The translations under genes and the position numbers were made by a program. This document shows, piece after piece, positions 1 through 64,000 of a stretch of DNA of 64,000 nt. Source of the DNA: Bacillota bacterium (GTDB lineage: Bacteria; Bacillota; Sulfobacillia; Fermentithermobacillales; Fermentithermobacillaceae); the NCBI GenBank assembly GCA_012841065.1, contig DUVI01000032.1, forward strand, positions 1 to 64,000, given 5' to 3'. The notes under the pieces were generated by a model. The model did no database searches and was not told the origin of the DNA. It worked only from the letters and a program-made list of their open reading frames with translations. Each line of letters starts with the position of its first letter. Position 1 is the first letter of the stretch.

Positions 1-49
1 GACATCGCAACCGGGCATACAGGAAATATTAAGAAGGAGGAGGTGAACT

Positions 50-1171
50 ATGGCTGAACGGATCATGTTTCCGGAATTACTTCCGGATTCAACAATTGCA
101 GTACTTGGCGCAGGCAACGGCGGTCAAGCCATGGCAGGTTTCCTCGCACTTAGAGGTTTCGGGGTTAATCTATGGAACAGATCCGGAAACAAGATAAACT
201 TCCTCAACAAAATTGGGGGAATCGTCTTAGAGGGCCAGGTCACCGGGTTTGCAAAGCCAAATCTAATGACTTCACACATTGGCGAAGCGGTACGTGGAGC
301 CGCTTTGATTATGGTCACTGTACCGGCATCAGCCCACAGGGAAGTGGCCGCTCAAATGGCTCCTCATCTGTCAGACGGGCAAATCATAGTGCTGAATCCC
401 GGCCGGACCGGCGGTGCCCTTGAATTCAGGCAAGCACTGCTCGAAAACAACTGCAATTGTGATGTAACCATTGTCGAAGCGAGCACATTTATATATGCAG
501 CCAGGACCACAGCACAAGGCGTAGCTCACATCTACGGCATCAAGCACAGGGTGCCGGTAGCAGCTCTTCCGGCAACCAGAACCATGGAAACCCTGCGCGT
601 GCTGAGAAAAGCATATCCTCAGTTCATTCCGGCAGAAAGCGTGCTGTTTACAAGTTTTGATAATATCGGTGCTGTGTTCCACCCCTTGCCCGTTATCCTA
701 AACGCCGGAAGGATAGAGGATAAGCTGACGTATGAACATTACAGGGACGGGATTACGCCGTCAGTAGCGAGAGCATTGGACGCGCTGGACAGGGAAAGAA
801 TTGCCATAGCCGAAGCTTTCGGTGTGCGGACACGCTCAACTTTGGAGTGGATGTATCACACTTACGGGGTTAAAGCAAAATCGTTATACGAAGCCGTGCG
901 TCAGAATCCCGGGTATGCAGGAATTGCCGCACCTAGCAGCCTAAATCACAGGTACATCTTTGAAGACGTTCCATTTGGCCTGGTCCCCTTGGCGTCGCTT
1001 GCCAAACTAGCCGGTGTGGAAGTGCCTGTGATCGAATCCACTATATCTCTTGCAAATGCCCTTCACGGTGTTGACTACCGGGCAGAGGGCAGGTGTGCTG
1101 AAACCATGGGGATTTCCGGAATGGATGTGGAGGCCATCGCTAAGCTGGTATTAGGGGGAGATAGTCAATGA
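50..1171 (+). CDS. NAD/NADP octopine/nopaline (opine) dehydrogenase family protein
   Basis: N-terminal Rossmann motif VLGAGNGGQAMAG, opine-dehydrogenase-like C-terminal half; strong RBS (aaggaggaggtgaac) before ATG. Confidence 0.85.
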   Translation: MAERIMFPELLPDSTIAVLGAGNGGQAMAGFLALRGFGVNLWNRSGNKINFLNKIGGIVLEGQVTGFAKPNLMTSHIGEAVRGAALIMVTVPASAHREVAAQMAPHLSDGQIIVLNPGRTGGALEFRQALLENNCNCDVTIVEASTFIYAARTTAQGVAHIYGIKHRVPVAALPATRTMETLRVLRKAYPQFIPAESVLFTSFDNIGAVFHPLPVILNAGRIEDKLTYEHYRDGITPSVARALDALDRERIAIAEAFGVRTRSTLEWMYHTYGVKAKSLYEAVRQNPGYAGIAAPSSLNHRYIFEDVPFGLVPLASLAKLAGVEVPVIESTISLANALHGVDYRAEGRCAETMGISGMDVEAIAKLVLGGDSQ

Positions 1172-2931
1172 CTAAATCCAACAAGGATAAGCTAATCGCC
1201 GGAGTGTCGATCGGAGATTGCGTGCACGTGGCGGGCATACTCAATTTCCTTAAACTCGCCGAATCAACGGGATACCGGACAGTGTTCATCGGAGCTGCCA
1301 AATCCCCCGAAGAGATCGCTGATTGGGCAGAAGCTAACCGGCCCGACGTGCTTGCCATAGGGTACCGTCTTGATCCAAGCGCAGCCGGGCGGCTGCTAGA
1401 GCGGCTCAAGCAAGCTCTGGCTCAAGCAGGGCCTCACCCGGCCCCTAAGCTGGTGTTTGGCGGCACTCCCCCTATTGCCGAAGTGGCCAAGGCGTCAGGC
1501 CTTTTTGAAAGGGCATTTTCAGGGATCGAAGATATAAGCGAAATAGTGGGATACCTCAAAGGGGAAGCAACCTCATCCGGTGAGACAAGATTTCCCGATA
1601 ACCTGGTTGACAGAATTCAGTGGAAAGCCCCCTACCCCCTCCTCCGACATCATTTCGGGTTGCCGTCGGTAGAAGCAACCAGAGCGGGTATTGAGGAGAT
1701 CGCAGATGCACAGGTGCTTGACGTGATTTCCATCGGGCCTGACCAGAACGCCCAGGAAAATTTCTTCCACCCCGAAAACATGGACACCGACCAGGCAGGC
1801 GCAGGAGGAGTGCCTGTCAGGAGCCCCGGTGACTTCGAGTTGTTGTACGCAGCGTCCCGTCGCGGTAATTACCCACTCATGCGATGCTACAGCGGCACCA
1901 GAGATGTGATCCGGTTTGGAGAGATGCTGCTAAATACCATAAACAACGCGTGGACTGCTATCCCCCTTTGCTGGTACAACGTACTCGACAGGCGGGGCCC
2001 CCGGGAAGTGGAACAATCTATGGCAGAAGCCCAGGCGGCGATTGCATGGCACGCCGGTAAAGGGGTCCCGGTTGAAGTCAACGAAGCCCATCACTGGAGC
2101 CTCCGGGATGCACCTGACGTTGTAGCAGTGGCCGCTGCATATTTGGGTGCGCTTAACGCGAAGTACTTAGGCGTCAAGGATTACGTGGCTCAATACATGT
2201 TTAACACACCTCCGGCAACCACAGCAGCTATGGATCTAGGCAAGATGCTGGCCAAGCTGGAACTGATTGAGTCCTTGGCTGACGGAGATTTCAGGGTATG
2301 GCGCCAGGTGAGAGCCGGGCTTGCCAGTTTCCCGGCTGACCAGGACATGGCAAAAGGGCACTTGGCAGCTTCGACCTTGATAAGCATGAACCTCAAACCC
2401 CACATAGTGCACGTTGTGGGTTTTTGCGAAGGAGACCACGCTGCGACTCCCGGAGACATAATAGAAAGCTGCAAGATCGTCCAAGGGGCAATCAGGAACT
2501 GCCTCGAAGGAATGCCTGATATGACTTTGTCCGGGGAAGTTCAGGAGAGAAAAAACCTGCTTATAGAAGAAGCTAAGATCCTGCTAAGGGGAATCGCAGA
2601 GTTGGCAGAAATCGTGCCAGAACTGCGCCAACCGGCTGAGCTGGACGATGGGGCTTCAGTTCCCGCGTCTCAACTGCCATCCAAGCGGCCGTCAATCCTT
2701 GACGACGCGGCCAAGGCGCTCACAAATCCGAGAGTACTGTCCTACGCCATCAAAACAGGGTTACTTGATGCACCTCACCTAATGGGAAATCCCGCAGCAT
2801 GCGGCAGGATCCGCACTGCCATGGTCAATGGAGCCTGCGTGACTGTTGATCCTGAATCAGGAGAAGTTTTGCCTGAACGTGAACGCGTTAAGAGAATTTT
2901 GAGCAGTTTGAGAAAATCAAGAGGAAACTGA
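1168..2931 (+). CDS. Cobalamin-binding, aminomutase/glutamate-mutase-like protein (N-terminal B12-binding fold, C-terminal barrel)
   Basis: GVSIGDCVHVAGILNFLKLAESTGYRTVFIG resembles a B12-binding domain; C-terminal AKGHLAASTLISMNLKPHIVHVVGFCEGDHAA resembles B12 mutase/aminomutase barrels; ATG overlaps the upstream stop. Confidence 0.6.
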   Translation: MTKSNKDKLIAGVSIGDCVHVAGILNFLKLAESTGYRTVFIGAAKSPEEIADWAEANRPDVLAIGYRLDPSAAGRLLERLKQALAQAGPHPAPKLVFGGTPPIAEVAKASGLFERAFSGIEDISEIVGYLKGEATSSGETRFPDNLVDRIQWKAPYPLLRHHFGLPSVEATRAGIEEIADAQVLDVISIGPDQNAQENFFHPENMDTDQAGAGGVPVRSPGDFELLYAASRRGNYPLMRCYSGTRDVIRFGEMLLNTINNAWTAIPLCWYNVLDRRGPREVEQSMAEAQAAIAWHAGKGVPVEVNEAHHWSLRDAPDVVAVAAAYLGALNAKYLGVKDYVAQYMFNTPPATTAAMDLGKMLAKLELIESLADGDFRVWRQVRAGLASFPADQDMAKGHLAASTLISMNLKPHIVHVVGFCEGDHAATPGDIIESCKIVQGAIRNCLEGMPDMTLSGEVQERKNLLIEEAKILLRGIAELAEIVPELRQPAELDDGASVPASQLPSKRPSILDDAAKALTNPRVLSYAIKTGLLDAPHLMGNPAACGRIRTAMVNGACVTVDPESGEVLPERERVKRILSSLRKSRGN

Positions 2932-3123
2932 AACGCATTGCAAGGAGGACTTTTGAACTACTGTGTGGAATAATATAGCAATCGTCTAGAAGAACTGATA
3001 AGGCAATAAGGCAAAAACTGGTTTGAGCGTCCAAAATGTTGATTACATGAGACCAAGGCCTGTGTGGTACACCAGGCGCTTCAACAACCCCTGTGCTTGG
3101 CTGAATGGTACACCACCGGTGTG

Positions 3124-3978
3124 CTATTCAGCCTTGGTTTTGGGCTTCTTCGCATTACCCTGTTCACCCAAGGCGTTCTCAAGCCAAAGCCCTACAGGCC
3201 CCAGCGACGCCAGTATGAGTTTCAGCACGAGGTAGGGCATCCGGCAGTACGTCTTCCGCTTGCGGGCTTTGACAATTTCAGTGAGGGGAACTACCGCCCG
3301 CTGGGTCTCCCTGCCAAAATACTCAACCCGGCCTTCCAAGATCGCTGCCCTGACCAGACTATGGCATTCCCTGAGGCAGACGTCTTCTTTTGAAACTCCC
3401 CTCAAATCTATCCGGGTATAAGCCCTCCCTATCTCCCAAGGCAAGTGAGCATCGCTGCCGCCAAGGGCAGGAATGTCATACTCCTTTGCGCACTGTGCGG
3501 CATGGGCGTTTGCGTCCGGGTTGGTCCGGGTGCCGGCCCGGGAGTTGAACCCTTCAATAGCGTCGACTTTAACAGGCCCCTCAAATACATGGGCCGGAAG
3601 AGACAGCCTGGACTGAAAGGGATGCGCAAGCACTGCAATGCCGCCCTGGGCGTGTATAGCTTGGACAACTTCGCCTAACGGAAGCGTGGGACTAAGTGTA
3701 TAGCCCTTGGGCTTCCGGCCTTGTACGTCGATTTCCTCAGAAAGAAACAACCCCACCACGTGGCCATACTCCGTTGAATACTCGGCCCCGGGTATGACGA
3801 TGAAATCAGGATCGGCATTGATCTCAAGCGCAGCCAGGCCACCTTGAACGGTATTATGATCGGCGATCGCCACACCGTCCAATCCCCTTTGCTTCGCCAA
3901 CCTGATGATCTCACCTGGGGTTACTCGCGAATCAGGCGAAAAACTTGAATGAATGTGGAGATCCAAGTTTACCTTCAA
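3124..3978 (-). CDS. PHP domain metal-dependent phosphoesterase
   Basis: LDLHIHSSFSPDS...GVAIADHNTV...LAHPF PHP motifs. Confidence 0.85.
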   Translation of the reverse strand: MKVNLDLHIHSSFSPDSRVTPGEIIRLAKQRGLDGVAIADHNTVQGGLAALEINADPDFIVIPGAEYSTEYGHVVGLFLSEEIDVQGRKPKGYTLSPTLPLGEVVQAIHAQGGIAVLAHPFQSRLSLPAHVFEGPVKVDAIEGFNSRAGTRTNPDANAHAAQCAKEYDIPALGGSDAHLPWEIGRAYTRIDLRGVSKEDVCLRECHSLVRAAILEGRVEYFGRETQRAVVPLTEIVKARKRKTYCRMPYLVLKLILASLGPVGLWLENALGEQGNAKKPKTKAE

Positions 3979-4102
3979 GAGACCACCTCGTTACTGCGTA
4001 AGTATGGCAACCTCTGTACTGTAGTTCAATCAGTATTCTTATGTTGAGGATACTCCAGCCCCATGCTTACTGCAAGCACACTACTCACCGCGTATGAAGG
4101 CG

Positions 4103-4341
4103 TTGTCCACAACTTATCCACAGCCCTTCAACACGATACTCACATATTGTTCACACCATGTCCACAGCAGCCGCACTTGCCGCAGGCTGCAAGCCCAATC
4201 GCGCAAATAGCGCCTACGCTGGGCTTTTACCTTGCAAAAACAAGTGCTCCCAGTCGCCCGTGGTTGGATCTACCTAAACTTCTCAGTCGATACAGGGCTG
4301 GATTCATACACTCATGGAAAATTATCCACAGGCAATTCACA
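4103..4341 (+). promoter_or_regulatory. DnaA-box cluster: three pairs of DnaA-box-like 9-mers, each pair offset by 11 bp
   Basis: TTGTCCACA 4103, TTATCCACA 4114, TTGTTCACA 4147, ATGTCCACA 4158, TTATCCACA 4322, CAATTCACA 4333. Confidence 0.6.
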
Positions 4342-4479
4342 GGGCGAGGTAACTCTGGGGTTCTCCTGGAAAAGGCCCATACATGAACAAACAATACCCC
4401 GTTTCATGGGGCAAATCGTTTCCACGACCACCCTCAGGGAAAGGAACATGGACTTCTGGCATAGAATATAACCTACAGG

Positions 4480-4592
4480 AAAGGAGGTGGTGCCGGGTGA
4501 GTAGTAGACACGTGCTGCTCGGCGCCTCTAATCCCAGCGGAAGGTCCGCCGGGTAGCGCCAACGTCCCCGGGGAGCAATCCCCGGGGTTTTG
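4480..4592 (+). ncRNA. Candidate structured small RNA / leader peptide with intrinsic terminator
   Basis: SD AAAGGAGGTG (4480-4489), 19-codon GTG ORF 4497-4556 (MSSRHVLLGASNPSGRSAG), 11-bp hairpin GGTGCCGGGTG/TGCTCGGCGCC, GCGGA-AGG-TCCGC hairpin, then terminator. Confidence 0.4.
4566..4592 (+). terminator. Rho-independent terminator
   Basis: CCCCGGGG-AGCAAT-CCCCGGGG-TTTTG. Confidence 0.8.
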
Positions 4593-4616
4593 TCATTCAT
4601 AAGCCCGATAAGCAGG

Positions 4617-5189
4617 TCATTGCCGCCCTGCAAGATTTTGAGTCGCGTATGACGCCGCCAGAATTACCCCCAGGGTGCTCTTGGCGTCTTCAAAAATGGG
4701 CTTGCCGCCGCTGATCATTTCATAAACATCATCAAATGGCAGCCGCAGGAGTTCTATGCGCTCTTCATCGCCCTCAAGAGGTGCAGGCCTGAGTTGTCGT
4801 GCCAGAAATATGGTCATCTTCTCGGTGGAATAGCCTATAGCAGGCCAGTAAGTATGCATGGGAATGAGTACATCACAGTCATATCCCGTCTCTTCCCTGA
4901 GTTCCCGCCTGGCTGCTTGCTCAGGGGTTTCCCCAGGATCAATCACTCCTGCAGGTATTTCCACAGTGTACTTGCCGGTTGCGTATCTGTATTGCCTAAC
5001 AAGAAGGATGTTGTGGTTCTCATCTATAGCTACAACGGATACAGTATCCGGCCTTTCAATAATCTCCCTTGTAGTCTGCTTACCCTCCCCTGTCAACACA
5101 GTATCTACTCTGACAGACAATATGCGACCGCTAAAAACGGTTTGCTTGGATACCGGTGTCTCCAACTGAGTTGACCCCCTCCCGCCCAT
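4617..5189 (-). CDS. NUDIX hydrolase, ADP-ribose pyrophosphatase-like
   Basis: Nudix box GVIDPGETPEQAARRELREETGYD. Confidence 0.9.
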   Translation of the reverse strand: MGGRGSTQLETPVSKQTVFSGRILSVRVDTVLTGEGKQTTREIIERPDTVSVVAIDENHNILLVRQYRYATGKYTVEIPAGVIDPGETPEQAARRELREETGYDCDVLIPMHTYWPAIGYSTEKMTIFLARQLRPAPLEGDEERIELLRLPFDDVYEMISGGKPIFEDAKSTLGVILAASYATQNLAGRQ

Positions 5190-5463
5190 TTTGACTGAAC
5201 AGGCAACACTCTGGCTAAACTTAACATACCACCGGCGGCTCCCTTAATCAAAGGCAAGTTATCGTCTGCCCAGTTTGCAAGCAAAGCATTGACCTAGGTA
5301 CGCAACTCAGTTTTTGTGGCCCTGCAGGGAGTGGTTTGAAGGTAACTTAACCCAATGCGTAGAAGAATCCCTAACAACTTCCTGTCACGTTCTGGCTATG
5401 TGCTAGTACAAACGCCAATCAATTTGTTTAGAGCATATTATATATACTCAAGGAGGGGTATGT

Positions 5464-6843
5464 TTGTACAATTTGAACCTGTATGACTACACGAAGCTGT
5501 TTTCAGGCTACTCTGAACTAAGAGCTCAAGAAAACAGGGTCGTAAGTATTGTTTTCGTCAAAGGAAACAATACAGTTAACTCTCGTTCGGCAACCAGCGG
5601 GATATCAGCAAGGGTCTACAAGAACGGTTCGTGGGGATTCGCATCTAATCCCGAAATCAGTGAAGCCGCGGCCAAAGCAGTAATACAGGCGGCAACGGAA
5701 AATGCAGTATTCCTCGACTCAAAGGAACTAAAGGGAAAAGGCCCGCTACCCAAGTCGCCCGTCAAGAGCGAAAACGATTTTTCCACTAAGAAACCACGCC
5801 TGGGGCAAAGGGAACTGGTTGAGTTCATAAGACAACTTGATGACCATATAGCCCGCAAGTACCCAGACCTGGCCAGCAGGACTGTGTCACTTAGCTGCCT
5901 GGACATGGAAAAGACACTTATCACGTCAGACGGGTCCTACTCCCATTCACTGGTGCCCAGGACCACCGTTGGCATAGCGCTGTCGTTCATCAAGGACGGC
6001 GAACCTGTGGAATTTGCCAGGCCATATGGCGGACTAGGACACTTTGAAGACTTGTTCACTTCACCGGAAGATCTGTTCAACGAAATCGAAGAGCAGTATC
6101 ATCACCTGATGAAAAAGAGCGAAGGGGTATTCGCAGACGCCGGCCTCAAGACGTGTGTGCTCGCCGCCGAACTTGCGGGTATCCTAGCACATGAAGCTAT
6201 AGGCCATACCACAGAAGCGGACATGGTGATCAGTGGGTCAGTAGCCCAGGGCAAAATCGGCCGGCAAGTAGCCAGCCCTCTTGTGACCTTGGTAGACTTC
6301 GCCCACTCCTACAACGGGCAAGTATGTCCGGTACCTGTGTACGTTGATGATGAGGGCACTGAAGCCAAAGATGCGGTGCTTATTGAAGACGGCATCCTCA
6401 AGGGGTATATGCACAACAAGGAAAGCGCCAGGTATTTCAGCGTAGAGCCCACCGGCAACGCCCGGGCTTACCAGTTCTCAGATGAACCCCTCATACGCAT
6501 GAGGAACACGGCAATCCTGCCTGGGACTGACAAACTGGAGGACATGATAGCGTCAATCGACGACGGGTACTACTTGATCCAGCCAAGCGACGGCCAAGCT
6601 GATGTAACCAGCGAATTCATGTTCGGGATTACTCTGGGCTACGAGATCAAAAACGGCAAGATCGGCAAGGCTATCAAGGACACCACTATTTCAGGTGTGG
6701 CTTTTGACATGCTCCAAACCGTGACCATGGCTTCTCCAGACATGAAGTGGCACAATTCCGGGATGTGCGGCAAGAAACAGGGCATACCTGTAGGGATGGG
6801 CGGACCGGCCATCAAGTGCAAGATCAACATAGGAGGTAGGTAA
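5464..6843 (+). CDS. tldD: TldD family metalloprotease (pair A)
   Basis: HEAIGH (HExxxH) in ILAHEAIGHTTEADMV; TldD-like DDEGTEAKDAVLIEDGILKGYMHNKESAR. Confidence 0.88.
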   Translation: MYNLNLYDYTKLFSGYSELRAQENRVVSIVFVKGNNTVNSRSATSGISARVYKNGSWGFASNPEISEAAAKAVIQAATENAVFLDSKELKGKGPLPKSPVKSENDFSTKKPRLGQRELVEFIRQLDDHIARKYPDLASRTVSLSCLDMEKTLITSDGSYSHSLVPRTTVGIALSFIKDGEPVEFARPYGGLGHFEDLFTSPEDLFNEIEEQYHHLMKKSEGVFADAGLKTCVLAAELAGILAHEAIGHTTEADMVISGSVAQGKIGRQVASPLVTLVDFAHSYNGQVCPVPVYVDDEGTEAKDAVLIEDGILKGYMHNKESARYFSVEPTGNARAYQFSDEPLIRMRNTAILPGTDKLEDMIASIDDGYYLIQPSDGQADVTSEFMFGITLGYEIKNGKIGKAIKDTTISGVAFDMLQTVTMASPDMKWHNSGMCGKKQGIPVGMGGPAIKCKINIGGR

Positions 6844-6844
6844 A

Positions 6845-8140
6845 TTGGCCAATCTGAGACAGGTTGCAAAACACGGACTGAATGCGCTGCTAAAGGCCGG
6901 TGCAGACAAAGCGCAATGCGTTGCCACTTTTGTTGATAAGCATGAAATGAACGTGGAACTGGGCGAATTCTCCTTGTTGAGGACCACGTTTGACACCAAT
7001 ATAAGGCTGACTGCGATAAAAGCTAACCGGAGGGGCTCGACCAACATCAACAAGTCAGACGAAGAGTCTATAGACAAGGCGGCCGGCGAAGTGCTTGCCA
7101 TAGCAACTGCATCTGCCCCCGATGAAGCGTTTGATATCGCCGAGACCCAGCCTCCTGCTGAGTTTTCTTCGGGAAGCGACTCACCTGACCTGGACAAGAT
7201 GTACTCCAGCATGAAGCAGCTGATCCATCAAGTGAGGGATAGGTACCCCAAGCTGGTACTTATGCAAGTGATCGTTGATTTCACCCGATCCAGAAGCTGC
7301 TTTGTTAACTCAAATGACGTGGATTTTGTCACAAACAAGGGCGTGTACAACTGCAGTTTTCTATTCTCATCCAAAGACGAAGACAAGGTGTCGTCCTTCA
7401 ACTATACAGGTTTCTCCCTCAGGGAGCTTGAAAAGCACTTGCTCGAATGCGGTTCCCTGGATATCCTGCTTAGACAATCCGTGGAGCAAATCGTCACCAG
7501 GCCATTGGAGGGCAAGTTCGTGGGTGACGTGATCATCACTCCCGATTGCATGGGCGATATCCTGTTCTTCATTACAAGAGCTCTGAGCGACGGGCCCATG
7601 ATATCAGGCACCAGCATCTATAAAGGCAAGCTGGGCCTGCAGATCGCCAGCCCGATGTTCACCTTGCACTCCCGGCCTGTATCAGACGAAATATGCGACG
7701 GGTACTTCGTGACTTCAGACGGGTACGCCGCCGAGAACAGCACCATCATTGAGTCCGGTGTGCTCAAGACTTACCTGCTCAGCCTGTACGGTTCGAGGAA
7801 AACAGGCTTTGACAGGGCAGTCAACACGGGCGGGGCATTTGTGGTTGACCCGGGCGACACCCAGCTTGATGACATGATTAAGTCTGTGGAAAAAGGGATC
7901 CTGCTTGCCAGGTTCTCAGGTGGTTATCCCAGCGACAACGGTGATTTCTCAGGAGTGGCAAAGAACAGCTATCTCATTGAAAACGGCGAGATCAAGTATC
8001 CCATAAGCGAGTCTATGGTAGCAGGCAACTTCGCGGAAATGCTCAAGAACATAAAAGCGATATCCAGGGAAAGGATAGACTACGGGTTTTCTATCCTGCC
8101 GTGGGTGCAAGTGTCCGGGATTACTGTATCGGGCAAATAA
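6845..8140 (+). CDS. TldE/PmbA family protein (pair A)
   Basis: TldE-like C-terminus (ARFSGGYPSDNGDFSGVAKNSYLIENGE); directly follows tldD. Confidence 0.85.
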   Translation: MANLRQVAKHGLNALLKAGADKAQCVATFVDKHEMNVELGEFSLLRTTFDTNIRLTAIKANRRGSTNINKSDEESIDKAAGEVLAIATASAPDEAFDIAETQPPAEFSSGSDSPDLDKMYSSMKQLIHQVRDRYPKLVLMQVIVDFTRSRSCFVNSNDVDFVTNKGVYNCSFLFSSKDEDKVSSFNYTGFSLRELEKHLLECGSLDILLRQSVEQIVTRPLEGKFVGDVIITPDCMGDILFFITRALSDGPMISGTSIYKGKLGLQIASPMFTLHSRPVSDEICDGYFVTSDGYAAENSTIIESGVLKTYLLSLYGSRKTGFDRAVNTGGAFVVDPGDTQLDDMIKSVEKGILLARFSGGYPSDNGDFSGVAKNSYLIENGEIKYPISESMVAGNFAEMLKNIKAISRERIDYGFSILPWVQVSGITVSGK

Positions 8141-8160
8141 CCTATACCAGGCTCGATGTT

Positions 8161-8225
8161 GAGCCAGCCTGCCGGAATGAGACATAAGGGTTTGTACCCA
8201 TGAACCGGACGGCTGGCTCTTGTTT
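8161..8225 (+). terminator. Long-stem terminator after TldD/TldE pair A
   Basis: GAGCCAGC ... GCTGGCTC followed by TTGTTT, with inner CCGG pairing. Confidence 0.6.
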
Positions 8226-8333
8226 GCCGGGAGACAGGAAACCCTGCGTAGCACATGGATGTGTAGTATACTGAGACGGAATCGTCATTGAAACCATTAC
8301 CACGGAATACATACTCACCGGAGGTGGAGCATT

Positions 8334-9116
8334 GTGAAAATATTGCTACACGGATGCAACGGAAGAATGGGGCGTGTAATAACAAGGTTGGTTGACCAGT
8401 CAGATGACGCCCAAACCGAGATTGTCTGTGGGGTCGACCTTAATCCCGACAGATTCCAAAACACCTACCCTGTATTTAGTTCACTTAGCGAAGTTCCATC
8501 GGATCTTAGGCCGGACGTTGCGATCGACTTCTCTCACCCTGGTTCCGTTGATGCTTTGCTGGATTTCGGCGTAAGGAGGCAAACACCGCTGGTGATATGT
8601 ACTTCCGGCATTTCCGGTGAGCAGCGGCAGAAGATTTCGGATGCAGCCCAAGAAATACCGGTGCTCATGTCTGCAAACATGTCTTTGGGCATAAATCTCG
8701 TACTTGCGCTGGTGGCACAGGCAGCACAGGTGTTAGGAGACGCGTTTGACATCGAAATCGTTGAAAAGCACCATAACCAGAAAATTGATGCTCCAAGCGG
8801 AACCGCTATAATGATCGCCAATGCCATAAACGAGGCCCTGGATAACAAGATGGGATATATATACGGAAGGTACGGAGAGGATGAAAGCAGCAAGAGGCAG
8901 GCAAACCAGATCGGTATCCACGCCGTGCGCGGGGGCTCGATTGTGGGAGAACATGATACGATTTTCGCGGGACAAGGGGAAATAGTAGAGATAAGGCACA
9001 CCGCATTGTCAAGGGACATCTTCGGATACGGCGCACTTGAGGCTGCAAGGTTCTTGCTGGACAAACCCGCCAAGCTTTACAGCATGAAAGATGTGGTAGA
9101 CAGCAAGAATTCCTAA
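8334..9116 (+). CDS. dapB: 4-hydroxy-tetrahydrodipicolinate reductase
   Basis: GCNGRMGRVI N-terminus; EKHHNQKIDAPSGTA signature; VRGGSIVGEHDTIFAG. Confidence 0.95.
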   Translation: MKILLHGCNGRMGRVITRLVDQSDDAQTEIVCGVDLNPDRFQNTYPVFSSLSEVPSDLRPDVAIDFSHPGSVDALLDFGVRRQTPLVICTSGISGEQRQKISDAAQEIPVLMSANMSLGINLVLALVAQAAQVLGDAFDIEIVEKHHNQKIDAPSGTAIMIANAINEALDNKMGYIYGRYGEDESSKRQANQIGIHAVRGGSIVGEHDTIFAGQGEIVEIRHTALSRDIFGYGALEAARFLLDKPAKLYSMKDVVDSKNS

Positions 9117-9149
9117 CCGGAGTTAAGAAGAAGGGACATATAACATGCA

Positions 9150-9183
9150 GGCCAACCTGGAACCTGTACCAGCCAGGTTGGCC
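9150..9183. terminator. Bidirectional terminator-like hairpin between convergent dapB and tldE (pair B)
   Basis: GGCCAACCTGG / CCAGGTTGGCC perfect arms. Confidence 0.6.
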
Positions 9184-9241
9184 CGCCAACCGATATCACA
9201 GTCCACCTCTGTGGGGCAAGCCCGCTTCAATCTTCCGGGCC

Positions 9242-10522
9242 TTACCCTGTTGTGATTACAACGTCATCCAAAGCGACATAAGGATAGGTGGCGTCGCGTG
9301 TGGCTTTTGTTTCTTGACTGAAGCCAATGAGGTGATCTTTGAAGTGTTTGAATGAATTCATCGAAAACATGCAGTTCTTTACCCTGCCTACTATCTCGCC
9401 TTTTGCAATTTTCAGGCCAAGGGAAATGGTGCCTGACACGTTGCCGCTGAACGGGTTGCCTGTCCAGGCGCCCATTGTGCCGAAAATGATCACCCCTAGG
9501 TCAATACCGGCAATCAGTTGTTCCAATGACTGTTCTCCGGGCAGCAAGATTACCCTATGGGGCATGGGCCCCTGGCCGCTTCCGTTACCCGTAGACTTGG
9601 TGCCCAATTGTCTCGCCGTTTCAAGGTCAGTCAAGATGCTTTTGGGCACTCCCTGATCTATGAGTACATTGCTTTGAGTGGGGACGCCTTCGCGATCGAA
9701 AGGTGCGCTTGACACTTCCCTAGGCAATGTCCCATCGTCAACCAAAGTAACCCTGGGATCAAGCAGTTGCTCGCCTATCTTATCCTCAAGGGGAGATATG
9801 CCCCGGGTGACTGCTTTGCCGTTGAGAGAAGCGATAAACGGGCGTGTGAGGTGCCCAACTTCACCAGGGGCAAAGATCACAGGATAAGTCCCGGCTGTCA
9901 TGCCCACTGTCTGCTTAGACCACTCAAACAGGCGGATCACGTCTTGCTTGAGGCCTTCATAGTCAATGTCATTTGCCCAGGAAGACCTGAACTCGCCAAA
10001 CCTGAGGAAATCATCCCCCTGGATGTATTTGGCCCCAAGCCCTGCACTGACTACCGTCTTCTTGTATTTCCCGGAAAACCCATTGCTGTTATCCAAGCTT
10101 ACCTCCACTACCTGCGTCCTTACAGATGCCGAGGCGCTTATGTTGGGGTCGATCTTCAGGATGGACTGCATGAGATCGTCGCCGATTTCTATCATTTCCG
10201 GGAAATCCAGCTTCGTAACTTCAGGATTCGCCAGTTCTATGTCCTCATACTCAGCCAGGCCGGGAAACTCGTAGTCAACACCGGTGCCGTAGCCGGAGAG
10301 TTCAAGGGCACTCTTAAGCAGTTCAGCCTCAGAGTCCGGCCTGCTTCCCGTAGCAGTACTTAGTTTTCCCGACTTGATCACCCTCACAGTTTTCGAGTCA
10401 AGATTGCTCTCACTGGTACCCTCAAACATGCTGTTCTGGAACGTAACACCCCAGGAGCGCGTTAGCCTGCGGTGGAGTTCTGCTTGAGCGCTTTCAGGAA
10501 GGTTGTGGAATACCCCAGCCAT
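9242..10522 (-). CDS. TldE/PmbA family protein (pair B)
   Basis: GTMGAWTGNPFSGNVSGTISLGLKIAKGEIVGRVKNCMFSMN; start reassigned to ATG at 10522 overlapping the tldD stop (ATGA). Confidence 0.85.
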   Translation of the reverse strand: MAGVFHNLPESAQAELHRRLTRSWGVTFQNSMFEGTSESNLDSKTVRVIKSGKLSTATGSRPDSEAELLKSALELSGYGTGVDYEFPGLAEYEDIELANPEVTKLDFPEMIEIGDDLMQSILKIDPNISASASVRTQVVEVSLDNSNGFSGKYKKTVVSAGLGAKYIQGDDFLRFGEFRSSWANDIDYEGLKQDVIRLFEWSKQTVGMTAGTYPVIFAPGEVGHLTRPFIASLNGKAVTRGISPLEDKIGEQLLDPRVTLVDDGTLPREVSSAPFDREGVPTQSNVLIDQGVPKSILTDLETARQLGTKSTGNGSGQGPMPHRVILLPGEQSLEQLIAGIDLGVIIFGTMGAWTGNPFSGNVSGTISLGLKIAKGEIVGRVKNCMFSMNSFKHFKDHLIGFSQETKATRDATYPYVALDDVVITTG

Positions 10523-11904
10523 CACTTGGCACCTCCCACAATCACGTTTTGAATCCTTATTGACGGGCACAAGCCGCTTGTAGGAAGAGGCATTTGCCCT
10601 CCCTTGCCGCAGCCGCCTGCACCATCCCGTGCGTCAAGGTTCCTGCCGATCATGTCTATGTTCTTGAGCGTGGTGAACACGTTGCCCATTAGTTTGACGT
10701 CTTTGACAAGCTCCGCCAGTTTGCCGTCGCGAATCATGTAACCGTGGCCGGCCATGAAGTTAAACATCTCGCCGTTGGTCTGCCCACCTCCGGATCCAAC
10801 CGCGTAGAGGCCAAGTTTGATGTGCTTTATCATATCCTCAAACGTAGCTTCGCCCGGAGCGATGCAAGTGTTTCTCATCCGCACCAAAGGCGGGAAGGTG
10901 TAGTTGAGTGCACGGGCGCTGCCTGTGAGCTCCTCTCCCATTATACCGGCAGTCTCCCGTGAATGCAGGCGCCCTACTAATACCCCGTCTTTTACAAGGT
11001 AGGTACGCCTGGTGGGAACGCCTTCATCGTCGTACTTGAGGTAGCCGCGATTCTTTGGATACTCGCCGGTATCGTAGATAGTAAGGATATCCCTGCCCAC
11101 CACGCGGCCCAAAGTCATGGCTCTTGCCAAGTTCGAGTCCTTGTACGCATTATCAGCTTCGCTGAGATGGCCGAACGCTTCGTGCACAAACAGCCCGGCC
11201 AGTGCAGGATCGCACACTACAGGATATACGCCGGCCTTGACCTGGGGGGCATCAAGCAATTCTACTGCCAGACTGCACGCTTCCCTGAGGTCGTCGTAGG
11301 CATCCAGCATACAGTCAAACCCTATGGAGCTGCCCCGGCCAACCCGCTTAGAGACAGTGGTCATTCCCCTCCGTGCCGTGGCGCCCAAGTTCGAGCCTAT
11401 GTCCAGTCTTTCCTGTTTGATGTATGTTCCCTCGCTGTTGGTAAAATAGATTGTGCTGATTCTTTCATTGTAGACAATCTGAGCTGCGGTTATTGCCTCA
11501 TCATATCCAAGAATGAAGTCCAGGTAACTGTCTAGAATCCTGACTTTTTCGCTAAGGCTGACGCCCCGTGGGTCCAAAGTGTACTCAGGAACGTACTCGT
11601 CTTCGATTACAGGCGCCTGGGCAAGTTTGCTTTCCCCACCCAGCCTGCCACCTGCAAGTTTGGCCTGCTTAACCGCAGACTTCACCGCATTGTCAAGTTC
11701 ATCCAGGTTGTTGAAGCATGCGAAACCCCACCCACCTTTATGCAGAGCCCTGACGTTCCCTCCGTAAGGAGTGTCCCTTGTAATCGTATCCAGGGTCTTG
11801 CCCTGATAGCTGATGCTGAGCAGCTCGCTCTCTTCAAACCGGATCTCGCAGTAATCCACATCTGCAAGCTTGAGAGCACGCCTTAACAGGTCCTTCATAC
11901 GCAA
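10522..11904 (-). CDS. tldD: TldD family metalloprotease (pair B)
   Basis: GLFVHEAFGHLSEADN (HExxxH); YDDEGVPTRRTYLVKDG. Confidence 0.9.
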   Translation of the reverse strand: MRMKDLLRRALKLADVDYCEIRFEESELLSISYQGKTLDTITRDTPYGGNVRALHKGGWGFACFNNLDELDNAVKSAVKQAKLAGGRLGGESKLAQAPVIEDEYVPEYTLDPRGVSLSEKVRILDSYLDFILGYDEAITAAQIVYNERISTIYFTNSEGTYIKQERLDIGSNLGATARRGMTTVSKRVGRGSSIGFDCMLDAYDDLREACSLAVELLDAPQVKAGVYPVVCDPALAGLFVHEAFGHLSEADNAYKDSNLARAMTLGRVVGRDILTIYDTGEYPKNRGYLKYDDEGVPTRRTYLVKDGVLVGRLHSRETAGIMGEELTGSARALNYTFPPLVRMRNTCIAPGEATFEDMIKHIKLGLYAVGSGGGQTNGEMFNFMAGHGYMIRDGKLAELVKDVKLMGNVFTTLKNIDMIGRNLDARDGAGGCGKGGQMPLPTSGLCPSIRIQNVIVGGAK

Positions 11905-12087
11905 CAGTCACCTCTTTACCGATTTTCCCCTGTTGATGTATTTTCCCCAACATTGCCCTGACTGTCCATTCTCCAAGCGCTCTGCCAGCTCCTTCCTTCG
12001 TGACACGAAAAATCCCGGGACAAAGGGATAGCGGCCGTCACCGGCGAAGCAAATGCTTCAAACCGAGAGTACGAGGAGCGATTTTTC

Positions 12088-14487
12088 ATGACCGCATACG
12101 ATTACGAGAAACTGGGGGTATTCTACCTGGGCAGGCCTTACGACTTAGCCGCCGGAAAACCCCAGAGCGGACTCGTGTTGTACGATTCTAAAGACTTGGT
12201 TACCCACGGGGTATGCGTGGGCATGACAGGAAGCGGCAAGACAGGGTTATGCATTGCCCTTCTGGAAGAGGCGGCAATAGACGGCATCCCGGCGATAATC
12301 ATCGACCCCAAAGGGGACATGTCTAACCTGCTGCTCACTTTCCCCGATCTCCGGCCCGGAGACTTCCGGCCATGGATAAACGAAGATGACGCACGGAGGA
12401 ATAACCTTCCGCCTGACGAATACGCAGCAGCCCAAGCCAATCTCTGGAGAGACGGCCTGGCCGCATGGGGACAGGACGGCAGGCGCATAAGGCGCCTAAG
12501 AGACTCTGCCGAGTTCACAATATATACCCCGGGAAGCACTGCCGGGGTCCCGGTCTCCATACTCAAATCGTTTTCAGCCCCTTCAAAGCAAATAGTGGAA
12601 GATACGGAACTGCTCTCAGAAAGGGTTACCGGGACTACAACCAGCCTGCTTGGGCTTATCGGGCTTGACGCCGACCCTGTCCAGAGCCGGGAACACATAC
12701 TGGTATCTAACATATTGTTCACCGCGTGGCGGCAGGGGATCGACCTGGATTTGCCTACGCTCATACAACAGATCAGCGAACCGCCCTTTGACCGGATAGG
12801 CGTGATGAGTTTGGAGTCCATCTTCCCTGCGGCAGACCGTTTCAAGCTGGCGATGCGGTTCAATAACCTGCTTGCTTCACCGGGATTCGTCCCATGGATG
12901 CAGGGAGAACCATTGGACATAGATAACATCCTCTACACCTCTGCCGGGAAGCCCAGGATTTCTATATTCTCGATAGCCCACCTGAGCGATGCCGAAAGGA
13001 TGTTTTGTGTGGCGTTGTTGCTCAACGAGGTGCTGAGCTGGACCAGGGTTCAGCCTGGTACAACCAGCTTGCGGGCGATACTTTACATGGACGAGATTGC
13101 CGGGTACTTCCCGCCTGTTGCCAATCCCCCTTCCAAAGCACCCCTGTTGACACTGCTCAAACAGGCACGGGCGTTCGGCCTGGGCGTGCTGCTTACCACC
13201 CAGAACCCGGTAGACCTTGACTACAAAGGACTGTCCAACGCGGGAACCTGGTTCGTAGGCCGGCTTCAAACCGAGCGGGACAAAATGCGGGTACTCGACG
13301 GGCTGGAAGGGGTGGCCGGCTCCCAGGGAATAGGGTTCGACAGGCGTGAAATGGACAGAATCCTCTCTGGCCTGGGCAAGCGGGTGTTTGTGATGAACAA
13401 TGTTCACGACGACGGACCAACGGTTTTTGAAACCAGGTGGGTGATGTCATACCTGAGGGGGCCGCTTACCCGGGATCAAATCGCTTACCTGGCCAAATCT
13501 TCTGAGAAGCCGGCGCCGGAACATACTCCTGCCGGATACGCTGCGCCACGCTTCGGCACTGTGGCCCCGGCAACCGGTGACATCCCGGTGCTCCCCCCTG
13601 ACATAAAGCAATGCTTCTTCCCTATCAAAGAGACAATGAAGTACCGGCGGTTTGTGTATAAACCCATGATCCTTGGCAGCGCACAAGTGGTCTTCAGGGA
13701 TACCAAGAGCAACACAGACGCAACCGAGACATATCTTGTGGCTGCACCCTTCTCAGACGACGGTCCGGGCGTTGACTGGGATGAAGCAATAACCTTGGAT
13801 ATTACCCTTTCCGATCTTGAGACCTCGCCGGCAATTGGAATACCTTTCGCGTCCGTCCCGGCTGCGGCCGGAGTTTCCAAGAACTACACTGCATGGGGCA
13901 AGGAGTTTGCCGATTGGTTGTACAGGACAAAGCGGCTGGAACTACTCATGAGCCCTACACTTAAGGCATACTCCCTGCCGGGTGAATCTGAACGCGAGTT
14001 CCGGCTCCGTCTGGATAAGCAATTGCGTGAGAAACGAGACGAAGCCCTGGATGCCCTGCGCAGGAAGTACGCGGCCAAGATTGAAGCGGCTGAGGCCAAA
14101 CTCAGGACGGCAGAGGACGCGGTAGAGCGGCAGAGACTTCAGGCCAAACAGCAACAAATGCAGACGGCTATCTCCATGGGAGCCACGCTCCTGACTGCGC
14201 TTCTTGGCAACAAGAAGATCAGCCAGTCAACCATAGGCAGGGCTACCACCACCGCAAGGAGTGCAACAAGGTATTCCCGGCATCAAGAGGAGACCGCCCG
14301 CCGCGAGCAAACGGCAGAAAGATATCGGGAACGTTTGCAGGCCCTGGAAGCCGAGTTGCACAAGGAGACCGCTGGATTGGCTGAAAAGCTCAATCCGTTG
14401 AATGAAGTTTTCGAGCCGTATATTGTCCGGCCTTTCAAAAAGGATATTTCCGTAAGGCCCTTGATGCTGGTATGGGTTCCTGTGTAA
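12088..14487 (+). CDS. HerA/DUF87-like ATP-binding protein with C-terminal coiled coil
   Basis: Walker A GMTGSGKTGL, AIIIDPKGD, Walker B-like RAILYMDEIAGYFPP, GLGVLLTTQNPVDLDYKGL. Confidence 0.8.
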   Translation: MTAYDYEKLGVFYLGRPYDLAAGKPQSGLVLYDSKDLVTHGVCVGMTGSGKTGLCIALLEEAAIDGIPAIIIDPKGDMSNLLLTFPDLRPGDFRPWINEDDARRNNLPPDEYAAAQANLWRDGLAAWGQDGRRIRRLRDSAEFTIYTPGSTAGVPVSILKSFSAPSKQIVEDTELLSERVTGTTTSLLGLIGLDADPVQSREHILVSNILFTAWRQGIDLDLPTLIQQISEPPFDRIGVMSLESIFPAADRFKLAMRFNNLLASPGFVPWMQGEPLDIDNILYTSAGKPRISIFSIAHLSDAERMFCVALLLNEVLSWTRVQPGTTSLRAILYMDEIAGYFPPVANPPSKAPLLTLLKQARAFGLGVLLTTQNPVDLDYKGLSNAGTWFVGRLQTERDKMRVLDGLEGVAGSQGIGFDRREMDRILSGLGKRVFVMNNVHDDGPTVFETRWVMSYLRGPLTRDQIAYLAKSSEKPAPEHTPAGYAAPRFGTVAPATGDIPVLPPDIKQCFFPIKETMKYRRFVYKPMILGSAQVVFRDTKSNTDATETYLVAAPFSDDGPGVDWDEAITLDITLSDLETSPAIGIPFASVPAAAGVSKNYTAWGKEFADWLYRTKRLELLMSPTLKAYSLPGESEREFRLRLDKQLREKRDEALDALRRKYAAKIEAAEAKLRTAEDAVERQRLQAKQQQMQTAISMGATLLTALLGNKKISQSTIGRATTTARSATRYSRHQEETARREQTAERYRERLQALEAELHKETAGLAEKLNPLNEVFEPYIVRPFKKDISVRPLMLVWVPV

Positions 14488-14627
14488 CAGATGTAGGTTC
14501 AAGTCCGGATTGTGCAACCACAGCTACCTTGGGGTTGACATAAATGAGATAATGGAGATTAGTATTGCGCCGGACGTCGCAGAAAAGCTCGGAGCAACAG
14601 ACACATTACAAAGGAAGTGATTCCATT

Positions 14628-15386
14628 ATGGTTTCCAGAGTAAGAGCAATGGCAATGCTGGTGGCGCTGAGTCTTATAGTGATCATATCCATGGTAGCGG
14701 TTGAAACGCGGCTGATCCAGAACCATTTCCTCAATGTTGCGGTTGAACAGGTTAAAGCCAGCGCTGAGCAAGTGGGCGGCGCAGTGGTTGAACTGGATGT
14801 ACCCCCCGAAGACAGCGACACTTGCCGGGAAGTGGCTTTCTGGATTTACTACAACACAGGGATGCGTGTGCTTATCACAGATTCTGCCGGCACCGTAGTT
14901 GTAGATTCATCAACCGAAGGGCCCTTGACAGGACAGATGATTGAGTCGGAGTTGCTCAAGGCCACAATCACGACGGGAGAGACTAACTCATTTGACCTGC
15001 CGGCAGCAGGACAAGATCAAATGGCAGTCTCAGTTCCGTGGCAATCAGACGGTGGTATTTCAGGCGCTCTGATGATCGTAGGCCCGCTGAAGGCGTTTGC
15101 CAAGGAGGCGATGGATCAGCTCCGCCCCTTCATCTTGCAATCGGGTTTGGGCGCAATACCGGTTGCCCTGGCCGGTGCGTTTGTGCTCTCCCCAGGTTTG
15201 TCCAAAAGGCCTGCTTCTCAAGACGAGCAGGACAGAGCCACGGGTGATACGGCTGAAACAGGCAGTACATGCACTCAAACCGGCGACGCTGCGGCAGATG
15301 TAGAAGAATCTACGGAAGATACTGCGCCACACCAAGAGGTAGAGCAAAGCGGAGCGGATGAACTGCCTGATACACAAAGCCGGTAA
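14628..15386 (+). CDS. Membrane protein resembling the sensor half of a histidine kinase (TM - extracytoplasmic domain - TM) without HAMP/kinase
   Basis: AMLVALSLIVIISMVAVETRLI; FWIYYNTGMRVLITDSAGTVVVDS; second TM then acidic tail. Start placed at ATG 14628. Confidence 0.5.
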   Translation: MVSRVRAMAMLVALSLIVIISMVAVETRLIQNHFLNVAVEQVKASAEQVGGAVVELDVPPEDSDTCREVAFWIYYNTGMRVLITDSAGTVVVDSSTEGPLTGQMIESELLKATITTGETNSFDLPAAGQDQMAVSVPWQSDGGISGALMIVGPLKAFAKEAMDQLRPFILQSGLGAIPVALAGAFVLSPGLSKRPASQDEQDRATGDTAETGSTCTQTGDAAADVEESTEDTAPHQEVEQSGADELPDTQSR

Positions 15387-15485
15387 TGGCGGGCAACACA
15401 AGCACGGCGGAATCAGGTGGAGCCAATAGGTCATCATTTGAGAACCGGTAGGGCTGGGGCAGGATTTCACGCCGGAGCGTGGCGA

Positions 15486-16472
15486 TTACAGCACCTGCAC
15501 CCTGGTCAACCCAGCCCGCCGTGCAATATCAAGTGCATCGCGGTATTCCCTGCCTGAAATCCTCCTGCCAATCACAGGATGACGCCTGGCTTTATAGCAC
15601 GGCCAGTACTGATCCATTATGTTCACATATGTATCCTTGGAGATGTGTGCAGCGATAAACTCCATGACCTTTTCCGTTCCTGCCATATCTCCGGGCAAGA
15701 CCAAGTGCCTCACCAGAAGCCCCCGGACCGCCACTCCGTGCTTATCCGTCACCAAGTCTCCAACCTGCCTGTGCATCTCCTTAACGGCTCTGAAGTTTAC
15801 TTCAGGGTAGTCGGGCGCCATGGAAAACTCTTCAGCCGGCCCAGGCTCCCCATATTTCATGTCGGGCATGTATATATCCACTACCCCGTCGAGAATCTCC
15901 AGGGTTTCCAGGGAATCATACCCTCCGGTGTTGTAGACTATGGGAACCTTAAGCCCCTTGACTGCAGCTAACCTCACAGCAGCAAGAATATTAGGAACCA
16001 CATGGGTCGGCGATACCAGGTTGATATTGTGGCAGCCCAGTTCCTGCAGCCTCAACATGATGCGACTCAATTCCTCATCGGTGATTTCCCAGCCCCGGTC
16101 CAGGTGGGCAATATCATAGTTCTGGCAGTAGATACACTTGAGGTTACAGCCGGCGAAGAAAATCGTGCCTGAACCGCGCCTGCCAACCAGGGGTGGTTCT
16201 TCGCCGAAATGGGGGCCGAAACTTGAGACCTTAGCTCTATCCCCTGTCCTGCAAACACCGGTAGCATGATCCCGGGAGCACCCGGCCTGTTCGCCCTCAG
16301 CTCTTGATTCGGATGACCTGAGCTCAACCGGTGCTCGCTGTGCCTTGCATCGTCTTCCGCACAAAACACACTGCGACATTAGTTCCCGGCTCTTTTCAGT
16401 CTTTTCTTCCCACTGGCTGCCGCTTAACGACAAGTATCCAGGCGGCTGTGGTTCGACAACAAATGACTTCAT
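15486..16472 (-). CDS. Radical SAM protein, PflA-activase-like
   Basis: FFAGCNLKCIYCQNYDIA (CxxxCxxC); YMPDMKYG; NIMDQYWPCYKA. Confidence 0.85.
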   Translation of the reverse strand: MKSFVVEPQPPGYLSLSGSQWEEKTEKSRELMSQCVLCGRRCKAQRAPVELRSSESRAEGEQAGCSRDHATGVCRTGDRAKVSSFGPHFGEEPPLVGRRGSGTIFFAGCNLKCIYCQNYDIAHLDRGWEITDEELSRIMLRLQELGCHNINLVSPTHVVPNILAAVRLAAVKGLKVPIVYNTGGYDSLETLEILDGVVDIYMPDMKYGEPGPAEEFSMAPDYPEVNFRAVKEMHRQVGDLVTDKHGVAVRGLLVRHLVLPGDMAGTEKVMEFIAAHISKDTYVNIMDQYWPCYKARRHPVIGRRISGREYRDALDIARRAGLTRVQVL

Positions 16473-16553
16473 GGCTCCGCGCCAAGGCTCATCACCTATG
16501 ACTCAATCGCGCTTGAGCACCGTGATGGCATACTTCCTCCCTTCTGTCTAGGA

Positions 16554-19500
16554 CTATTCATCAACTACAGGTAGCCTCACCTTTTGGTCTTCCGGGATCT
16601 CACGGTAGTCGTGGCAAGTAAGCACAATCACCTGAAACCAGCCGGATACCTCTTTGAGGATCTCAATAGCCGCCTGCCTGCGGGCTGCGTCAAAATGAAT
16701 GAACGGGTCATCCATGATCATGGGCGGGCATTTACCCTGAGACAAGAGATCGGCCACCCCCAGCCGCACTGCAAAAAGCACCTGGTCCGCCGTTCCCGAT
16801 GACAGTAACTCCTTTTCCTGGGCTCCGTCTATGGGTTTGCCCCGTGACTCGGAATGAAGCAGCGGGCCGAAGTCCTCGGATATCTCCATCCTGGTATACT
16901 TGCCGTTGGTCATCCGCTGGATGTACTTAGACGAAGCGTCTGACAGGAGGTCCAGCATGCCGGAAACAGCCCGGGTACGCGCCTCAGGGAAAGCATCCCT
17001 CAGTATCTCAAGGATCCGGATCTCCCGCTCAATGTGTTCCAATTGCTTCTTCGCGTAATCCAGTTCTTCAGCCACAGCGGCGATATCTTCAGCTCCCCTG
17101 GTTACCAGGTTGAGTGCAGCTTCGGCTAAGCTTTTCCGCTCACCAAGCTGCTCAAGCAGCTGTCTCTTCCCGGCTAATTCGATTTCTGCCTTGACCATCT
17201 CTTCAGCAGACATCCTGTAATGCACGTTTTCGTCCATTTCCCTCTTCGCAAGCGCCAGGCCCACAATAATCCGGGACTCCCTATGCTCCAACTTAGCTTC
17301 ATTTATGCCCTTTATCTGCCCCTCAATCTGGTCCCGTTCACTTTGCTTTGCCTTGAGTTCATGTTCTATGCTTTCCAATCGTTCTTCCAAATCTTCCGGG
17401 ACCGGGCCCGCTGCGAGGAGGTCCTGCTGCTCTTTCTCCATACTCAAGACGCTTTGGCTAAAGGATGAAACCTCAGCGTCCAGCAGGCTTACACTCTTAT
17501 TCCCCAACAAATCCTGTGCCCTTGACCGCATATCTTTAGCCCTTGCTTGGAGGGTTTCAATTTGTTCAGCCTTGGCAACCATATCGTTCAGAGACGTGCA
17601 GCCGGCTTGTCTTACTATGGAATCGATGGAGTCCCTGATGGACTCAATGGTCTCTTGCTTCTCCCCGGTTTTCAGGACATCAATCTTGGCTTTCAGTCCG
17701 GAGATGTCCCGTTCCAGATCCCGGACTTCCCGTCTTACGGCTTGAAGTTCCCGTTCATCGGCGTCCCCATGCAAACCCTTAAGCTTGTCAAGGTCCATGT
17801 CCAGAGCTGCCAACCCGGCTATTACGGCTTGCTCAGCTGCTTGTGCTTGCATGCGAAGCTGTGCTGCTATCCTCTTAGCTGCAGTGCTCAGGTCTTCCTT
17901 ACTTACGTCCAGGTCCGCTGCGGAGACCTGACCGTGCAACCGCTGGGAAGCGACCTCAAGTTGATTTTCAAGGTTCCGGTATTCGTCAAATGCTTGCGAC
18001 AGTTCATCAGGAGTTGCTACGCCGTAACGCCCGAGTATCTGGCCGAGCTTATCCTGGGATTCCCTTAGCTTGACGAAGTACTGTTCTGAATCAGTTGTGC
18101 TGACCTTAATGTCAACAGTGCCGGGAACCACCACTTCCGCCCGCTTGACCGCCGAAAACCTTGCATGTCCAGGTTCAACCTTTTCAAAAGGGCCCCCGTC
18201 AAGGCTGAGATTGGCGCGGACTCCGGGAGCTGGGATGATCTCAACATCCAGTCCTGCGGGCATCTGGTTCATTGCATCAATCTCGTAAGCCAGTGCCACC
18301 GCCTGTTTGACGTGCTCGCCGGACACCGGCACCAGCACCGAAAGTCTGGCCCTTATAGCCTCATATTGCCTGATTGCCTGCTCGAGATGCTTTGCTTGGC
18401 CGGACACCGAATCCAGCTTTTCTGCCTGTTCTGTGGTTTGAAGTATCCGGGACAGCCGCGATTCATGCTCTGACTTAAGTTTCAGCTCTCGCTCAAACCC
18501 GGCAAGCTGTTCCTGGAACTCCTCATAATCACTCCGGGCTTGGTCCAAGGATTGAACGTGATGGGCCAGGGACTGGTATAGTTTCACTGCTTCTTTGACC
18601 TTTTCAGGATCTATAAGCGCAAGACCCTTAATATCCGCTTCAGCCTCCTCCGCCTGGCCTATCAGATCCACCGCCTTATCCCTCAGGTCAGAAAGCCGGG
18701 CCACCTCACTCTTGGCCAAGCCAACATCGCGTTCAATTTGTTGTAACCGGCGTTTCCTGAGGATTTCCGAGTCTAGTTCCGCCTTGATTTGAGTCAGGCG
18801 GTTTACCTCAGGTTCCAGTTCCTCCAACCTCTTCATTAGGAGTTCCCGCTTGTGTTTCAGATCGTTGACAACCTCAAACTCCCCTTTTTCACGCTCATAG
18901 TCACTCTTCGCCTTAGCATAAGCCTTGGCGCTTGCCTGCATTTGTTCTAGCACTGCGATTTGACCCCGGAGTTCGTCTATCTGTTGAGTGACGCTTAACA
19001 ACGTAGTCCTGGCATCTTGCGCTTTCTGCACCTCAGTTGTCACGTCCCTCAGCCTGTCTTCCAGTTCATGGACGCGCATACGGGCAAGGGTGAGTTCACC
19101 CTGGCGGGTGCCTCCCCTCTGTCCTGCCTTAAGTTCACTGATTCTCCTTTGGGCTTCATTGGCCAGTTTGACAACATCCACGCCTGCACCTAGAATGCGT
19201 ACCTCTATGAGCTTCTGGAGATCTCCGGGCCCTGATGCCAGTTCATCTTGAAGCACGCACAGACTGGCTGTATATGCAGGTTCTGCGCCCTGTTGCGGAA
19301 ACCCCAGGAGCCGGGCAACAATCTCTGAGATTTTATGTTTGTCACGCTCGCGCGTTCCGTCAGGTTTGGTTAGGATGTTGGTCCCTGTTTCAAAGTCCCT
19401 GACGATTTCCCACTGCCCGTCCTGAGTGTCTAACGTCAGTTCAATCCTGAAACCTTGGCCGTTTCCCCATCTGGCCAGCCGGCGGACATCTTGCCGGGTA

Positions 19501-19703
19501 GTACCTGCATCGGTGAAAAGACCAAGCTGCACGGCTTTCATTATCCCAGTCTTGCCTGATTCATTAGGGCCGCAAACAAACACCAACCCGGAAGGAAGCT
19601 CAAGTGTATAGTCTTGGAAGGATCTGAACCCTACCATTCTTATTCGCTTGATCCGTACAAACCCTTTGTCAGAAGACACACCGTGCATATGTGCCAGGCT
19701 CAT
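16554..19703 (-). CDS. YhaN/SbcC-like coiled-coil AAA ATPase
   Basis: VFVCGPNESGKTGIMKAVQLGLF, long coiled coil, C-terminal LLSSGTADQVLFAVRLGVADLL...PPMIMDDPFIHFD. Confidence 0.85.
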   Translation of the reverse strand: MSLAHMHGVSSDKGFVRIKRIRMVGFRSFQDYTLELPSGLVFVCGPNESGKTGIMKAVQLGLFTDAGTTRQDVRRLARWGNGQGFRIELTLDTQDGQWEIVRDFETGTNILTKPDGTRERDKHKISEIVARLLGFPQQGAEPAYTASLCVLQDELASGPGDLQKLIEVRILGAGVDVVKLANEAQRRISELKAGQRGGTRQGELTLARMRVHELEDRLRDVTTEVQKAQDARTTLLSVTQQIDELRGQIAVLEQMQASAKAYAKAKSDYEREKGEFEVVNDLKHKRELLMKRLEELEPEVNRLTQIKAELDSEILRKRRLQQIERDVGLAKSEVARLSDLRDKAVDLIGQAEEAEADIKGLALIDPEKVKEAVKLYQSLAHHVQSLDQARSDYEEFQEQLAGFERELKLKSEHESRLSRILQTTEQAEKLDSVSGQAKHLEQAIRQYEAIRARLSVLVPVSGEHVKQAVALAYEIDAMNQMPAGLDVEIIPAPGVRANLSLDGGPFEKVEPGHARFSAVKRAEVVVPGTVDIKVSTTDSEQYFVKLRESQDKLGQILGRYGVATPDELSQAFDEYRNLENQLEVASQRLHGQVSAADLDVSKEDLSTAAKRIAAQLRMQAQAAEQAVIAGLAALDMDLDKLKGLHGDADERELQAVRREVRDLERDISGLKAKIDVLKTGEKQETIESIRDSIDSIVRQAGCTSLNDMVAKAEQIETLQARAKDMRSRAQDLLGNKSVSLLDAEVSSFSQSVLSMEKEQQDLLAAGPVPEDLEERLESIEHELKAKQSERDQIEGQIKGINEAKLEHRESRIIVGLALAKREMDENVHYRMSAEEMVKAEIELAGKRQLLEQLGERKSLAEAALNLVTRGAEDIAAVAEELDYAKKQLEHIEREIRILEILRDAFPEARTRAVSGMLDLLSDASSKYIQRMTNGKYTRMEISEDFGPLLHSESRGKPIDGAQEKELLSSGTADQVLFAVRLGVADLLSQGKCPPMIMDDPFIHFDAARRQAAIEILKEVSGWFQVIVLTCHDYREIPEDQKVRLPVVDE

Positions 19704-20959
19704 GGCCTTATCCCCGCTTTCCCCGAAAGATACAGTACTCCGCGCCTGAGTGCCTCCTGCAGTATTTCTGTCTCAGCCGCATCCTGGGCATGGGCAATTT
19801 TCTCAGCCATGATTTCGCAAAACGCCCGCCCCACAGAGTTGAGAGGAAACTCACCCGGGTCAGGCTCATGGACAGCTACGCGGCTTGCGTCAATTTCCAC
19901 ATGGAAGAAGTGTGGAGATATAGCTTCCTCAAGGTGAGATGCGTTCAAATCATCAGCCCATATGTCCCCGCCGGCAAGGTTCCCCGTAAGTTCCAACCGC
20001 AAAAGTGTATTGCCACCGGCTTCTTGCTTGGCCCTCTGGACGATGGCGTCAGCACCGGACATGAGGCTTACATCCAAACTCAGTTTCACCCATTTGAAAA
20101 CACCCACGGCCTTCTGTTCAATATGCACCGTGTCTCCCAGGGAAACAAGCGTCACAGTTCCGGGAGAAGGCGATTCACCGAACTCCAAGGTTTCGGGTGT
20201 CCCCGGGTAGATGGCTTGGGTGCTGCCCTGGGACCATGTCTGTCTGCTGTGCCAGTGTCCCATAGCTACATAGTGGAAAGGACCCGACTCAATATCGTCG
20301 AGACCCACAAGAGGCTCATTGGGGTCTATTGACAAACCGGGCACATCCACCGAACCGTGAATGACGGCCACCTTATACTTGGCATCGCTTTGTGACGCCA
20401 GGGGCAACAGGCGCTTCAGGGGGCGGTCGCCTCCCCTTTTGGTTGTACTGGCAGCGGCAAACAGCGCCACATCAGGCGTGGGCCGGAATTCTGCCGCCTC
20501 TTCCGCAAACACCGTGACGTTAGACGGCAACATGCCTGAATGCACTATGGTGCGGTATATAGATCCAGAGTCGAACACATCGTGGTTACCCGGCTGTATA
20601 TACACAGGAAGAGGTGCCAGTGAAGCAAAGCAGCCCAGCACATCTTGTACCATCTTGAGGGAAACTGCATTGCTGTCAAACAAATCTCCTGCGACCACCA
20701 GGAAATCACAACGGGTCTGCCTGACTGTATCCATAATGTTCTTAAGCGTTTGGAACTGGGCTTTTCTTATCTGTTTACCCAGAGTGCCTAACCTCCGGAA
20801 CGGACGTCCAAGGTGAAGGTCTGCTGTATGGATAAACGACGGCACTCCGACCACCCCCTCCAAGGTCTGAATGTATGTGTTCGCCACCTTACATGCAATT
20901 CCTTTCAATGGAGGCGCTGGTACAAAGCGGCCCGCAATTGTACTGGACCTTCCTCCCAA
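19700..20959 (-). CDS. YhaO/SbcD-like metallophosphoesterase (DNA exonuclease)
   Basis: FIHTADLHLGRPF, VVAGDLFDSNAV, YIQPGNHDVFD, VAMGHWHSRQ; overlaps the SbcC-like gene. Confidence 0.88.
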   Translation of the reverse strand: MGGRSSTIAGRFVPAPPLKGIACKVANTYIQTLEGVVGVPSFIHTADLHLGRPFRRLGTLGKQIRKAQFQTLKNIMDTVRQTRCDFLVVAGDLFDSNAVSLKMVQDVLGCFASLAPLPVYIQPGNHDVFDSGSIYRTIVHSGMLPSNVTVFAEEAAEFRPTPDVALFAAASTTKRGGDRPLKRLLPLASQSDAKYKVAVIHGSVDVPGLSIDPNEPLVGLDDIESGPFHYVAMGHWHSRQTWSQGSTQAIYPGTPETLEFGESPSPGTVTLVSLGDTVHIEQKAVGVFKWVKLSLDVSLMSGADAIVQRAKQEAGGNTLLRLELTGNLAGGDIWADDLNASHLEEAISPHFFHVEIDASRVAVHEPDPGEFPLNSVGRAFCEIMAEKIAHAQDAAETEILQEALRRGVLYLSGKAGIRP

Positions 20960-21090
20960 TAAATCCAGTGCCCGAATTATACGTCAGATCTGGAATGAAG
21001 CTGAAGGGTTTGACCATACGTACCTGGAAATATTCACCGGGTTCTCTGGGATAAACCAGATCCAGAATACCGGTTAACAGGAGGGTTAGT

Positions 21091-22878
21091 ATGGTCAGAC
21101 TCCTCAAGCGCTCCGAGGTGCCTGAAGACCAAACGTGGAACCTCGCCGACATTTTCCCAACCAAACAAGCATGGGAAGCAGAGTTCAACGAAGTAACAGC
21201 AATGCTTGGCTCGGTCACCAAGTTCAAAGGCAAGCTCGGGGAAAACGCACAGATTCTGTTGGCATGTTGTGAAGCCTTAGAAGCTCTGATGAAGCGGCTT
21301 GTAACGGTCATGTCTTATGCATCGCTGCACCTGGCCGGCGACGGCACCAATCCTGAGTACCAGGCAATGGCCGCCCGGACAATGTCCCTGGCCACCCAAA
21401 TCCGCGCTGAAACCTCTTTCGTTACATCGGAAGCGTTGAGCTTGCCGGACGGAACCCTTGAGAAATATTTGGCAGAAGAACCAGGGCTGGAACCTTTCCG
21501 CATCACCATAGAAAAAGTGATTGAGCAAAAACCTTACCAGCTTCACCCGGACACTGAAGCAGCTTTGGCAGCCCTGGGCGAAGTGCTGGACGCACCTGGC
21601 ATGATCTACGAAAGATCCAGGACTGCAGACCTGTCTTGTAACCCTGTACCTGACAGCAAAGGCAAATTGCATCCTATGACCTTCGGCGATCACGAAGAAG
21701 CCGCCGACATCGTGCTGAGGCGCAATGCATACGCTGAAACCACCAGGGTGATGAAAGCTTACCAGAATACCTACGCGGCGACCTGGGGCACCGAAGTTAA
21801 GAAAAACGTGGCCTTGGCAAAACTTAGGGGATACGAATCAGCCATACACATGCTCTTACACCGGCAGGAAGTCACTATCGACATATACAACAACCTCCAC
21901 GACATCATCTTGACAGAGCTGGCTCCCCACATGCGAAGGTACGCCAGGCTGAGGAAGAAAGTGCTCGGCCTGGATAAGATGCTGTATTGCGATATAGAAG
22001 CCCCCCTGGATCCTGAGTACAAGCCTGAGACTACCTGGGAAGAAGCATCGGACATCATAATCAACGCCCTTTCGGTGCTCGGGCCCGAGTACACTGAGAT
22101 AATGAAGGACGCCTTGGAAAACCGGTGGGTAGACAGGGCTGTCAATCTGGGGAAGAGGACCGGGGCGTTTTGCACTTCGGTTTACGGAGTCCATCCTTAT
22201 GTTTGCATCAGATGGGATAACAGCCTCAGGGAGGCGCTTACCCTCGCCCACGAACTGGGCCACGCCGGGCAGGGCGTTCTGGCACAGCGGTTTCAGAGTT
22301 TCAGCAACACCGTACCCACAATGTTCTTCATTGAAGCTCCGTCAACCATCAACGAAATCCTGGTAGGCAACTATATCCTTTCGCAAGATGCCGACGTACG
22401 CCGCCACAGGTGGCTGATCATGGAGCTTCTCAAGACCTACCATCACAACTTCGTGCGTCACCTGATTGAAGGGGAGTTACAGCGCCGCCTGTATGCCCAG
22501 GCGGAACAAGGCCAGCCAATAACGGCTAGCCTGCTTAACAAGGTCCAAGGTGAGATTTTGGAAGAATTCTGGGGCGGCGAGGTGGAAATAGACGACGGCG
22601 CCAGGCTGGTCTGGATGCGCCAAGCCCACTACTACCGAGGATTGTACCCGTACACCTACTCGGCCGGACTTACCATTGGCACTGCGGTAGCCAAAGCTAT
22701 CCAGGAGCAAGGTGCCCCGGCAGCTGAAAGATGGATTGAGGTACTCAAATTAGGTGGAACCAAGAAGCCGCTCGAGTTGTCTATGATGGCAGGAGTTGAC
22801 ATGACCAAACCTGAGCCCATCCGGGAAGCGGTAGCGTTTGTAGGTGAACTAGTGGACGAAGTGGTAAATAGCTTCTGA
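21091..22878 (+). CDS. pepF: Oligoendopeptidase F (M3B)
   Basis: LAHELGHAGQ (HExxH); NTVPTMFFIEAPSTINEIL. Confidence 0.92.
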   Translation: MVRLLKRSEVPEDQTWNLADIFPTKQAWEAEFNEVTAMLGSVTKFKGKLGENAQILLACCEALEALMKRLVTVMSYASLHLAGDGTNPEYQAMAARTMSLATQIRAETSFVTSEALSLPDGTLEKYLAEEPGLEPFRITIEKVIEQKPYQLHPDTEAALAALGEVLDAPGMIYERSRTADLSCNPVPDSKGKLHPMTFGDHEEAADIVLRRNAYAETTRVMKAYQNTYAATWGTEVKKNVALAKLRGYESAIHMLLHRQEVTIDIYNNLHDIILTELAPHMRRYARLRKKVLGLDKMLYCDIEAPLDPEYKPETTWEEASDIIINALSVLGPEYTEIMKDALENRWVDRAVNLGKRTGAFCTSVYGVHPYVCIRWDNSLREALTLAHELGHAGQGVLAQRFQSFSNTVPTMFFIEAPSTINEILVGNYILSQDADVRRHRWLIMELLKTYHHNFVRHLIEGELQRRLYAQAEQGQPITASLLNKVQGEILEEFWGGEVEIDDGARLVWMRQAHYYRGLYPYTYSAGLTIGTAVAKAIQEQGAPAAERWIEVLKLGGTKKPLELSMMAGVDMTKPEPIREAVAFVGELVDEVVNSF

Positions 22879-22928
22879 GAAGGACCCAAGCGTCCTAACT
22901 TAAGTGACTTCGATGCTTTTGGCCAGGG

Positions 22929-24719
22929 ATGGGAAATCTGAGTGAGGGGGCGGCTTCAATGAAGGGCGAACTAAGTGCACTAATCCAACGAATGGTGGCC
23001 TCCGCAGGCCCGACTTTCAGGCGGTTTTGGGCTTCTGTCGGATTTACAATAGCCCTCACCGCCACATTGATCATTAACACCACGGAACGGCACCCGCATA
23101 CGACTGAAGAGTTGAGTAGGCTGTCTCTGGCTCTTGTAGCAGGGATATTAGCATCATGGTGTGCCGTATTATTGTGGGAAGCCCGCAACGAAGCCCCGAA
23201 GTCAGACTCTGCACTCATGGGCAACACAATTGCCCTGGCCTTGGGAGCCGGAGCCACTTGGGTTACCTTTGTCATGCTCGAAGAGCTCACCTTTGTAGCT
23301 GTCAGCAGGCATGTAGGCGTTTGCTTTTTCCTCTTCTTGCTGTTTTTCATCATACCCAATTGGAGAAGCGGCCGCGGCCTGGAGATGTATGTAGTCAAGA
23401 TGTTCACCCAGGCAGTCATATCAGTATTATTTGCAGCAGTGCTGTTTATCGGGCTCGCGGCCATCACCGCCACAGCGAACTACTTGTTTTCGCTGGAACT
23501 GTCTCACCGGATCTACCTACACACCTGGTTCGTCATGGGAGGCGTCTTAGCCCCGCTTCTGTTTATGGCAGGAATACCCGAACCCAATAGCGTTATCCCA
23601 ACCGGTGACTACCCTAAGCCACTCAGCAACCTCATAGAGTATATAATAACACCTGTCTTGTCCGTATACACGTTTATTCTTTACCTGTATTTCGCCAAGA
23701 TACTGATCACCCGGGAATGGCCTGTGGGGTTGGTGTCCCATCTGGTGCTGTGGTATGCGGTAGCAACCACAGCAATTCTGCTCTTCACTTGGCCGCTGAC
23801 TCAGTCCAATAAATGGGCAAGAACCTTTTCAGGGTACTTCCCCAAAGCGGTAATCCCGCTTCTGGCCATGATGTTTGGATCTATAGGAATCAGGATCAAG
23901 CATTACGGGATCACAGAAAACAGGTACTATGTGCTAGTCCTGGGTTTATGGCTCCTAGGGACAATGCTCTACCTCAACCTCTCCAAGGCAAGAAGAAGCA
24001 TCGTGATACCCGTTACACTGGCAATAGTGGCTTTGGTATCGGTGATAGGTCCATGGAGCAGTTTCTCTGTGTCCAAATGGAGCCAAAACCGCAGGCTTGA
24101 GGGAATTTGCGCCCATTACGGCATGATACAAGACGGATCCATTCAACCATCCGCCCAGGTCGCACAGGCTGACCGTCAGGAAATTGCAGCCATCATACAG
24201 TATTTTGACATATATCACAACCTCTCAGATATAACGTTGGTGCCGGCAGGCTTCACATTAGACCAGTTTGAAACGGTATTCGGCTTCCCGTACATGAACG
24301 CCGGCGTTCCAACTGTCCACTGGTATTATTACGAAGCCAAACACTGGAGTGCGGACATAACGGAGTTCCAGTACCTGTTCGACTACACAAGGCCATACTA
24401 TGAGGAAACCATATCTCTGTCTCAAGACGGCATTGTTGCAATCTACAACGAGCAAGACAGTCGCATATCCATAAGCCTGGACGGCAACGCGGAATGGCAG
24501 GCATCGTTTAGCGACCTCATAGGATCCATCCAACACAAATATGCTCTCTCAGGACATGACACCTTCGAACCTGAAGACATGGTGTTTGAAGCCAACAGCC
24601 CCCATTTGCGAATCAGGGTTGTAATCAGCAGCATACGGTGTGAGGTGTATCCGGACGGCAGGGAACCCATGGTCAACTACGTAGAATTCTACTTGTTATT
24701 GCAAAGATTGGACGGATAG
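22929..24719 (+). CDS. DUF4153-like multi-TM membrane protein
   Basis: Many TM segments; KYYVLVLGLWLLGTMLYL-type region typical of DUF4153/DUF4173. Confidence 0.65.
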   Translation: MGNLSEGAASMKGELSALIQRMVASAGPTFRRFWASVGFTIALTATLIINTTERHPHTTEELSRLSLALVAGILASWCAVLLWEARNEAPKSDSALMGNTIALALGAGATWVTFVMLEELTFVAVSRHVGVCFFLFLLFFIIPNWRSGRGLEMYVVKMFTQAVISVLFAAVLFIGLAAITATANYLFSLELSHRIYLHTWFVMGGVLAPLLFMAGIPEPNSVIPTGDYPKPLSNLIEYIITPVLSVYTFILYLYFAKILITREWPVGLVSHLVLWYAVATTAILLFTWPLTQSNKWARTFSGYFPKAVIPLLAMMFGSIGIRIKHYGITENRYYVLVLGLWLLGTMLYLNLSKARRSIVIPVTLAIVALVSVIGPWSSFSVSKWSQNRRLEGICAHYGMIQDGSIQPSAQVAQADRQEIAAIIQYFDIYHNLSDITLVPAGFTLDQFETVFGFPYMNAGVPTVHWYYYEAKHWSADITEFQYLFDYTRPYYEETISLSQDGIVAIYNEQDSRISISLDGNAEWQASFSDLIGSIQHKYALSGHDTFEPEDMVFEANSPHLRIRVVISSIRCEVYPDGREPMVNYVEFYLLLQRLDG

Positions 24720-24735
24720 CGGCTTGCGTTCACTA

Positions 24736-24770
24736 GTCACGGGGGAAGCACCAGTGGCTTCCGCCGTGAC
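24736..24770 (+). terminator. Hairpin terminator after the DUF4153-like gene
   Basis: GTCACGG-GGAAGC / GCTTCC-CCGTGAC arms. Confidence 0.55.
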
Positions 24771-24782
24771 CTATTACTAACC

Positions 24783-25026
24783 CTACTCCCGGAGGGGTAT
24801 TTCTACGGCCATAAGCGGTGCGTACTGCTGGCAACCGAAAACATCTCCATCTCCCGGGCTGCCGCTGGGTATGATCCTGTACAGGGTAAACTTAATCGCA
24901 CATGCAGGATCGAATTCCACAAAGTCACTGAGCCTCTCCTTGGGCACGTTGGGCACGTTGAACAGCTTGGTTACCATTCTTACTTCTAATCACCTTGGCC
25001 AGTTCCTCGAGTTTGACGGTTCTCAT
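24783..25026 (-). pseudogene. DUF4387 family remnant with internal deletion/frameshift
   Basis: RBS + MRTVKLEELAKVIRSKNG in one frame (start 25026), then another frame LSDFVEFDPACAIKFTLYRIIPSGSPGDGDVFGCQQYAPLMAVEIPLRE; the middle of the domain is missing. Confidence 0.6.
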
Positions 25027-25100
25027 ATCAATAGCCTCCCTTACACTCCTGCTTCAATAATGTGAAGTTTGCAGCAATTTACCACTTCAAGCCTGAAGCT

Positions 25101-25302
25101 GGTTAGAAGTTAGCCAGTTCCCCTTCCTCGAAGGCCCAAATTGGTGTCAAATTTGCCAATATCGAGCCTCATCTGGTTTGAAATTGACCACTTCCAGCCA
25201 GGACCCGGTTTGGAATTGTCCAATGCGCTCCTCGGCAAACCGGAGCCGGTCTGGAATTGTCCAATTGGGCTCAAAAGGTGGTCTGAAATCAACCAGTTCC
25301 AA
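25101..25302. repeat. Six degenerate inverted repeats (TGGTyTGAAATTGaCCA type), spaced 42/32/32/41/32 bp
   Basis: GGT starts at 25101, 25143, 25175, 25207, 25248, 25280. Confidence 0.7.
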
Positions 25303-25360
25303 GTTGTTTGCTCCAGCTTAACTCTGCCTGCCGTTATTTGCGCCATAGGCTTCAGGTGTT

Positions 25361-26026
25361 TCATTGCATCTGATGCATCTGAAGGAGCTCACCGAAATCC
25401 CGGATATACACTTCTGACAACGCTTTGATTTCTGCCTGATGGTGCTCTGACGACTTGTCGTACACACCGTAGGGACGCATTCCCGCTGCCCTTATCGCCC
25501 TTATTCCAGGCAGAATGTCCTCAAACACAATGCAATTCCTGGGCTCAACACCAAGTCTGCGAGCAGCCAGCAAGTATACATCGGGATACTGTTTGCTCCG
25601 GCCTGCTTCGTCTGTCGTGGCAAAAGCATCAAACAAGCGGTAGATTCCGTTATTCTTAAGGGCAGGATCAGAAAGGCTCCTGGGCAAGGAGGTTGCAGTC
25701 CCAATCTTTATACCACGCTCTTTCAGGAACAACAAGTATTCCTTGGCGTTGGGCTTGAGACGGACCTCGGTGCTGTACCTATCGATTGCCATTTGGAACC
25801 ATTCTTTCATCAGATCTTCAGGGGTATCATCCAAGTCAAAATACTCAACCGTGTATTCAGCGGTTTCCCTGAAACTTTTCGATGAAATCGCTCCAATATA
25901 GTCAGCCGGCACGTCAAGACCCCGCCGTCCAAGGAAATCAATGTCTATTTGGTGCCATACACCCATTGAATCGAGCAATGTTCCGTCCAAGTCGAAAATC
26001 GCTGCTTCAAAATCGAGCACCGGCAT
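25361..26026 (-). CDS. HAD family phosphatase (beta-phosphoglucomutase-like)
   Basis: AAIFDLDGTLLDSMGVWHQID; VFEDILPGIRAIRAAGM. Confidence 0.88.
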   Translation of the reverse strand: MPVLDFEAAIFDLDGTLLDSMGVWHQIDIDFLGRRGLDVPADYIGAISSKSFRETAEYTVEYFDLDDTPEDLMKEWFQMAIDRYSTEVRLKPNAKEYLLFLKERGIKIGTATSLPRSLSDPALKNNGIYRLFDAFATTDEAGRSKQYPDVYLLAARRLGVEPRNCIVFEDILPGIRAIRAAGMRPYGVYDKSSEHHQAEIKALSEVYIRDFGELLQMHQMQ

Positions 26027-26099
26027 ATCACCTTCTGTCCTGTATCATCAGCGTAAGAACCAAGAGCCGCCAGGTTGTACAAACCGCCGACCTGCCCGG

Positions 26100-26771
26100 C
26101 TACTTCATCTGCTCAAACAGTTCTTTCAGTTCCCGCGCGGCCGCTTCAACGTCGGCTGCTGCAATTATAGCTGAAACCACCGCTATCCCGTCAATGCCCG
26201 TACCGGCAAAACACGGAAGAGTGTGCTTGTTGATGCCTCCAATCACCACGATTGGTACAGGTACTGCCTGCCTTATGCGCTTGAGTTCCTCGATAGTTGT
26301 TATATCTGCATCCGTCTTCGTGCCGGTGGCAAACATAGCACCTACACCAAGATAGTCTGCACCGTCCTCCACCGCTATGAGCGCTTCCTCAAGAGATGAG
26401 GCAGAAACCCCGAGAATCTTATCTGGCCCAAGGATCTCCCGCACACAAGCTGCCGGCAAGTCACTCTGTCCAACATGCACACCGCCGGCATCTACTGCAA
26501 GGGCAATATCGACCCGGTTGTTTATGATGAGCGGCACATCGTATGAATCTGTTATGCTCTTCACCCTGAGGGCAGTCTGGTAAAACTCAAGGGAAGATGC
26601 TTGCTTTTCCCGTAGTTGGACTAGGGTCACCCCACCCCTGATTGCTTGCTCAACACCTTCTTCCAGGGTGGGTGTGCTCATGAGCGCCCTGTCCGTTACA
26701 AGATACAAAGTGTAATCTACACTAGATTTCATGGTGCTTGCTCCTCTCCTCCCCTCGTGTCCTTCCCTCAT
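26100..26771 (-). CDS. thiE: Thiamine-phosphate synthase
   Basis: [46 protein letters not shown]. Confidence 0.95.
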
Positions 26772-26885
26772 GTTCCTCTCCTCGGGACAAACAGGACGCA
26801 GCAGCCCAACTACCCTCCACCCTCAGCTAAGGGTGCGCCCTTACTTGGCCCGGGGAAACCTAAGAGCCTGGCTGAGGGACATCGT

Positions 26886-27728
26886 TCACGATCCATAGAT
26901 CCTTGCCTTTTCGATAAGTGTGTCGGCGTCAAGTTTGCTTACCGTATCGATGATTCCGGTCCGGAAGCTGCCGTATCCCAAGTGCTTGGTGGCTTCGTAT
27001 GCGATCTCACCTGATAACCCCGTAACAAGCACGCCGCCTGCAGCTGCAACCAGAGGGCCGTCGCTCTTGCCGTCCAAGACTCCGCAGAAAGCTCCCACCA
27101 GGGAGCTGCACATGCAACCTGTTCCGGTTATGTTGGACATATGTTTGGTTCCGTTTTCTATGTAGATTGTGCGATCCCCGTCGGTAATGATATCGGTCGG
27201 CCCGGTGATGGCAACCACACAACCGAACTTGCGGGCGACGTCTTGTGCCACCTTACTGCCTTCATCAGCGCCAATATTCTGATCGGCCTCGGACACCTCT
27301 ACGCCTTTAGTATCCGCTTCCAACCCTGCAGTAAACCGGATCTCAGACATGTTGCCACGTAGTACGGTGATTTTCACTTGGTCGAGGATCCTCTGTGTGG
27401 TCTGGTTTCTGAGGGAAGAAGCCCCCGCTCCCACCGGGTCAAGCACCACTGGAATACCCAGTTCATTTGCTTTCTTGCCGGCTGCAACCATGGATTCGAT
27501 AGTCCGGCGGTTTAGCGTCCCGATGTTTATCACCAATGCCGACGATATGGATGTGATGGTTTCCACTTCATCGATGTCGTCTGCCATAATGGGCGATGCG
27601 CCTATGGCAAGCACGATGTTGGCACAGTCGTTGACGGTCACGTAATTGGTAATATGGTGGACAAGCGGCTTTCTTGAGCGGACATCTTCCATCATGCCTA
27701 TTATCCGATCCGTGAGTTTACGTGTCAT
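26886..27728 (-). CDS. thiM: Hydroxyethylthiazole kinase
   Basis: PLVHHITNYVTVNDCANI; LDPVGAGAS; GTGCMCSSLVGAF; start placed at ATG 27728. Confidence 0.95.
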   Translation of the reverse strand: MTRKLTDRIIGMMEDVRSRKPLVHHITNYVTVNDCANIVLAIGASPIMADDIDEVETITSISSALVINIGTLNRRTIESMVAAGKKANELGIPVVLDPVGAGASSLRNQTTQRILDQVKITVLRGNMSEIRFTAGLEADTKGVEVSEADQNIGADEGSKVAQDVARKFGCVVAITGPTDIITDGDRTIYIENGTKHMSNITGTGCMCSSLVGAFCGVLDGKSDGPLVAAAGGVLVTGLSGEIAYEATKHLGYGSFRTGIIDTVSKLDADTLIEKARIYGS

Positions 27729-27792
27729 CTTAGCAGGCTCCCTCCTATGTTTGTCCTGGTGAAAAACACCCGGCAGTTGCCGGTTCCAACTC

Positions 27793-28605
27793 CTATTCAC
27801 CGGCTGTACGTACCAAGCCCCTTCGGTACAGGTCGTAGAAGTGATGGGTAGGCCCATGGCCTTTTCCTATGTCCAGTGAATGCTTGATTGCAGTGGTAAC
27901 GTAGTCTTTAGCCCGCTTCACTGCTTCGTATAAATCGAGGCCTAATGCCAGGTTTGCAGCAATGGCAGAGGAAAAGGTACACCCTGTTCCGTGAGTGTTC
28001 TTGGTGTCAATGCGTTCCGAGCTGAAATGCCACATCCGGTTGCCGTCATACAACGCATCCAAAGCATCTCCTATGGCATGGCCACCTTTGACCAAAGGGT
28101 ATTTCACTCCCAGCTCGTGGATGCGCTTAGCAGCAGCTTCCATATCTTCTACAGAGTTTATCTCCATTCCGGTTATCTTCTCAGCCTCAGGGATGTTTGG
28201 CGTGAGCACGTCTGCCAAGGGAAGTATTTCGCGAATCAGCGTATCAGCTGAATCTGGGTCCATAAGGGGATGGCCGTTCTTGGCAACCATGACAGGATCA
28301 ACTACCACGTTTTGAGGCTTGTACTCTCTTAGTTTGCGCGCCACAGCCAGCATGCACTCAGCGCCTGAAAGCATGCCTACCTTGACGGCGTCAGTGCCCA
28401 TGTCTTCAAAAATCGCATCGATCTGCTTTTCTATCATTAGAGGGCTGACGTCCTCAATGTCGATCACCCTGAAGGTATTCTCGGCGACTACCGACACGAT
28501 TACGCTCATTCCAAATACCCCATGGGCTGAAAAAGTCTTGAGATCGGCCTGTATACCCGCACCTCCGCTGCAGTCTGAGCCGGCAATGGTGAGAGCTTTT
28601 TTCAT
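27793..28605 (-). CDS. thiD: Hydroxymethylpyrimidine/phosphomethylpyrimidine kinase
   Basis: [55 protein letters not shown]. Confidence 0.95.
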
Positions 28606-28957
28606 TGTTGCACGTCCTTTCCGCCTAGGTGCTTCTCAACCAGGTTCTGATATATAGACTCACAGTCAGTTTGCTTGTTGGGGGATGTTGAAATACCAGA
28701 GGGAAGAGATCCCGTAAGGAGACCTGGCCATGCAACCGATGCTCTAGAAGTTCAACGGGTGCCCCGCCGCGGGAGGCACCCAGTCAAACATCGTGTTTGT
28801 ATCTGGTTTGCTTCCCTACGATGGTATTAACCAACAGGTTCAAGGGGTCAGGTCTTATCTTTCTCAACTCCGAGGAGTTCCCCCGCAAACCGTTTCCATG
28901 TTCAGGCTATAGCGTTTCAAGAAGATTGTCAACACGTATAGGGCGCCATCGCATACG

Positions 28958-29035
28958 GTCAAGAATTGACCAGTTCCTCATTCCGCAAACCAAGTCGGGT
29001 TTTCGCCTGGTAGCAAATCGGCCACTTTACACCGC
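28958..29035. repeat. Dispersed copy of the 25.1-kb inverted-repeat family
   Basis: GGTCAAGAATTGACCAGTTCCTCATTCCGCAAACC (28958-) and CTGGTAGCAAATCGGCCACTTT (29010-) resemble 25207-25247 and 25175-25197. Confidence 0.55.
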
Positions 29036-29700
29036 TTGTTTTCAGGAAACCATCGATTTTGCACAGTCTAAGGACAGTCAAGGAAACTTGTATCAGAAGT
29101 GCCAAAGGCAACAACCAGTTTCTGCTAATCCTTGAAACCCGCCCATCGCAGGGAAGTGAGCTTTGAAGAGCGCGTTCGCCCGCGGGAACAAAGGGGAGAG
29201 AATTGAGTTAGAGCCGCGCAAGACCAGGTTGGAAAATCTGTCTGTGTAGTGGATAGTGAAGCAACAATGCCGCCAACAGCTAGTGTTTCCCATTCCAAAC
29301 ACGCGTCTTGACTCGAACAAAGCTAATTCCTTTCGCTCATTTCTATCATTTCAGCCAGAACTCTTCTTGCCAGTAAGGGACTTGGTACATTTTAGGACAC
29401 CACTTGGAATGGGTAAGTGCATCGGTAGCGGTTGGCAGATCGCACCAAAAAGTAACTAATGCAAGCCTGAGTCACATCTTGGGAACAAGGCCTGTCATCG
29501 CTCCGAATAGGCAATTCTAGGCTAATATGGGTTTACGAGACAGGTATGATATGATAGACTCTTCTCAGGTCGGTCTGATTTTTCTGAATATCCACAAGGG
29601 GGACTTGACTATCAGAATCATGTCTGAATGGTGGACTGAGAGTTTTGGCCCCTACTCCGGCAGTGTTACTGGATATGCATATTGATTAAGTAGACTATCC

Positions 29701-29728
29701 GGGTGACCGAGATGCCCCTCGGTCACCC
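29701..29728. other. Perfect 11-bp hairpin upstream of a small membrane-protein ORF
   Basis: GGGTGACCGAG-ATGCCC-CTCGGTCACCC. Confidence 0.65.
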
Positions 29729-29761
29729 ATTCTGGGTTCATTATCCGAGGAGGCCGAACGT

Positions 29762-30004
29762 GTGATAGATAAGATCAGAGAATATGTCAAGAACCAACCG
29801 TTCAAATTCATGAACGCAGTGCTTGTGCTCGTCTGCTTTTCCAGAGTACGTTGGCTGATATGTCTTGTTTGCCTTTGTGCGATTCCCATGGCCATCAAGA
29901 CCATGGCTCCAGAACATCCCTATCCCAAATCGGTTTCCATTGTCATGCTACTATACTTCACGGCCATTTTGCTTGGTAACATCGCATTCGCTCTATCCAG
30001 CTGA
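29762..30004 (+). CDS. Small membrane protein, unknown
   Basis: GAGGAGG upstream; two hydrophobic segments (AVLVLVCFSRVRWLICLVCLCAIPMA; SIVMLLYFTAILLGNIAFAL). Confidence 0.5.
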   Translation: MIDKIREYVKNQPFKFMNAVLVLVCFSRVRWLICLVCLCAIPMAIKTMAPEHPYPKSVSIVMLLYFTAILLGNIAFALSS

Positions 30005-30181
30005 CCTACGGGAACTTGCAACTATCAGCCAATACTGCCATAATATTGTATGCAGGCAGTCTGATGACCCAGAGCATCGATACTACTTCCGGTCTATTCG
30101 TTCTGACATGAACTTCCCTCACCCCGAAGGTTCAACCCTGGTAGTCACCTGTCTGACCTGACGGTTGTTACCAAGGCGGTC

Positions 30182-30505
30182 ATGGGCATGAGCAAAAGAG
30201 AGTGGTTCGTTTTGGGTGCGGCGATCACAGTTGCAGCGGCGATCACAGTTGCACTTGTTTTCTACGCGACAGGCCGGGCTGATTTACATGACACTTTGCA
30301 GAACGCCCTGGTCTTCGGGGTGTACATTGTTGCCCGTTTAGGGCTTGGTTTCCTGAAGATATCCGAAGATGTCAAAAGCGGCGTAATGGCAATAGTGGTA
30401 GCTTTACTGCTTATCTGGAGACTCGATGCATCATCTCTCCTTATCGTTGCCTTGGTCGCACTCAACTTCTTCACCGGAAGAGCAAAGCGGAAGTCCCGCC
30501 CGTGA
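30182..30505 (+). CDS. Small membrane protein, unknown
   Basis: Hydrophobic segments WFVLGAAITVAAAITVALVFYA and VMAIVVALLLIW...LLIVALVALNFF. Confidence 0.5.
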   Translation: MGMSKREWFVLGAAITVAAAITVALVFYATGRADLHDTLQNALVFGVYIVARLGLGFLKISEDVKSGVMAIVVALLLIWRLDASSLLIVALVALNFFTGRAKRKSRP

Positions 30506-30738
30506 ACTGACAATGCGAAGCTGACTAACCATGCACTACTCATTGACTGGCCGAAAATGGAGCTTCGCGTCCGAGAAAGCCGCGCTTGGCCGTAGTCGTT
30601 GTAAAACCAACGGAGACAACCGGTAAAAACATAGGACAGTCCCGAGCGCACAAACGATCAGAACTGTCCCCGTCCTTGATGTTCTGTTGTTCAGTTATTC
30701 ACTTAACCTGTATTAAGTGTCACACTTGGCCTCCAACT

Positions 30739-32028
30739 TCACGAATCCCGCCCAGCTATGGAAACTCCTCCTATCAGACAGTATGGTAATATCAACGCAC
30801 CCAGTTCCTTGACGTCACGGCTCAGGGCCAACAGGTTCGACTTGAGGTGGGTGAACACGTTCAAGGAGAACATGCAGTCTTTCACCCTGCCAACCTTCTT
30901 GCCGTCCTCCACGAGGTATCCCAGGGCAATATTACCGGTAACCGTACCTGTGTACGGGTTGCCTGCCCATGCACCCATAGTCTGGTCTATGACTATTCCT
31001 TTCTTCATCCCTTTCAGGAGCTCTTCCGACGGCGTTTCGCCGGGAACTACCAGAAGGTTATTCGGGCTGGCTCCTGCGGGTGAACCGGTTCCGATGGGCT
31101 GCCTTCCCAGCCGGTAGGCAGATTCGAGATCCAACAGGTACTCCCGGAGCACCCCGTTCTCAATGAGGGGCGTTCTCCGGCATACAACCCCCTGGTCGTC
31201 ATAAAGCTGGGTTCCAAGCCCGCCGTCCAAGGTGCCGTCTTCCACAAGGGAAAAAGCAGGTGCAACAATCTGCTCGCCAATCCTACCCTTGAAAGGGCTG
31301 ATTTCCCTCATTACAGCCCGCCCGTTGAGGCAAGCCAGAATCGGGGATACCAGGTCTTGGAAACCGGAAGGAGTAAACAGCACATCGTATACACCCGGCC
31401 TGACCTCAACATTCTTCCGGCCGATTTCAAAGTCTGCCTTGAGTGTTGCTTTCATGCCTTCCAGGTCGCAATCCAAGCCGGTTGACGCATTCCAATCCCA
31501 TGACTGCAGCAAGTTCTGCCCCTCGACAAACTTAAATCCGGCAGACACTACGAACACGGTTTTGTCCAACTGGGCATACAGCCCGCGGGTGTTAGATATG
31601 CTCTTGCGGCTTATGGTCTTGCTTACGTTAGCAGAGCCCTGGATTGCCGGATCGAAGGTCTTGATGAACTGGATAAGTTCTTCTCCTATTGAGATCATCC
31701 GGTCCACATCTATATCCTCAACTGCTTGATCGTACACCTTAGGATCCACCGGAGGCTCCGGCTCCGGGAAACTGTAATTTACTTCCGAGCCAAACTCAGC
31801 CACGTCCAACGCGTTTTCAAGCAGTTTCATCTCTGTCCCTGGCTTGGTTGAACTGGCAACACCCAGTTTGCCCGCTTTGATTACCTGCATATTTAAGCTT
31901 AATGATTCGGTACTCCCGATTCTCTTCAGCCGGTTTGCCTCGAAAGACACCGACGTATTCTCGGACTCGGTTGTCACCAAAGTGGCTTCAGCTCCCCGGG
32001 CAACCGCTTCTTCTAACAGTCTCTTCAT
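30739..32028 (-). CDS. TldE/PmbA family protein (pair C)
   Basis: QTMGAWAGNPYTGTVTGNIALGYLVEDGKKVGRVKDCMFSLNVF. Confidence 0.87.
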   Translation of the reverse strand: MKRLLEEAVARGAEATLVTTESENTSVSFEANRLKRIGSTESLSLNMQVIKAGKLGVASSTKPGTEMKLLENALDVAEFGSEVNYSFPEPEPPVDPKVYDQAVEDIDVDRMISIGEELIQFIKTFDPAIQGSANVSKTISRKSISNTRGLYAQLDKTVFVVSAGFKFVEGQNLLQSWDWNASTGLDCDLEGMKATLKADFEIGRKNVEVRPGVYDVLFTPSGFQDLVSPILACLNGRAVMREISPFKGRIGEQIVAPAFSLVEDGTLDGGLGTQLYDDQGVVCRRTPLIENGVLREYLLDLESAYRLGRQPIGTGSPAGASPNNLLVVPGETPSEELLKGMKKGIVIDQTMGAWAGNPYTGTVTGNIALGYLVEDGKKVGRVKDCMFSLNVFTHLKSNLLALSRDVKELGALILPYCLIGGVSIAGRDS

Positions 32029-33413
32029 TTCTTCTCACCTCCGACAACCACATTCCGAATGCGAATGCGGGGTGAACCCTGAGCTACCGGAAGAGGGCCC
32101 TGGGCTCCCTTGCCGCAACCGCCCCCGCTGTTCTTGTACACAAAGTCGTTACCTATCATGTCAATGTTTCTCAATGTATCAAACACGTTTCCGGTCAGGT
32201 TCACGTCCCGGACCATCTCGGCTATGCTTCCGTTGCGAATCATATAAGCCCTGGACGGTGCGAAAGTGAACATTTCGCCGTTGGTCTGGCCGCCATAGCC
32301 ACCTTGGACGTAAATCCCCAGGGAGACTCCCTCCAGCATTTCCTCAAACGTATGCTTTCCAGGGCCTATGCACGTTGTGCGCATCCTGACGATAGGTGGG
32401 AATCTGTAGTTCAGAGCACGGGCGTTGCCTGTGACATCTTCACCCATTCTTGCGGCGCTCTCTCTGGAATGCAGGTGCCCTGCTATAACGCCGTTCTTGA
32501 TGAGGTAGGTCCTCTGCATGGGAACCCCTTCATCATCATACTTGCACTCACCGCGGTTAGGCCCTTCAATGCCGCTGTCATAAATGTTGAGGTCGTCTGA
32601 ACCGTACCTGGTCCCGATCTTGAGGAGTTCTTTCATCCTCTCATCTTCATCGAGGTCGTCAGCTTCGCTCAAGTGGCCGAAAGCCTCATGCACGAAAAGC
32701 CCTGACATATCCGGATCGAGGATGACCGTGTACTGTCCTGCCTCGACAACAGGCGCATACAGCATCTGCCTGGCGGCTTCAGCTGCCTCCCTTACCTCAT
32801 CTTCCAGCCCAAGGGCCACATTGTAATCGTTGTTTGACCCAAACCTCGCAGAATCCTGGGTGGTAAGTTTGTCTTTGGTGGCAATGGCAGTAAGCCCGCC
32901 GCCAAGGTCCATCTTCTCCTGGTATATGTACGTACCTTCCGAATTGGCAAAGTGCCAATGGGTATGCTGGTCGAAATAAGTGATTGCAGATGATGTGATC
33001 TCGGGGCAGTTCAGGATGAGTTTGTTATAGCCTTGGAGAAGCTCCATTTTCTCTTTGAGAGGCACTGCAAAAGCTTCTCTTCCGAAGTTTCCGCGTACAT
33101 AGTCTTCTACCGGATCCACTGGGTACAATTTGATATCTCTGTTGAGCCTTTCCCCAAGGATCTTCGCCTGGGCGCAAGCTTCTTCCACTTTCTTTTCCAG
33201 GTTATCCAGGCGGTTGAAGGAAACGAACCCCCAACCTCCCCGGTACAGCGCCCTGACGTTTCCTCCGGCAGAGACAGTTTGCGCCACAAGTTCTATGTCT
33301 TTGCCTCTTAGACGGATCACAGTCTCTTGGGATTCTTCAATCCGGATCTCGCAGTACTCTGCAGTCGAATGCTTGAGCGCTCTGGTCATGAGATCCTTGA
33401 TGTGGTTCTGCAC
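32025..33413 (-). CDS. tldD: TldD family metalloprotease (pair C)
   Basis: GLFVHEAFGHLSEADD (HExxxH); likely GTG start at 33413 after GGAGGG. Confidence 0.9.
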   Translation of the reverse strand: MQNHIKDLMTRALKHSTAEYCEIRIEESQETVIRLRGKDIELVAQTVSAGGNVRALYRGGWGFVSFNRLDNLEKKVEEACAQAKILGERLNRDIKLYPVDPVEDYVRGNFGREAFAVPLKEKMELLQGYNKLILNCPEITSSAITYFDQHTHWHFANSEGTYIYQEKMDLGGGLTAIATKDKLTTQDSARFGSNNDYNVALGLEDEVREAAEAARQMLYAPVVEAGQYTVILDPDMSGLFVHEAFGHLSEADDLDEDERMKELLKIGTRYGSDDLNIYDSGIEGPNRGECKYDDEGVPMQRTYLIKNGVIAGHLHSRESAARMGEDVTGNARALNYRFPPIVRMRTTCIGPGKHTFEEMLEGVSLGIYVQGGYGGQTNGEMFTFAPSRAYMIRNGSIAEMVRDVNLTGNVFDTLRNIDMIGNDFVYKNSGGGCGKGAQGPLPVAQGSPRIRIRNVVVGGEKK

Positions 33414-34144
33414 TCTGGAATTTCCTCCCTTCTGGTTGCTGGCTACCAAATCATTGCCGCCTACCCGCGCCTTCGGCCAACAGGAGCCTTGAGCCCGGCA
33501 AGCCACATTGTTATCTGTGAGTTCATTGTGATGATGCTGCTAAAGCCGGTACCCTAAAGTGACATTTCCACGATAGCCATTTCTACCCACAATTGTCATA
33601 CCATTTGACTTAGATGTCAATCTATTGCACCGGATGAAAATTGTCAATCCCATTCTTTAATTATCTAAGAACGTATTTCAATACTCTAACTCAGGTGTTA
33701 ATACTTATCAGGCGTCCAGCATGACCGGTGCATAATGACACACATGGTGCCCCCATCGTCCTTTCTCTCAGAACACCTGAGGCCAATGCCGGGCCTGAAG
33801 GACTTATCACCATATGGGTCGAATATTTATGAAGCAGCCATTTGTTGGCAGCTGTGGCGGCTGATAGAAATTCTGTCGTCGAGCACAACAGGCCGAATCT
33901 TTGGATGAGGAGGTGAGGCCGGCCCTGAGTGCCACATCTTGCCCCTGAGCGTGGACTCTCAAAAAACAGCACGCTCAGCCAAGCTTACCCGGACACAATA
34001 TCATATCCTGGATTTCAACCCACACATCCTTTCAAGATTGACTTACGAGACCGATCAAAATACACAGCACAAGACAAAGCACCGATTCCTGACCCTGACA
34101 AACCCATAAGCCAACGATTAAGCTATGTACAGGAGGTCAACGGA

Positions 34145-37100
34145 ATGAAGCCCAGACTTAGGTTACGGTCTTTGGCTGCTTTGTTAGTGATTTGCATGAT
34201 CCTCTCCCTTTCACCGGCCATTGCAGCATCTTCCCTCGATATAGCGGATCACTGGGCCGAACAGGCCATCGAGCGTTGGATCGGCCTGGGGATTCTCAAA
34301 GGATATCCTGATGGGACAATACAACCTGACGGGCTCATTACCCGGGCAGAATTTGCTTCGCTGATTAACAGAACCTTCGGATTCACCCGGGCTGAGCCTG
34401 CAGGTTTCCTCGATGTAGAAGACGGTGACTGGTTCAAGGAGGACTTGGATAAGGCCAAGACTGCCGGATATATCGCCGGCTATCCTGACAACACAGTCAA
34501 GCCCCGAAGCTTCATCACCAGGCAAGAAGCTGCCGTGATTTTCGCCAGCCTGCTTAACCTGGGGTACAGTGCCGGCGTAGAACCCTTCGCCGACGACGCC
34601 CAGCTTCCGGAATGGAGCCGGCAAAGCGTCATGGCGTGCGCCGGGCGCGGGTTGCTCGCAGGATACCCCGATGGTTCGATCAAGCCCGAAGCAAACATGA
34701 CAAGGGCTGAAGTGATTACCGTCCTCGACAGGTTATTTGCCGAAGTCTGCAATGAGCCTGGTTCTTACGGAGAGGTAACTGTAACTGAACTCGCTGCAAG
34801 CGTGGTTGTTACCTCGCCTGATGTCACGCTTGAAAACGTCCGCATCAAAGGTGATCTGCTGATTGCCCAATCAGTCGGTGAAGGTAACGTATCCTTCATA
34901 AATGTAGTAGTTGAAGGCAAGACCCAGGTCAGCTCCCCGGTTCATCTCACCTTGGACAGCGATTCGTACATCGAGGAGATGACCCTGGATGCTCCTGCAA
35001 ATATCGCAGGTGCCGCAGGTATCGGAACCCTAAGTATAAACGTCAGCGGTTCCGTGCTTGATGCAATGCCCGGAACCCTGAAGTTGGGCGACTGGATCAC
35101 CGCAACTGTCGCCGGCGAGCCGGTTGAAGGTAAACCAGAGTTCATTCAAGCTTTCGGAAACCAGTTTGAGATCGACTCGCCTGAAGAATGGAAACTGGGC
35201 GATCTTGACGACGGCAGACTGGTAGTAAGCGAGACAATAGGCAACGGCTCAATCATGCTCAGTGAAGGCGTGACAGAAGCCGTTTACACTTCCGCCGAGA
35301 TCGTCATCGAGCCTTTCGAATATCTTGTTATGTCATGGAACGCCGACACCCCTGAAGGCACTTGGGTAGAGGTTACCGCCAGCGTGTGGCTGGACAATCA
35401 AGATGAATGGAGCGACTATCTCACTTGGGGTAAGTGGAGCCCGTTTATTAAGCGGTCATCACAAGCTTCCCTGTCTTCAGATGATTCACCCTACGTCAAC
35501 ATCAGCCAGGACGAGTTCTACGTCCGCGGGAATCCCGCCCAAGGCGACACAGCTTCCAAGATCAGGCTCAAAGTGGCTTTGCACAGGGATAATCCCGATA
35601 CTGAATCGCCGGTGCTTTGGTACCTCCACGGAACCGTCCGGACCACCGGGACCGAACCCGCCAAGGTGTTCAAGGATGGCTTGGGCGACAACCCTGATTA
35701 CACCTGCGAAGTGGAAGTGCCCCAGTACTCACAATCCATCCGGTCTCCTAACATCGGTGGAGTGATATGTAACCCCACTACTACAACGATGCTCCTGAAC
35801 GGCGTATCAGCCAGGGAAGGAATTGCTTTAGGCTTGCTGCCTGAAGAGGTGGCCATGGGATGCTACGACTACAGGGCAAACAACTTCGGAAGCTGGTCGT
35901 TTGCCATGGCAACAGCCGGATCTTATGGTTACAGGTCATTTGTAGAATATTCTACGATCGAAGGCATCAAACGGCATCTCAAGAGCGGCGCCGCCGTGGG
36001 TGCCAGTGTGGCATATTCCAATGATCCTGATGATCCGCTGTATCTCGAGAACGCAACCGGCTCAACCTCCGGCCACTTGATAGTGCTGCGAGGGTACTTC
36101 GTGGACGAAGACGGCGTGGAATGGTTCATTTCAAACGACGCGTTTAGCCCCACGAATGAGCAAGTCCGAAAGTTCTACAGGGTGGATCAATTCGAGAAGT
36201 GCTGGAGCAGGAACACCATATATGTGGTCAAACCCGGCAAGGTACCCGGGGTCGGAAAACATCCCATCCAGCGGATTCGCGCCGATCTCAAGGAAGTTGA
36301 ACCGGACAGGTATATGCTTGTATATAAGTCCAATCCGATTACCGCACCCAACAGCTCCATCAACAACCGTCAGGGCTTCATCGGTTACATCACCGGGCCT
36401 GAGGTGTTCAGCGGTGCCAATACGTCAGTATACGAGTACATCAACATAGCTGATCACCGGGGTGACCTGATACCGCTGTCCCAAGAACTGCTCGCCAACA
36501 GGAATTTCAAGCTTTACGTAGCTAACAACGATGCCCACCCAGGCCGACTGTTCATCGTAAACAGAAGCAGCAACATCGAATATCTGGTCTTAGCAACCGT
36601 AGACTCCACAGATTACGTCATCAAAGAGGATGAAATAAGCCCCAACGAGAAGGCCATCGAGTTCGGCATTACCGGTGTCCAGGAATTCCTTTCCGGACTC
36701 AAGCCCGCCAAGTTCGCCAAGATGAAGCTGTTCGCTGCAGGTACAGTCGTGGAAACCGCCAAAGACTTCAACAACAAGCCCGCCAAGACACAAGGCGTAC
36801 TTGAAGACGGCGATTTTGTCACGGTGCTGGCATGGGATAACGAGACGCTCCGCAAGTATTCCATCAAAGAAGGCCCGGCACTTCTGCCCTTGTCCCTGAG
36901 CTTTGCAGAGGAAGAAATAACGCTGGACTTCCATGATTTCCCCTACACCCCAACGCTTCAGGGATTACCCGACGACTGCCAGGGAACTATCACCTGGACC
37001 AGTTCCAACCCGGACCTGATCTCTGTGGATGAAAACGGTGTAGCTTCCCTGCCATGGAACAGGGGTACTGCCACAATCACCGCGCGTGTTGAGTCTGACG

Positions 37101-37537
37101 GAGTATATCAGGCAGCAAGCGCCTCTTACACAATTTCAGTGGGACGGCCGTACATCGAGAAGTTCCACTGGGGCAGCATAACCCATCCTAAGGTAGGCGA
37201 GCAACGGGTAAACGTATACGTTCCCAGCGAAAAAGATGAGTGGCCGCTGTTCTGGGCCGCCGGCGGATATCCCAGGTTCACTTGGGAAGGCGAACTTGAG
37301 GACGGCAAGTTCAAAGCCGGGGTAGCATATTCAGTCTCAATCCAGTTCCAGACCAATGAATTCCCTGGCGGAAACAGCGCCTACTTCTTCGCAAACCCGT
37401 TCACTGCCGGCATGATCATAGGCCTGCCTCAGGATGGCGACAGCACCGGAACCGGCGCCCAGATAACCAGCGTAACGGTGACGAGGAACAACAACTACCG
37501 AACTACGGTGAAAATTGAATACTCTCCGCTGGAATAG
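34145..37537 (+). CDS. Secreted S-layer-homology protein with three SLH repeats and C39-like peptidase domain
   Basis: Signal peptide MKPRLRLRSLAALLVICMILSLSPAIA; SLH motifs (WAEQAIERWIGLGILKGYPDGTIQPDGLITRAEF); GGVICNPTTTTMLL and GHLIVLRGY match C39-like Cys/His motifs. Confidence 0.8.
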   Translation: MKPRLRLRSLAALLVICMILSLSPAIAASSLDIADHWAEQAIERWIGLGILKGYPDGTIQPDGLITRAEFASLINRTFGFTRAEPAGFLDVEDGDWFKEDLDKAKTAGYIAGYPDNTVKPRSFITRQEAAVIFASLLNLGYSAGVEPFADDAQLPEWSRQSVMACAGRGLLAGYPDGSIKPEANMTRAEVITVLDRLFAEVCNEPGSYGEVTVTELAASVVVTSPDVTLENVRIKGDLLIAQSVGEGNVSFINVVVEGKTQVSSPVHLTLDSDSYIEEMTLDAPANIAGAAGIGTLSINVSGSVLDAMPGTLKLGDWITATVAGEPVEGKPEFIQAFGNQFEIDSPEEWKLGDLDDGRLVVSETIGNGSIMLSEGVTEAVYTSAEIVIEPFEYLVMSWNADTPEGTWVEVTASVWLDNQDEWSDYLTWGKWSPFIKRSSQASLSSDDSPYVNISQDEFYVRGNPAQGDTASKIRLKVALHRDNPDTESPVLWYLHGTVRTTGTEPAKVFKDGLGDNPDYTCEVEVPQYSQSIRSPNIGGVICNPTTTTMLLNGVSAREGIALGLLPEEVAMGCYDYRANNFGSWSFAMATAGSYGYRSFVEYSTIEGIKRHLKSGAAVGASVAYSNDPDDPLYLENATGSTSGHLIVLRGYFVDEDGVEWFISNDAFSPTNEQVRKFYRVDQFEKCWSRNTIYVVKPGKVPGVGKHPIQRIRADLKEVEPDRYMLVYKSNPITAPNSSINNRQGFIGYITGPEVFSGANTSVYEYINIADHRGDLIPLSQELLANRNFKLYVANNDAHPGRLFIVNRSSNIEYLVLATVDSTDYVIKEDEISPNEKAIEFGITGVQEFLSGLKPAKFAKMKLFAAGTVVETAKDFNNKPAKTQGVLEDGDFVTVLAWDNETLRKYSIKEGPALLPLSLSFAEEEITLDFHDFPYTPTLQGLPDDCQGTITWTSSNPDLISVDENGVASLPWNRGTATITARVESDGVYQAASASYTISVGRPYIEKFHWGSITHPKVGEQRVNVYVPSEKDEWPLFWAAGGYPRFTWEGELEDGKFKAGVAYSVSIQFQTNEFPGGNSAYFFANPFTAGMIIGLPQDGDSTGTGAQITSVTVTRNNNYRTTVKIEYSPLE

Positions 37538-37567
37538 GTTGGGTAGACTCTCTGTTAGCATAACAGC

Positions 37568-37600
37568 GAGCCCCCGGGCGACCCACCCGGGGGCTTGGTT
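37568..37600 (+). terminator. Terminator after the SLH protein
   Basis: GCCCCCGGG-cgaccca-CCCGGGGGC-TTGGTT. Confidence 0.7.
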
Positions 37601-37728
37601 GCTTCAAGAAACACACATAGCGCAACCGGCTATGATATCCGCATACCCGTCTTATCGCATATCGTATATCCCATACAAGCTGGCTATTGGTTATCATCTG
37701 GCCTACCGGCTTACTCGTTTAGCAGCCC

Positions 37729-39198
37729 TTACTCTCCCGCCGCAACAGGTTCACGGCTGATAAGCGACTTCTCGCGCCAAGTCCCGTGCCGGTACCACAA
37801 GTAGTTGAACACAGCGCCCGAAATCCAGCTTATGAGCAGCGAGAAGAATATCGCATCAGGCGAACCTGCAGGATAGGCTTCGCCCCGTGTGAACCATGCC
37901 CAAGCGTAAGCCAGGGGTACGCGGATGCCGACCGTAGTGAGCATGGAAATCCACATGGACGGCATTGTATCGCCTGCGCCCCGCATAATCCCACCGAAAA
38001 CCTGGGATATGGCCACAGCCACATAGCCGACGGAAAGGATCCGGATCTGACGCACCCCAAGGGTGATGATCTCTTGTGTGGTTGTGAACATGCAGATGAG
38101 GTTTTTCCCAAACGCAAGCAACAAAACTACCAGCACAAGAGATGTAGCAAGGCTTATCTTCAGGATATCCTTGGTCCCCTGTTCTACGCGATCCATCCTG
38201 TTTGCGCCTACGTTTTGCCCCACAAACGTAGAGATAGCCATCCCGAAGGTGAAGTTGGGCAGCATGGCGAAACCGTCAATACGCATTACAGCAGTGGTAC
38301 ATGTGACCACCCGGTATCCCATGCTGTTGGTAAGCGCTTGTACAAACACTGCAGACATGGAAAAGATGGCCTGGGTGATGCCTGCAGGCAACCCTAACCT
38401 GAGCAGACGGCTTACAAGGTTCATGTCCGGAATAAGGTTCGACCGGTTTATGTCTACAAGATCCTTCATCCTCATCAGTTTCCCGATGCAGAGCACAGCA
38501 GACACTGCCTGAGAGATAATCGTTGCAAGCGCCACGCCTCCGACCTCCATATTCAGACCTGCAACGAACCAGATGTCTAAGACCACATTAAGAAGAGAGG
38601 CAAGCAAAAGCACCGCTAAGGGATACACAGAGTTCCCAAGCCCCCGCAATACACCTGACCCGATGTTGTAAAACCCGCTGAACACCGTGCCCCACAGCAT
38701 TATGACCAAGTAAGAACGGGCATCGTCGAAGGTTTCAGCAGGAGTATTGGTAAGCCGCAACAACGAATCCACCAAAGGTATTCCAATCGCCATGATCAGG
38801 AGTGAAGACACAAAAATCATGGTCATTGCATTGCCAACTGAACGGGACAATGTTTCCCTGTCTTTAGCCCCAAAATACTGCGCCACCATGACTCCCGTTC
38901 CTGTTGAAATCGCCATGAACAGAACCAGGAGCAAACGGAGAACCGGGAGGGTTGTGCCAATGGCTGACAGTGCCCTGTCACCTACATAGCGGCCCACAAT
39001 TATTGAGTCTACCGTGCTGTACATCTGCTGGGCAAAATTGCCTATAAGCAGGGGAATAGAGAATTTCAGCAGGCTGGACATTGGTCTTCCGACTGTCATG
39101 TCCTGTGTGCCGAACATATGGTTAATCCTTTTTAGCAACTCGAATCCACCTTTTCCTCGAACATTTATTGTGATTTCCGATGGTTTGCCGTAATGCAT
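37729..39198 (-). CDS. MATE family efflux transporter
   Basis: LLKFSIPLLIGNFAQQMYSTVDSIIVGRYVG; 12-TM pattern. Confidence 0.9.
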   Translation of the reverse strand: MHYGKPSEITINVRGKGGFELLKRINHMFGTQDMTVGRPMSSLLKFSIPLLIGNFAQQMYSTVDSIIVGRYVGDRALSAIGTTLPVLRLLLVLFMAISTGTGVMVAQYFGAKDRETLSRSVGNAMTMIFVSSLLIMAIGIPLVDSLLRLTNTPAETFDDARSYLVIMLWGTVFSGFYNIGSGVLRGLGNSVYPLAVLLLASLLNVVLDIWFVAGLNMEVGGVALATIISQAVSAVLCIGKLMRMKDLVDINRSNLIPDMNLVSRLLRLGLPAGITQAIFSMSAVFVQALTNSMGYRVVTCTTAVMRIDGFAMLPNFTFGMAISTFVGQNVGANRMDRVEQGTKDILKISLATSLVLVVLLLAFGKNLICMFTTTQEIITLGVRQIRILSVGYVAVAISQVFGGIMRGAGDTMPSMWISMLTTVGIRVPLAYAWAWFTRGEAYPAGSPDAIFFSLLISWISGAVFNYLWYRHGTWREKSLISREPVAAGE

Positions 39199-39280
39199 CC
39201 GGCATCCTCGAAAAACCGGCCAGTCTGGAACCCCTGTTGTACCCTGAACATCGGATGCAGCCGGGGTCGAGATATGTTAA

Positions 39281-40696
39281 TTACTGCAAATATTGCCGGT
39301 AGAGTTCCTTTAGTTCGCCATCACCTTCTTTCCGGGCCAGCGCTTCGTTTTGTTTGCGCCAATACCTCTTAAACTGCCAGCTTCCTTTGAACGGACCATC
39401 ACCCACCAGCTTCAGGGTGTGTTGCACATACTCTGCATTAACTGCTTGTGCCTGACGGCAAAGCTCTACCCCGTCCACGCGCTTCGCCAACTCAAACAGC
39501 CGGTCCTGGTATTCCCTTAGTACAGGGCGAAGCTTAGCCACATTAATATCATAGTCCTTAAGCACAGCCCTGAACAGTAAGTTATTATACTTCCATCGCC
39601 GAATACCTTCTTTTTCGCCTGACATTTCACAGGATGATTGACCGGCACAAGACGTGGCCTTGCCGCCGGACCGGGTGATTTTGCCCTGGCCTGGTGCTTC
39701 GCTGCCGGGGGCTTCGCTGCCGGGTGCTTCGTTACCAGGTGATCCGCCGACGTATGATGCGCTGCCAGGCGATTCGTTGCCGTGTGATCCGCTGTAGGGC
39801 AAGACGTTGCGGTAGTCAAACTTGAGGGGCTTAAAGAGCTGGATCTCGGGACATGGGCCTTCTGTGTACCATATCAGCCCTGCATCGTAATCGTAAATCA
39901 TGGAAGCGGTCGCCTGCGAACTCACCAGCCCTCCCGCTACCATCCCGATGTTTCTCATCGATGCCACACAGTCTGTATGCCTGTCCCGCAACACTTCAAT
40001 TGCACCGGCCAGGTCGAGATTATTGCGTCGCATAAGCTCCCGCCCACGGCTTTCCCGGTGATACGCCCCGGCAAAGTAGGACACTATGGGATTTATGAAG
40101 TGCCGCTCGAAATTGGTTACCCTACCTTGCAGTTCCGGCGAAATCCCATCGAAATCATCTTTAAGCGACACTTTGTTGCTGATGTTGTAGTTGCTGACCA
40201 GCATTTTGTAAGCGTAATGGCGATCAACTGTCTCCAATACATATCCTTCGTTGGGATCCATGATTAGATAACTGTTGTGATAATAGAGGGGATTTTCATA
40301 GCCCCCATTGCCTCCCTGCCCAAAGCGTTGGGTGTTCTGCATGATGATCTCAAGCGCCTCCCGGGCAGTTGAGGCAAGCTCCAAAGCTGCCCTTAAGTGG
40401 TCCATGCCCAGAACTCCCATCTTATCTACCCGAGCCCTGTTAAACGTTGCCTGGTTGCCGATGCAAACTCCCCGGCTGTTGACACCCATTTCAGCGCCCC
40501 ACATCCATGCGGGCTTGGAGAGCCACACGTCATGCTTTACCTCATAGGAAGGCATTTCCACATATGTTTGGGGAGTACTCACAGAACCTGCGCGTACATA
40601 CAGCATGTACTGAGGTTCGTTTGGGTCGCGGTCGCTGTTCTTGGCAAAAAACCTGGTGGTACCGTCAGTTCTCCTCATATAGAAAGTGTCACACAT
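39281..40696 (-). CDS. C69 family dipeptidase-like Ntn hydrolase
   Basis: MCDTFYMRRTDGTTRFFAKNSDRDPNEPQ (Cys2 nucleophile, start 40696). Confidence 0.8.
   Translation of the reverse strand: MCDTFYMRRTDGTTRFFAKNSDRDPNEPQYMLYVRAGSVSTPQTYVEMPSYEVKHDVWLSKPAWMWGAEMGVNSRGVCIGNQATFNRARVDKMGVLGMDHLRAALELASTAREALEIIMQNTQRFGQGGNGGYENPLYYHNSYLIMDPNEGYVLETVDRHYAYKMLVSNYNISNKVSLKDDFDGISPELQGRVTNFERHFINPIVSYFAGAYHRESRGRELMRRNNLDLAGAIEVLRDRHTDCVASMRNIGMVAGGLVSSQATASMIYDYDAGLIWYTEGPCPEIQLFKPLKFDYRNVLPYSGSHGNESPGSASYVGGSPGNEAPGSEAPGSEAPGQGKITRSGGKATSCAGQSSCEMSGEKEGIRRWKYNNLLFRAVLKDYDINVAKLRPVLREYQDRLFELAKRVDGVELCRQAQAVNAEYVQHTLKLVGDGPFKGSWQFKRYWRKQNEALARKEGDGELKELYRQYLQ
39692..39782. repeat. 15-bp intragenic minisatellite encoding PGSEA-type repeats
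   Basis: GGTGCTTCGCTGCCG / GGGGCTTCGCTGCCG / GGTGCTTCGTTACCA; protein SPGNEAPGSEAPGSEAPGQ. Confidence 0.7.
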
Positions 40697-40939
40697 GCTC
40701 CTCCCCCGTTTTTTCTTGCAGGCCATGAGGGCGGCCCCCTGATTTCTCCCTGTCTATACGTTTATCGCAACCGGCGTCGTAAGATGCCGCGTACAAGACA
40801 CCATATACCACAAACCAATCGGAACTCCTCTTTGCCTGGTTCCGTTGGATGTGCAGGCAAGAACCTGTGCGTTTACCTTGCTGCAGAGATATCTTCTACT
40901 AGCGCCAACCTGCCTTAACGAACATTGGGGCCAGGAGAA

Positions 40940-42664
40940 TCAGTCTGGCTTGAGAAGTCGCCCGGCTTGCCTTGCGCCAACACGGTTGCCCAGATACGCC
41001 ATGAAAAGAGCAAATACCGCCAATCCCCCGTGGGCAACCGCATTCAACCTCGCCAGGGAAGATTGAGGGTAGATACCTATGGTTACCAATACAGAAGGGG
41101 CCATCAGTAGCACAGATAGGGCTATGGCCACGCCCATCCCGGCCAAGAGCACTGTGATGAATTTGCCGGTCCCTTTTGCCCCCTTGGACAAGGCAAGCTC
41201 TATCCTTATGGAGAAATCCGGGAAATAAGCATCGAGCAGGATCTGACATAAGCCAATTATTGTGGAAATTGACCCAGCTATCAGGAGGTTGCGCCATAGA
41301 GGATACAGGGGTAACCGGGTAAGTTCCAGAGCAACGAAGAAGGGCACGCTCAATAGAATGCCCGGGAGCACAGCGTAAGCGAGTTTGGCACAAAACAGAT
41401 CCCTGCCGTCAACAGGATTAGCCTGCAACAGCCAAAAAGACGAACCTTCCCTGCTCATAGAAACGCCCCCGGTCTGGCCTCCGACCACTGCCCCCATGAT
41501 ACTCACCATCATCACACTAAGGATAGACAAGAAGCTTTGAGCGGCTGCAGAATATTCGCCCCCACCCCATCCACGTACTAAGTTATACACGAAAAACCCC
41601 AACCCCATAGTGCTTGTTCCCAGACAGTACCACAGCACCGGATCCCGGAAAAGCAGTTTCACATCTTTACGCAAGATAGTCCAAAACGCCCCCTGCATTC
41701 TGGTGGTATGTCCCCAAGCTCGTGAAGCGCCTGACGATTTGGGCTTCCGGGCGGCCCTTCTCACACCCCCGGTTGCAGCTGAGCTTCCTTCCAGGCCAGA
41801 CGCCCATCCTGCAAAATACCACCTGGCCGACACTGTCACTGCAAGCCAGACAACGACTAGAGCAGCACACGCCAGGGGCACAACATATTGGGAAGTGCTT
41901 ACATCAAACCTGTCCAACATACCCAGTATCGAGTTCACTGACCATGTGGTAGGAAGATACCATCTCCCGGTAAGGTTGAGGGGCTCGATCTGGCTCAGCA
42001 GTTCCATAGGATCCTCGCTTGCAGAGATCTTGGTACTTGTCATCTTAGAGAAAAGCACTATCAACATGCCCAAAATAGCTGCGATGGCGACGAAAAGGCG
42101 CTTTAGCTTGGCGCCAGGCAAGTACCTCATTGCAAGCAGCAGCAGCAATGTAACCGCCCCGTATACCACAAGCAACAAAAGCATGAACGACAATATCACC
42201 ATCACATAAAACCCAAGCCCTGCCCGGTTAACCGAACCCCATGCAAACCAGGTAGAAGCTCCAAACACCAACACCATAGGCAATATAGAAGCATAAGCGG
42301 TGATGAACTTGGTCGCAAACACCGCGCGAGACGGAACTGGCTGGGAGAGTAGGAACCCGATATCATCGGATTCGTATATGATCCGGAAGGTAGTCTGAAA
42401 TCAACTAAGGAATACGAACACTATGACGTAGGTAGCCAGCCCGTTGAGTAGTTGGACAGCCACGGCGTCAGCCATTCCCGGAACCGGAGCAAGATGGGAC
42501 TCAATGGAGCCGAAAACATAACGTGCACCGTAGTAAACGGCACCGGCCAAGGCAAGCCACAAAACAGGCAGAAGCACCAACTTAATTCTGTCCTTGGTAG
42601 CGGCCTTTCTCTTGTTTAGCACCGATATAAGGTCGAGCTTAAGTATCATCCATATATAGTTCAT
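40940..42664 (-). pseudogene. ABC-2 type permease interrupted by an in-frame TGA
   Basis: ORFs 42401..42664 and 40940..42322 share one frame (575 codons in total); across the TGA at 42401-42403 it reads VFVFLS*FQTTFRIIYESDDIGFLLSQPVPSRAVFATKF. Confidence 0.65.
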
Positions 42665-42708
42665 ACCATCACCTTCTTCAGTCCGGATATGCCATGCCAG
42701 GAGGAGCC

Positions 42709-43509
42709 TTACTCGATCCTTCGGCTATCAGTATTAGACCCCAAATGTCTGACGAGTTCTTCATACTCATCGCCTCCAGTAAGTTTTAGGAAAAGGTCCT
42801 CAAGGGACGCGTCTTCGCTTGCACCAGGAAGAACTCGTTGCCTGAGGTCATCGACGCTACCTTCAGCGATAAGGTGCCCCTTGTGAATGATCCCTACCCG
42901 GTCACACATCCCCTCAGCGATCTCCAAGATGTGGGTTGACATGAAAACAGCCCGTCCGCCCTGGGCATACTGCCTTAGCACTTCTTTGACCAGCCGGGCG
43001 CTTTTTGGATCCAGGCCTACAGTAGGCTCGTCTAAGAACAGCACTTTGGGTTCGTCCAGAAGCGCCGCTGAGATACATACCTTCTGCCGCATTCCATGCG
43101 AAAAGTTTGACAGAAGTTCATCTTGCCTGTCCCTGAGCTCAAAGATATAAAGAAGCTCATCCATGCGGTCAGCGGCTTTCTTACGGTCCATCTTCCGTAG
43201 GTCAGCCACGAACTGCAGAAGCTCCCTGGCGCTCAACGTATCGTAGACATTGGGAGTGTCGGGAACGTAACCTATCATTGCCTTGGCTTCCACTGGTTTT
43301 TCATGGATATCAACGCCACATATCTTTGCCTGCCCTGAGGTGGGCGACAAAAGCCCGCACAACATCTTTATGGTGGTGGTTTTGCCTGAACCGTTGGGCC
43401 CCAGGAACCCGAAAATCTCACCTGGACCCACTGATAACGTGAGGTCACTGACGGCAGTCAGTGCTCCGTACTTCTTGGTTAGTCCATCAGCCCGGATCAA
43501 ATCGTTCAT
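42709..43509 (-). CDS. ABC transporter ATP-binding protein
   Basis: GFLGPNGSGKTTTIKML; LSNFSHGMRQKVCISAALLDEPKVLFLDEPTVGLD. Confidence 0.93.
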   Translation of the reverse strand: MNDLIRADGLTKKYGALTAVSDLTLSVGPGEIFGFLGPNGSGKTTTIKMLCGLLSPTSGQAKICGVDIHEKPVEAKAMIGYVPDTPNVYDTLSARELLQFVADLRKMDRKKAADRMDELLYIFELRDRQDELLSNFSHGMRQKVCISAALLDEPKVLFLDEPTVGLDPKSARLVKEVLRQYAQGGRAVFMSTHILEIAEGMCDRVGIIHKGHLIAEGSVDDLRQRVLPGASEDASLEDLFLKLTGGDEYEELVRHLGSNTDSRRIE

Positions 43510-43690
43510 CTCCTCTCAGGTCTCGGTAGCGGTTCTCCGAAATGGCACCAGGCACGTGGCTCTGACACATTCTGCTGGATATATACGTCTTGGCAGGCAA
43601 TGAGGTAACACCGGTGCCAGGAACGATAAGGCATCAGAAGTGCTTGGCTGATGCGTCTGCGGCCACCGCGTCCCCAAGAAGCGGCTGAAT

Positions 43691-44189
43691 TGGTGCACCA
43701 TGTGCGCCATTCGGCACAACCATCCCACGAAAAAGAGCCAAAATGGTGCACCACGTGCGCCATTCGGCACAACCATCCCGCAAAAAAGGACAAAAATGGT
43801 GCACCAGAGGCACCATTCAGCGCCGCCATCCCATGAAAAAGAGCCAAAATGGTGCACCACGTGCGCCATTCGGCACAACCATCCTGCCAAAAAGGACAAA
43901 TATGGTGCACCACGTGCACCATTCGATGCCGCCATCCTGCAAAAAGGACAAAAATGGTGCACCAGAGGCACCATTCAGTGCCGCCATCCCACGAAAAAGA
44001 GCCAAAATGGTGCACCAGAGGCACCATTCAGCGCCGCCATCCTGCCAAAAAGGACAAATATGGTGCACCACGTGCACCATTGAGGGCCGTGAGCCCGAAG
44101 AGAGGAACCAGATTGGTGCATCTCGTGCGCCATTACACGCCTAGCCCAAGACAAAACCAGACCGAGTGGCGCATCATGTATGCCACTTG
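43691..44189. repeat. Ten-unit tandem array, 53-bp period, each unit with a 19-bp inverted repeat TGGYGCA-N5-TGCRCCA
   Basis: Unit starts 43691, 43744, 43797, 43850, 43903, 43955, 44008, 44061, 44114, 44167. Confidence 0.95.
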
Positions 44190-44243
44190 GTACCATCAAT
44201 ACATAAAGCAACCGGCAACAGTGCGGCAAAGGAAATCATTCCC

Positions 44244-44969
44244 CTATTCCCCCAGGTAAGCCTGGCGCACCTGGTCATTGCCCAGCAAGTCGCGTGACTC
44301 ACCGTGGAGCACCACTTTACCGGTCTCAAGCACGTAAGCGCGTGAAGCGGTGTTGAGTGCCAAGTGAGCATTCTGCTCCACGAGCAATACGGTAGTGCCA
44401 TCACAGTTAATCTCCTCTATGATCCGGAAAACATCCTTCACGATCATGGGCGCAAGCCCCATGGAAGGCTCGTCCAAGAGCAACATCTTGGGCCTGGACA
44501 TAAGCGCACGCCCCATAGCAAGCATTTGCTGCTCTCCGCCGCTCAGAGTGCCTGCCAGCTGCTTTTCCCTCCCCTTTAGCTGCGGAAACAGCGAAAACAC
44601 CTTGTCCAAATCGTCGTGAATCTGCTGTCTGCCCTGCCCTCTCCCTGACCGGGAATATGCACCCAGTTCCAAGTTCTCCATAACGGTCATACGGGAAAAC
44701 ACCCTCCGCCCTTCGGGTACGTGGGAGATGCCCATTTTGACGATGTCTTCAGGATTGCAGCGGGTTATGTTCACGCCATCAAACGTAATCTCTCCCTCGG
44801 AAGGAGTCAGAAGCCCGGAGATAGTCTTGAGCGTTGTGGTCTTCCCGGCCCCATTAGCGCCGATCAGAGCCACGATCTCACCCTGACCGACGTCTATTGA
44901 CAGTCCCTTGAGCGCCCTTATCGTTCCATAGCAAGTTACAACATTTTTAAGCGACAACATTAGCTTCAT
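44244..44969 (-). CDS. livF: Branched-chain amino acid ABC transporter ATP-binding protein LivF
   Basis: ALIGANGAGKTTTLKTISGLL; LSGGEQQMLAMGRALMSRPKMLLLDEPSMGLAP. Confidence 0.93.
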   Translation of the reverse strand: MKLMLSLKNVVTCYGTIRALKGLSIDVGQGEIVALIGANGAGKTTTLKTISGLLTPSEGEITFDGVNITRCNPEDIVKMGISHVPEGRRVFSRMTVMENLELGAYSRSGRGQGRQQIHDDLDKVFSLFPQLKGREKQLAGTLSGGEQQMLAMGRALMSRPKMLLLDEPSMGLAPMIVKDVFRIIEEINCDGTTVLLVEQNAHLALNTASRAYVLETGKVVLHGESRDLLGNDQVRQAYLGE

Positions 44970-45720
44970 CTCCCAAGTACGCCCTTATAACTGCCGGGTC
45001 TCTCTGGACTTCCTCCGGCGTCCCTTCAGCAATCTTCACCCCATGGTCCAAGACTGCCACCCTGTCTGCCATACCCATGACCATTTTCATATCGTGCTCT
45101 ATGAGCAGAATGGTCTTGCCTGCATCCCTGATGCGCCTTATGAGCTCTGTAGTCTCGTTTGTTTCCTGAGGATTCATGCCTGCGGCCGGCTCATCAAGCA
45201 GGAGGAGTTCAGGATCGGTGGCCAGTGCCCTTGCGATCTCGAGCTGTCTCTGCTGGCCGTACGAAAGGTTCGACGCCTTTTCATCAGGATCGACGTCCAG
45301 TCCGACGAAATCCAAGAGTTCCAGGCACCGTTTCCGGGTCTCCGCCTCTTCTTTTCTCACACCGGGAATACCTAAGATGGCACCTAAGACTCCTGCTTTT
45401 GTGCGGCAATGCCTGCCTATCATCACGTTTTCAAGCACAGTCATCTGACCGAAGAGCCTGATATTTTGGAAAGTGCGGGCAAGGCCCGAATCGGTAATCT
45501 CGTGAGGCCGCAGGGTAGCCAGGTCACGGCCGCCAAAAAGTATCTCCCCGGAATCAGGAGTGTATATGCCGGTTACCAGGTTAAACAATGTTGTCTTACC
45601 TGCACCGTTGGGGCCTATTAAACCCAAGATGGCACCCTGTTCTATGGACAAGCTGACCTCACGTACCGCGGCTATCCCTCCGAATGACTTGCTCACATTC
45701 CTCAACTCAAGAACCGGCAT
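44947..45720 (-). CDS. livG: Branched-chain amino acid ABC transporter ATP-binding protein LivG
   Basis: GLIGPNGAGKTTLFNLVTGIYTPDSGEI; LSYGQQRQLEIARALATDPELLLLDEPAAGMNPQET; start placed at 45720. Confidence 0.93.
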   Translation of the reverse strand: MPVLELRNVSKSFGGIAAVREVSLSIEQGAILGLIGPNGAGKTTLFNLVTGIYTPDSGEILFGGRDLATLRPHEITDSGLARTFQNIRLFGQMTVLENVMIGRHCRTKAGVLGAILGIPGVRKEEAETRKRCLELLDFVGLDVDPDEKASNLSYGQQRQLEIARALATDPELLLLDEPAAGMNPQETNETTELIRRIRDAGKTILLIEHDMKMVMGMADRVAVLDHGVKIAEGTPEEVQRDPAVIRAYLGDEANVVA

Positions 45721-46759
45721 GTTCTTCCCCTCCTCCGCCTGCCACACCAGTACCGCTTGAACCGGCACCGGACCTTACAGCCAAATCGGCCAACTGCTCA
45801 TTCACGACACATGGACTTGGTGAACCTTTCCGCTGCGCTCTTTTCATTGCTGAAGCAAACCGGCGGCGTACCATGTCAATCCCGGACTGCTCAAGCCCAC
45901 GAGATCTGCGGAACTTGGAGACACGAAGGCCATTTAGCCCCGTCCCCACCAGCCCCTGGGGACGCACCAGCATCATGACTACCAGCAACGCCCCGTAGAA
46001 CATCATGCGGTGCTGGGATACGAAATCGGAAACCCCACGGAGAAGCTCAGGCGCATAGGTCAGTACTGCCGCGCCGATAACCGGGCCCTCCAGGCTTCCC
46101 ATGCCCCCCAAAACCACCATGCTGAGGATTTCCACTGAGGCGCTGAAAGCAAAAGAAGACGGGTGCAAGTACCTGAACCAGTGGGCGAAAAGCCCTCCTG
46201 CAATCCCGGCCCATGCCGCGCTTATCACAAAGGCAAGCACCTTGTGGCGGGTAACGTCGATGCCCATTGCGACGGCGGCAACTTCGTCCTCGCGGATGGC
46301 AGTAAGTGCCCGCCCGAAGCGTGAGTTCATCAGACGCGTCATTGTCCAGTACACCAAGACAGCAGCAATTGCCGCAATGGTAAGGTTAGTCTGCTTGGAT
46401 ATCCCCCTGAGGCCGAACGGCCCGCCTGTTACTTTCATATTGAGGATGGACACACGGATAATCTCTCCAAAACCCAGGGTAGCAATGGCAAGATAATCTC
46501 CTTTGAGCCTCAACGTGGGAAGCCCCACCAGCAGCCCGAAGAGCGCAGCCATTGCTCCGCCTGCGATGAGCGCCACGGCAAAGGACAGACCATAAACCGA
46601 CGTGAGGATCCCTGCAGTATATGCCCCAATTCCCATAAACGCCGCGTGTCCCAGGGACAGCTGCCCAGCACACCCTGTAACCAAATTGAGGCTCAGCGCC
46701 ATTATCACGTTTATGCTGGCGATCACCAGTAGCTGGTAATAATACGGACTGATCATCAT
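45707..46759 (-). CDS. livM: Branched-chain amino acid ABC transporter permease LivM
   Basis: GHAAFMGIGAYTAGIL; LPTLRLKGDYLAIATLGFGEIIR. Confidence 0.93.
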   Translation of the reverse strand: MMISPYYYQLLVIASINVIMALSLNLVTGCAGQLSLGHAAFMGIGAYTAGILTSVYGLSFAVALIAGGAMAALFGLLVGLPTLRLKGDYLAIATLGFGEIIRVSILNMKVTGGPFGLRGISKQTNLTIAAIAAVLVYWTMTRLMNSRFGRALTAIREDEVAAVAMGIDVTRHKVLAFVISAAWAGIAGGLFAHWFRYLHPSSFAFSASVEILSMVVLGGMGSLEGPVIGAAVLTYAPELLRGVSDFVSQHRMMFYGALLVVMMLVRPQGLVGTGLNGLRVSKFRRSRGLEQSGIDMVRRRFASAMKRAQRKGSPSPCVVNEQLADLAVRSGAGSSGTGVAGGGGEEHAGS

Positions 46760-47629
46760 TTACACCTTCTCCTGCAAATTTCGCCCAAGTATCCCCGACG
46801 GCTTCACAAGCAGCACCAAGGCCAGTATCCCGAAAGCAATGGCGTCTCTCCACTCTGACTTGAGGAGAGCAATCCCCATAACCTCGGCCATGCCCAAGAG
46901 AATGCCGCCCAACATGGCTCCGGGGATACTCCCGACGCCTCCCAACACAGCAGCTGTAAACCCTTTGAGCCCCGGCATCATGCCCATAGACGGATCCACT
47001 GCGTTGAAGTTCATTCCTATTAAGACTCCCGCTGCTGCGGCCAAGGCGGAGCCAATTGCAAAGGTAAAAGCAATTACACGGTTAACACTTATCCCCATTA
47101 AGCTTGCAGTTTCTTTATCTTCCGCCGCCGCCCTCATGGCTTTGCCTATCTTGGTCTTCTGGACCAAAAAATGAAGCGCGATCATCAAGCCCACACTTGT
47201 GAGCAGAATCAGCACATCGAACGAGTTTATACGCAATCTGCCGAGGTTAAGCCGTTTCACTTCAAAGGGAATCGGAAAAGCCCTTGTCTGGGGCCCCATC
47301 AAGGCAAGGGCAAGGTTGCGCAGGAATATTGACATACCTATTGCGCTGATAAGCACTGCGAGGCGGGGAGCTTTTCTCAGCGGCCTGTATGCGATCTTCT
47401 CAACGACAACACCGACAAGTGCCGCCCCTGCCATTGCCACGACCATGGCGGCAGCAAAGGGAAGCCCCGCTGTTTGAGACGTCATAAGCCCTATGAAGGC
47501 GCCTACCATGTATATTTCGCCGTGGGCAAAATTGATGAGGCGTAATACGCCGTATACCATGGTGTATCCCAGGGCAATCAGTGCATAAGAACTGCCCAGG
47601 GTGAGTCCGTTTACAACTTGCTGTAGCAA
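46760..47629 (-). CDS. livH: Branched-chain amino acid ABC transporter permease LivH
   Basis: GLTLGSSYALIALGYTMVYGVLRLINFAHGEIYMVGAF. Confidence 0.93.
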   Translation of the reverse strand: MLQQVVNGLTLGSSYALIALGYTMVYGVLRLINFAHGEIYMVGAFIGLMTSQTAGLPFAAAMVVAMAGAALVGVVVEKIAYRPLRKAPRLAVLISAIGMSIFLRNLALALMGPQTRAFPIPFEVKRLNLGRLRINSFDVLILLTSVGLMIALHFLVQKTKIGKAMRAAAEDKETASLMGISVNRVIAFTFAIGSALAAAAGVLIGMNFNAVDPSMGMMPGLKGFTAAVLGGVGSIPGAMLGGILLGMAEVMGIALLKSEWRDAIAFGILALVLLVKPSGILGRNLQEKV

Positions 47630-47661
47630 ATCTCACACCTCCGCCTAAGTCCAAGCAGGCA

Positions 47662-47772
47662 GGGTGGGGAGCAGACACGGCTCAGTTAGGTGAAGTCCCA
47701 CCCGGAGTTCAGCCGAAGTCCAACCAAGGTCCGGCCGGAGTTCAGCCAAAAGAGACCATCTGCTCCCACCCC
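47662..47772 (-). repeat. Long hairpin with 11-bp tandem repeats in its loop, between livK and livH
   Basis: GGGTGGGGAGCAGA (47662-47675) / TCTGCTCCCACCCC (47759-47772); loop GAAGTCCCACCC, GGAGTTCAGCC, GAAGTCCAACC, AAGGTCCGGCC, GGAGTTCAGCC (47692-47747). Confidence 0.75.
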
Positions 47773-47831
47773 GTTGTTTGCCTGGTACGCTGCACTAAGT
47801 CAATCCTTAGCCCGTCGCTGCTTTGGCGCTG

Positions 47832-49049
47832 CTAGCTAGCCCTGACGAACGTCCCGTTCTCAATCTTGAGAATAAGGACGTCTTTCACCGCTTCGCCCTT
47901 GGCATCAAAGGACGTCGTGCCGGTAACTCCCGGAAAATCTTTGATAGCAGCCATTTCATCCTTGAGGGCTGCTCTGTCGTTGCCTGCCTTAGCCAGAGCT
48001 TGCGCCACTATCTTCATAGTGTCGTAGGCGTTTGCAGCGAACATGTCAGGCTCTTGTGAATACTTCTGCTTGTAACTTGACACGAAGGCTTGAACGGCTT
48101 CTACCTCATCGCCTGAGTAAAACCCGGCAGTGAATGCCGCACCCTCAACTGCATCGCCACCAAGTTCAACAAGTTTTTCTGAATAGAAGCCATCAGCGCC
48201 GAGGAATATTGCCTCTATACCTTGCCTTCTGGCCTGCTGGGCTATCTTGGCGGCTTCAGTGTAATAGCCTGCAATATACAGTGCCTCAATTTCATCGCCG
48301 ATCTTGGTAAGCTGGGCCCTGAAGTCCTCGTCTCCGTCGAGGTACGACTCGGTTCCCACAATTGAGGCGCCCAGTTCTTGAGCTTTGGCAGTGAAATTGT
48401 CTTTCAGGGCAACACCGTAGTCATTGTTGGCGTAAATCACTGCGAGCTTGTTGAAGCCTAGCTCGGAAACAGCATACTCGGCCATCTGCTGGGCCTGCAC
48501 ATCGTCGGTGATAACGTTGCGGAAGATGTAATCACCTATATCTGTCAACCCAGGAGCAGTGGATGACGGGGTAACCATTAGGACTCCTGAATCCTGAGCG
48601 ATGGGAGCGACTGTGGCAGTCTCGCCGCTCAGCACTGCTCCTACAATTGCGGTTACTCTGTCCTGGTCAATGAGTTTTTGAATTGCGTTGGCAGCTTCGG
48701 TCGATTCACCTCTGCTGTCCTCGGCAATCAGCTGGAGAGTATATCCGTTAACGCCGCCGTCTGCGTTAATCTCGTCGATAGCTGTCTGGACACCGTTTCT
48801 CACACTTTGTCCGTATGTGGCGTAGTCGCCTGTAAGCGGCCCGACCATGCCTATCTTGATTACCTTATCGACGCCGTCAGCCTCACCTGAGGGCCCCTCA
48901 GACCTTGAGCCCGAGCAACCAACCAAGAACATGGCAGCGGCCAATAGCACTGCAATGCTGACGGTACGCATACTCCGAATCCGAAACCTCTTGCCCTTGC
49001 TGTCGCTGTGGTTCTTGTTTGAGTCAAACAGATAGTTCATGAACTTCAT
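47832..49049 (-). CDS. livK: Branched-chain amino acid ABC transporter substrate-binding lipoprotein
   Basis: Lipobox MFLVGCSGS; IKIGMVGPLTGDYATYGQSVRNGVQTAIDEINADGG. Confidence 0.93.
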   Translation of the reverse strand: MKFMNYLFDSNKNHSDSKGKRFRIRSMRTVSIAVLLAAAMFLVGCSGSRSEGPSGEADGVDKVIKIGMVGPLTGDYATYGQSVRNGVQTAIDEINADGGVNGYTLQLIAEDSRGESTEAANAIQKLIDQDRVTAIVGAVLSGETATVAPIAQDSGVLMVTPSSTAPGLTDIGDYIFRNVITDDVQAQQMAEYAVSELGFNKLAVIYANNDYGVALKDNFTAKAQELGASIVGTESYLDGDEDFRAQLTKIGDEIEALYIAGYYTEAAKIAQQARRQGIEAIFLGADGFYSEKLVELGGDAVEGAAFTAGFYSGDEVEAVQAFVSSYKQKYSQEPDMFAANAYDTMKIVAQALAKAGNDRAALKDEMAAIKDFPGVTGTTSFDAKGEAVKDVLILKIENGTFVRAS

Positions 49050-49841
49050 TTATGACGTTCCCTCCCTGTTGGTCTTGAACATATATAAGGCATCTCGTAT
49101 GAAAGCGGCTAACCCTCACACATGTGATCCCACGTCCCTGCACGGGATACCGCCGCTATGAGCTGAAACCCATACGGGTATCCAGCGATCACTGCCAATT
49201 GACATGCGAACACAGTGCGTCTGGAATCTGGTGATAAGCAGAATCTGAATCCGCTCGATTTGAGCATCTGCCGCTCTCAGTCGGACCGAGTCACACTCAC
49301 ACAGGCGTCATTCAAACAGCCTGAACAAGTGAGTTACAAGACAAAGATGGAAGAAGGAACCCTGGACGCAAATTGCCAAGGCTTTAGCAGGGAGGTATCA
49401 GACGATGAACCTAGCTCCTGGAATACACGGAGTACCCGAAACCAGTAGACCAGGTTTCCCTGCCTCTTCCCTCTTTCGCCATTATTCGGACGCCCGCAAG
49501 AACCACAGGGCGTACTGGCGTCCTGGTAATCCCCACTGTTATCACCCCCGTTTCACGCGTCCGGACAAAACAAAAACCCGGACGACAAGCGAACAATCTT
49601 AAGCAAAAATTTGCTGTAAGGAACTTGCCGCTCGGGTATTTTCCACCCACGGTGTGCTTTGCGCCTTCAAAGCTAGTACCGCTCGGTCCAGGCTTTCAGA
49701 ACTGCGTTCTGAAACGGAACCCTAAGGTACCCTTCCTTATACAAAATATCCTTCGTTGGATATTGAAAGGAATTTTATCAAATGAATCTGAGATATGCAA
49801 CGGGTGTGTTAATTTTCAGTGGCAACGAATAAATCTCAAAT

Positions 49842-50543
49842 TCACCGGGGACCGTCGTGTGCGGCGCCTTCCTCCACCAGCTTGCCTCTTACTATAAGCC
49901 GCACTGACGGCTTTTGACTGTAGTCGCACGTAACCAGGGTAATCAGCTTATCTTCCCCTGAGGGTTGCAATACCCACGTGTCTTCGGGGTTGACTACCAA
50001 AACCTCAAATACTCGGTACACATAAGTCTCGCCTTCCAGGCCCGTGAATTGGATTTCATCATCTACGGCTACCTCATGCAGGCGGTTGAAGTGCCTACCG
50101 TAGGCACGCATACGGTGGCCGGCAATCACGTAGTTCCCGGCTTCTCCCGGACCTGATGTGCCCGCCACATGAGCTACGGATATGTTCAGGTTCTCTTCAG
50201 TGTCTTCCTTTAGCACCGGTATTTTGAGATCGATCTTCTTGATGGTAAGCACGCCTTCCATGTTCTCAAGGATGAACTGCTCCAAGGCAGGGTCATGGTA
50301 GCTTGAAGAACCTGATTCCTCAGTTGAAGGGCCTCCGGAAGTGCCGATCTGCTCGTCTTGACCGGAAATACCCTCCTGGGAGGCCGAGGACGCCGGCTGT
50401 GATCTGGAAGAGTTGAACTCGTCCCACATCGCCAGAAGCTGCTGCTGGCGGTAGTCGAAATATCTGCTGCGCACCGTCGGATAAGCCAGCAGACAAAGGC
50501 CCAGGATTATAAAGAAGAATGCAATGCCCCGCCTCACAAGCAT
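49842..50543 (-). CDS. Class D-like sortase
   Basis: YVIAGHRM (His), ITLVTCDYS (TLxTC Cys), SVRLIVRGKL (Arg); N-terminal TM. Confidence 0.9.
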   Translation of the reverse strand: MLVRRGIAFFFIILGLCLLAYPTVRSRYFDYRQQQLLAMWDEFNSSRSQPASSASQEGISGQDEQIGTSGGPSTEESGSSSYHDPALEQFILENMEGVLTIKKIDLKIPVLKEDTEENLNISVAHVAGTSGPGEAGNYVIAGHRMRAYGRHFNRLHEVAVDDEIQFTGLEGETYVYRVFEVLVVNPEDTWVLQPSGEDKLITLVTCDYSQKPSVRLIVRGKLVEEGAAHDGPR

Positions 50544-50625
50544 CCAGTCCTTTCTGTCCTTCCATGACTACAAGCTGCCCAGGATGGCCCGTGCAGCTTG
50601 TAGTCAAACACAGTTCACTTTGGAA

Positions 50626-51369
50626 TTACCGGCGTCTGCGCGAACCGGCCAAGCTTACGCCTGCCAGCAACGCCAATCCTCCTAACACGTAGTACGGATA
50701 AGGTGGTTCCTCACCTGTCTTAGGCATGACAGGCTCCTCGTCAGGAGGTGGTGTCAAAGGTACCTCTTCTTCAGGAGGCAATTCTACCTCCTCAGGAGGT
50801 TCTTCTTCCGGGGGTTCAACCGGAGGTTCCTCCTCAGGTGGTTCCTCGGGTGGTTCCTCTGGGGGATCCTCGTCAGGCGGCTTGGCGGCCTGGGCAGTGA
50901 AGACCCATTTCACGCTACCGGTTACATCCTGGAAGGCGTTGTCTGTCTCAGCGCCGGGAAGCTCTACGGTAGCTATGAGTTCGCCGCTTTCACCGGGATA
51001 AATCCGGCCTAGATATATACTGTTCTCGGCAAAGCCAGCCACAGGCCCGCTGTATAGCTCTTTGCCTTTGTAGGTGACTGTAAGGTTGAGTTTTTCCAGC
51101 AGGTTGGGCTCCCCGGCTGTGTAGTCCTCAGCCTTTAGCCAGAGATCGAACCGTCTTGAGTAGCTGTTGCGGACCGAAATGGTCGCATCCGACGGAACAC
51201 CCGGGTTCATATTATTCAGGTCAAACAACTTCTTACCCTCAGGTACAAGGAGCAAGCCGCGTGCATCCCCTACTAGCTCCAGATCTGACTGCTGCTGAGC
51301 GAAAGCCGGACCGGCTATCAACGCCAGGATAATGAATGCGCACGCCAGTACAGTGATTGCGTTTTTCAT
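50626..51369 (-). CDS. Secreted TasA/CalY-like protein with Pro/Glu stalk and sortase signal (MPKTG)
   Basis: Signal peptide MKNAITVLACAFIILALIAGPAFA; KKLFDLNNMNPGVPSDATISVRN; C-terminal MPKTGEEPPYPYYVLGGLALLAGVSLAGSRRRR. Confidence 0.8.
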   Translation of the reverse strand: MKNAITVLACAFIILALIAGPAFAQQQSDLELVGDARGLLLVPEGKKLFDLNNMNPGVPSDATISVRNSYSRRFDLWLKAEDYTAGEPNLLEKLNLTVTYKGKELYSGPVAGFAENSIYLGRIYPGESGELIATVELPGAETDNAFQDVTGSVKWVFTAQAAKPPDEDPPEEPPEEPPEEEPPVEPPEEEPPEEVELPPEEEVPLTPPPDEEPVMPKTGEEPPYPYYVLGGLALLAGVSLAGSRRRR

Positions 51370-51538
51370 TGCGGCTACCCTCCCTTCTTCTCGTGGAAGA
51401 CTCTTCTTCCGTAGGGCCGGGCCCGGGTAACCATTGAACCCGGCCCCCATTATTTTGCCTTTACTACCACCCGCAGGAACTACCGATATCCCTGCGCTTC
51501 ACACACTAATCGATGCCAAGCGATCACTGAAACGGTGA

Positions 51539-52108
51539 TTAATCCAACTCAAAGGGCAGTTGTTCATCCAAGCCCCACGCGTCCTTTGCAGCCTCGATAG
51601 GATCAGCCTGGATTGCTTCGGCATTGACGAATATTTTGAGGATCTTGTCTCGATAGTCGTTGCCGGTAAGCGAGCCATCCAAAGTCACGGAGGACAACAG
51701 AAGCGGTGTTTCACCTTCTGGTTCAAGCACACCCTTATAGTAGTACCAATCGCCGGACTTCACCCAATCCTCTGTATTTACGTTGAAGATAACGTTATCA
51801 ATGCCTAGTTCTTCGTCTTCGTAGAAGACTTCTCCGTCCATCGCGCCCCACACCGGTGTCAACTGCACGCGGACAAATACGGGCAAGCTGCCTGTGTTCT
51901 CTACACTAACCTGTTTCTTCTTCGTGATACCCGGAGCCCAGTTGTTCGGATCATCATCAAGATCTTCGTTGACCTCGATATCCACATTGCCGGTGGTAAA
52001 CTTATTGAGCGCTTCCGCATCGGCAGTGAACCACGCCAGGGTGCCACCGAGCACAAACAACGCCACCAGTGAAACTACTAACAGACCAATCGGGATGCTT
52101 CTCTTCAT
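51539..52108 (-). CDS. SipW-dependent TasA/CalY-like fibre protein
   Basis: MKRSIPIGLLVVSLVALFVLGGTLAWFTADAEALNKFTTGNVDIEV SipW-type signal. Confidence 0.85.
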   Translation of the reverse strand: MKRSIPIGLLVVSLVALFVLGGTLAWFTADAEALNKFTTGNVDIEVNEDLDDDPNNWAPGITKKKQVSVENTGSLPVFVRVQLTPVWGAMDGEVFYEDEELGIDNVIFNVNTEDWVKSGDWYYYKGVLEPEGETPLLLSSVTLDGSLTGNDYRDKILKIFVNAEAIQADPIEAAKDAWGLDEQLPFELD

Positions 52109-52200
52109 GTTTGCTTTTCCTCCTTACATGATCTGGAATTCAAATCTGTCATCAAAACGGTTGATGGAGTGAATCCGCTGCGCTGCCTCAATCCCCCCTT

Positions 52201-52794
52201 TTACAATCGGCTCTCCGGAGGCGACTCTGCGTTGGCCTCAGTGGCCGCCCGTCTGCTCTGCTTCTTGCCGGTCATGAAGTTATACACAAGTTCTCCCGCA
52301 ACCACTAACACCGCCAAACCAAACAAGGTTCTTGCACCTTGCGGCGTGCGGGCGTAGGCAAACAGATAGCCCACATAGGGCACTGTTAGAACCACGTTGC
52401 CGATCAAGTGGCGCGGTTCAACCGGACTTGGATCTTCAACCTCATTTGCATCGCCTATGGTGTAGAACAGAAGACCATTTTCATCAGCCCCGACGCGGTT
52501 TACGCGGTGGGTGGTTACGCTTGAATTGTGCTCACTGCGGAAAGTGATAATGTCTCCCGGCCGGATTTCCTCTGGATCAAGGGGCTTTACCACCACTATG
52601 CTGCCCACTTTCAGGGCAGGCTCCATACTGCCGCTCATGACTATGTAGATTTTATGGCCTGCTATAGCAGGTTCTGTACCAGCAACCTTGCTCTGCAGCA
52701 AGAAGAACACCAGGAGCAAGGCCACAGCGGTCAGCAATCCCGTAACGGACTTAGTAACGTATGCCCCTACTTCTTTCAGGCGGCCGGAATTCAC
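52201..52794 (-). CDS. sipW: SipW-like signal peptidase I
   Basis: IVMSGSMEPALKVGSIVVVKPLDPEEIRPGDIITFR; THRVNRV. Confidence 0.9.
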   Translation of the reverse strand: MNSGRLKEVGAYVTKSVTGLLTAVALLLVFFLLQSKVAGTEPAIAGHKIYIVMSGSMEPALKVGSIVVVKPLDPEEIRPGDIITFRSEHNSSVTTHRVNRVGADENGLLFYTIGDANEVEDPSPVEPRHLIGNVVLTVPYVGYLFAYARTPQGARTLFGLAVLVVAGELVYNFMTGKKQSRRAATEANAESPPESRL

Positions 52795-52881
52795 CTTAGT
52801 TTCACCTTCCTACAGTTCTGATCAGTTCTGGTGGCAACCACACATGTTGGAGAGAACCACAGTTGCAGTTGCCGTCATCCG

Positions 52882-55658
52882 TCACTCATCATCACGAGAC
52901 TCGCTCTCATCCCGGGACTCATCGCCAAGTCCGGGGTCAAGTACCACTTCAGGCGCCTTGGGCAATACAGCATCCTGGACGAAACCATCAACGCCTTGCT
53001 TGTCGTCGGGCCCTGGTGCTTCCCAGAAGTCCAAGTAGAAAGTGTTCTCTTCTTCGTCCCAATCCCGGAACCAAGAATCGTTGACTTTGCGGTTGGTAAC
53101 GGCAACCTCGTGTGCAAGGGTGTCAGCGGTGATGACTACTGAAGACGGCTCAATACCCTCCAGTCTGTAGTCCATGGGCACCACTTCCCTGATGGTACAG
53201 CGGTAGTCATTCGCCTTCAGGCCGCTAATAGTTGCAGACTCTCCATGAGCTAACCTCATGCTCCAGAGTTTGCCGTCTTCGCCTTCTACATAAATGGTGA
53301 ACTTCTTATATTTGTCCCCTGCTTCTACATGCTTGGTGACGGTAATTGAACCGGTGAGGACGGTCACCAAGACATCATCTGACTTGGAACAACCGTATTG
53401 GTCGGTAACCGTGACAGTGTATCTGGTAGTAGTGTCAGGATATACCGACGGGTTGGGTACGTCGGCTGACCATCCTGGATCGGTGTCGCATGTCCACAGG
53501 TAGGTGTAAGGCCCGGTGCCTCCGGTTGCGGTAGGATTACCGCCTAATGTAGTGCCGTCTCCGTATGGAATTGTCCTGTCTTCACCTGCATCTACCGTCA
53601 GCGGCGGCGGCACATCAACTGTTGGCACAGGGAAATGCTTGGTTTGAGGGTTTCCGTTGACATCGGTGTAGTCAAGTTTGGCCCAATCGTTGGTGGGAAC
53701 GTCCGTGCCCTCTCCAAAATCCGCCTTGGCGCGGATCACGTAGCTCAAGGTAGCCCCGGTTGTTACATCACCCACGTTCCAAGTGATGAGCCCGGTGGAT
53801 TCATCGTATTCCGCCTGCCCCTGCGAAGGGTCTCCTTCGAATCTCACAAATTCGAACTTATCCAATGGAATCTGATCAGTAATCACGGCTCCTTTGGCCG
53901 AGTACAGGAGTTCTTCTACGATTTCCTCATATATTCCAGTGAGATCAGGGGCATCAAAAGTCTCGTAGTACCCAGCATTCTGGGCCCGCCGCATGGTATC
54001 CTGGGCCACTGATAGGGATCTTTGAGGCACATCCTTCAAAAGGGCTACAGTATACACCTGGTAGCCAAGGTCGTGACAGCTTTGGCCGGCTTGATAAGCC
54101 GCGCGGGTGTGGTTGTTGTGCTGCCGGGGTTCGCTTGGGCCATATTCCCTGTCTATGCTGACTGTGGGGACACCATCGGTCAGGAAAACGATGACTTTGT
54201 TGGCCCCGCCCCGCCCGTCTGCTTGCATCAAGTTCCTTGCCCGGATGAACCCGGCTTGTGTGTTGGTACCTCCATCAGCTACAAGGTCGTCGATTGCGTC
54301 GTTTACTTGAGCCACATTGTTTGAAAAACCGATATCGATGGTTGTGTCAGTGTAAAGGTCGCCAATTAATCTCGGTATGATGAACCACCAGTCCAGCTTG
54401 CCCTCAAATTGGCCTCAAGCACTTGTTGGGCAAATTGTTTTGCTGCTCCTTTGGCGTAATGCATCGATGAATTAGTCCCAGATCCCATGCTGCCCGACCG
54501 GTCGATTACCAGGATCACATCCAGGGGCACTTCGGGAACGGAACCGGTTATCCCTAGGGTAACCTCATAAAGCCGGCATCCCTGGACCCGTTCGGCATCC
54601 TTTGAGACCTCGATAGTATCGGGATACTCAGACAGGCTGAACGGACCAGGCGACGCACCCTTCATGTGGTGCCCAGCCGCTTGACTCAATTGCTCCTCAC
54701 GCAGCTCAGCAACAGTGTCTTCATCGAGACTCGGGATTACATCCAGGGGAACAACTGACTGCCAATCTGCAGGTAAAGGCAGTAATCCGCACTCTTTGAA
54801 ATCCTGGTTGGTCACCTCTTCATCGACCACAACCAACGCCGCATCGCTGCTGCTCACGGAGATGTCCCCGTATTGGCATTCAGCATATGCCCCCACGCCG
54901 ATGTAACCCATATGGAAGTCAGAGGGGATTCTGAAGCTTGCCGGAATCACAGCTTCTTCACCGGGGGCAATGGACGGAACTGAAACATCCAAGCCTGCCA
55001 AGGGTACCCAGACCCTCACGTCCGACAAGTCGGCCGTGCCTGAGTTTGTCACGGTTACAGTCAGGCGGACTGTATCTCCTGCTTCATACCCTGATCTATG
55101 AGTGGTGATAGTTACATCCAAACCTGGCTCCGGCGCAACCTGGTCTGCCGGCGCTTCTGCCGGGGCTTCCCTGGCCGGATCGTCCGGTTCTCCAGGCGCT
55201 TGCGGATGTTCAGGTTCCTCCGGAGTACCTGGCGGTTCCGGCTCCTCAGGATCTACCGGCTCTTCAGGCTCTTGCGGTTCAGGCTCCTCGGGTTCTTCCG
55301 GTTCCACAGGCTCTTCCGGATCTCCAGGCTCTCCAGGAACGTCCGGGGCTCCGGGCTCGTTTGGTTCTCCGGGTTCCTGCGGGCCTTCAGGTTCATCCGG
55401 AGTTGCCGGTACTTCGGGTTCCGCATCTTCTCCCTTGTCTACCGGACCTTCAGGGTCTGTTGGAGTATCCGGACCGTCAGGATCCGGCGAGCTGATAGGT
55501 TGTGTATCATCACCAGCATCGCTCGTAGGCGCCAGTTCACCGGTTTGGCCGGAAGGTCCACTTGCTTGAGCCAAGACCACACCATGCATGCCAGCGCCAA
55601 TCAGCATCATCATTGCCAAGCCGGCCGCAATGGCGGGCTAGCAAATGTATCTTCTCAC
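52882..55658 (-). pseudogene. VWA-domain surface protein with Pro/Glu stalk, split by a -1-type frameshift (about 54405-54410); TAG in its probable signal peptide
   Basis: ORF 54366..55619 ends within the VWA domain (DVILVIDRSGSMG...LEANLRASW*); another frame continues EGKLDWWFIIPRLIGDLYTDTTIDIGFSNNVAQVNDAIDDLVADGGTNTQ into 52882..54315; N-terminus reads VRRYIC*PAIAAGLAMMMLIGAGMHGVVLAQA. Confidence 0.65.
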
Positions 55659-55669
55659 CAAGTGGTAGC

Positions 55670-55695
55670 CACCGGGTCACCCGGTGCTTTTTTTC
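55670..55695 (+). terminator. Terminator-like hairpin with T7 on the + strand, opposite the surface operon
   Basis: CACCGGG-TCA-CCCGGTG-C-TTTTTTT. Confidence 0.6.
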
Positions 55696-55892
55696 TTCTC
55701 CTATCACTTCCCTCATCCATGTAACTCATTTGTAACGCAAACGTTCACAAATCCTACGCTTATGTGCTTTCCGTAAAACCCATCTGTCCACCGGATGCAA
55801 CCGGCCTTTGTTTTACTGGGTTTAGTGCACAGGGTTGGTAATGGGTAAACAGGCGGCAATTAGAGGTAGCACACAACAGGAGGGAAGCGTTC

Positions 55893-56144
55893 ATGGAAAA
55901 CGCTGAGGATCCCGGCAGGACCCTGTCCGCCCGGCGGACCAATACGTTCTTGATTAAAGTCTTGTACACACAACGTAACACTGTCCAGGGGATCCTCTAT
56001 TGGGTGGAACAGGAGCGATCACTGCCTTTTCGCAGTTTTATGGAGATGGTTCACCTGTTTGATGAGGCCATCCGAACCAGGGAAGACATGGATGAGTTCA
56101 AGAGCTGGCGAGAGGACGACAGATTACAGCGCAAATGGAGGTGA
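55893..56144 (+). CDS. Small charged protein, unknown
   Basis: RBS caggaggg before ATG; MENAEDPGRTLSARRTNTFLIKVLYTQRNTVQGILYWVEQERSLPFRSFMEMVHLFDEAIRTRED. Confidence 0.55.
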   Translation: MENAEDPGRTLSARRTNTFLIKVLYTQRNTVQGILYWVEQERSLPFRSFMEMVHLFDEAIRTREDMDEFKSWREDDRLQRKWR

Positions 56145-56149
56145 GAAAG

Positions 56150-56302
56150 CATGATCCGCAAGCCGCTGCATGACTCAATCAGGGACTTACCACGAAATCT
56201 GATATCCAGTCCGCCTAACGTCTTGATTTCCACAATCCATGCGTCTTGCGAAGGGACATCCGTCTCATAGCCGATCTCGTCGGGCTGGGTACGTTCCTCC
56301 AT
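56150..56302 (-). pseudogene. Possible truncated N-terminus of a BTAD-type transcriptional regulator
   Basis: RBS gaggtgta-ATG; DAWIVEIKTLGGLDIRFRGKSLIES resembles BTAD-regulator N-termini; the rest is absent. Confidence 0.4.
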
Positions 56303-56639
56303 TACACCTCATCCTCATGAACCTAAGATACACTCAAGCACTTCGGCATCAGCGGATCTTACATCGTCTATCAACGTCGGTTTCTGGCCTATACCGTCTC
56401 ATAACGCCTAGGTAATGGCATACGCAGTCATATGCAAGTATTCGCACCCGCAAGGCCCATATCCTTCAAGGCAATCTTCATTCTGCTTATACTCTTCTGT
56501 ATCATATTATTCGTCTCTGAATATGTGAACATTCACAACAATTTCGTGCAATGGGTATTTCTTCCCATCTGTTCGGAGATTTACAAATGCCGAACAGATT
56601 GTCACATGGGACGATGAAGAGGCAATCAAGACCGCCCGT

Positions 56640-57104
56640 CTAAACCGGACGCAGCCCATTCAGCCTGATGGCATCAAGTTCTTCAGCGGTTAACACCTGA
56701 TTCCGGTAGAGCCTCAGATACTCTTTTGATACGTCGCTGTCAAATATCAGCAGATCGTCAGAGTTTATGGTCACCTCTACGCCATGCCTGAACAGCACCT
56801 GAACCGGATGATGCTTGAGAGAATCCACCCGCCCCAGTTTCACGTTGCTGGTCGGGCATATGTTCAAGCGGATCTTGTTCTCGACCAGGAAGTCCATGGC
56901 TGCCCGGGAGCCCGCTGCAGCTATCCCATGTTGGACCTCATCTAATTCAAGCAATTCCACACCCCGTACAACATCATCTGCCGTGCCCCATTCGCCCAGG
57001 TGAGCCTTGAGCTTGAGCCCGTGGCTCTTGACTTTACGATATATGGGCACGAAATTCTCTATAGGTTGTGCCAATTCGTCGCCGGACCTGTGATGTTCCC
57101 ACAT
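56640..57104 (-). pseudogene. C-terminal remnant of adenosine deaminase family enzyme
   Basis: LKLKAHLGEWGTADDVVRGVELLELDEVQHGIAAAG...LNICPTSNVKLGRV...VEVTINSDDLLIFDSDVSKEY; N-terminal half absent. Confidence 0.75.
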
Positions 57105-57182
57105 ACGCGTCGCACGACAATGCGCCGCCCCAGGCAGCTCCTTAGCTGAGCTGCTCTACCTGCCCCGAGACCGGCACGTAGC

Positions 57183-58358
57183 TTAGATAGACGACATCGG
57201 CCTGTCTTTGCTGATAAGTAACGTCACTGATAATATCGCCACGGCAAACCCAAGTTGGATTAAGATGCTGCTTAAGATTGGGCTGAGGCGTTCCAGGGTA
57301 AACACTGAAATCCCCGATATAGCGTCATTGGCCCGGACGAACCAATATGAGGGGAGGAACTTCCCAACTGCCAGCACCTGTTTACTCATCGCTGACTGGG
57401 GTACAAATACCCCACCCAAGAAGCTCATGCCCAGGGCGATTATATTCACCGCCCCCGCTTGTGCACCGGTGCTCTTTACGGAATTGCCCACGACAAACCC
57501 GATAGCGGTACACACTGCGGCAAACACGAGAGTATTGAGGGCATACAGCCCCGCAACCCCTGAAGAAATCAGTGCCCTTCCATGCAAGACCAAGCCCAGC
57601 AGCATCAGAATTGCCCAGCAGCCCAGGGCGAATACGCCATGGCCAAGGGCCAGCTGGACACTTATACTGCGGCGCGGGAGCGGGCTTGCCCAGTTGCGCA
57701 AGAGGAGATCCGGCCTGTTGAAAGCCATCATGATAGAACTTATGCCCATGGTGACCATGGCAAGCAACCCATATGCACAATACCTGTAGTAATATGAATG
57801 CCCGGGCCGGTCGTCTTCTGACATTCCGCGTCCTGTCTCGAGCGTCACAGGCACATCAACGGACAGATCATCTATGACCGCTGCAATAAGCCCTGCAGGG
57901 GATACCGGTTTAACATACTGCCGGTAAAGATTTACCGTGTTAAGGAATTTGTTGATGCTCATGTCAACGTAGTGGCTGCTTGTGGAATTGGGCACGATGA
58001 CCTTTTGGATGGCGCACTCCTCTCCTGACATGAAGGCATTCGAGAAACCCTCCGGGATGATGGCAATGTACTCCACCATGCGATGGAAAAGCGCATCCTG
58101 GAGCTTATCAACATCATCGGGATACTGGACCAGCCTGCAAACCTGGGACAGGTAATCCACCAAGCCTTGGGCGATCTCTCCATCACCGTCCCTGTTTATC
58201 ACGGCAACAGGGGACTTCACGGGATCAAACCCATCAGGGAGAGCATCAGGCGCGACAGAAGCGAAAAGCACTGCAAGCCCCACGAACACGGAAAGATTGA
58301 TCACCAGCGGCATTGCACAGCCGCGCATCACTTTGAAATATGCTTTAAATACTTGCAT
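57183..58358 (-). CDS. ABC-2 type transporter permease
   Basis: N-terminal TM, large extracytoplasmic loop, C-terminal TMs with LGMSFLGGVFVPQSAMSKQVLAVGKFLPSYW. Confidence 0.85.
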   Translation of the reverse strand: MQVFKAYFKVMRGCAMPLVINLSVFVGLAVLFASVAPDALPDGFDPVKSPVAVINRDGDGEIAQGLVDYLSQVCRLVQYPDDVDKLQDALFHRMVEYIAIIPEGFSNAFMSGEECAIQKVIVPNSTSSHYVDMSINKFLNTVNLYRQYVKPVSPAGLIAAVIDDLSVDVPVTLETGRGMSEDDRPGHSYYYRYCAYGLLAMVTMGISSIMMAFNRPDLLLRNWASPLPRRSISVQLALGHGVFALGCWAILMLLGLVLHGRALISSGVAGLYALNTLVFAAVCTAIGFVVGNSVKSTGAQAGAVNIIALGMSFLGGVFVPQSAMSKQVLAVGKFLPSYWFVRANDAISGISVFTLERLSPILSSILIQLGFAVAILSVTLLISKDRPMSSI

Positions 58359-59508
58359 ACCTTTCCCTCCTCAACCGCATGAAGCTCGCTGTGAACAGCA
58401 CAGCAGAAACCAGGCACAACATGCATATGTTGACGAAAAACCTGCGGTGGGTATCGAACACATACAAGCTGTAAAGCGCGTCTGCTACCAGAGCTGCCGG
58501 GTTGATGTAAGAAAGCACGGGCGCTTTGAGATCGATGATGTGCTTTATATCAACCCACATGAGGCCTGCCAGGAAGCTCATGGCCATATTTGTACCGATG
58601 AGTATCCCCGTCTTTACTCCTTCGCTCCCCCTGACAAAGGTCCCGATGAAATTACCCCAGGACACACCGGCGATACATCCCGTCAGACATGTGATGATCA
58701 CAAGACCCAGCTGGTTTCCGAAACTGATTTTCAATGCCAGCCCCATGTACGCAAGAAGGATCAGCACCTCTGCGAAACTGATCACAAGCGCCGCAGCAGC
58801 GTCTGCTATTACTACCTTGCACTTGTGGGTAGGCGCTACACTGCGCCTGGCTCCCCTGGCAGACAAATCGGCTTGAACGTCAATGGTGTTGCGCAATCCC
58901 CAGAAACTGCTGTAAAGACAAGCCATAGCTATGAGGGCGTAGAAGAAGCCAAGCATGGTGTCGGGGGTCGCGTCGGAAAACGACACCTGCTCGGTGAAGC
59001 TCGTGCGGTTCTCCAAGTCTCTGATTATCTGCCGCAAGGCAGCGGGATTGTCCGCCACAATGCTTGACACGGTCCTGCTGGTCTGCACATACTCATCGAG
59101 AATCGCCTTGAGTATGCTTTGGTGTATGCCCCGCTCCCTGACTGTAAGCCCGACAGATTCACCTGAAATTCCGGCTTCCCCGCCCACTGTAATGATGCCC
59201 GAAACAGCTCCTTCTTCAAGCAATCTCTGTGCTTCCGTGGCATCCGCTACAACCAGGTCAAGTATCTGGTTGTCTCCGGGTTGGGACAAGGATTCAAACA
59301 CCTGGCGGAACTTCGTGTCCTCGCGATACGCCTGGTTATCCACCACGGCACTCTTGATGGGCTCAAAACTCTCCCGGTCGGAGGTAAGATGGCCGAATGC
59401 GAAATAGAACATTGTCGCCAGCAAGAGAGAGAAGAGGAGCGTCCAGAACACTGTTTGTCTATCTCGCACAAGGCATTTCAACCGGTAGCTGAATACATGC
59501 ATGAACAT
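58345..59508 (-). CDS. ABC-2 type transporter permease
   Basis: Same architecture; FAFGHLTSDRESFEPIKSAVVDNQ; AMSFLAGLMWVDIKHIID. Confidence 0.85.
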   Translation of the reverse strand: MFMHVFSYRLKCLVRDRQTVFWTLLFSLLLATMFYFAFGHLTSDRESFEPIKSAVVDNQAYREDTKFRQVFESLSQPGDNQILDLVVADATEAQRLLEEGAVSGIITVGGEAGISGESVGLTVRERGIHQSILKAILDEYVQTSRTVSSIVADNPAALRQIIRDLENRTSFTEQVSFSDATPDTMLGFFYALIAMACLYSSFWGLRNTIDVQADLSARGARRSVAPTHKCKVVIADAAAALVISFAEVLILLAYMGLALKISFGNQLGLVIITCLTGCIAGVSWGNFIGTFVRGSEGVKTGILIGTNMAMSFLAGLMWVDIKHIIDLKAPVLSYINPAALVADALYSLYVFDTHRRFFVNICMLCLVSAVLFTASFMRLRRERYASI

Positions 59509-59522
59509 CCCCGGGCACCTCC

Positions 59523-60491
59523 TTAGTCCCTTAGATGCCTGCCGGTGATCTCCAGGAACACGTCGTTGAGCGTCGGCTGTTCTGAATAAACCCGGCTAAA
59601 CGGAATATCCCTTTGCTTCAGATAATCAAGTAAATCCAACAGGTTATATGTGCCGCCGTCGAAATGCACCGTAAGCCGGTCATCGGAGTAGTGGGCCTGG
59701 GCTACGTTGGGCAAACAGCGAATCTGCTCAAGATCATCGGGATCCAGCATGTATATTTCAACATTGATCGTTTCCCCTCGGCCGATCATCGCCTTGAGTT
59801 CCTCGGTTGTGCCTGTAGCCAACGTCTTCCCCTGGTCCATGATCACAACACGGGTACACAGCTGTTCCACTTCCTCCATGTAATGTGAGGTGTACAGTAC
59901 TGTAGTGCCCTGCCGGTTAAGCTCGCGGATGCCCTCCAGGATGCTGTTCCGCCTCTGGGGGTCAACTGCTACAGTAGGTTCATCAAGTATAAGGAGTTTC
60001 GGCTTGTGAGCTATACCGCAGGCAATGTTCAGCCGGCGCAACAAGCCTCCCGAAAGCTTTCTGGGATAAAACTTGCGGAATTGTCCGAGCCCCACGAAGT
60101 CAATGGCTTCGTCAACCAGCCGGCGGCGCATCCGCGCATCCTCAACATACAGCCCGCAGAAGTAGTCAACGTTCTCTTCCACCCGCAGTTCATCAAAGAC
60201 AGCTACATTCTGCAACACGATTCCGATGTTTCGCTTGATGTCATATGCATTGGGCTCCATGGGCCTGCCAAACACCTCGACGGTGCCCTTGTCGTACTTG
60301 AGCAGGGTAGGAATGCAGTTTATTGCTGTTGTCTTGCCTGAACCGTTGGGGCCGAGCAGGCCGACTATTTCTCCCTCACGGACCTCCAGGTTGAAATGAT
60401 CCAGTGCAAGCAAGTCTCCATAACGCTTCACCAGGTTTGCCACTCTTATGAGCATGTCCGCCCTCCTCATGCTGCCTTCTACCTTAGTCAA
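59523..60491 (-). CDS. ABC transporter ATP-binding protein
   Basis: GLLGPNGSGKTTAINCIPTLL; KLSGGLLRRLNIACGIAHKPKLLILDEPTVAVDPQRR. Confidence 0.93.
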   Translation of the reverse strand: MTKVEGSMRRADMLIRVANLVKRYGDLLALDHFNLEVREGEIVGLLGPNGSGKTTAINCIPTLLKYDKGTVEVFGRPMEPNAYDIKRNIGIVLQNVAVFDELRVEENVDYFCGLYVEDARMRRRLVDEAIDFVGLGQFRKFYPRKLSGGLLRRLNIACGIAHKPKLLILDEPTVAVDPQRRNSILEGIRELNRQGTTVLYTSHYMEEVEQLCTRVVIMDQGKTLATGTTEELKAMIGRGETINVEIYMLDPDDLEQIRCLPNVAQAHYSDDRLTVHFDGGTYNLLDLLDYLKQRDIPFSRVYSEQPTLNDVFLEITGRHLRD

Positions 60492-60558
60492 TCTGCATTT
60501 CAGGCAGCAAATCGCTGTCGAAACCTATATAATCCCCGGGAAACCTGCGACGCCTTGT

Positions 60559-61338
60559 TCAACCCCTTACCATCAGGCATCGGATAAAATACAGCACAAG
60601 CAGGTGTCCAGGATAAAAGGCGTAGAAGGCATATTTCAGTTTAAGGCCCCGCTTGCCGTTGTAGAATGCAATCGGTATATACGCAAGTACTGTCATGAAG
60701 TTGCTGAGCGCGGGCAACACAAACACGGCGCACATCCCTACAAGCACCGTCATCATCTTGTCGCCCCTGGCAAGGTAAAGCCCAACTATCAGCAGCACTC
60801 CCGACGCCCCGTAGTCAGAACCAAGCTGTTGGGCCAAGACAGCAATACCTGCTACCGCCAGGGCCCGCAACACCGGATGTCGCTCCATCTCCATCGCTTC
60901 CAGTGAAATAAGCCCTAAGAATAATGTGAAAAGCACATTGGATGTACCAAAATGATACGTGTCCCAAAGTGCCAGATTGAAAGGTATTTCGGACAAGAGG
61001 GCGAAGATAAGCAGCCTCAACTTGTAGTTGCGCCTGTCGGACGTATAAATGAAGCCTTGCACAAGCAAGAAACAAAAGATAGGAAATGCCATCCGGCCAA
61101 TGATGCTCCGCATCACACGTCCAAGCCAGCAAACCCAATGGCTGTAATTGAGCACGCCGTCCGGAGTAAAAAGCCCAGGCATGTATAGTTTTCCGGCTAT
61201 GTACCCCTGCTCGAAAATGGCCACGAAGGTATGATCTATAAGCATTGATATGGCAGCAATAATCTTGAGGGTGCTTCCGCTGAGCCCTCCACTGAGTTCC
61301 CCGTTAGATCCCCAATTGAGTCTGCCTGTTCTAGTCAT
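60559..61338 (-). CDS. TraX family membrane protein
   Basis: STLKIIAAISMLIDHTFVAIF; RMAFPIFCFLLVQGFIYTSDRRNYKLRLLIFALLSEIPFNLA; start placed at 61338. Confidence 0.85.
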   Translation of the reverse strand: MTRTGRLNWGSNGELSGGLSGSTLKIIAAISMLIDHTFVAIFEQGYIAGKLYMPGLFTPDGVLNYSHWVCWLGRVMRSIIGRMAFPIFCFLLVQGFIYTSDRRNYKLRLLIFALLSEIPFNLALWDTYHFGTSNVLFTLFLGLISLEAMEMERHPVLRALAVAGIAVLAQQLGSDYGASGVLLIVGLYLARGDKMMTVLVGMCAVFVLPALSNFMTVLAYIPIAFYNGKRGLKLKYAFYAFYPGHLLVLYFIRCLMVRG

Positions 61339-61877
61339 TTTGAACCCTCCGTCAGACTGACCGTCAGTGACACGGCCAAGACCGCTAAGACGCAGAGTCA
61401 CCTGCTCCGGTCATCCGCCCGGTTCCGCTCTATTCCCGTCATTCCGCCAATCCTATTTATTCAGCACTCCCGCGTGAAAGGCTTTAGAAGCGCCTATCAT
61501 TCCGCCTATTACGTTCATTATCCTCATTCGGGCTCGTTACCCCTAGACACCGGAACACGCCTGCCCGGATTCAATAAGCCGTTCCACCATGAACTCGAAC
61601 AACTTCCAGTTAATCTCCTGACCGGCTTCCTGACACCGCTTCCCACTGCATCTGCATACAACACAACTCTCCCTTCCGGTTTCCATGCCGTACAGTACAA
61701 TTGGCTCAACCTCATGGGATAGTGAACTCCACGAAATGGCTGCACATGACCCTTTACTGCCTAAGCTCTCTCAACTCAGTGAACTCACAAACCAGACAAC
61801 TCCAACCCGGCATGAACAGGCTGGGCCGAGCCCTGCAAACCTCTTCCGGGCCAGCCGGCCTTATCACTCCTCATTAC

Positions 61878-62951
61878 TCAGTCACGCTTAATCTCAGCAA
61901 CTGTATCTGCATCAAGCCTCTTGACTAGCTCAACCATTAGTGCGACTGCTTGGTCGAAGTCATCTCTGTGAATGATACCTACATGACTGTGGATATACCT
62001 TGTGGGGACGCCGATAACGATGCTGGGCACGCCTGTCTTGTACAGGTGAATACGTCCGGCGTCGGTGCCGCCCCCAGGCATGAAGGCAAACTGAAGCGGG
62101 ATATTGGCATCCTTGGCCGTCTGCACCACAAAATCCCTGAGTTTCCTGTGGGGAATCATCAAACTGTCATAAAGCAGGATGCTTGGCCCTTTCCCAAGCT
62201 TAGCTATGGCTTCAAACTCCTTGACGCAAGGCATGTCCCCCGCAATATCAACTTCGAGTGCAAACCCGATATCAGGCTCTACCGCGGCCACGCTTGTCAT
62301 TGCGCCCCTAAGCCCGACTTCTTCCTGCACTGTTCCCACACCATACACAGTGTTTGGGTGCTCGACACCGGCCAGCCCTTTTATGACTTCCATGAAGATG
62401 GCACATCCAATCCGGTTGTCCCACGCCTTGGCCATCAAGTACTTGGGGTTTTTCATCTGCTGAAAGGGCGATACCGGAACTACGGGATCGCCGGGCAACA
62501 CGCCCATGCTTTCAGCATCCTCTCTGCTGGACGCCCCGATATCGATGAACATCTGCTCCAGTTTGACCACTTTATCGCTTTCCTCGTCGTCAAGTATGTG
62601 AGGAGGTTTCGAACCGATGATCCCAGGAACGTCGCCTGACGCAGTCTTCACTACTACGCGCTGGGCCAGCATGACCTGTTCCCACCAGCCACCTAGAGTC
62701 TGAAACTTCAAGTACCCTTCCTTGGTGATATAGGTGACCATCATGCCCACTTCATCCATGTGACCGGCCATCATGATCCTAGGTGTATCTGAAGACCCTG
62801 TCTTTTTGCAGATCACGCTGCCAATGTTGTCTTTGCTAACCTCAGCCAGCCCGGTCATGTGTTGTTTGATATATGCCCTGACCTCATCTTCATAACCAGA
62901 TACTCCTGGGAGCTCAGTCAGTTGTTTGAGCAGTTCAATTCGTTCGTCCAT
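61878..62951 (-). CDS. M42 family metallopeptidase
   Basis: MMAGHMDEVGMMV; AWDNRIGCAIFMEVIKGL; GTVQEEVGLRGA; FMPGGGTDAGRIH. Confidence 0.93.
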   Translation of the reverse strand: MDERIELLKQLTELPGVSGYEDEVRAYIKQHMTGLAEVSKDNIGSVICKKTGSSDTPRIMMAGHMDEVGMMVTYITKEGYLKFQTLGGWWEQVMLAQRVVVKTASGDVPGIIGSKPPHILDDEESDKVVKLEQMFIDIGASSREDAESMGVLPGDPVVPVSPFQQMKNPKYLMAKAWDNRIGCAIFMEVIKGLAGVEHPNTVYGVGTVQEEVGLRGAMTSVAAVEPDIGFALEVDIAGDMPCVKEFEAIAKLGKGPSILLYDSLMIPHRKLRDFVVQTAKDANIPLQFAFMPGGGTDAGRIHLYKTGVPSIVIGVPTRYIHSHVGIIHRDDFDQAVALMVELVKRLDADTVAEIKRD

Positions 62952-63167
62952 GAATGACCCTCCCCTCTCCCAACTGTAGCTAAGCTAACGACAGCATTCT
63001 AATAGATGGGGGGTGTCTTGACAAGCCAAACAACCCCCACCTAAACAGTCCACTGTTGGAAAGGGCCTCACAGGGGCCTCTCAGAAAGGGCGTCAATTGT
63101 TATGCAAATATCAGGCATACGGCACAGCGCAGGCCGCTGCATCAAAGCCACTTCCCGGTAGCACCGT

Positions 63168-63986
63168 TCACCCGTTCTGGAAATGCTCAGCGTACGCAAA
63201 AACAGCCGGATATCCGCCGGTATGGAAAAACAATACTGCTTCTGCGTCATCAAGGAGCCCCTTCCGGAGCATATCAATCATGCCCGACATGGCTTTGCCG
63301 GTGTAAACGGGATCCAGCAGAATCGCTTCGATTTGCGCCACCAACCGTATTGCGTCGTTTCCGGCCTCAGTGGGTACCGCATATTTCCCGCCGTAGTATT
63401 CATCGTGGACAATAATGTCGGCAGGATCGACGGTCTTGTCGACCCCGAGCAGGGCGTAGACCCGGTTGGTCATTTGGGCTACTGATTTTTTCTGCGACTC
63501 TGCATCCCGGCTCACTGATACTCCGTGGATTTTCATGGACGGGCACTTTTCCCGGGCTTCGACTTCCGCACCTGCCTGGGTGCCGGCTGACCCGGTAGCG
63601 AGGAAAGCATGGCCCAAACTCACACCCAACTGTTCCGCCTGCTCTATTACTTCCTTGGTACTCTCAACGTAACCCAGGGCACCCAAGGGTGTGGATCCGC
63701 CGACGGGAATCAGGTAAGGTTTGCGGTCTTGCTTCTCCAACTCTGCAATCAGGTCGCGAGCTGCCTCGTCCATGTCGCCGTCTTCGGGCACAAAGTGGAT
63801 TTTCGCCCCGACGATAGTGTTGTACAACAAGTTACCCTGCTTCACGGCAGGTTTTTCACCCTGAAGAATCAGATGACACTCGATACCCAATTGTGTAGCA
63901 ACCGCGAGGGTTTGACGGCAATGGTTTGATTGCACTCCACCCAAGGTGATAACTACGTCTGAACCCTGGGAAATCGCATCGGCCAT
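63168..63986 (-). CDS. PLP-dependent D-cysteine desulfhydrase/ACC deaminase family protein (5' end outside window)
   Basis: VVITLGGVQSNHCRQTLAVA; YLIPVGGSTPLGALGYV; ATGSAGTQAG; coding continues to the window edge. Confidence 0.88.
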   Translation of the reverse strand: MADAISQGSDVVITLGGVQSNHCRQTLAVATQLGIECHLILQGEKPAVKQGNLLYNTIVGAKIHFVPEDGDMDEAARDLIAELEKQDRKPYLIPVGGSTPLGALGYVESTKEVIEQAEQLGVSLGHAFLATGSAGTQAGAEVEAREKCPSMKIHGVSVSRDAESQKKSVAQMTNRVYALLGVDKTVDPADIIVHDEYYGGKYAVPTEAGNDAIRLVAQIEAILLDPVYTGKAMSGMIDMLRKGLLDDAEAVLFFHTGGYPAVFAYAEHFQNG

Positions 63987-64000
63987 TATGAAGTCCAGTT

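Follow-up and report, generated by a model that had tools for sequence, protein, structure and literature searches.

Several kinds of bacterial DNA element place protein-binding or palindromic sites in rows. The Lrp/AsnC (feast/famine) regulators bind as dimers to one face of the DNA at sites that are spaced by whole helical turns (two or three), with the DNA wrapping around the oligomer (PMC2995911). REP/BIME elements are intergenic, dispersed, clustered palindromic repeats lying close to 3' gene ends. In nucleosome-positioning sequences A/T alternates with G/C at the helical repeat, and a periodicity of A-tracts is known genome-wide in prokaryotes (PMC3940949). The phage 186 CI wheel and the ParR/parC and TubR/tubC segrosomes wrap DNA round an oligomer through a row of operators, and the mycobacterial MIRU-VNTR loci are intergenic tandem repeats, often of 53 bp. 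The array described here shares something with each of these: it is one of roughly ten to twenty arrays per genome, in five related uncultured bacteria, of protein-binding-type DNA sites set whole turns of the double helix apart and joined by otherwise unrelated DNA whose A/T content oscillates in step with them. It looks like a sequence-programmed chromosome-wrapping element, for which no protein has been identified.

The window analysed is a 64,000-nucleotide stretch (contig 14) of a 1.52-Mb, 88-contig, 81% complete MAG of Candidatus Fermentithermobacillaceae, here called G000. The original prediction was of a ten-unit, 53-bp array of inverted repeats (TGGYGCA-N5-TGCRCCA) between livF and an ABC exporter gene, and that observation is confirmed. 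The operators lie on the + strand at 43691-43709 (unit 1, TGGTGCA-CCATG-TGCGCCA), 43744-43762, 43797-43815, 43850-43868, 43903-43921 (unit 5, followed by the only 52-bp interval), 43955-43973, 44008-44026, 44061-44079, 44114-44132 and 44167-44185, giving eight intervals of 53 bp and one of 52 exactly as had been listed. The consensus is TGGTGCA-N5-TGCACCA, the core pattern gives 17 hits in the window against none in 100 shuffles, and Tandem Repeats Finder (TRF) also finds the array. Nine units pass a genome-specific profile; unit 10 (TGGCGCATCATGTATGCCA) is degenerate, with four mismatches and a C-A at one arm pair, and falls below the profile threshold, but is in register. The claim that units 8-10 have lost most of their linker did not hold: the spacing stays at 53 bp and the linker sequence is simply different. 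The whole array occupies 43689-44189, with linkers of about 30 bp. It lies 182 bp upstream of the start codon of an ABC transporter ATPase gene (42709-43509, minus strand; Pfam ABC_tran, 6e-31) and 112 bp, measured from unit 9, downstream of the stop codon of a livF-type branched-chain amino-acid ABC ATPase gene (44244-44969, minus strand; ABC_tran, 3e-33), which is the last gene of the liv operon, with BPD_transp_2 and Peripla_BP_6 proteins as neighbours, and reads towards the array. Elsewhere in the window, a predicted protein of 481 amino acids with internal tandem repeats (GSPGNEAPGSEAPGSEAPG), encoded at 39281-40726, has no Pfam match at 0.001.

Absence of any related locus, and an origin as an assembly artefact, had both been named in advance as grounds for abandoning the observation; neither applies. 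The same operator occurs in arrays or single units on contigs C1, C34, C35 (two), C51, C55, C72 and C76 of the same genome, the arrays all in 53-bp register, and related arrays occur in four other MAGs, many of them inside contigs. Profile scanning of the five species of the genus gives 84 units in G000, 163 in G004, 85 in G002, 89 in G001 and 18 in G003 (about 439 in all, in roughly 60 intergenic arrays). The operator differs between species, being a TGGTRCA mixture in G001 and TGGTACR-N5-TGTACCA in G003, as would be expected for a co-evolving protein. A tandem-pair pattern built on TGGTNCA finds nothing in nine genomes of sibling genera (it also misses G003, and so is specific rather than sensitive), and in the genomes screened from the rest of the class the operator appears only at background level. 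Arrays often lie at contig ends; short-read assemblies seem to break there, so that true array numbers and lengths are underestimated. Conservation of position, which had also been proposed as a check, was found within the genus: the window array is at the same place in G004 (13 units) and next to livF in G002 (5 units). Between genera a few neighbours are shared (DedA-like and MATE genes), but probably no more than by chance and, in the DedA case, in different intergenic gaps, and no conserved position is claimed.

Spacing is kept while sequence is not. Intervals are exactly 53 bp in 71 of 75 cases in G000, 133 of 143 in G004 and 64 of 69 in G002 (268 of 287 together), although the median identity of adjacent linkers is only 37-43%. 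G001 alternates 42/43 and 53 bp or runs at 43, including at loci whose orthologues in G002 and G004 are almost all 53, and most of the rarer spacings (64, 75, 95) are whole helical turns. When one spacing class is counted per array and 52-54 bp are excluded, 19 of 25 lie within 1.6 bp of a multiple of 10.55 bp (32.5% expected by chance, p about 1e-5). Contigs C43 of G001 and C4 of G004 were left out of that test because they are 99-100% identical at the protein level to the other species and are probably binning cross-contamination; neighbouring proteins with the array style of the other species link G001 C43 with G004 and G001 C71 with G004 C4, although contamination of these MAGs is reported as low. 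A few spacings (48, 50, 67, 78, 102) are out of phase, several of them at array edges or between degenerate units.

The linkers carry a second signal. In 180 deduplicated linkers, W (A/T) peaks at 21, 31, 41-42 and 52 bp of the unit, that is, at the dyad plus about 10.6k bp, with S in antiphase. The amplitude is 2.47 against 0.16 +/- 0.09 for shuffles, with a phase of -0.02 bp from the dyad, and is significant in each of the five species; the small set of 43-bp linkers also shows it, in slightly shifted phase. Taking one linker from each of 50 arrays gives 2.51 against 0.32 (largest shuffle 0.81), while the mean pairwise base identity of these linkers is 0.30, and windows in the same register three to four units outside the arrays give 0.11 against 0.17. 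Around positions 41-43 A and T are both common, so it is the W/S class and not the base that is kept. This is the pattern expected if DNA curves towards the face on which the operator dyads are contacted.

The original interpretation, selection on an inverted repeat serving as a phased dimeric-protein site or as chained RNA hairpins, is partly supported. Selection on a phased, dyad-symmetric DNA site is strongly supported by the multi-locus 53-bp spacing, the one-turn changes (43, 64 bp) in relatives, the W/S phasing of linkers and the syntenic positions. The RNA alternative, and the paired changes between units 8 and 10 (TGGT..ACCA to TGGC..GCCA) that were offered for it, are not supported. 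The paired changes in unit 10 exist, but over hundreds of units Watson-Crick pairing at the arm positions matches the value expected if left and right arms vary independently in the five species (with one exception, positions 6/14 in G002, among more than 50 tests), and the centre is actively asymmetric. Arms varying without compensation had been specified beforehand as a refuting outcome; that outcome is observed, but it refutes only the RNA reading, since independent half-sites are what a protein dimer would give.

Apart from one array overlapping a predicted ORF and one single site inside an ORF, the arrays are intergenic. They lie nearer to 3' gene ends (median 90 bp) than to 5' ends (253 bp), beside unrelated, mostly housekeeping-type genes (transporters, ligases, peptidases and tRNA synthetases, as judged from their sequences). 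It is puzzling, for a symmetric site, that the slight asymmetry of the operator centre (CCACG against CGTGG) follows transcription in 17 of 20 co-directional intergenic sites, the window array among them (p 0.003; some of these sites are orthologous, so that the effective number is smaller). A purely symmetric architectural site does not predict this. Orientation with the replication strand is weak (38 of 58, p 0.02), weaker than with transcription.

In our view, the best explanation, to which we would give a probability of about 0.68, is that the array is a row of two-half-site operators for a sequence-specific, symmetric (probably dimeric) DNA-binding protein that is encoded elsewhere in the genome. 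In this view the linkers are not read base by base, but their A/T-rich segments, at dyad + 10.6, 21, 32 and 42 bp, lie where the minor groove faces the same side as at the dyad, so that the DNA could curve towards the protein and wrap. The most likely role would be architectural: a wrapped or bridged nucleoprotein fibre at gene borders that organises the chromosome and/or insulates neighbouring transcription units. What the sequences themselves demonstrate is the operator family, its phasing, the bend code of the linkers, the independence of the half-sites, synteny and the shift of operator sequence between species; the protein, its dimerisation, the wrapping and the function are inferred. That the arrays are DNA-level, helically phased and under selection is well supported, that the DNA is bent or wrapped towards the protein is likely, and an architectural or insulating role is the best guess; no expression, binding or 3C data exist. 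The search for the protein gave nothing: Lrp/AsnC (PF01037) is absent from all 14 genomes of the family, while 11 of 14 control genomes give a hit, and the ParB-type complement does not differ from that of siblings lacking the motif; a phyletic-profile search was not made.

A bolder possibility, which the evidence allows but which we hold only tentatively, is a sequence-programmed bacterial chromatin fibre, in which a dedicated dimeric protein bound at whole-turn intervals, with linker DNA under selection only for bendability, wraps stretches of 150-1000 bp at gene borders. The family Fermentithermobacillaceae would then use such arrays repeatedly, with the operator and the number of turns (3, 4 or 5) changing between lineages. 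In a sibling genus, genome G005 has about eight array loci with a different, non-palindromic 17-bp motif (GACAAATCGTAACCGTC), all in one direction within an array, at a period of 31 bp (three turns); G011 has a variant at 32 bp, and G009 and G013 have arrays at 31 bp, the motif in this set of arrays being GACAAATCGTAACCGTC or GACAAAAGGTAACCGTC. No clear dyad or W phasing of linkers is seen there, and we do not decide here whether these arrays are the same kind of system. In G006, a single-contig genome of a third genus, about five degenerate units of period 31-32 bp (TATGCTGAATTTTCCGC..ATCCAGCA) lie in a mostly intergenic stretch (locus L232, 8094-8248), possibly a third array family; the same genome has a 7.9-kb array of 66-bp period with about 118 copies (locus L202, 35-7907), probably a CRISPR array, which was not examined. 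The arrays of the genus offer a clean natural case in which a bacterium appears to encode nucleosome-like bending in DNA independently of base identity, next to specific operators, at many conserved gene borders. They make it testable whether bacteria build site-specific wrapped chromatin or insulators, and provide a direct bait (a 23-bp operator and a 53-bp unit) for finding the protein. They also warn that palindromic arrays should be tested for covariation before being called RNA hairpins.

Of the rival explanations, a cluster of operators for an ordinary regulator of the adjacent genes survives best, although it is unlikely. The operators are dyad-symmetric and some are syntenic with the same genes across species, but the neighbours are unrelated, the arrays keep away from start codons and hug stop codons, and up to 20 units per array is far more than a regulator usually needs.

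Transcribed tandem RNA hairpins, serving as serial intrinsic terminators or 3'-UTR stabilisers behind the upstream gene, are about as unlikely. The proximity to 3' gene ends and the orientation with transcription speak for them, as do seven terminator-like sites in the window array against 1.2 expected, all on the transcribed strand, and a strand that folds better than shuffles (z -4.7); however, the last two follow from the palindromes themselves, which fold better than shuffles trivially. In addition to the lack of covariation, G-U (148) and C-A (133) are equally common in the direction of transcription from the upstream gene (p 0.40), the T content after the stem hardly differs between the two sides (3.50 against 3.14 of 8 nt) and T-runs (at least 5 of 8) are equally frequent (18.5% against 16.9%). 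The best Rfam match scores 15.3 bits against a 100-bit cut-off. Hairpins, moreover, do not need whole-turn spacing or W-phased linkers.

Chromosome-segregation or loading sites, a centromere-like set used as parS, SegB or MatP sites are, are more doubtful still. Genome-wide dispersed palindromes in several sites per genome, arrayed so that they would concentrate a partition protein, fit that idea, but sibling genera without this motif have the same one or two PF02195 (ParB) proteins, no paralogue being specific to genomes with the motif, and the motif is not parS-like; position relative to the origin was not measured in these MAGs, which are in 60-370 contigs. Selfish or neutral repeats (VNTR/MIRU-like tandem expansion or REP/BIME elements spread by a RAYT transposase) are the least likely, for although copy number varies between orthologous arrays (5, 9-10, 13 units) and some linkers are recent duplicates, the indels that neutral decay would accumulate as linkers saturate have not accumulated, only whole-turn changes are common, the Y1 transposase (PF01797) is present in G003 only of the five species, and W phasing at 30% base identity needs selection.

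Other identities were also set aside. A coding repeat was rejected because 53 is not a multiple of three, the overlapping ORFs being by-products. A CRISPR array was rejected because the repeats vary and the linkers are partly duplicated; the flanking genes in the window are transporters, others inspected look like housekeeping genes with no cas gene noticed, and no viral contig has the unit pair. A mobile-element origin found no support, with no match in plasmids, phages or viral contigs.

Literature searches for a described phased array or for MIRU gave nothing directly comparable, and in the literature available to us we could not match the arrays to a described system; what they do is extend phased operators and intergenic palindromic repeats. 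The Lrp/AsnC systems share palindromic sites phased by whole turns, but lack a PF01037 counterpart in this family, and the arrays here have spacings of four or five turns and occur ten to twenty times per genome rather than as one to three sites at a promoter. REP/BIME elements differ in that the present arrays have no fold-back covariation and no RAYT in most species, and show strict helical phasing and bend-coded linkers. With regard to nucleosome-positioning sequences and periodic A-tracts, the signal here is local, in register with a specific operator dyad and absent a few units outside the arrays. The 186 CI wheel and the ParR/parC and TubR/tubC segrosomes (a comparison not tested here) are single loci per replicon with different operators and spacing, and no partner gene was found for the present arrays. 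In MIRU-VNTR loci, finally, the units are near-identical direct repeats, whereas here only the operator is conserved and the linkers are largely unrelated.
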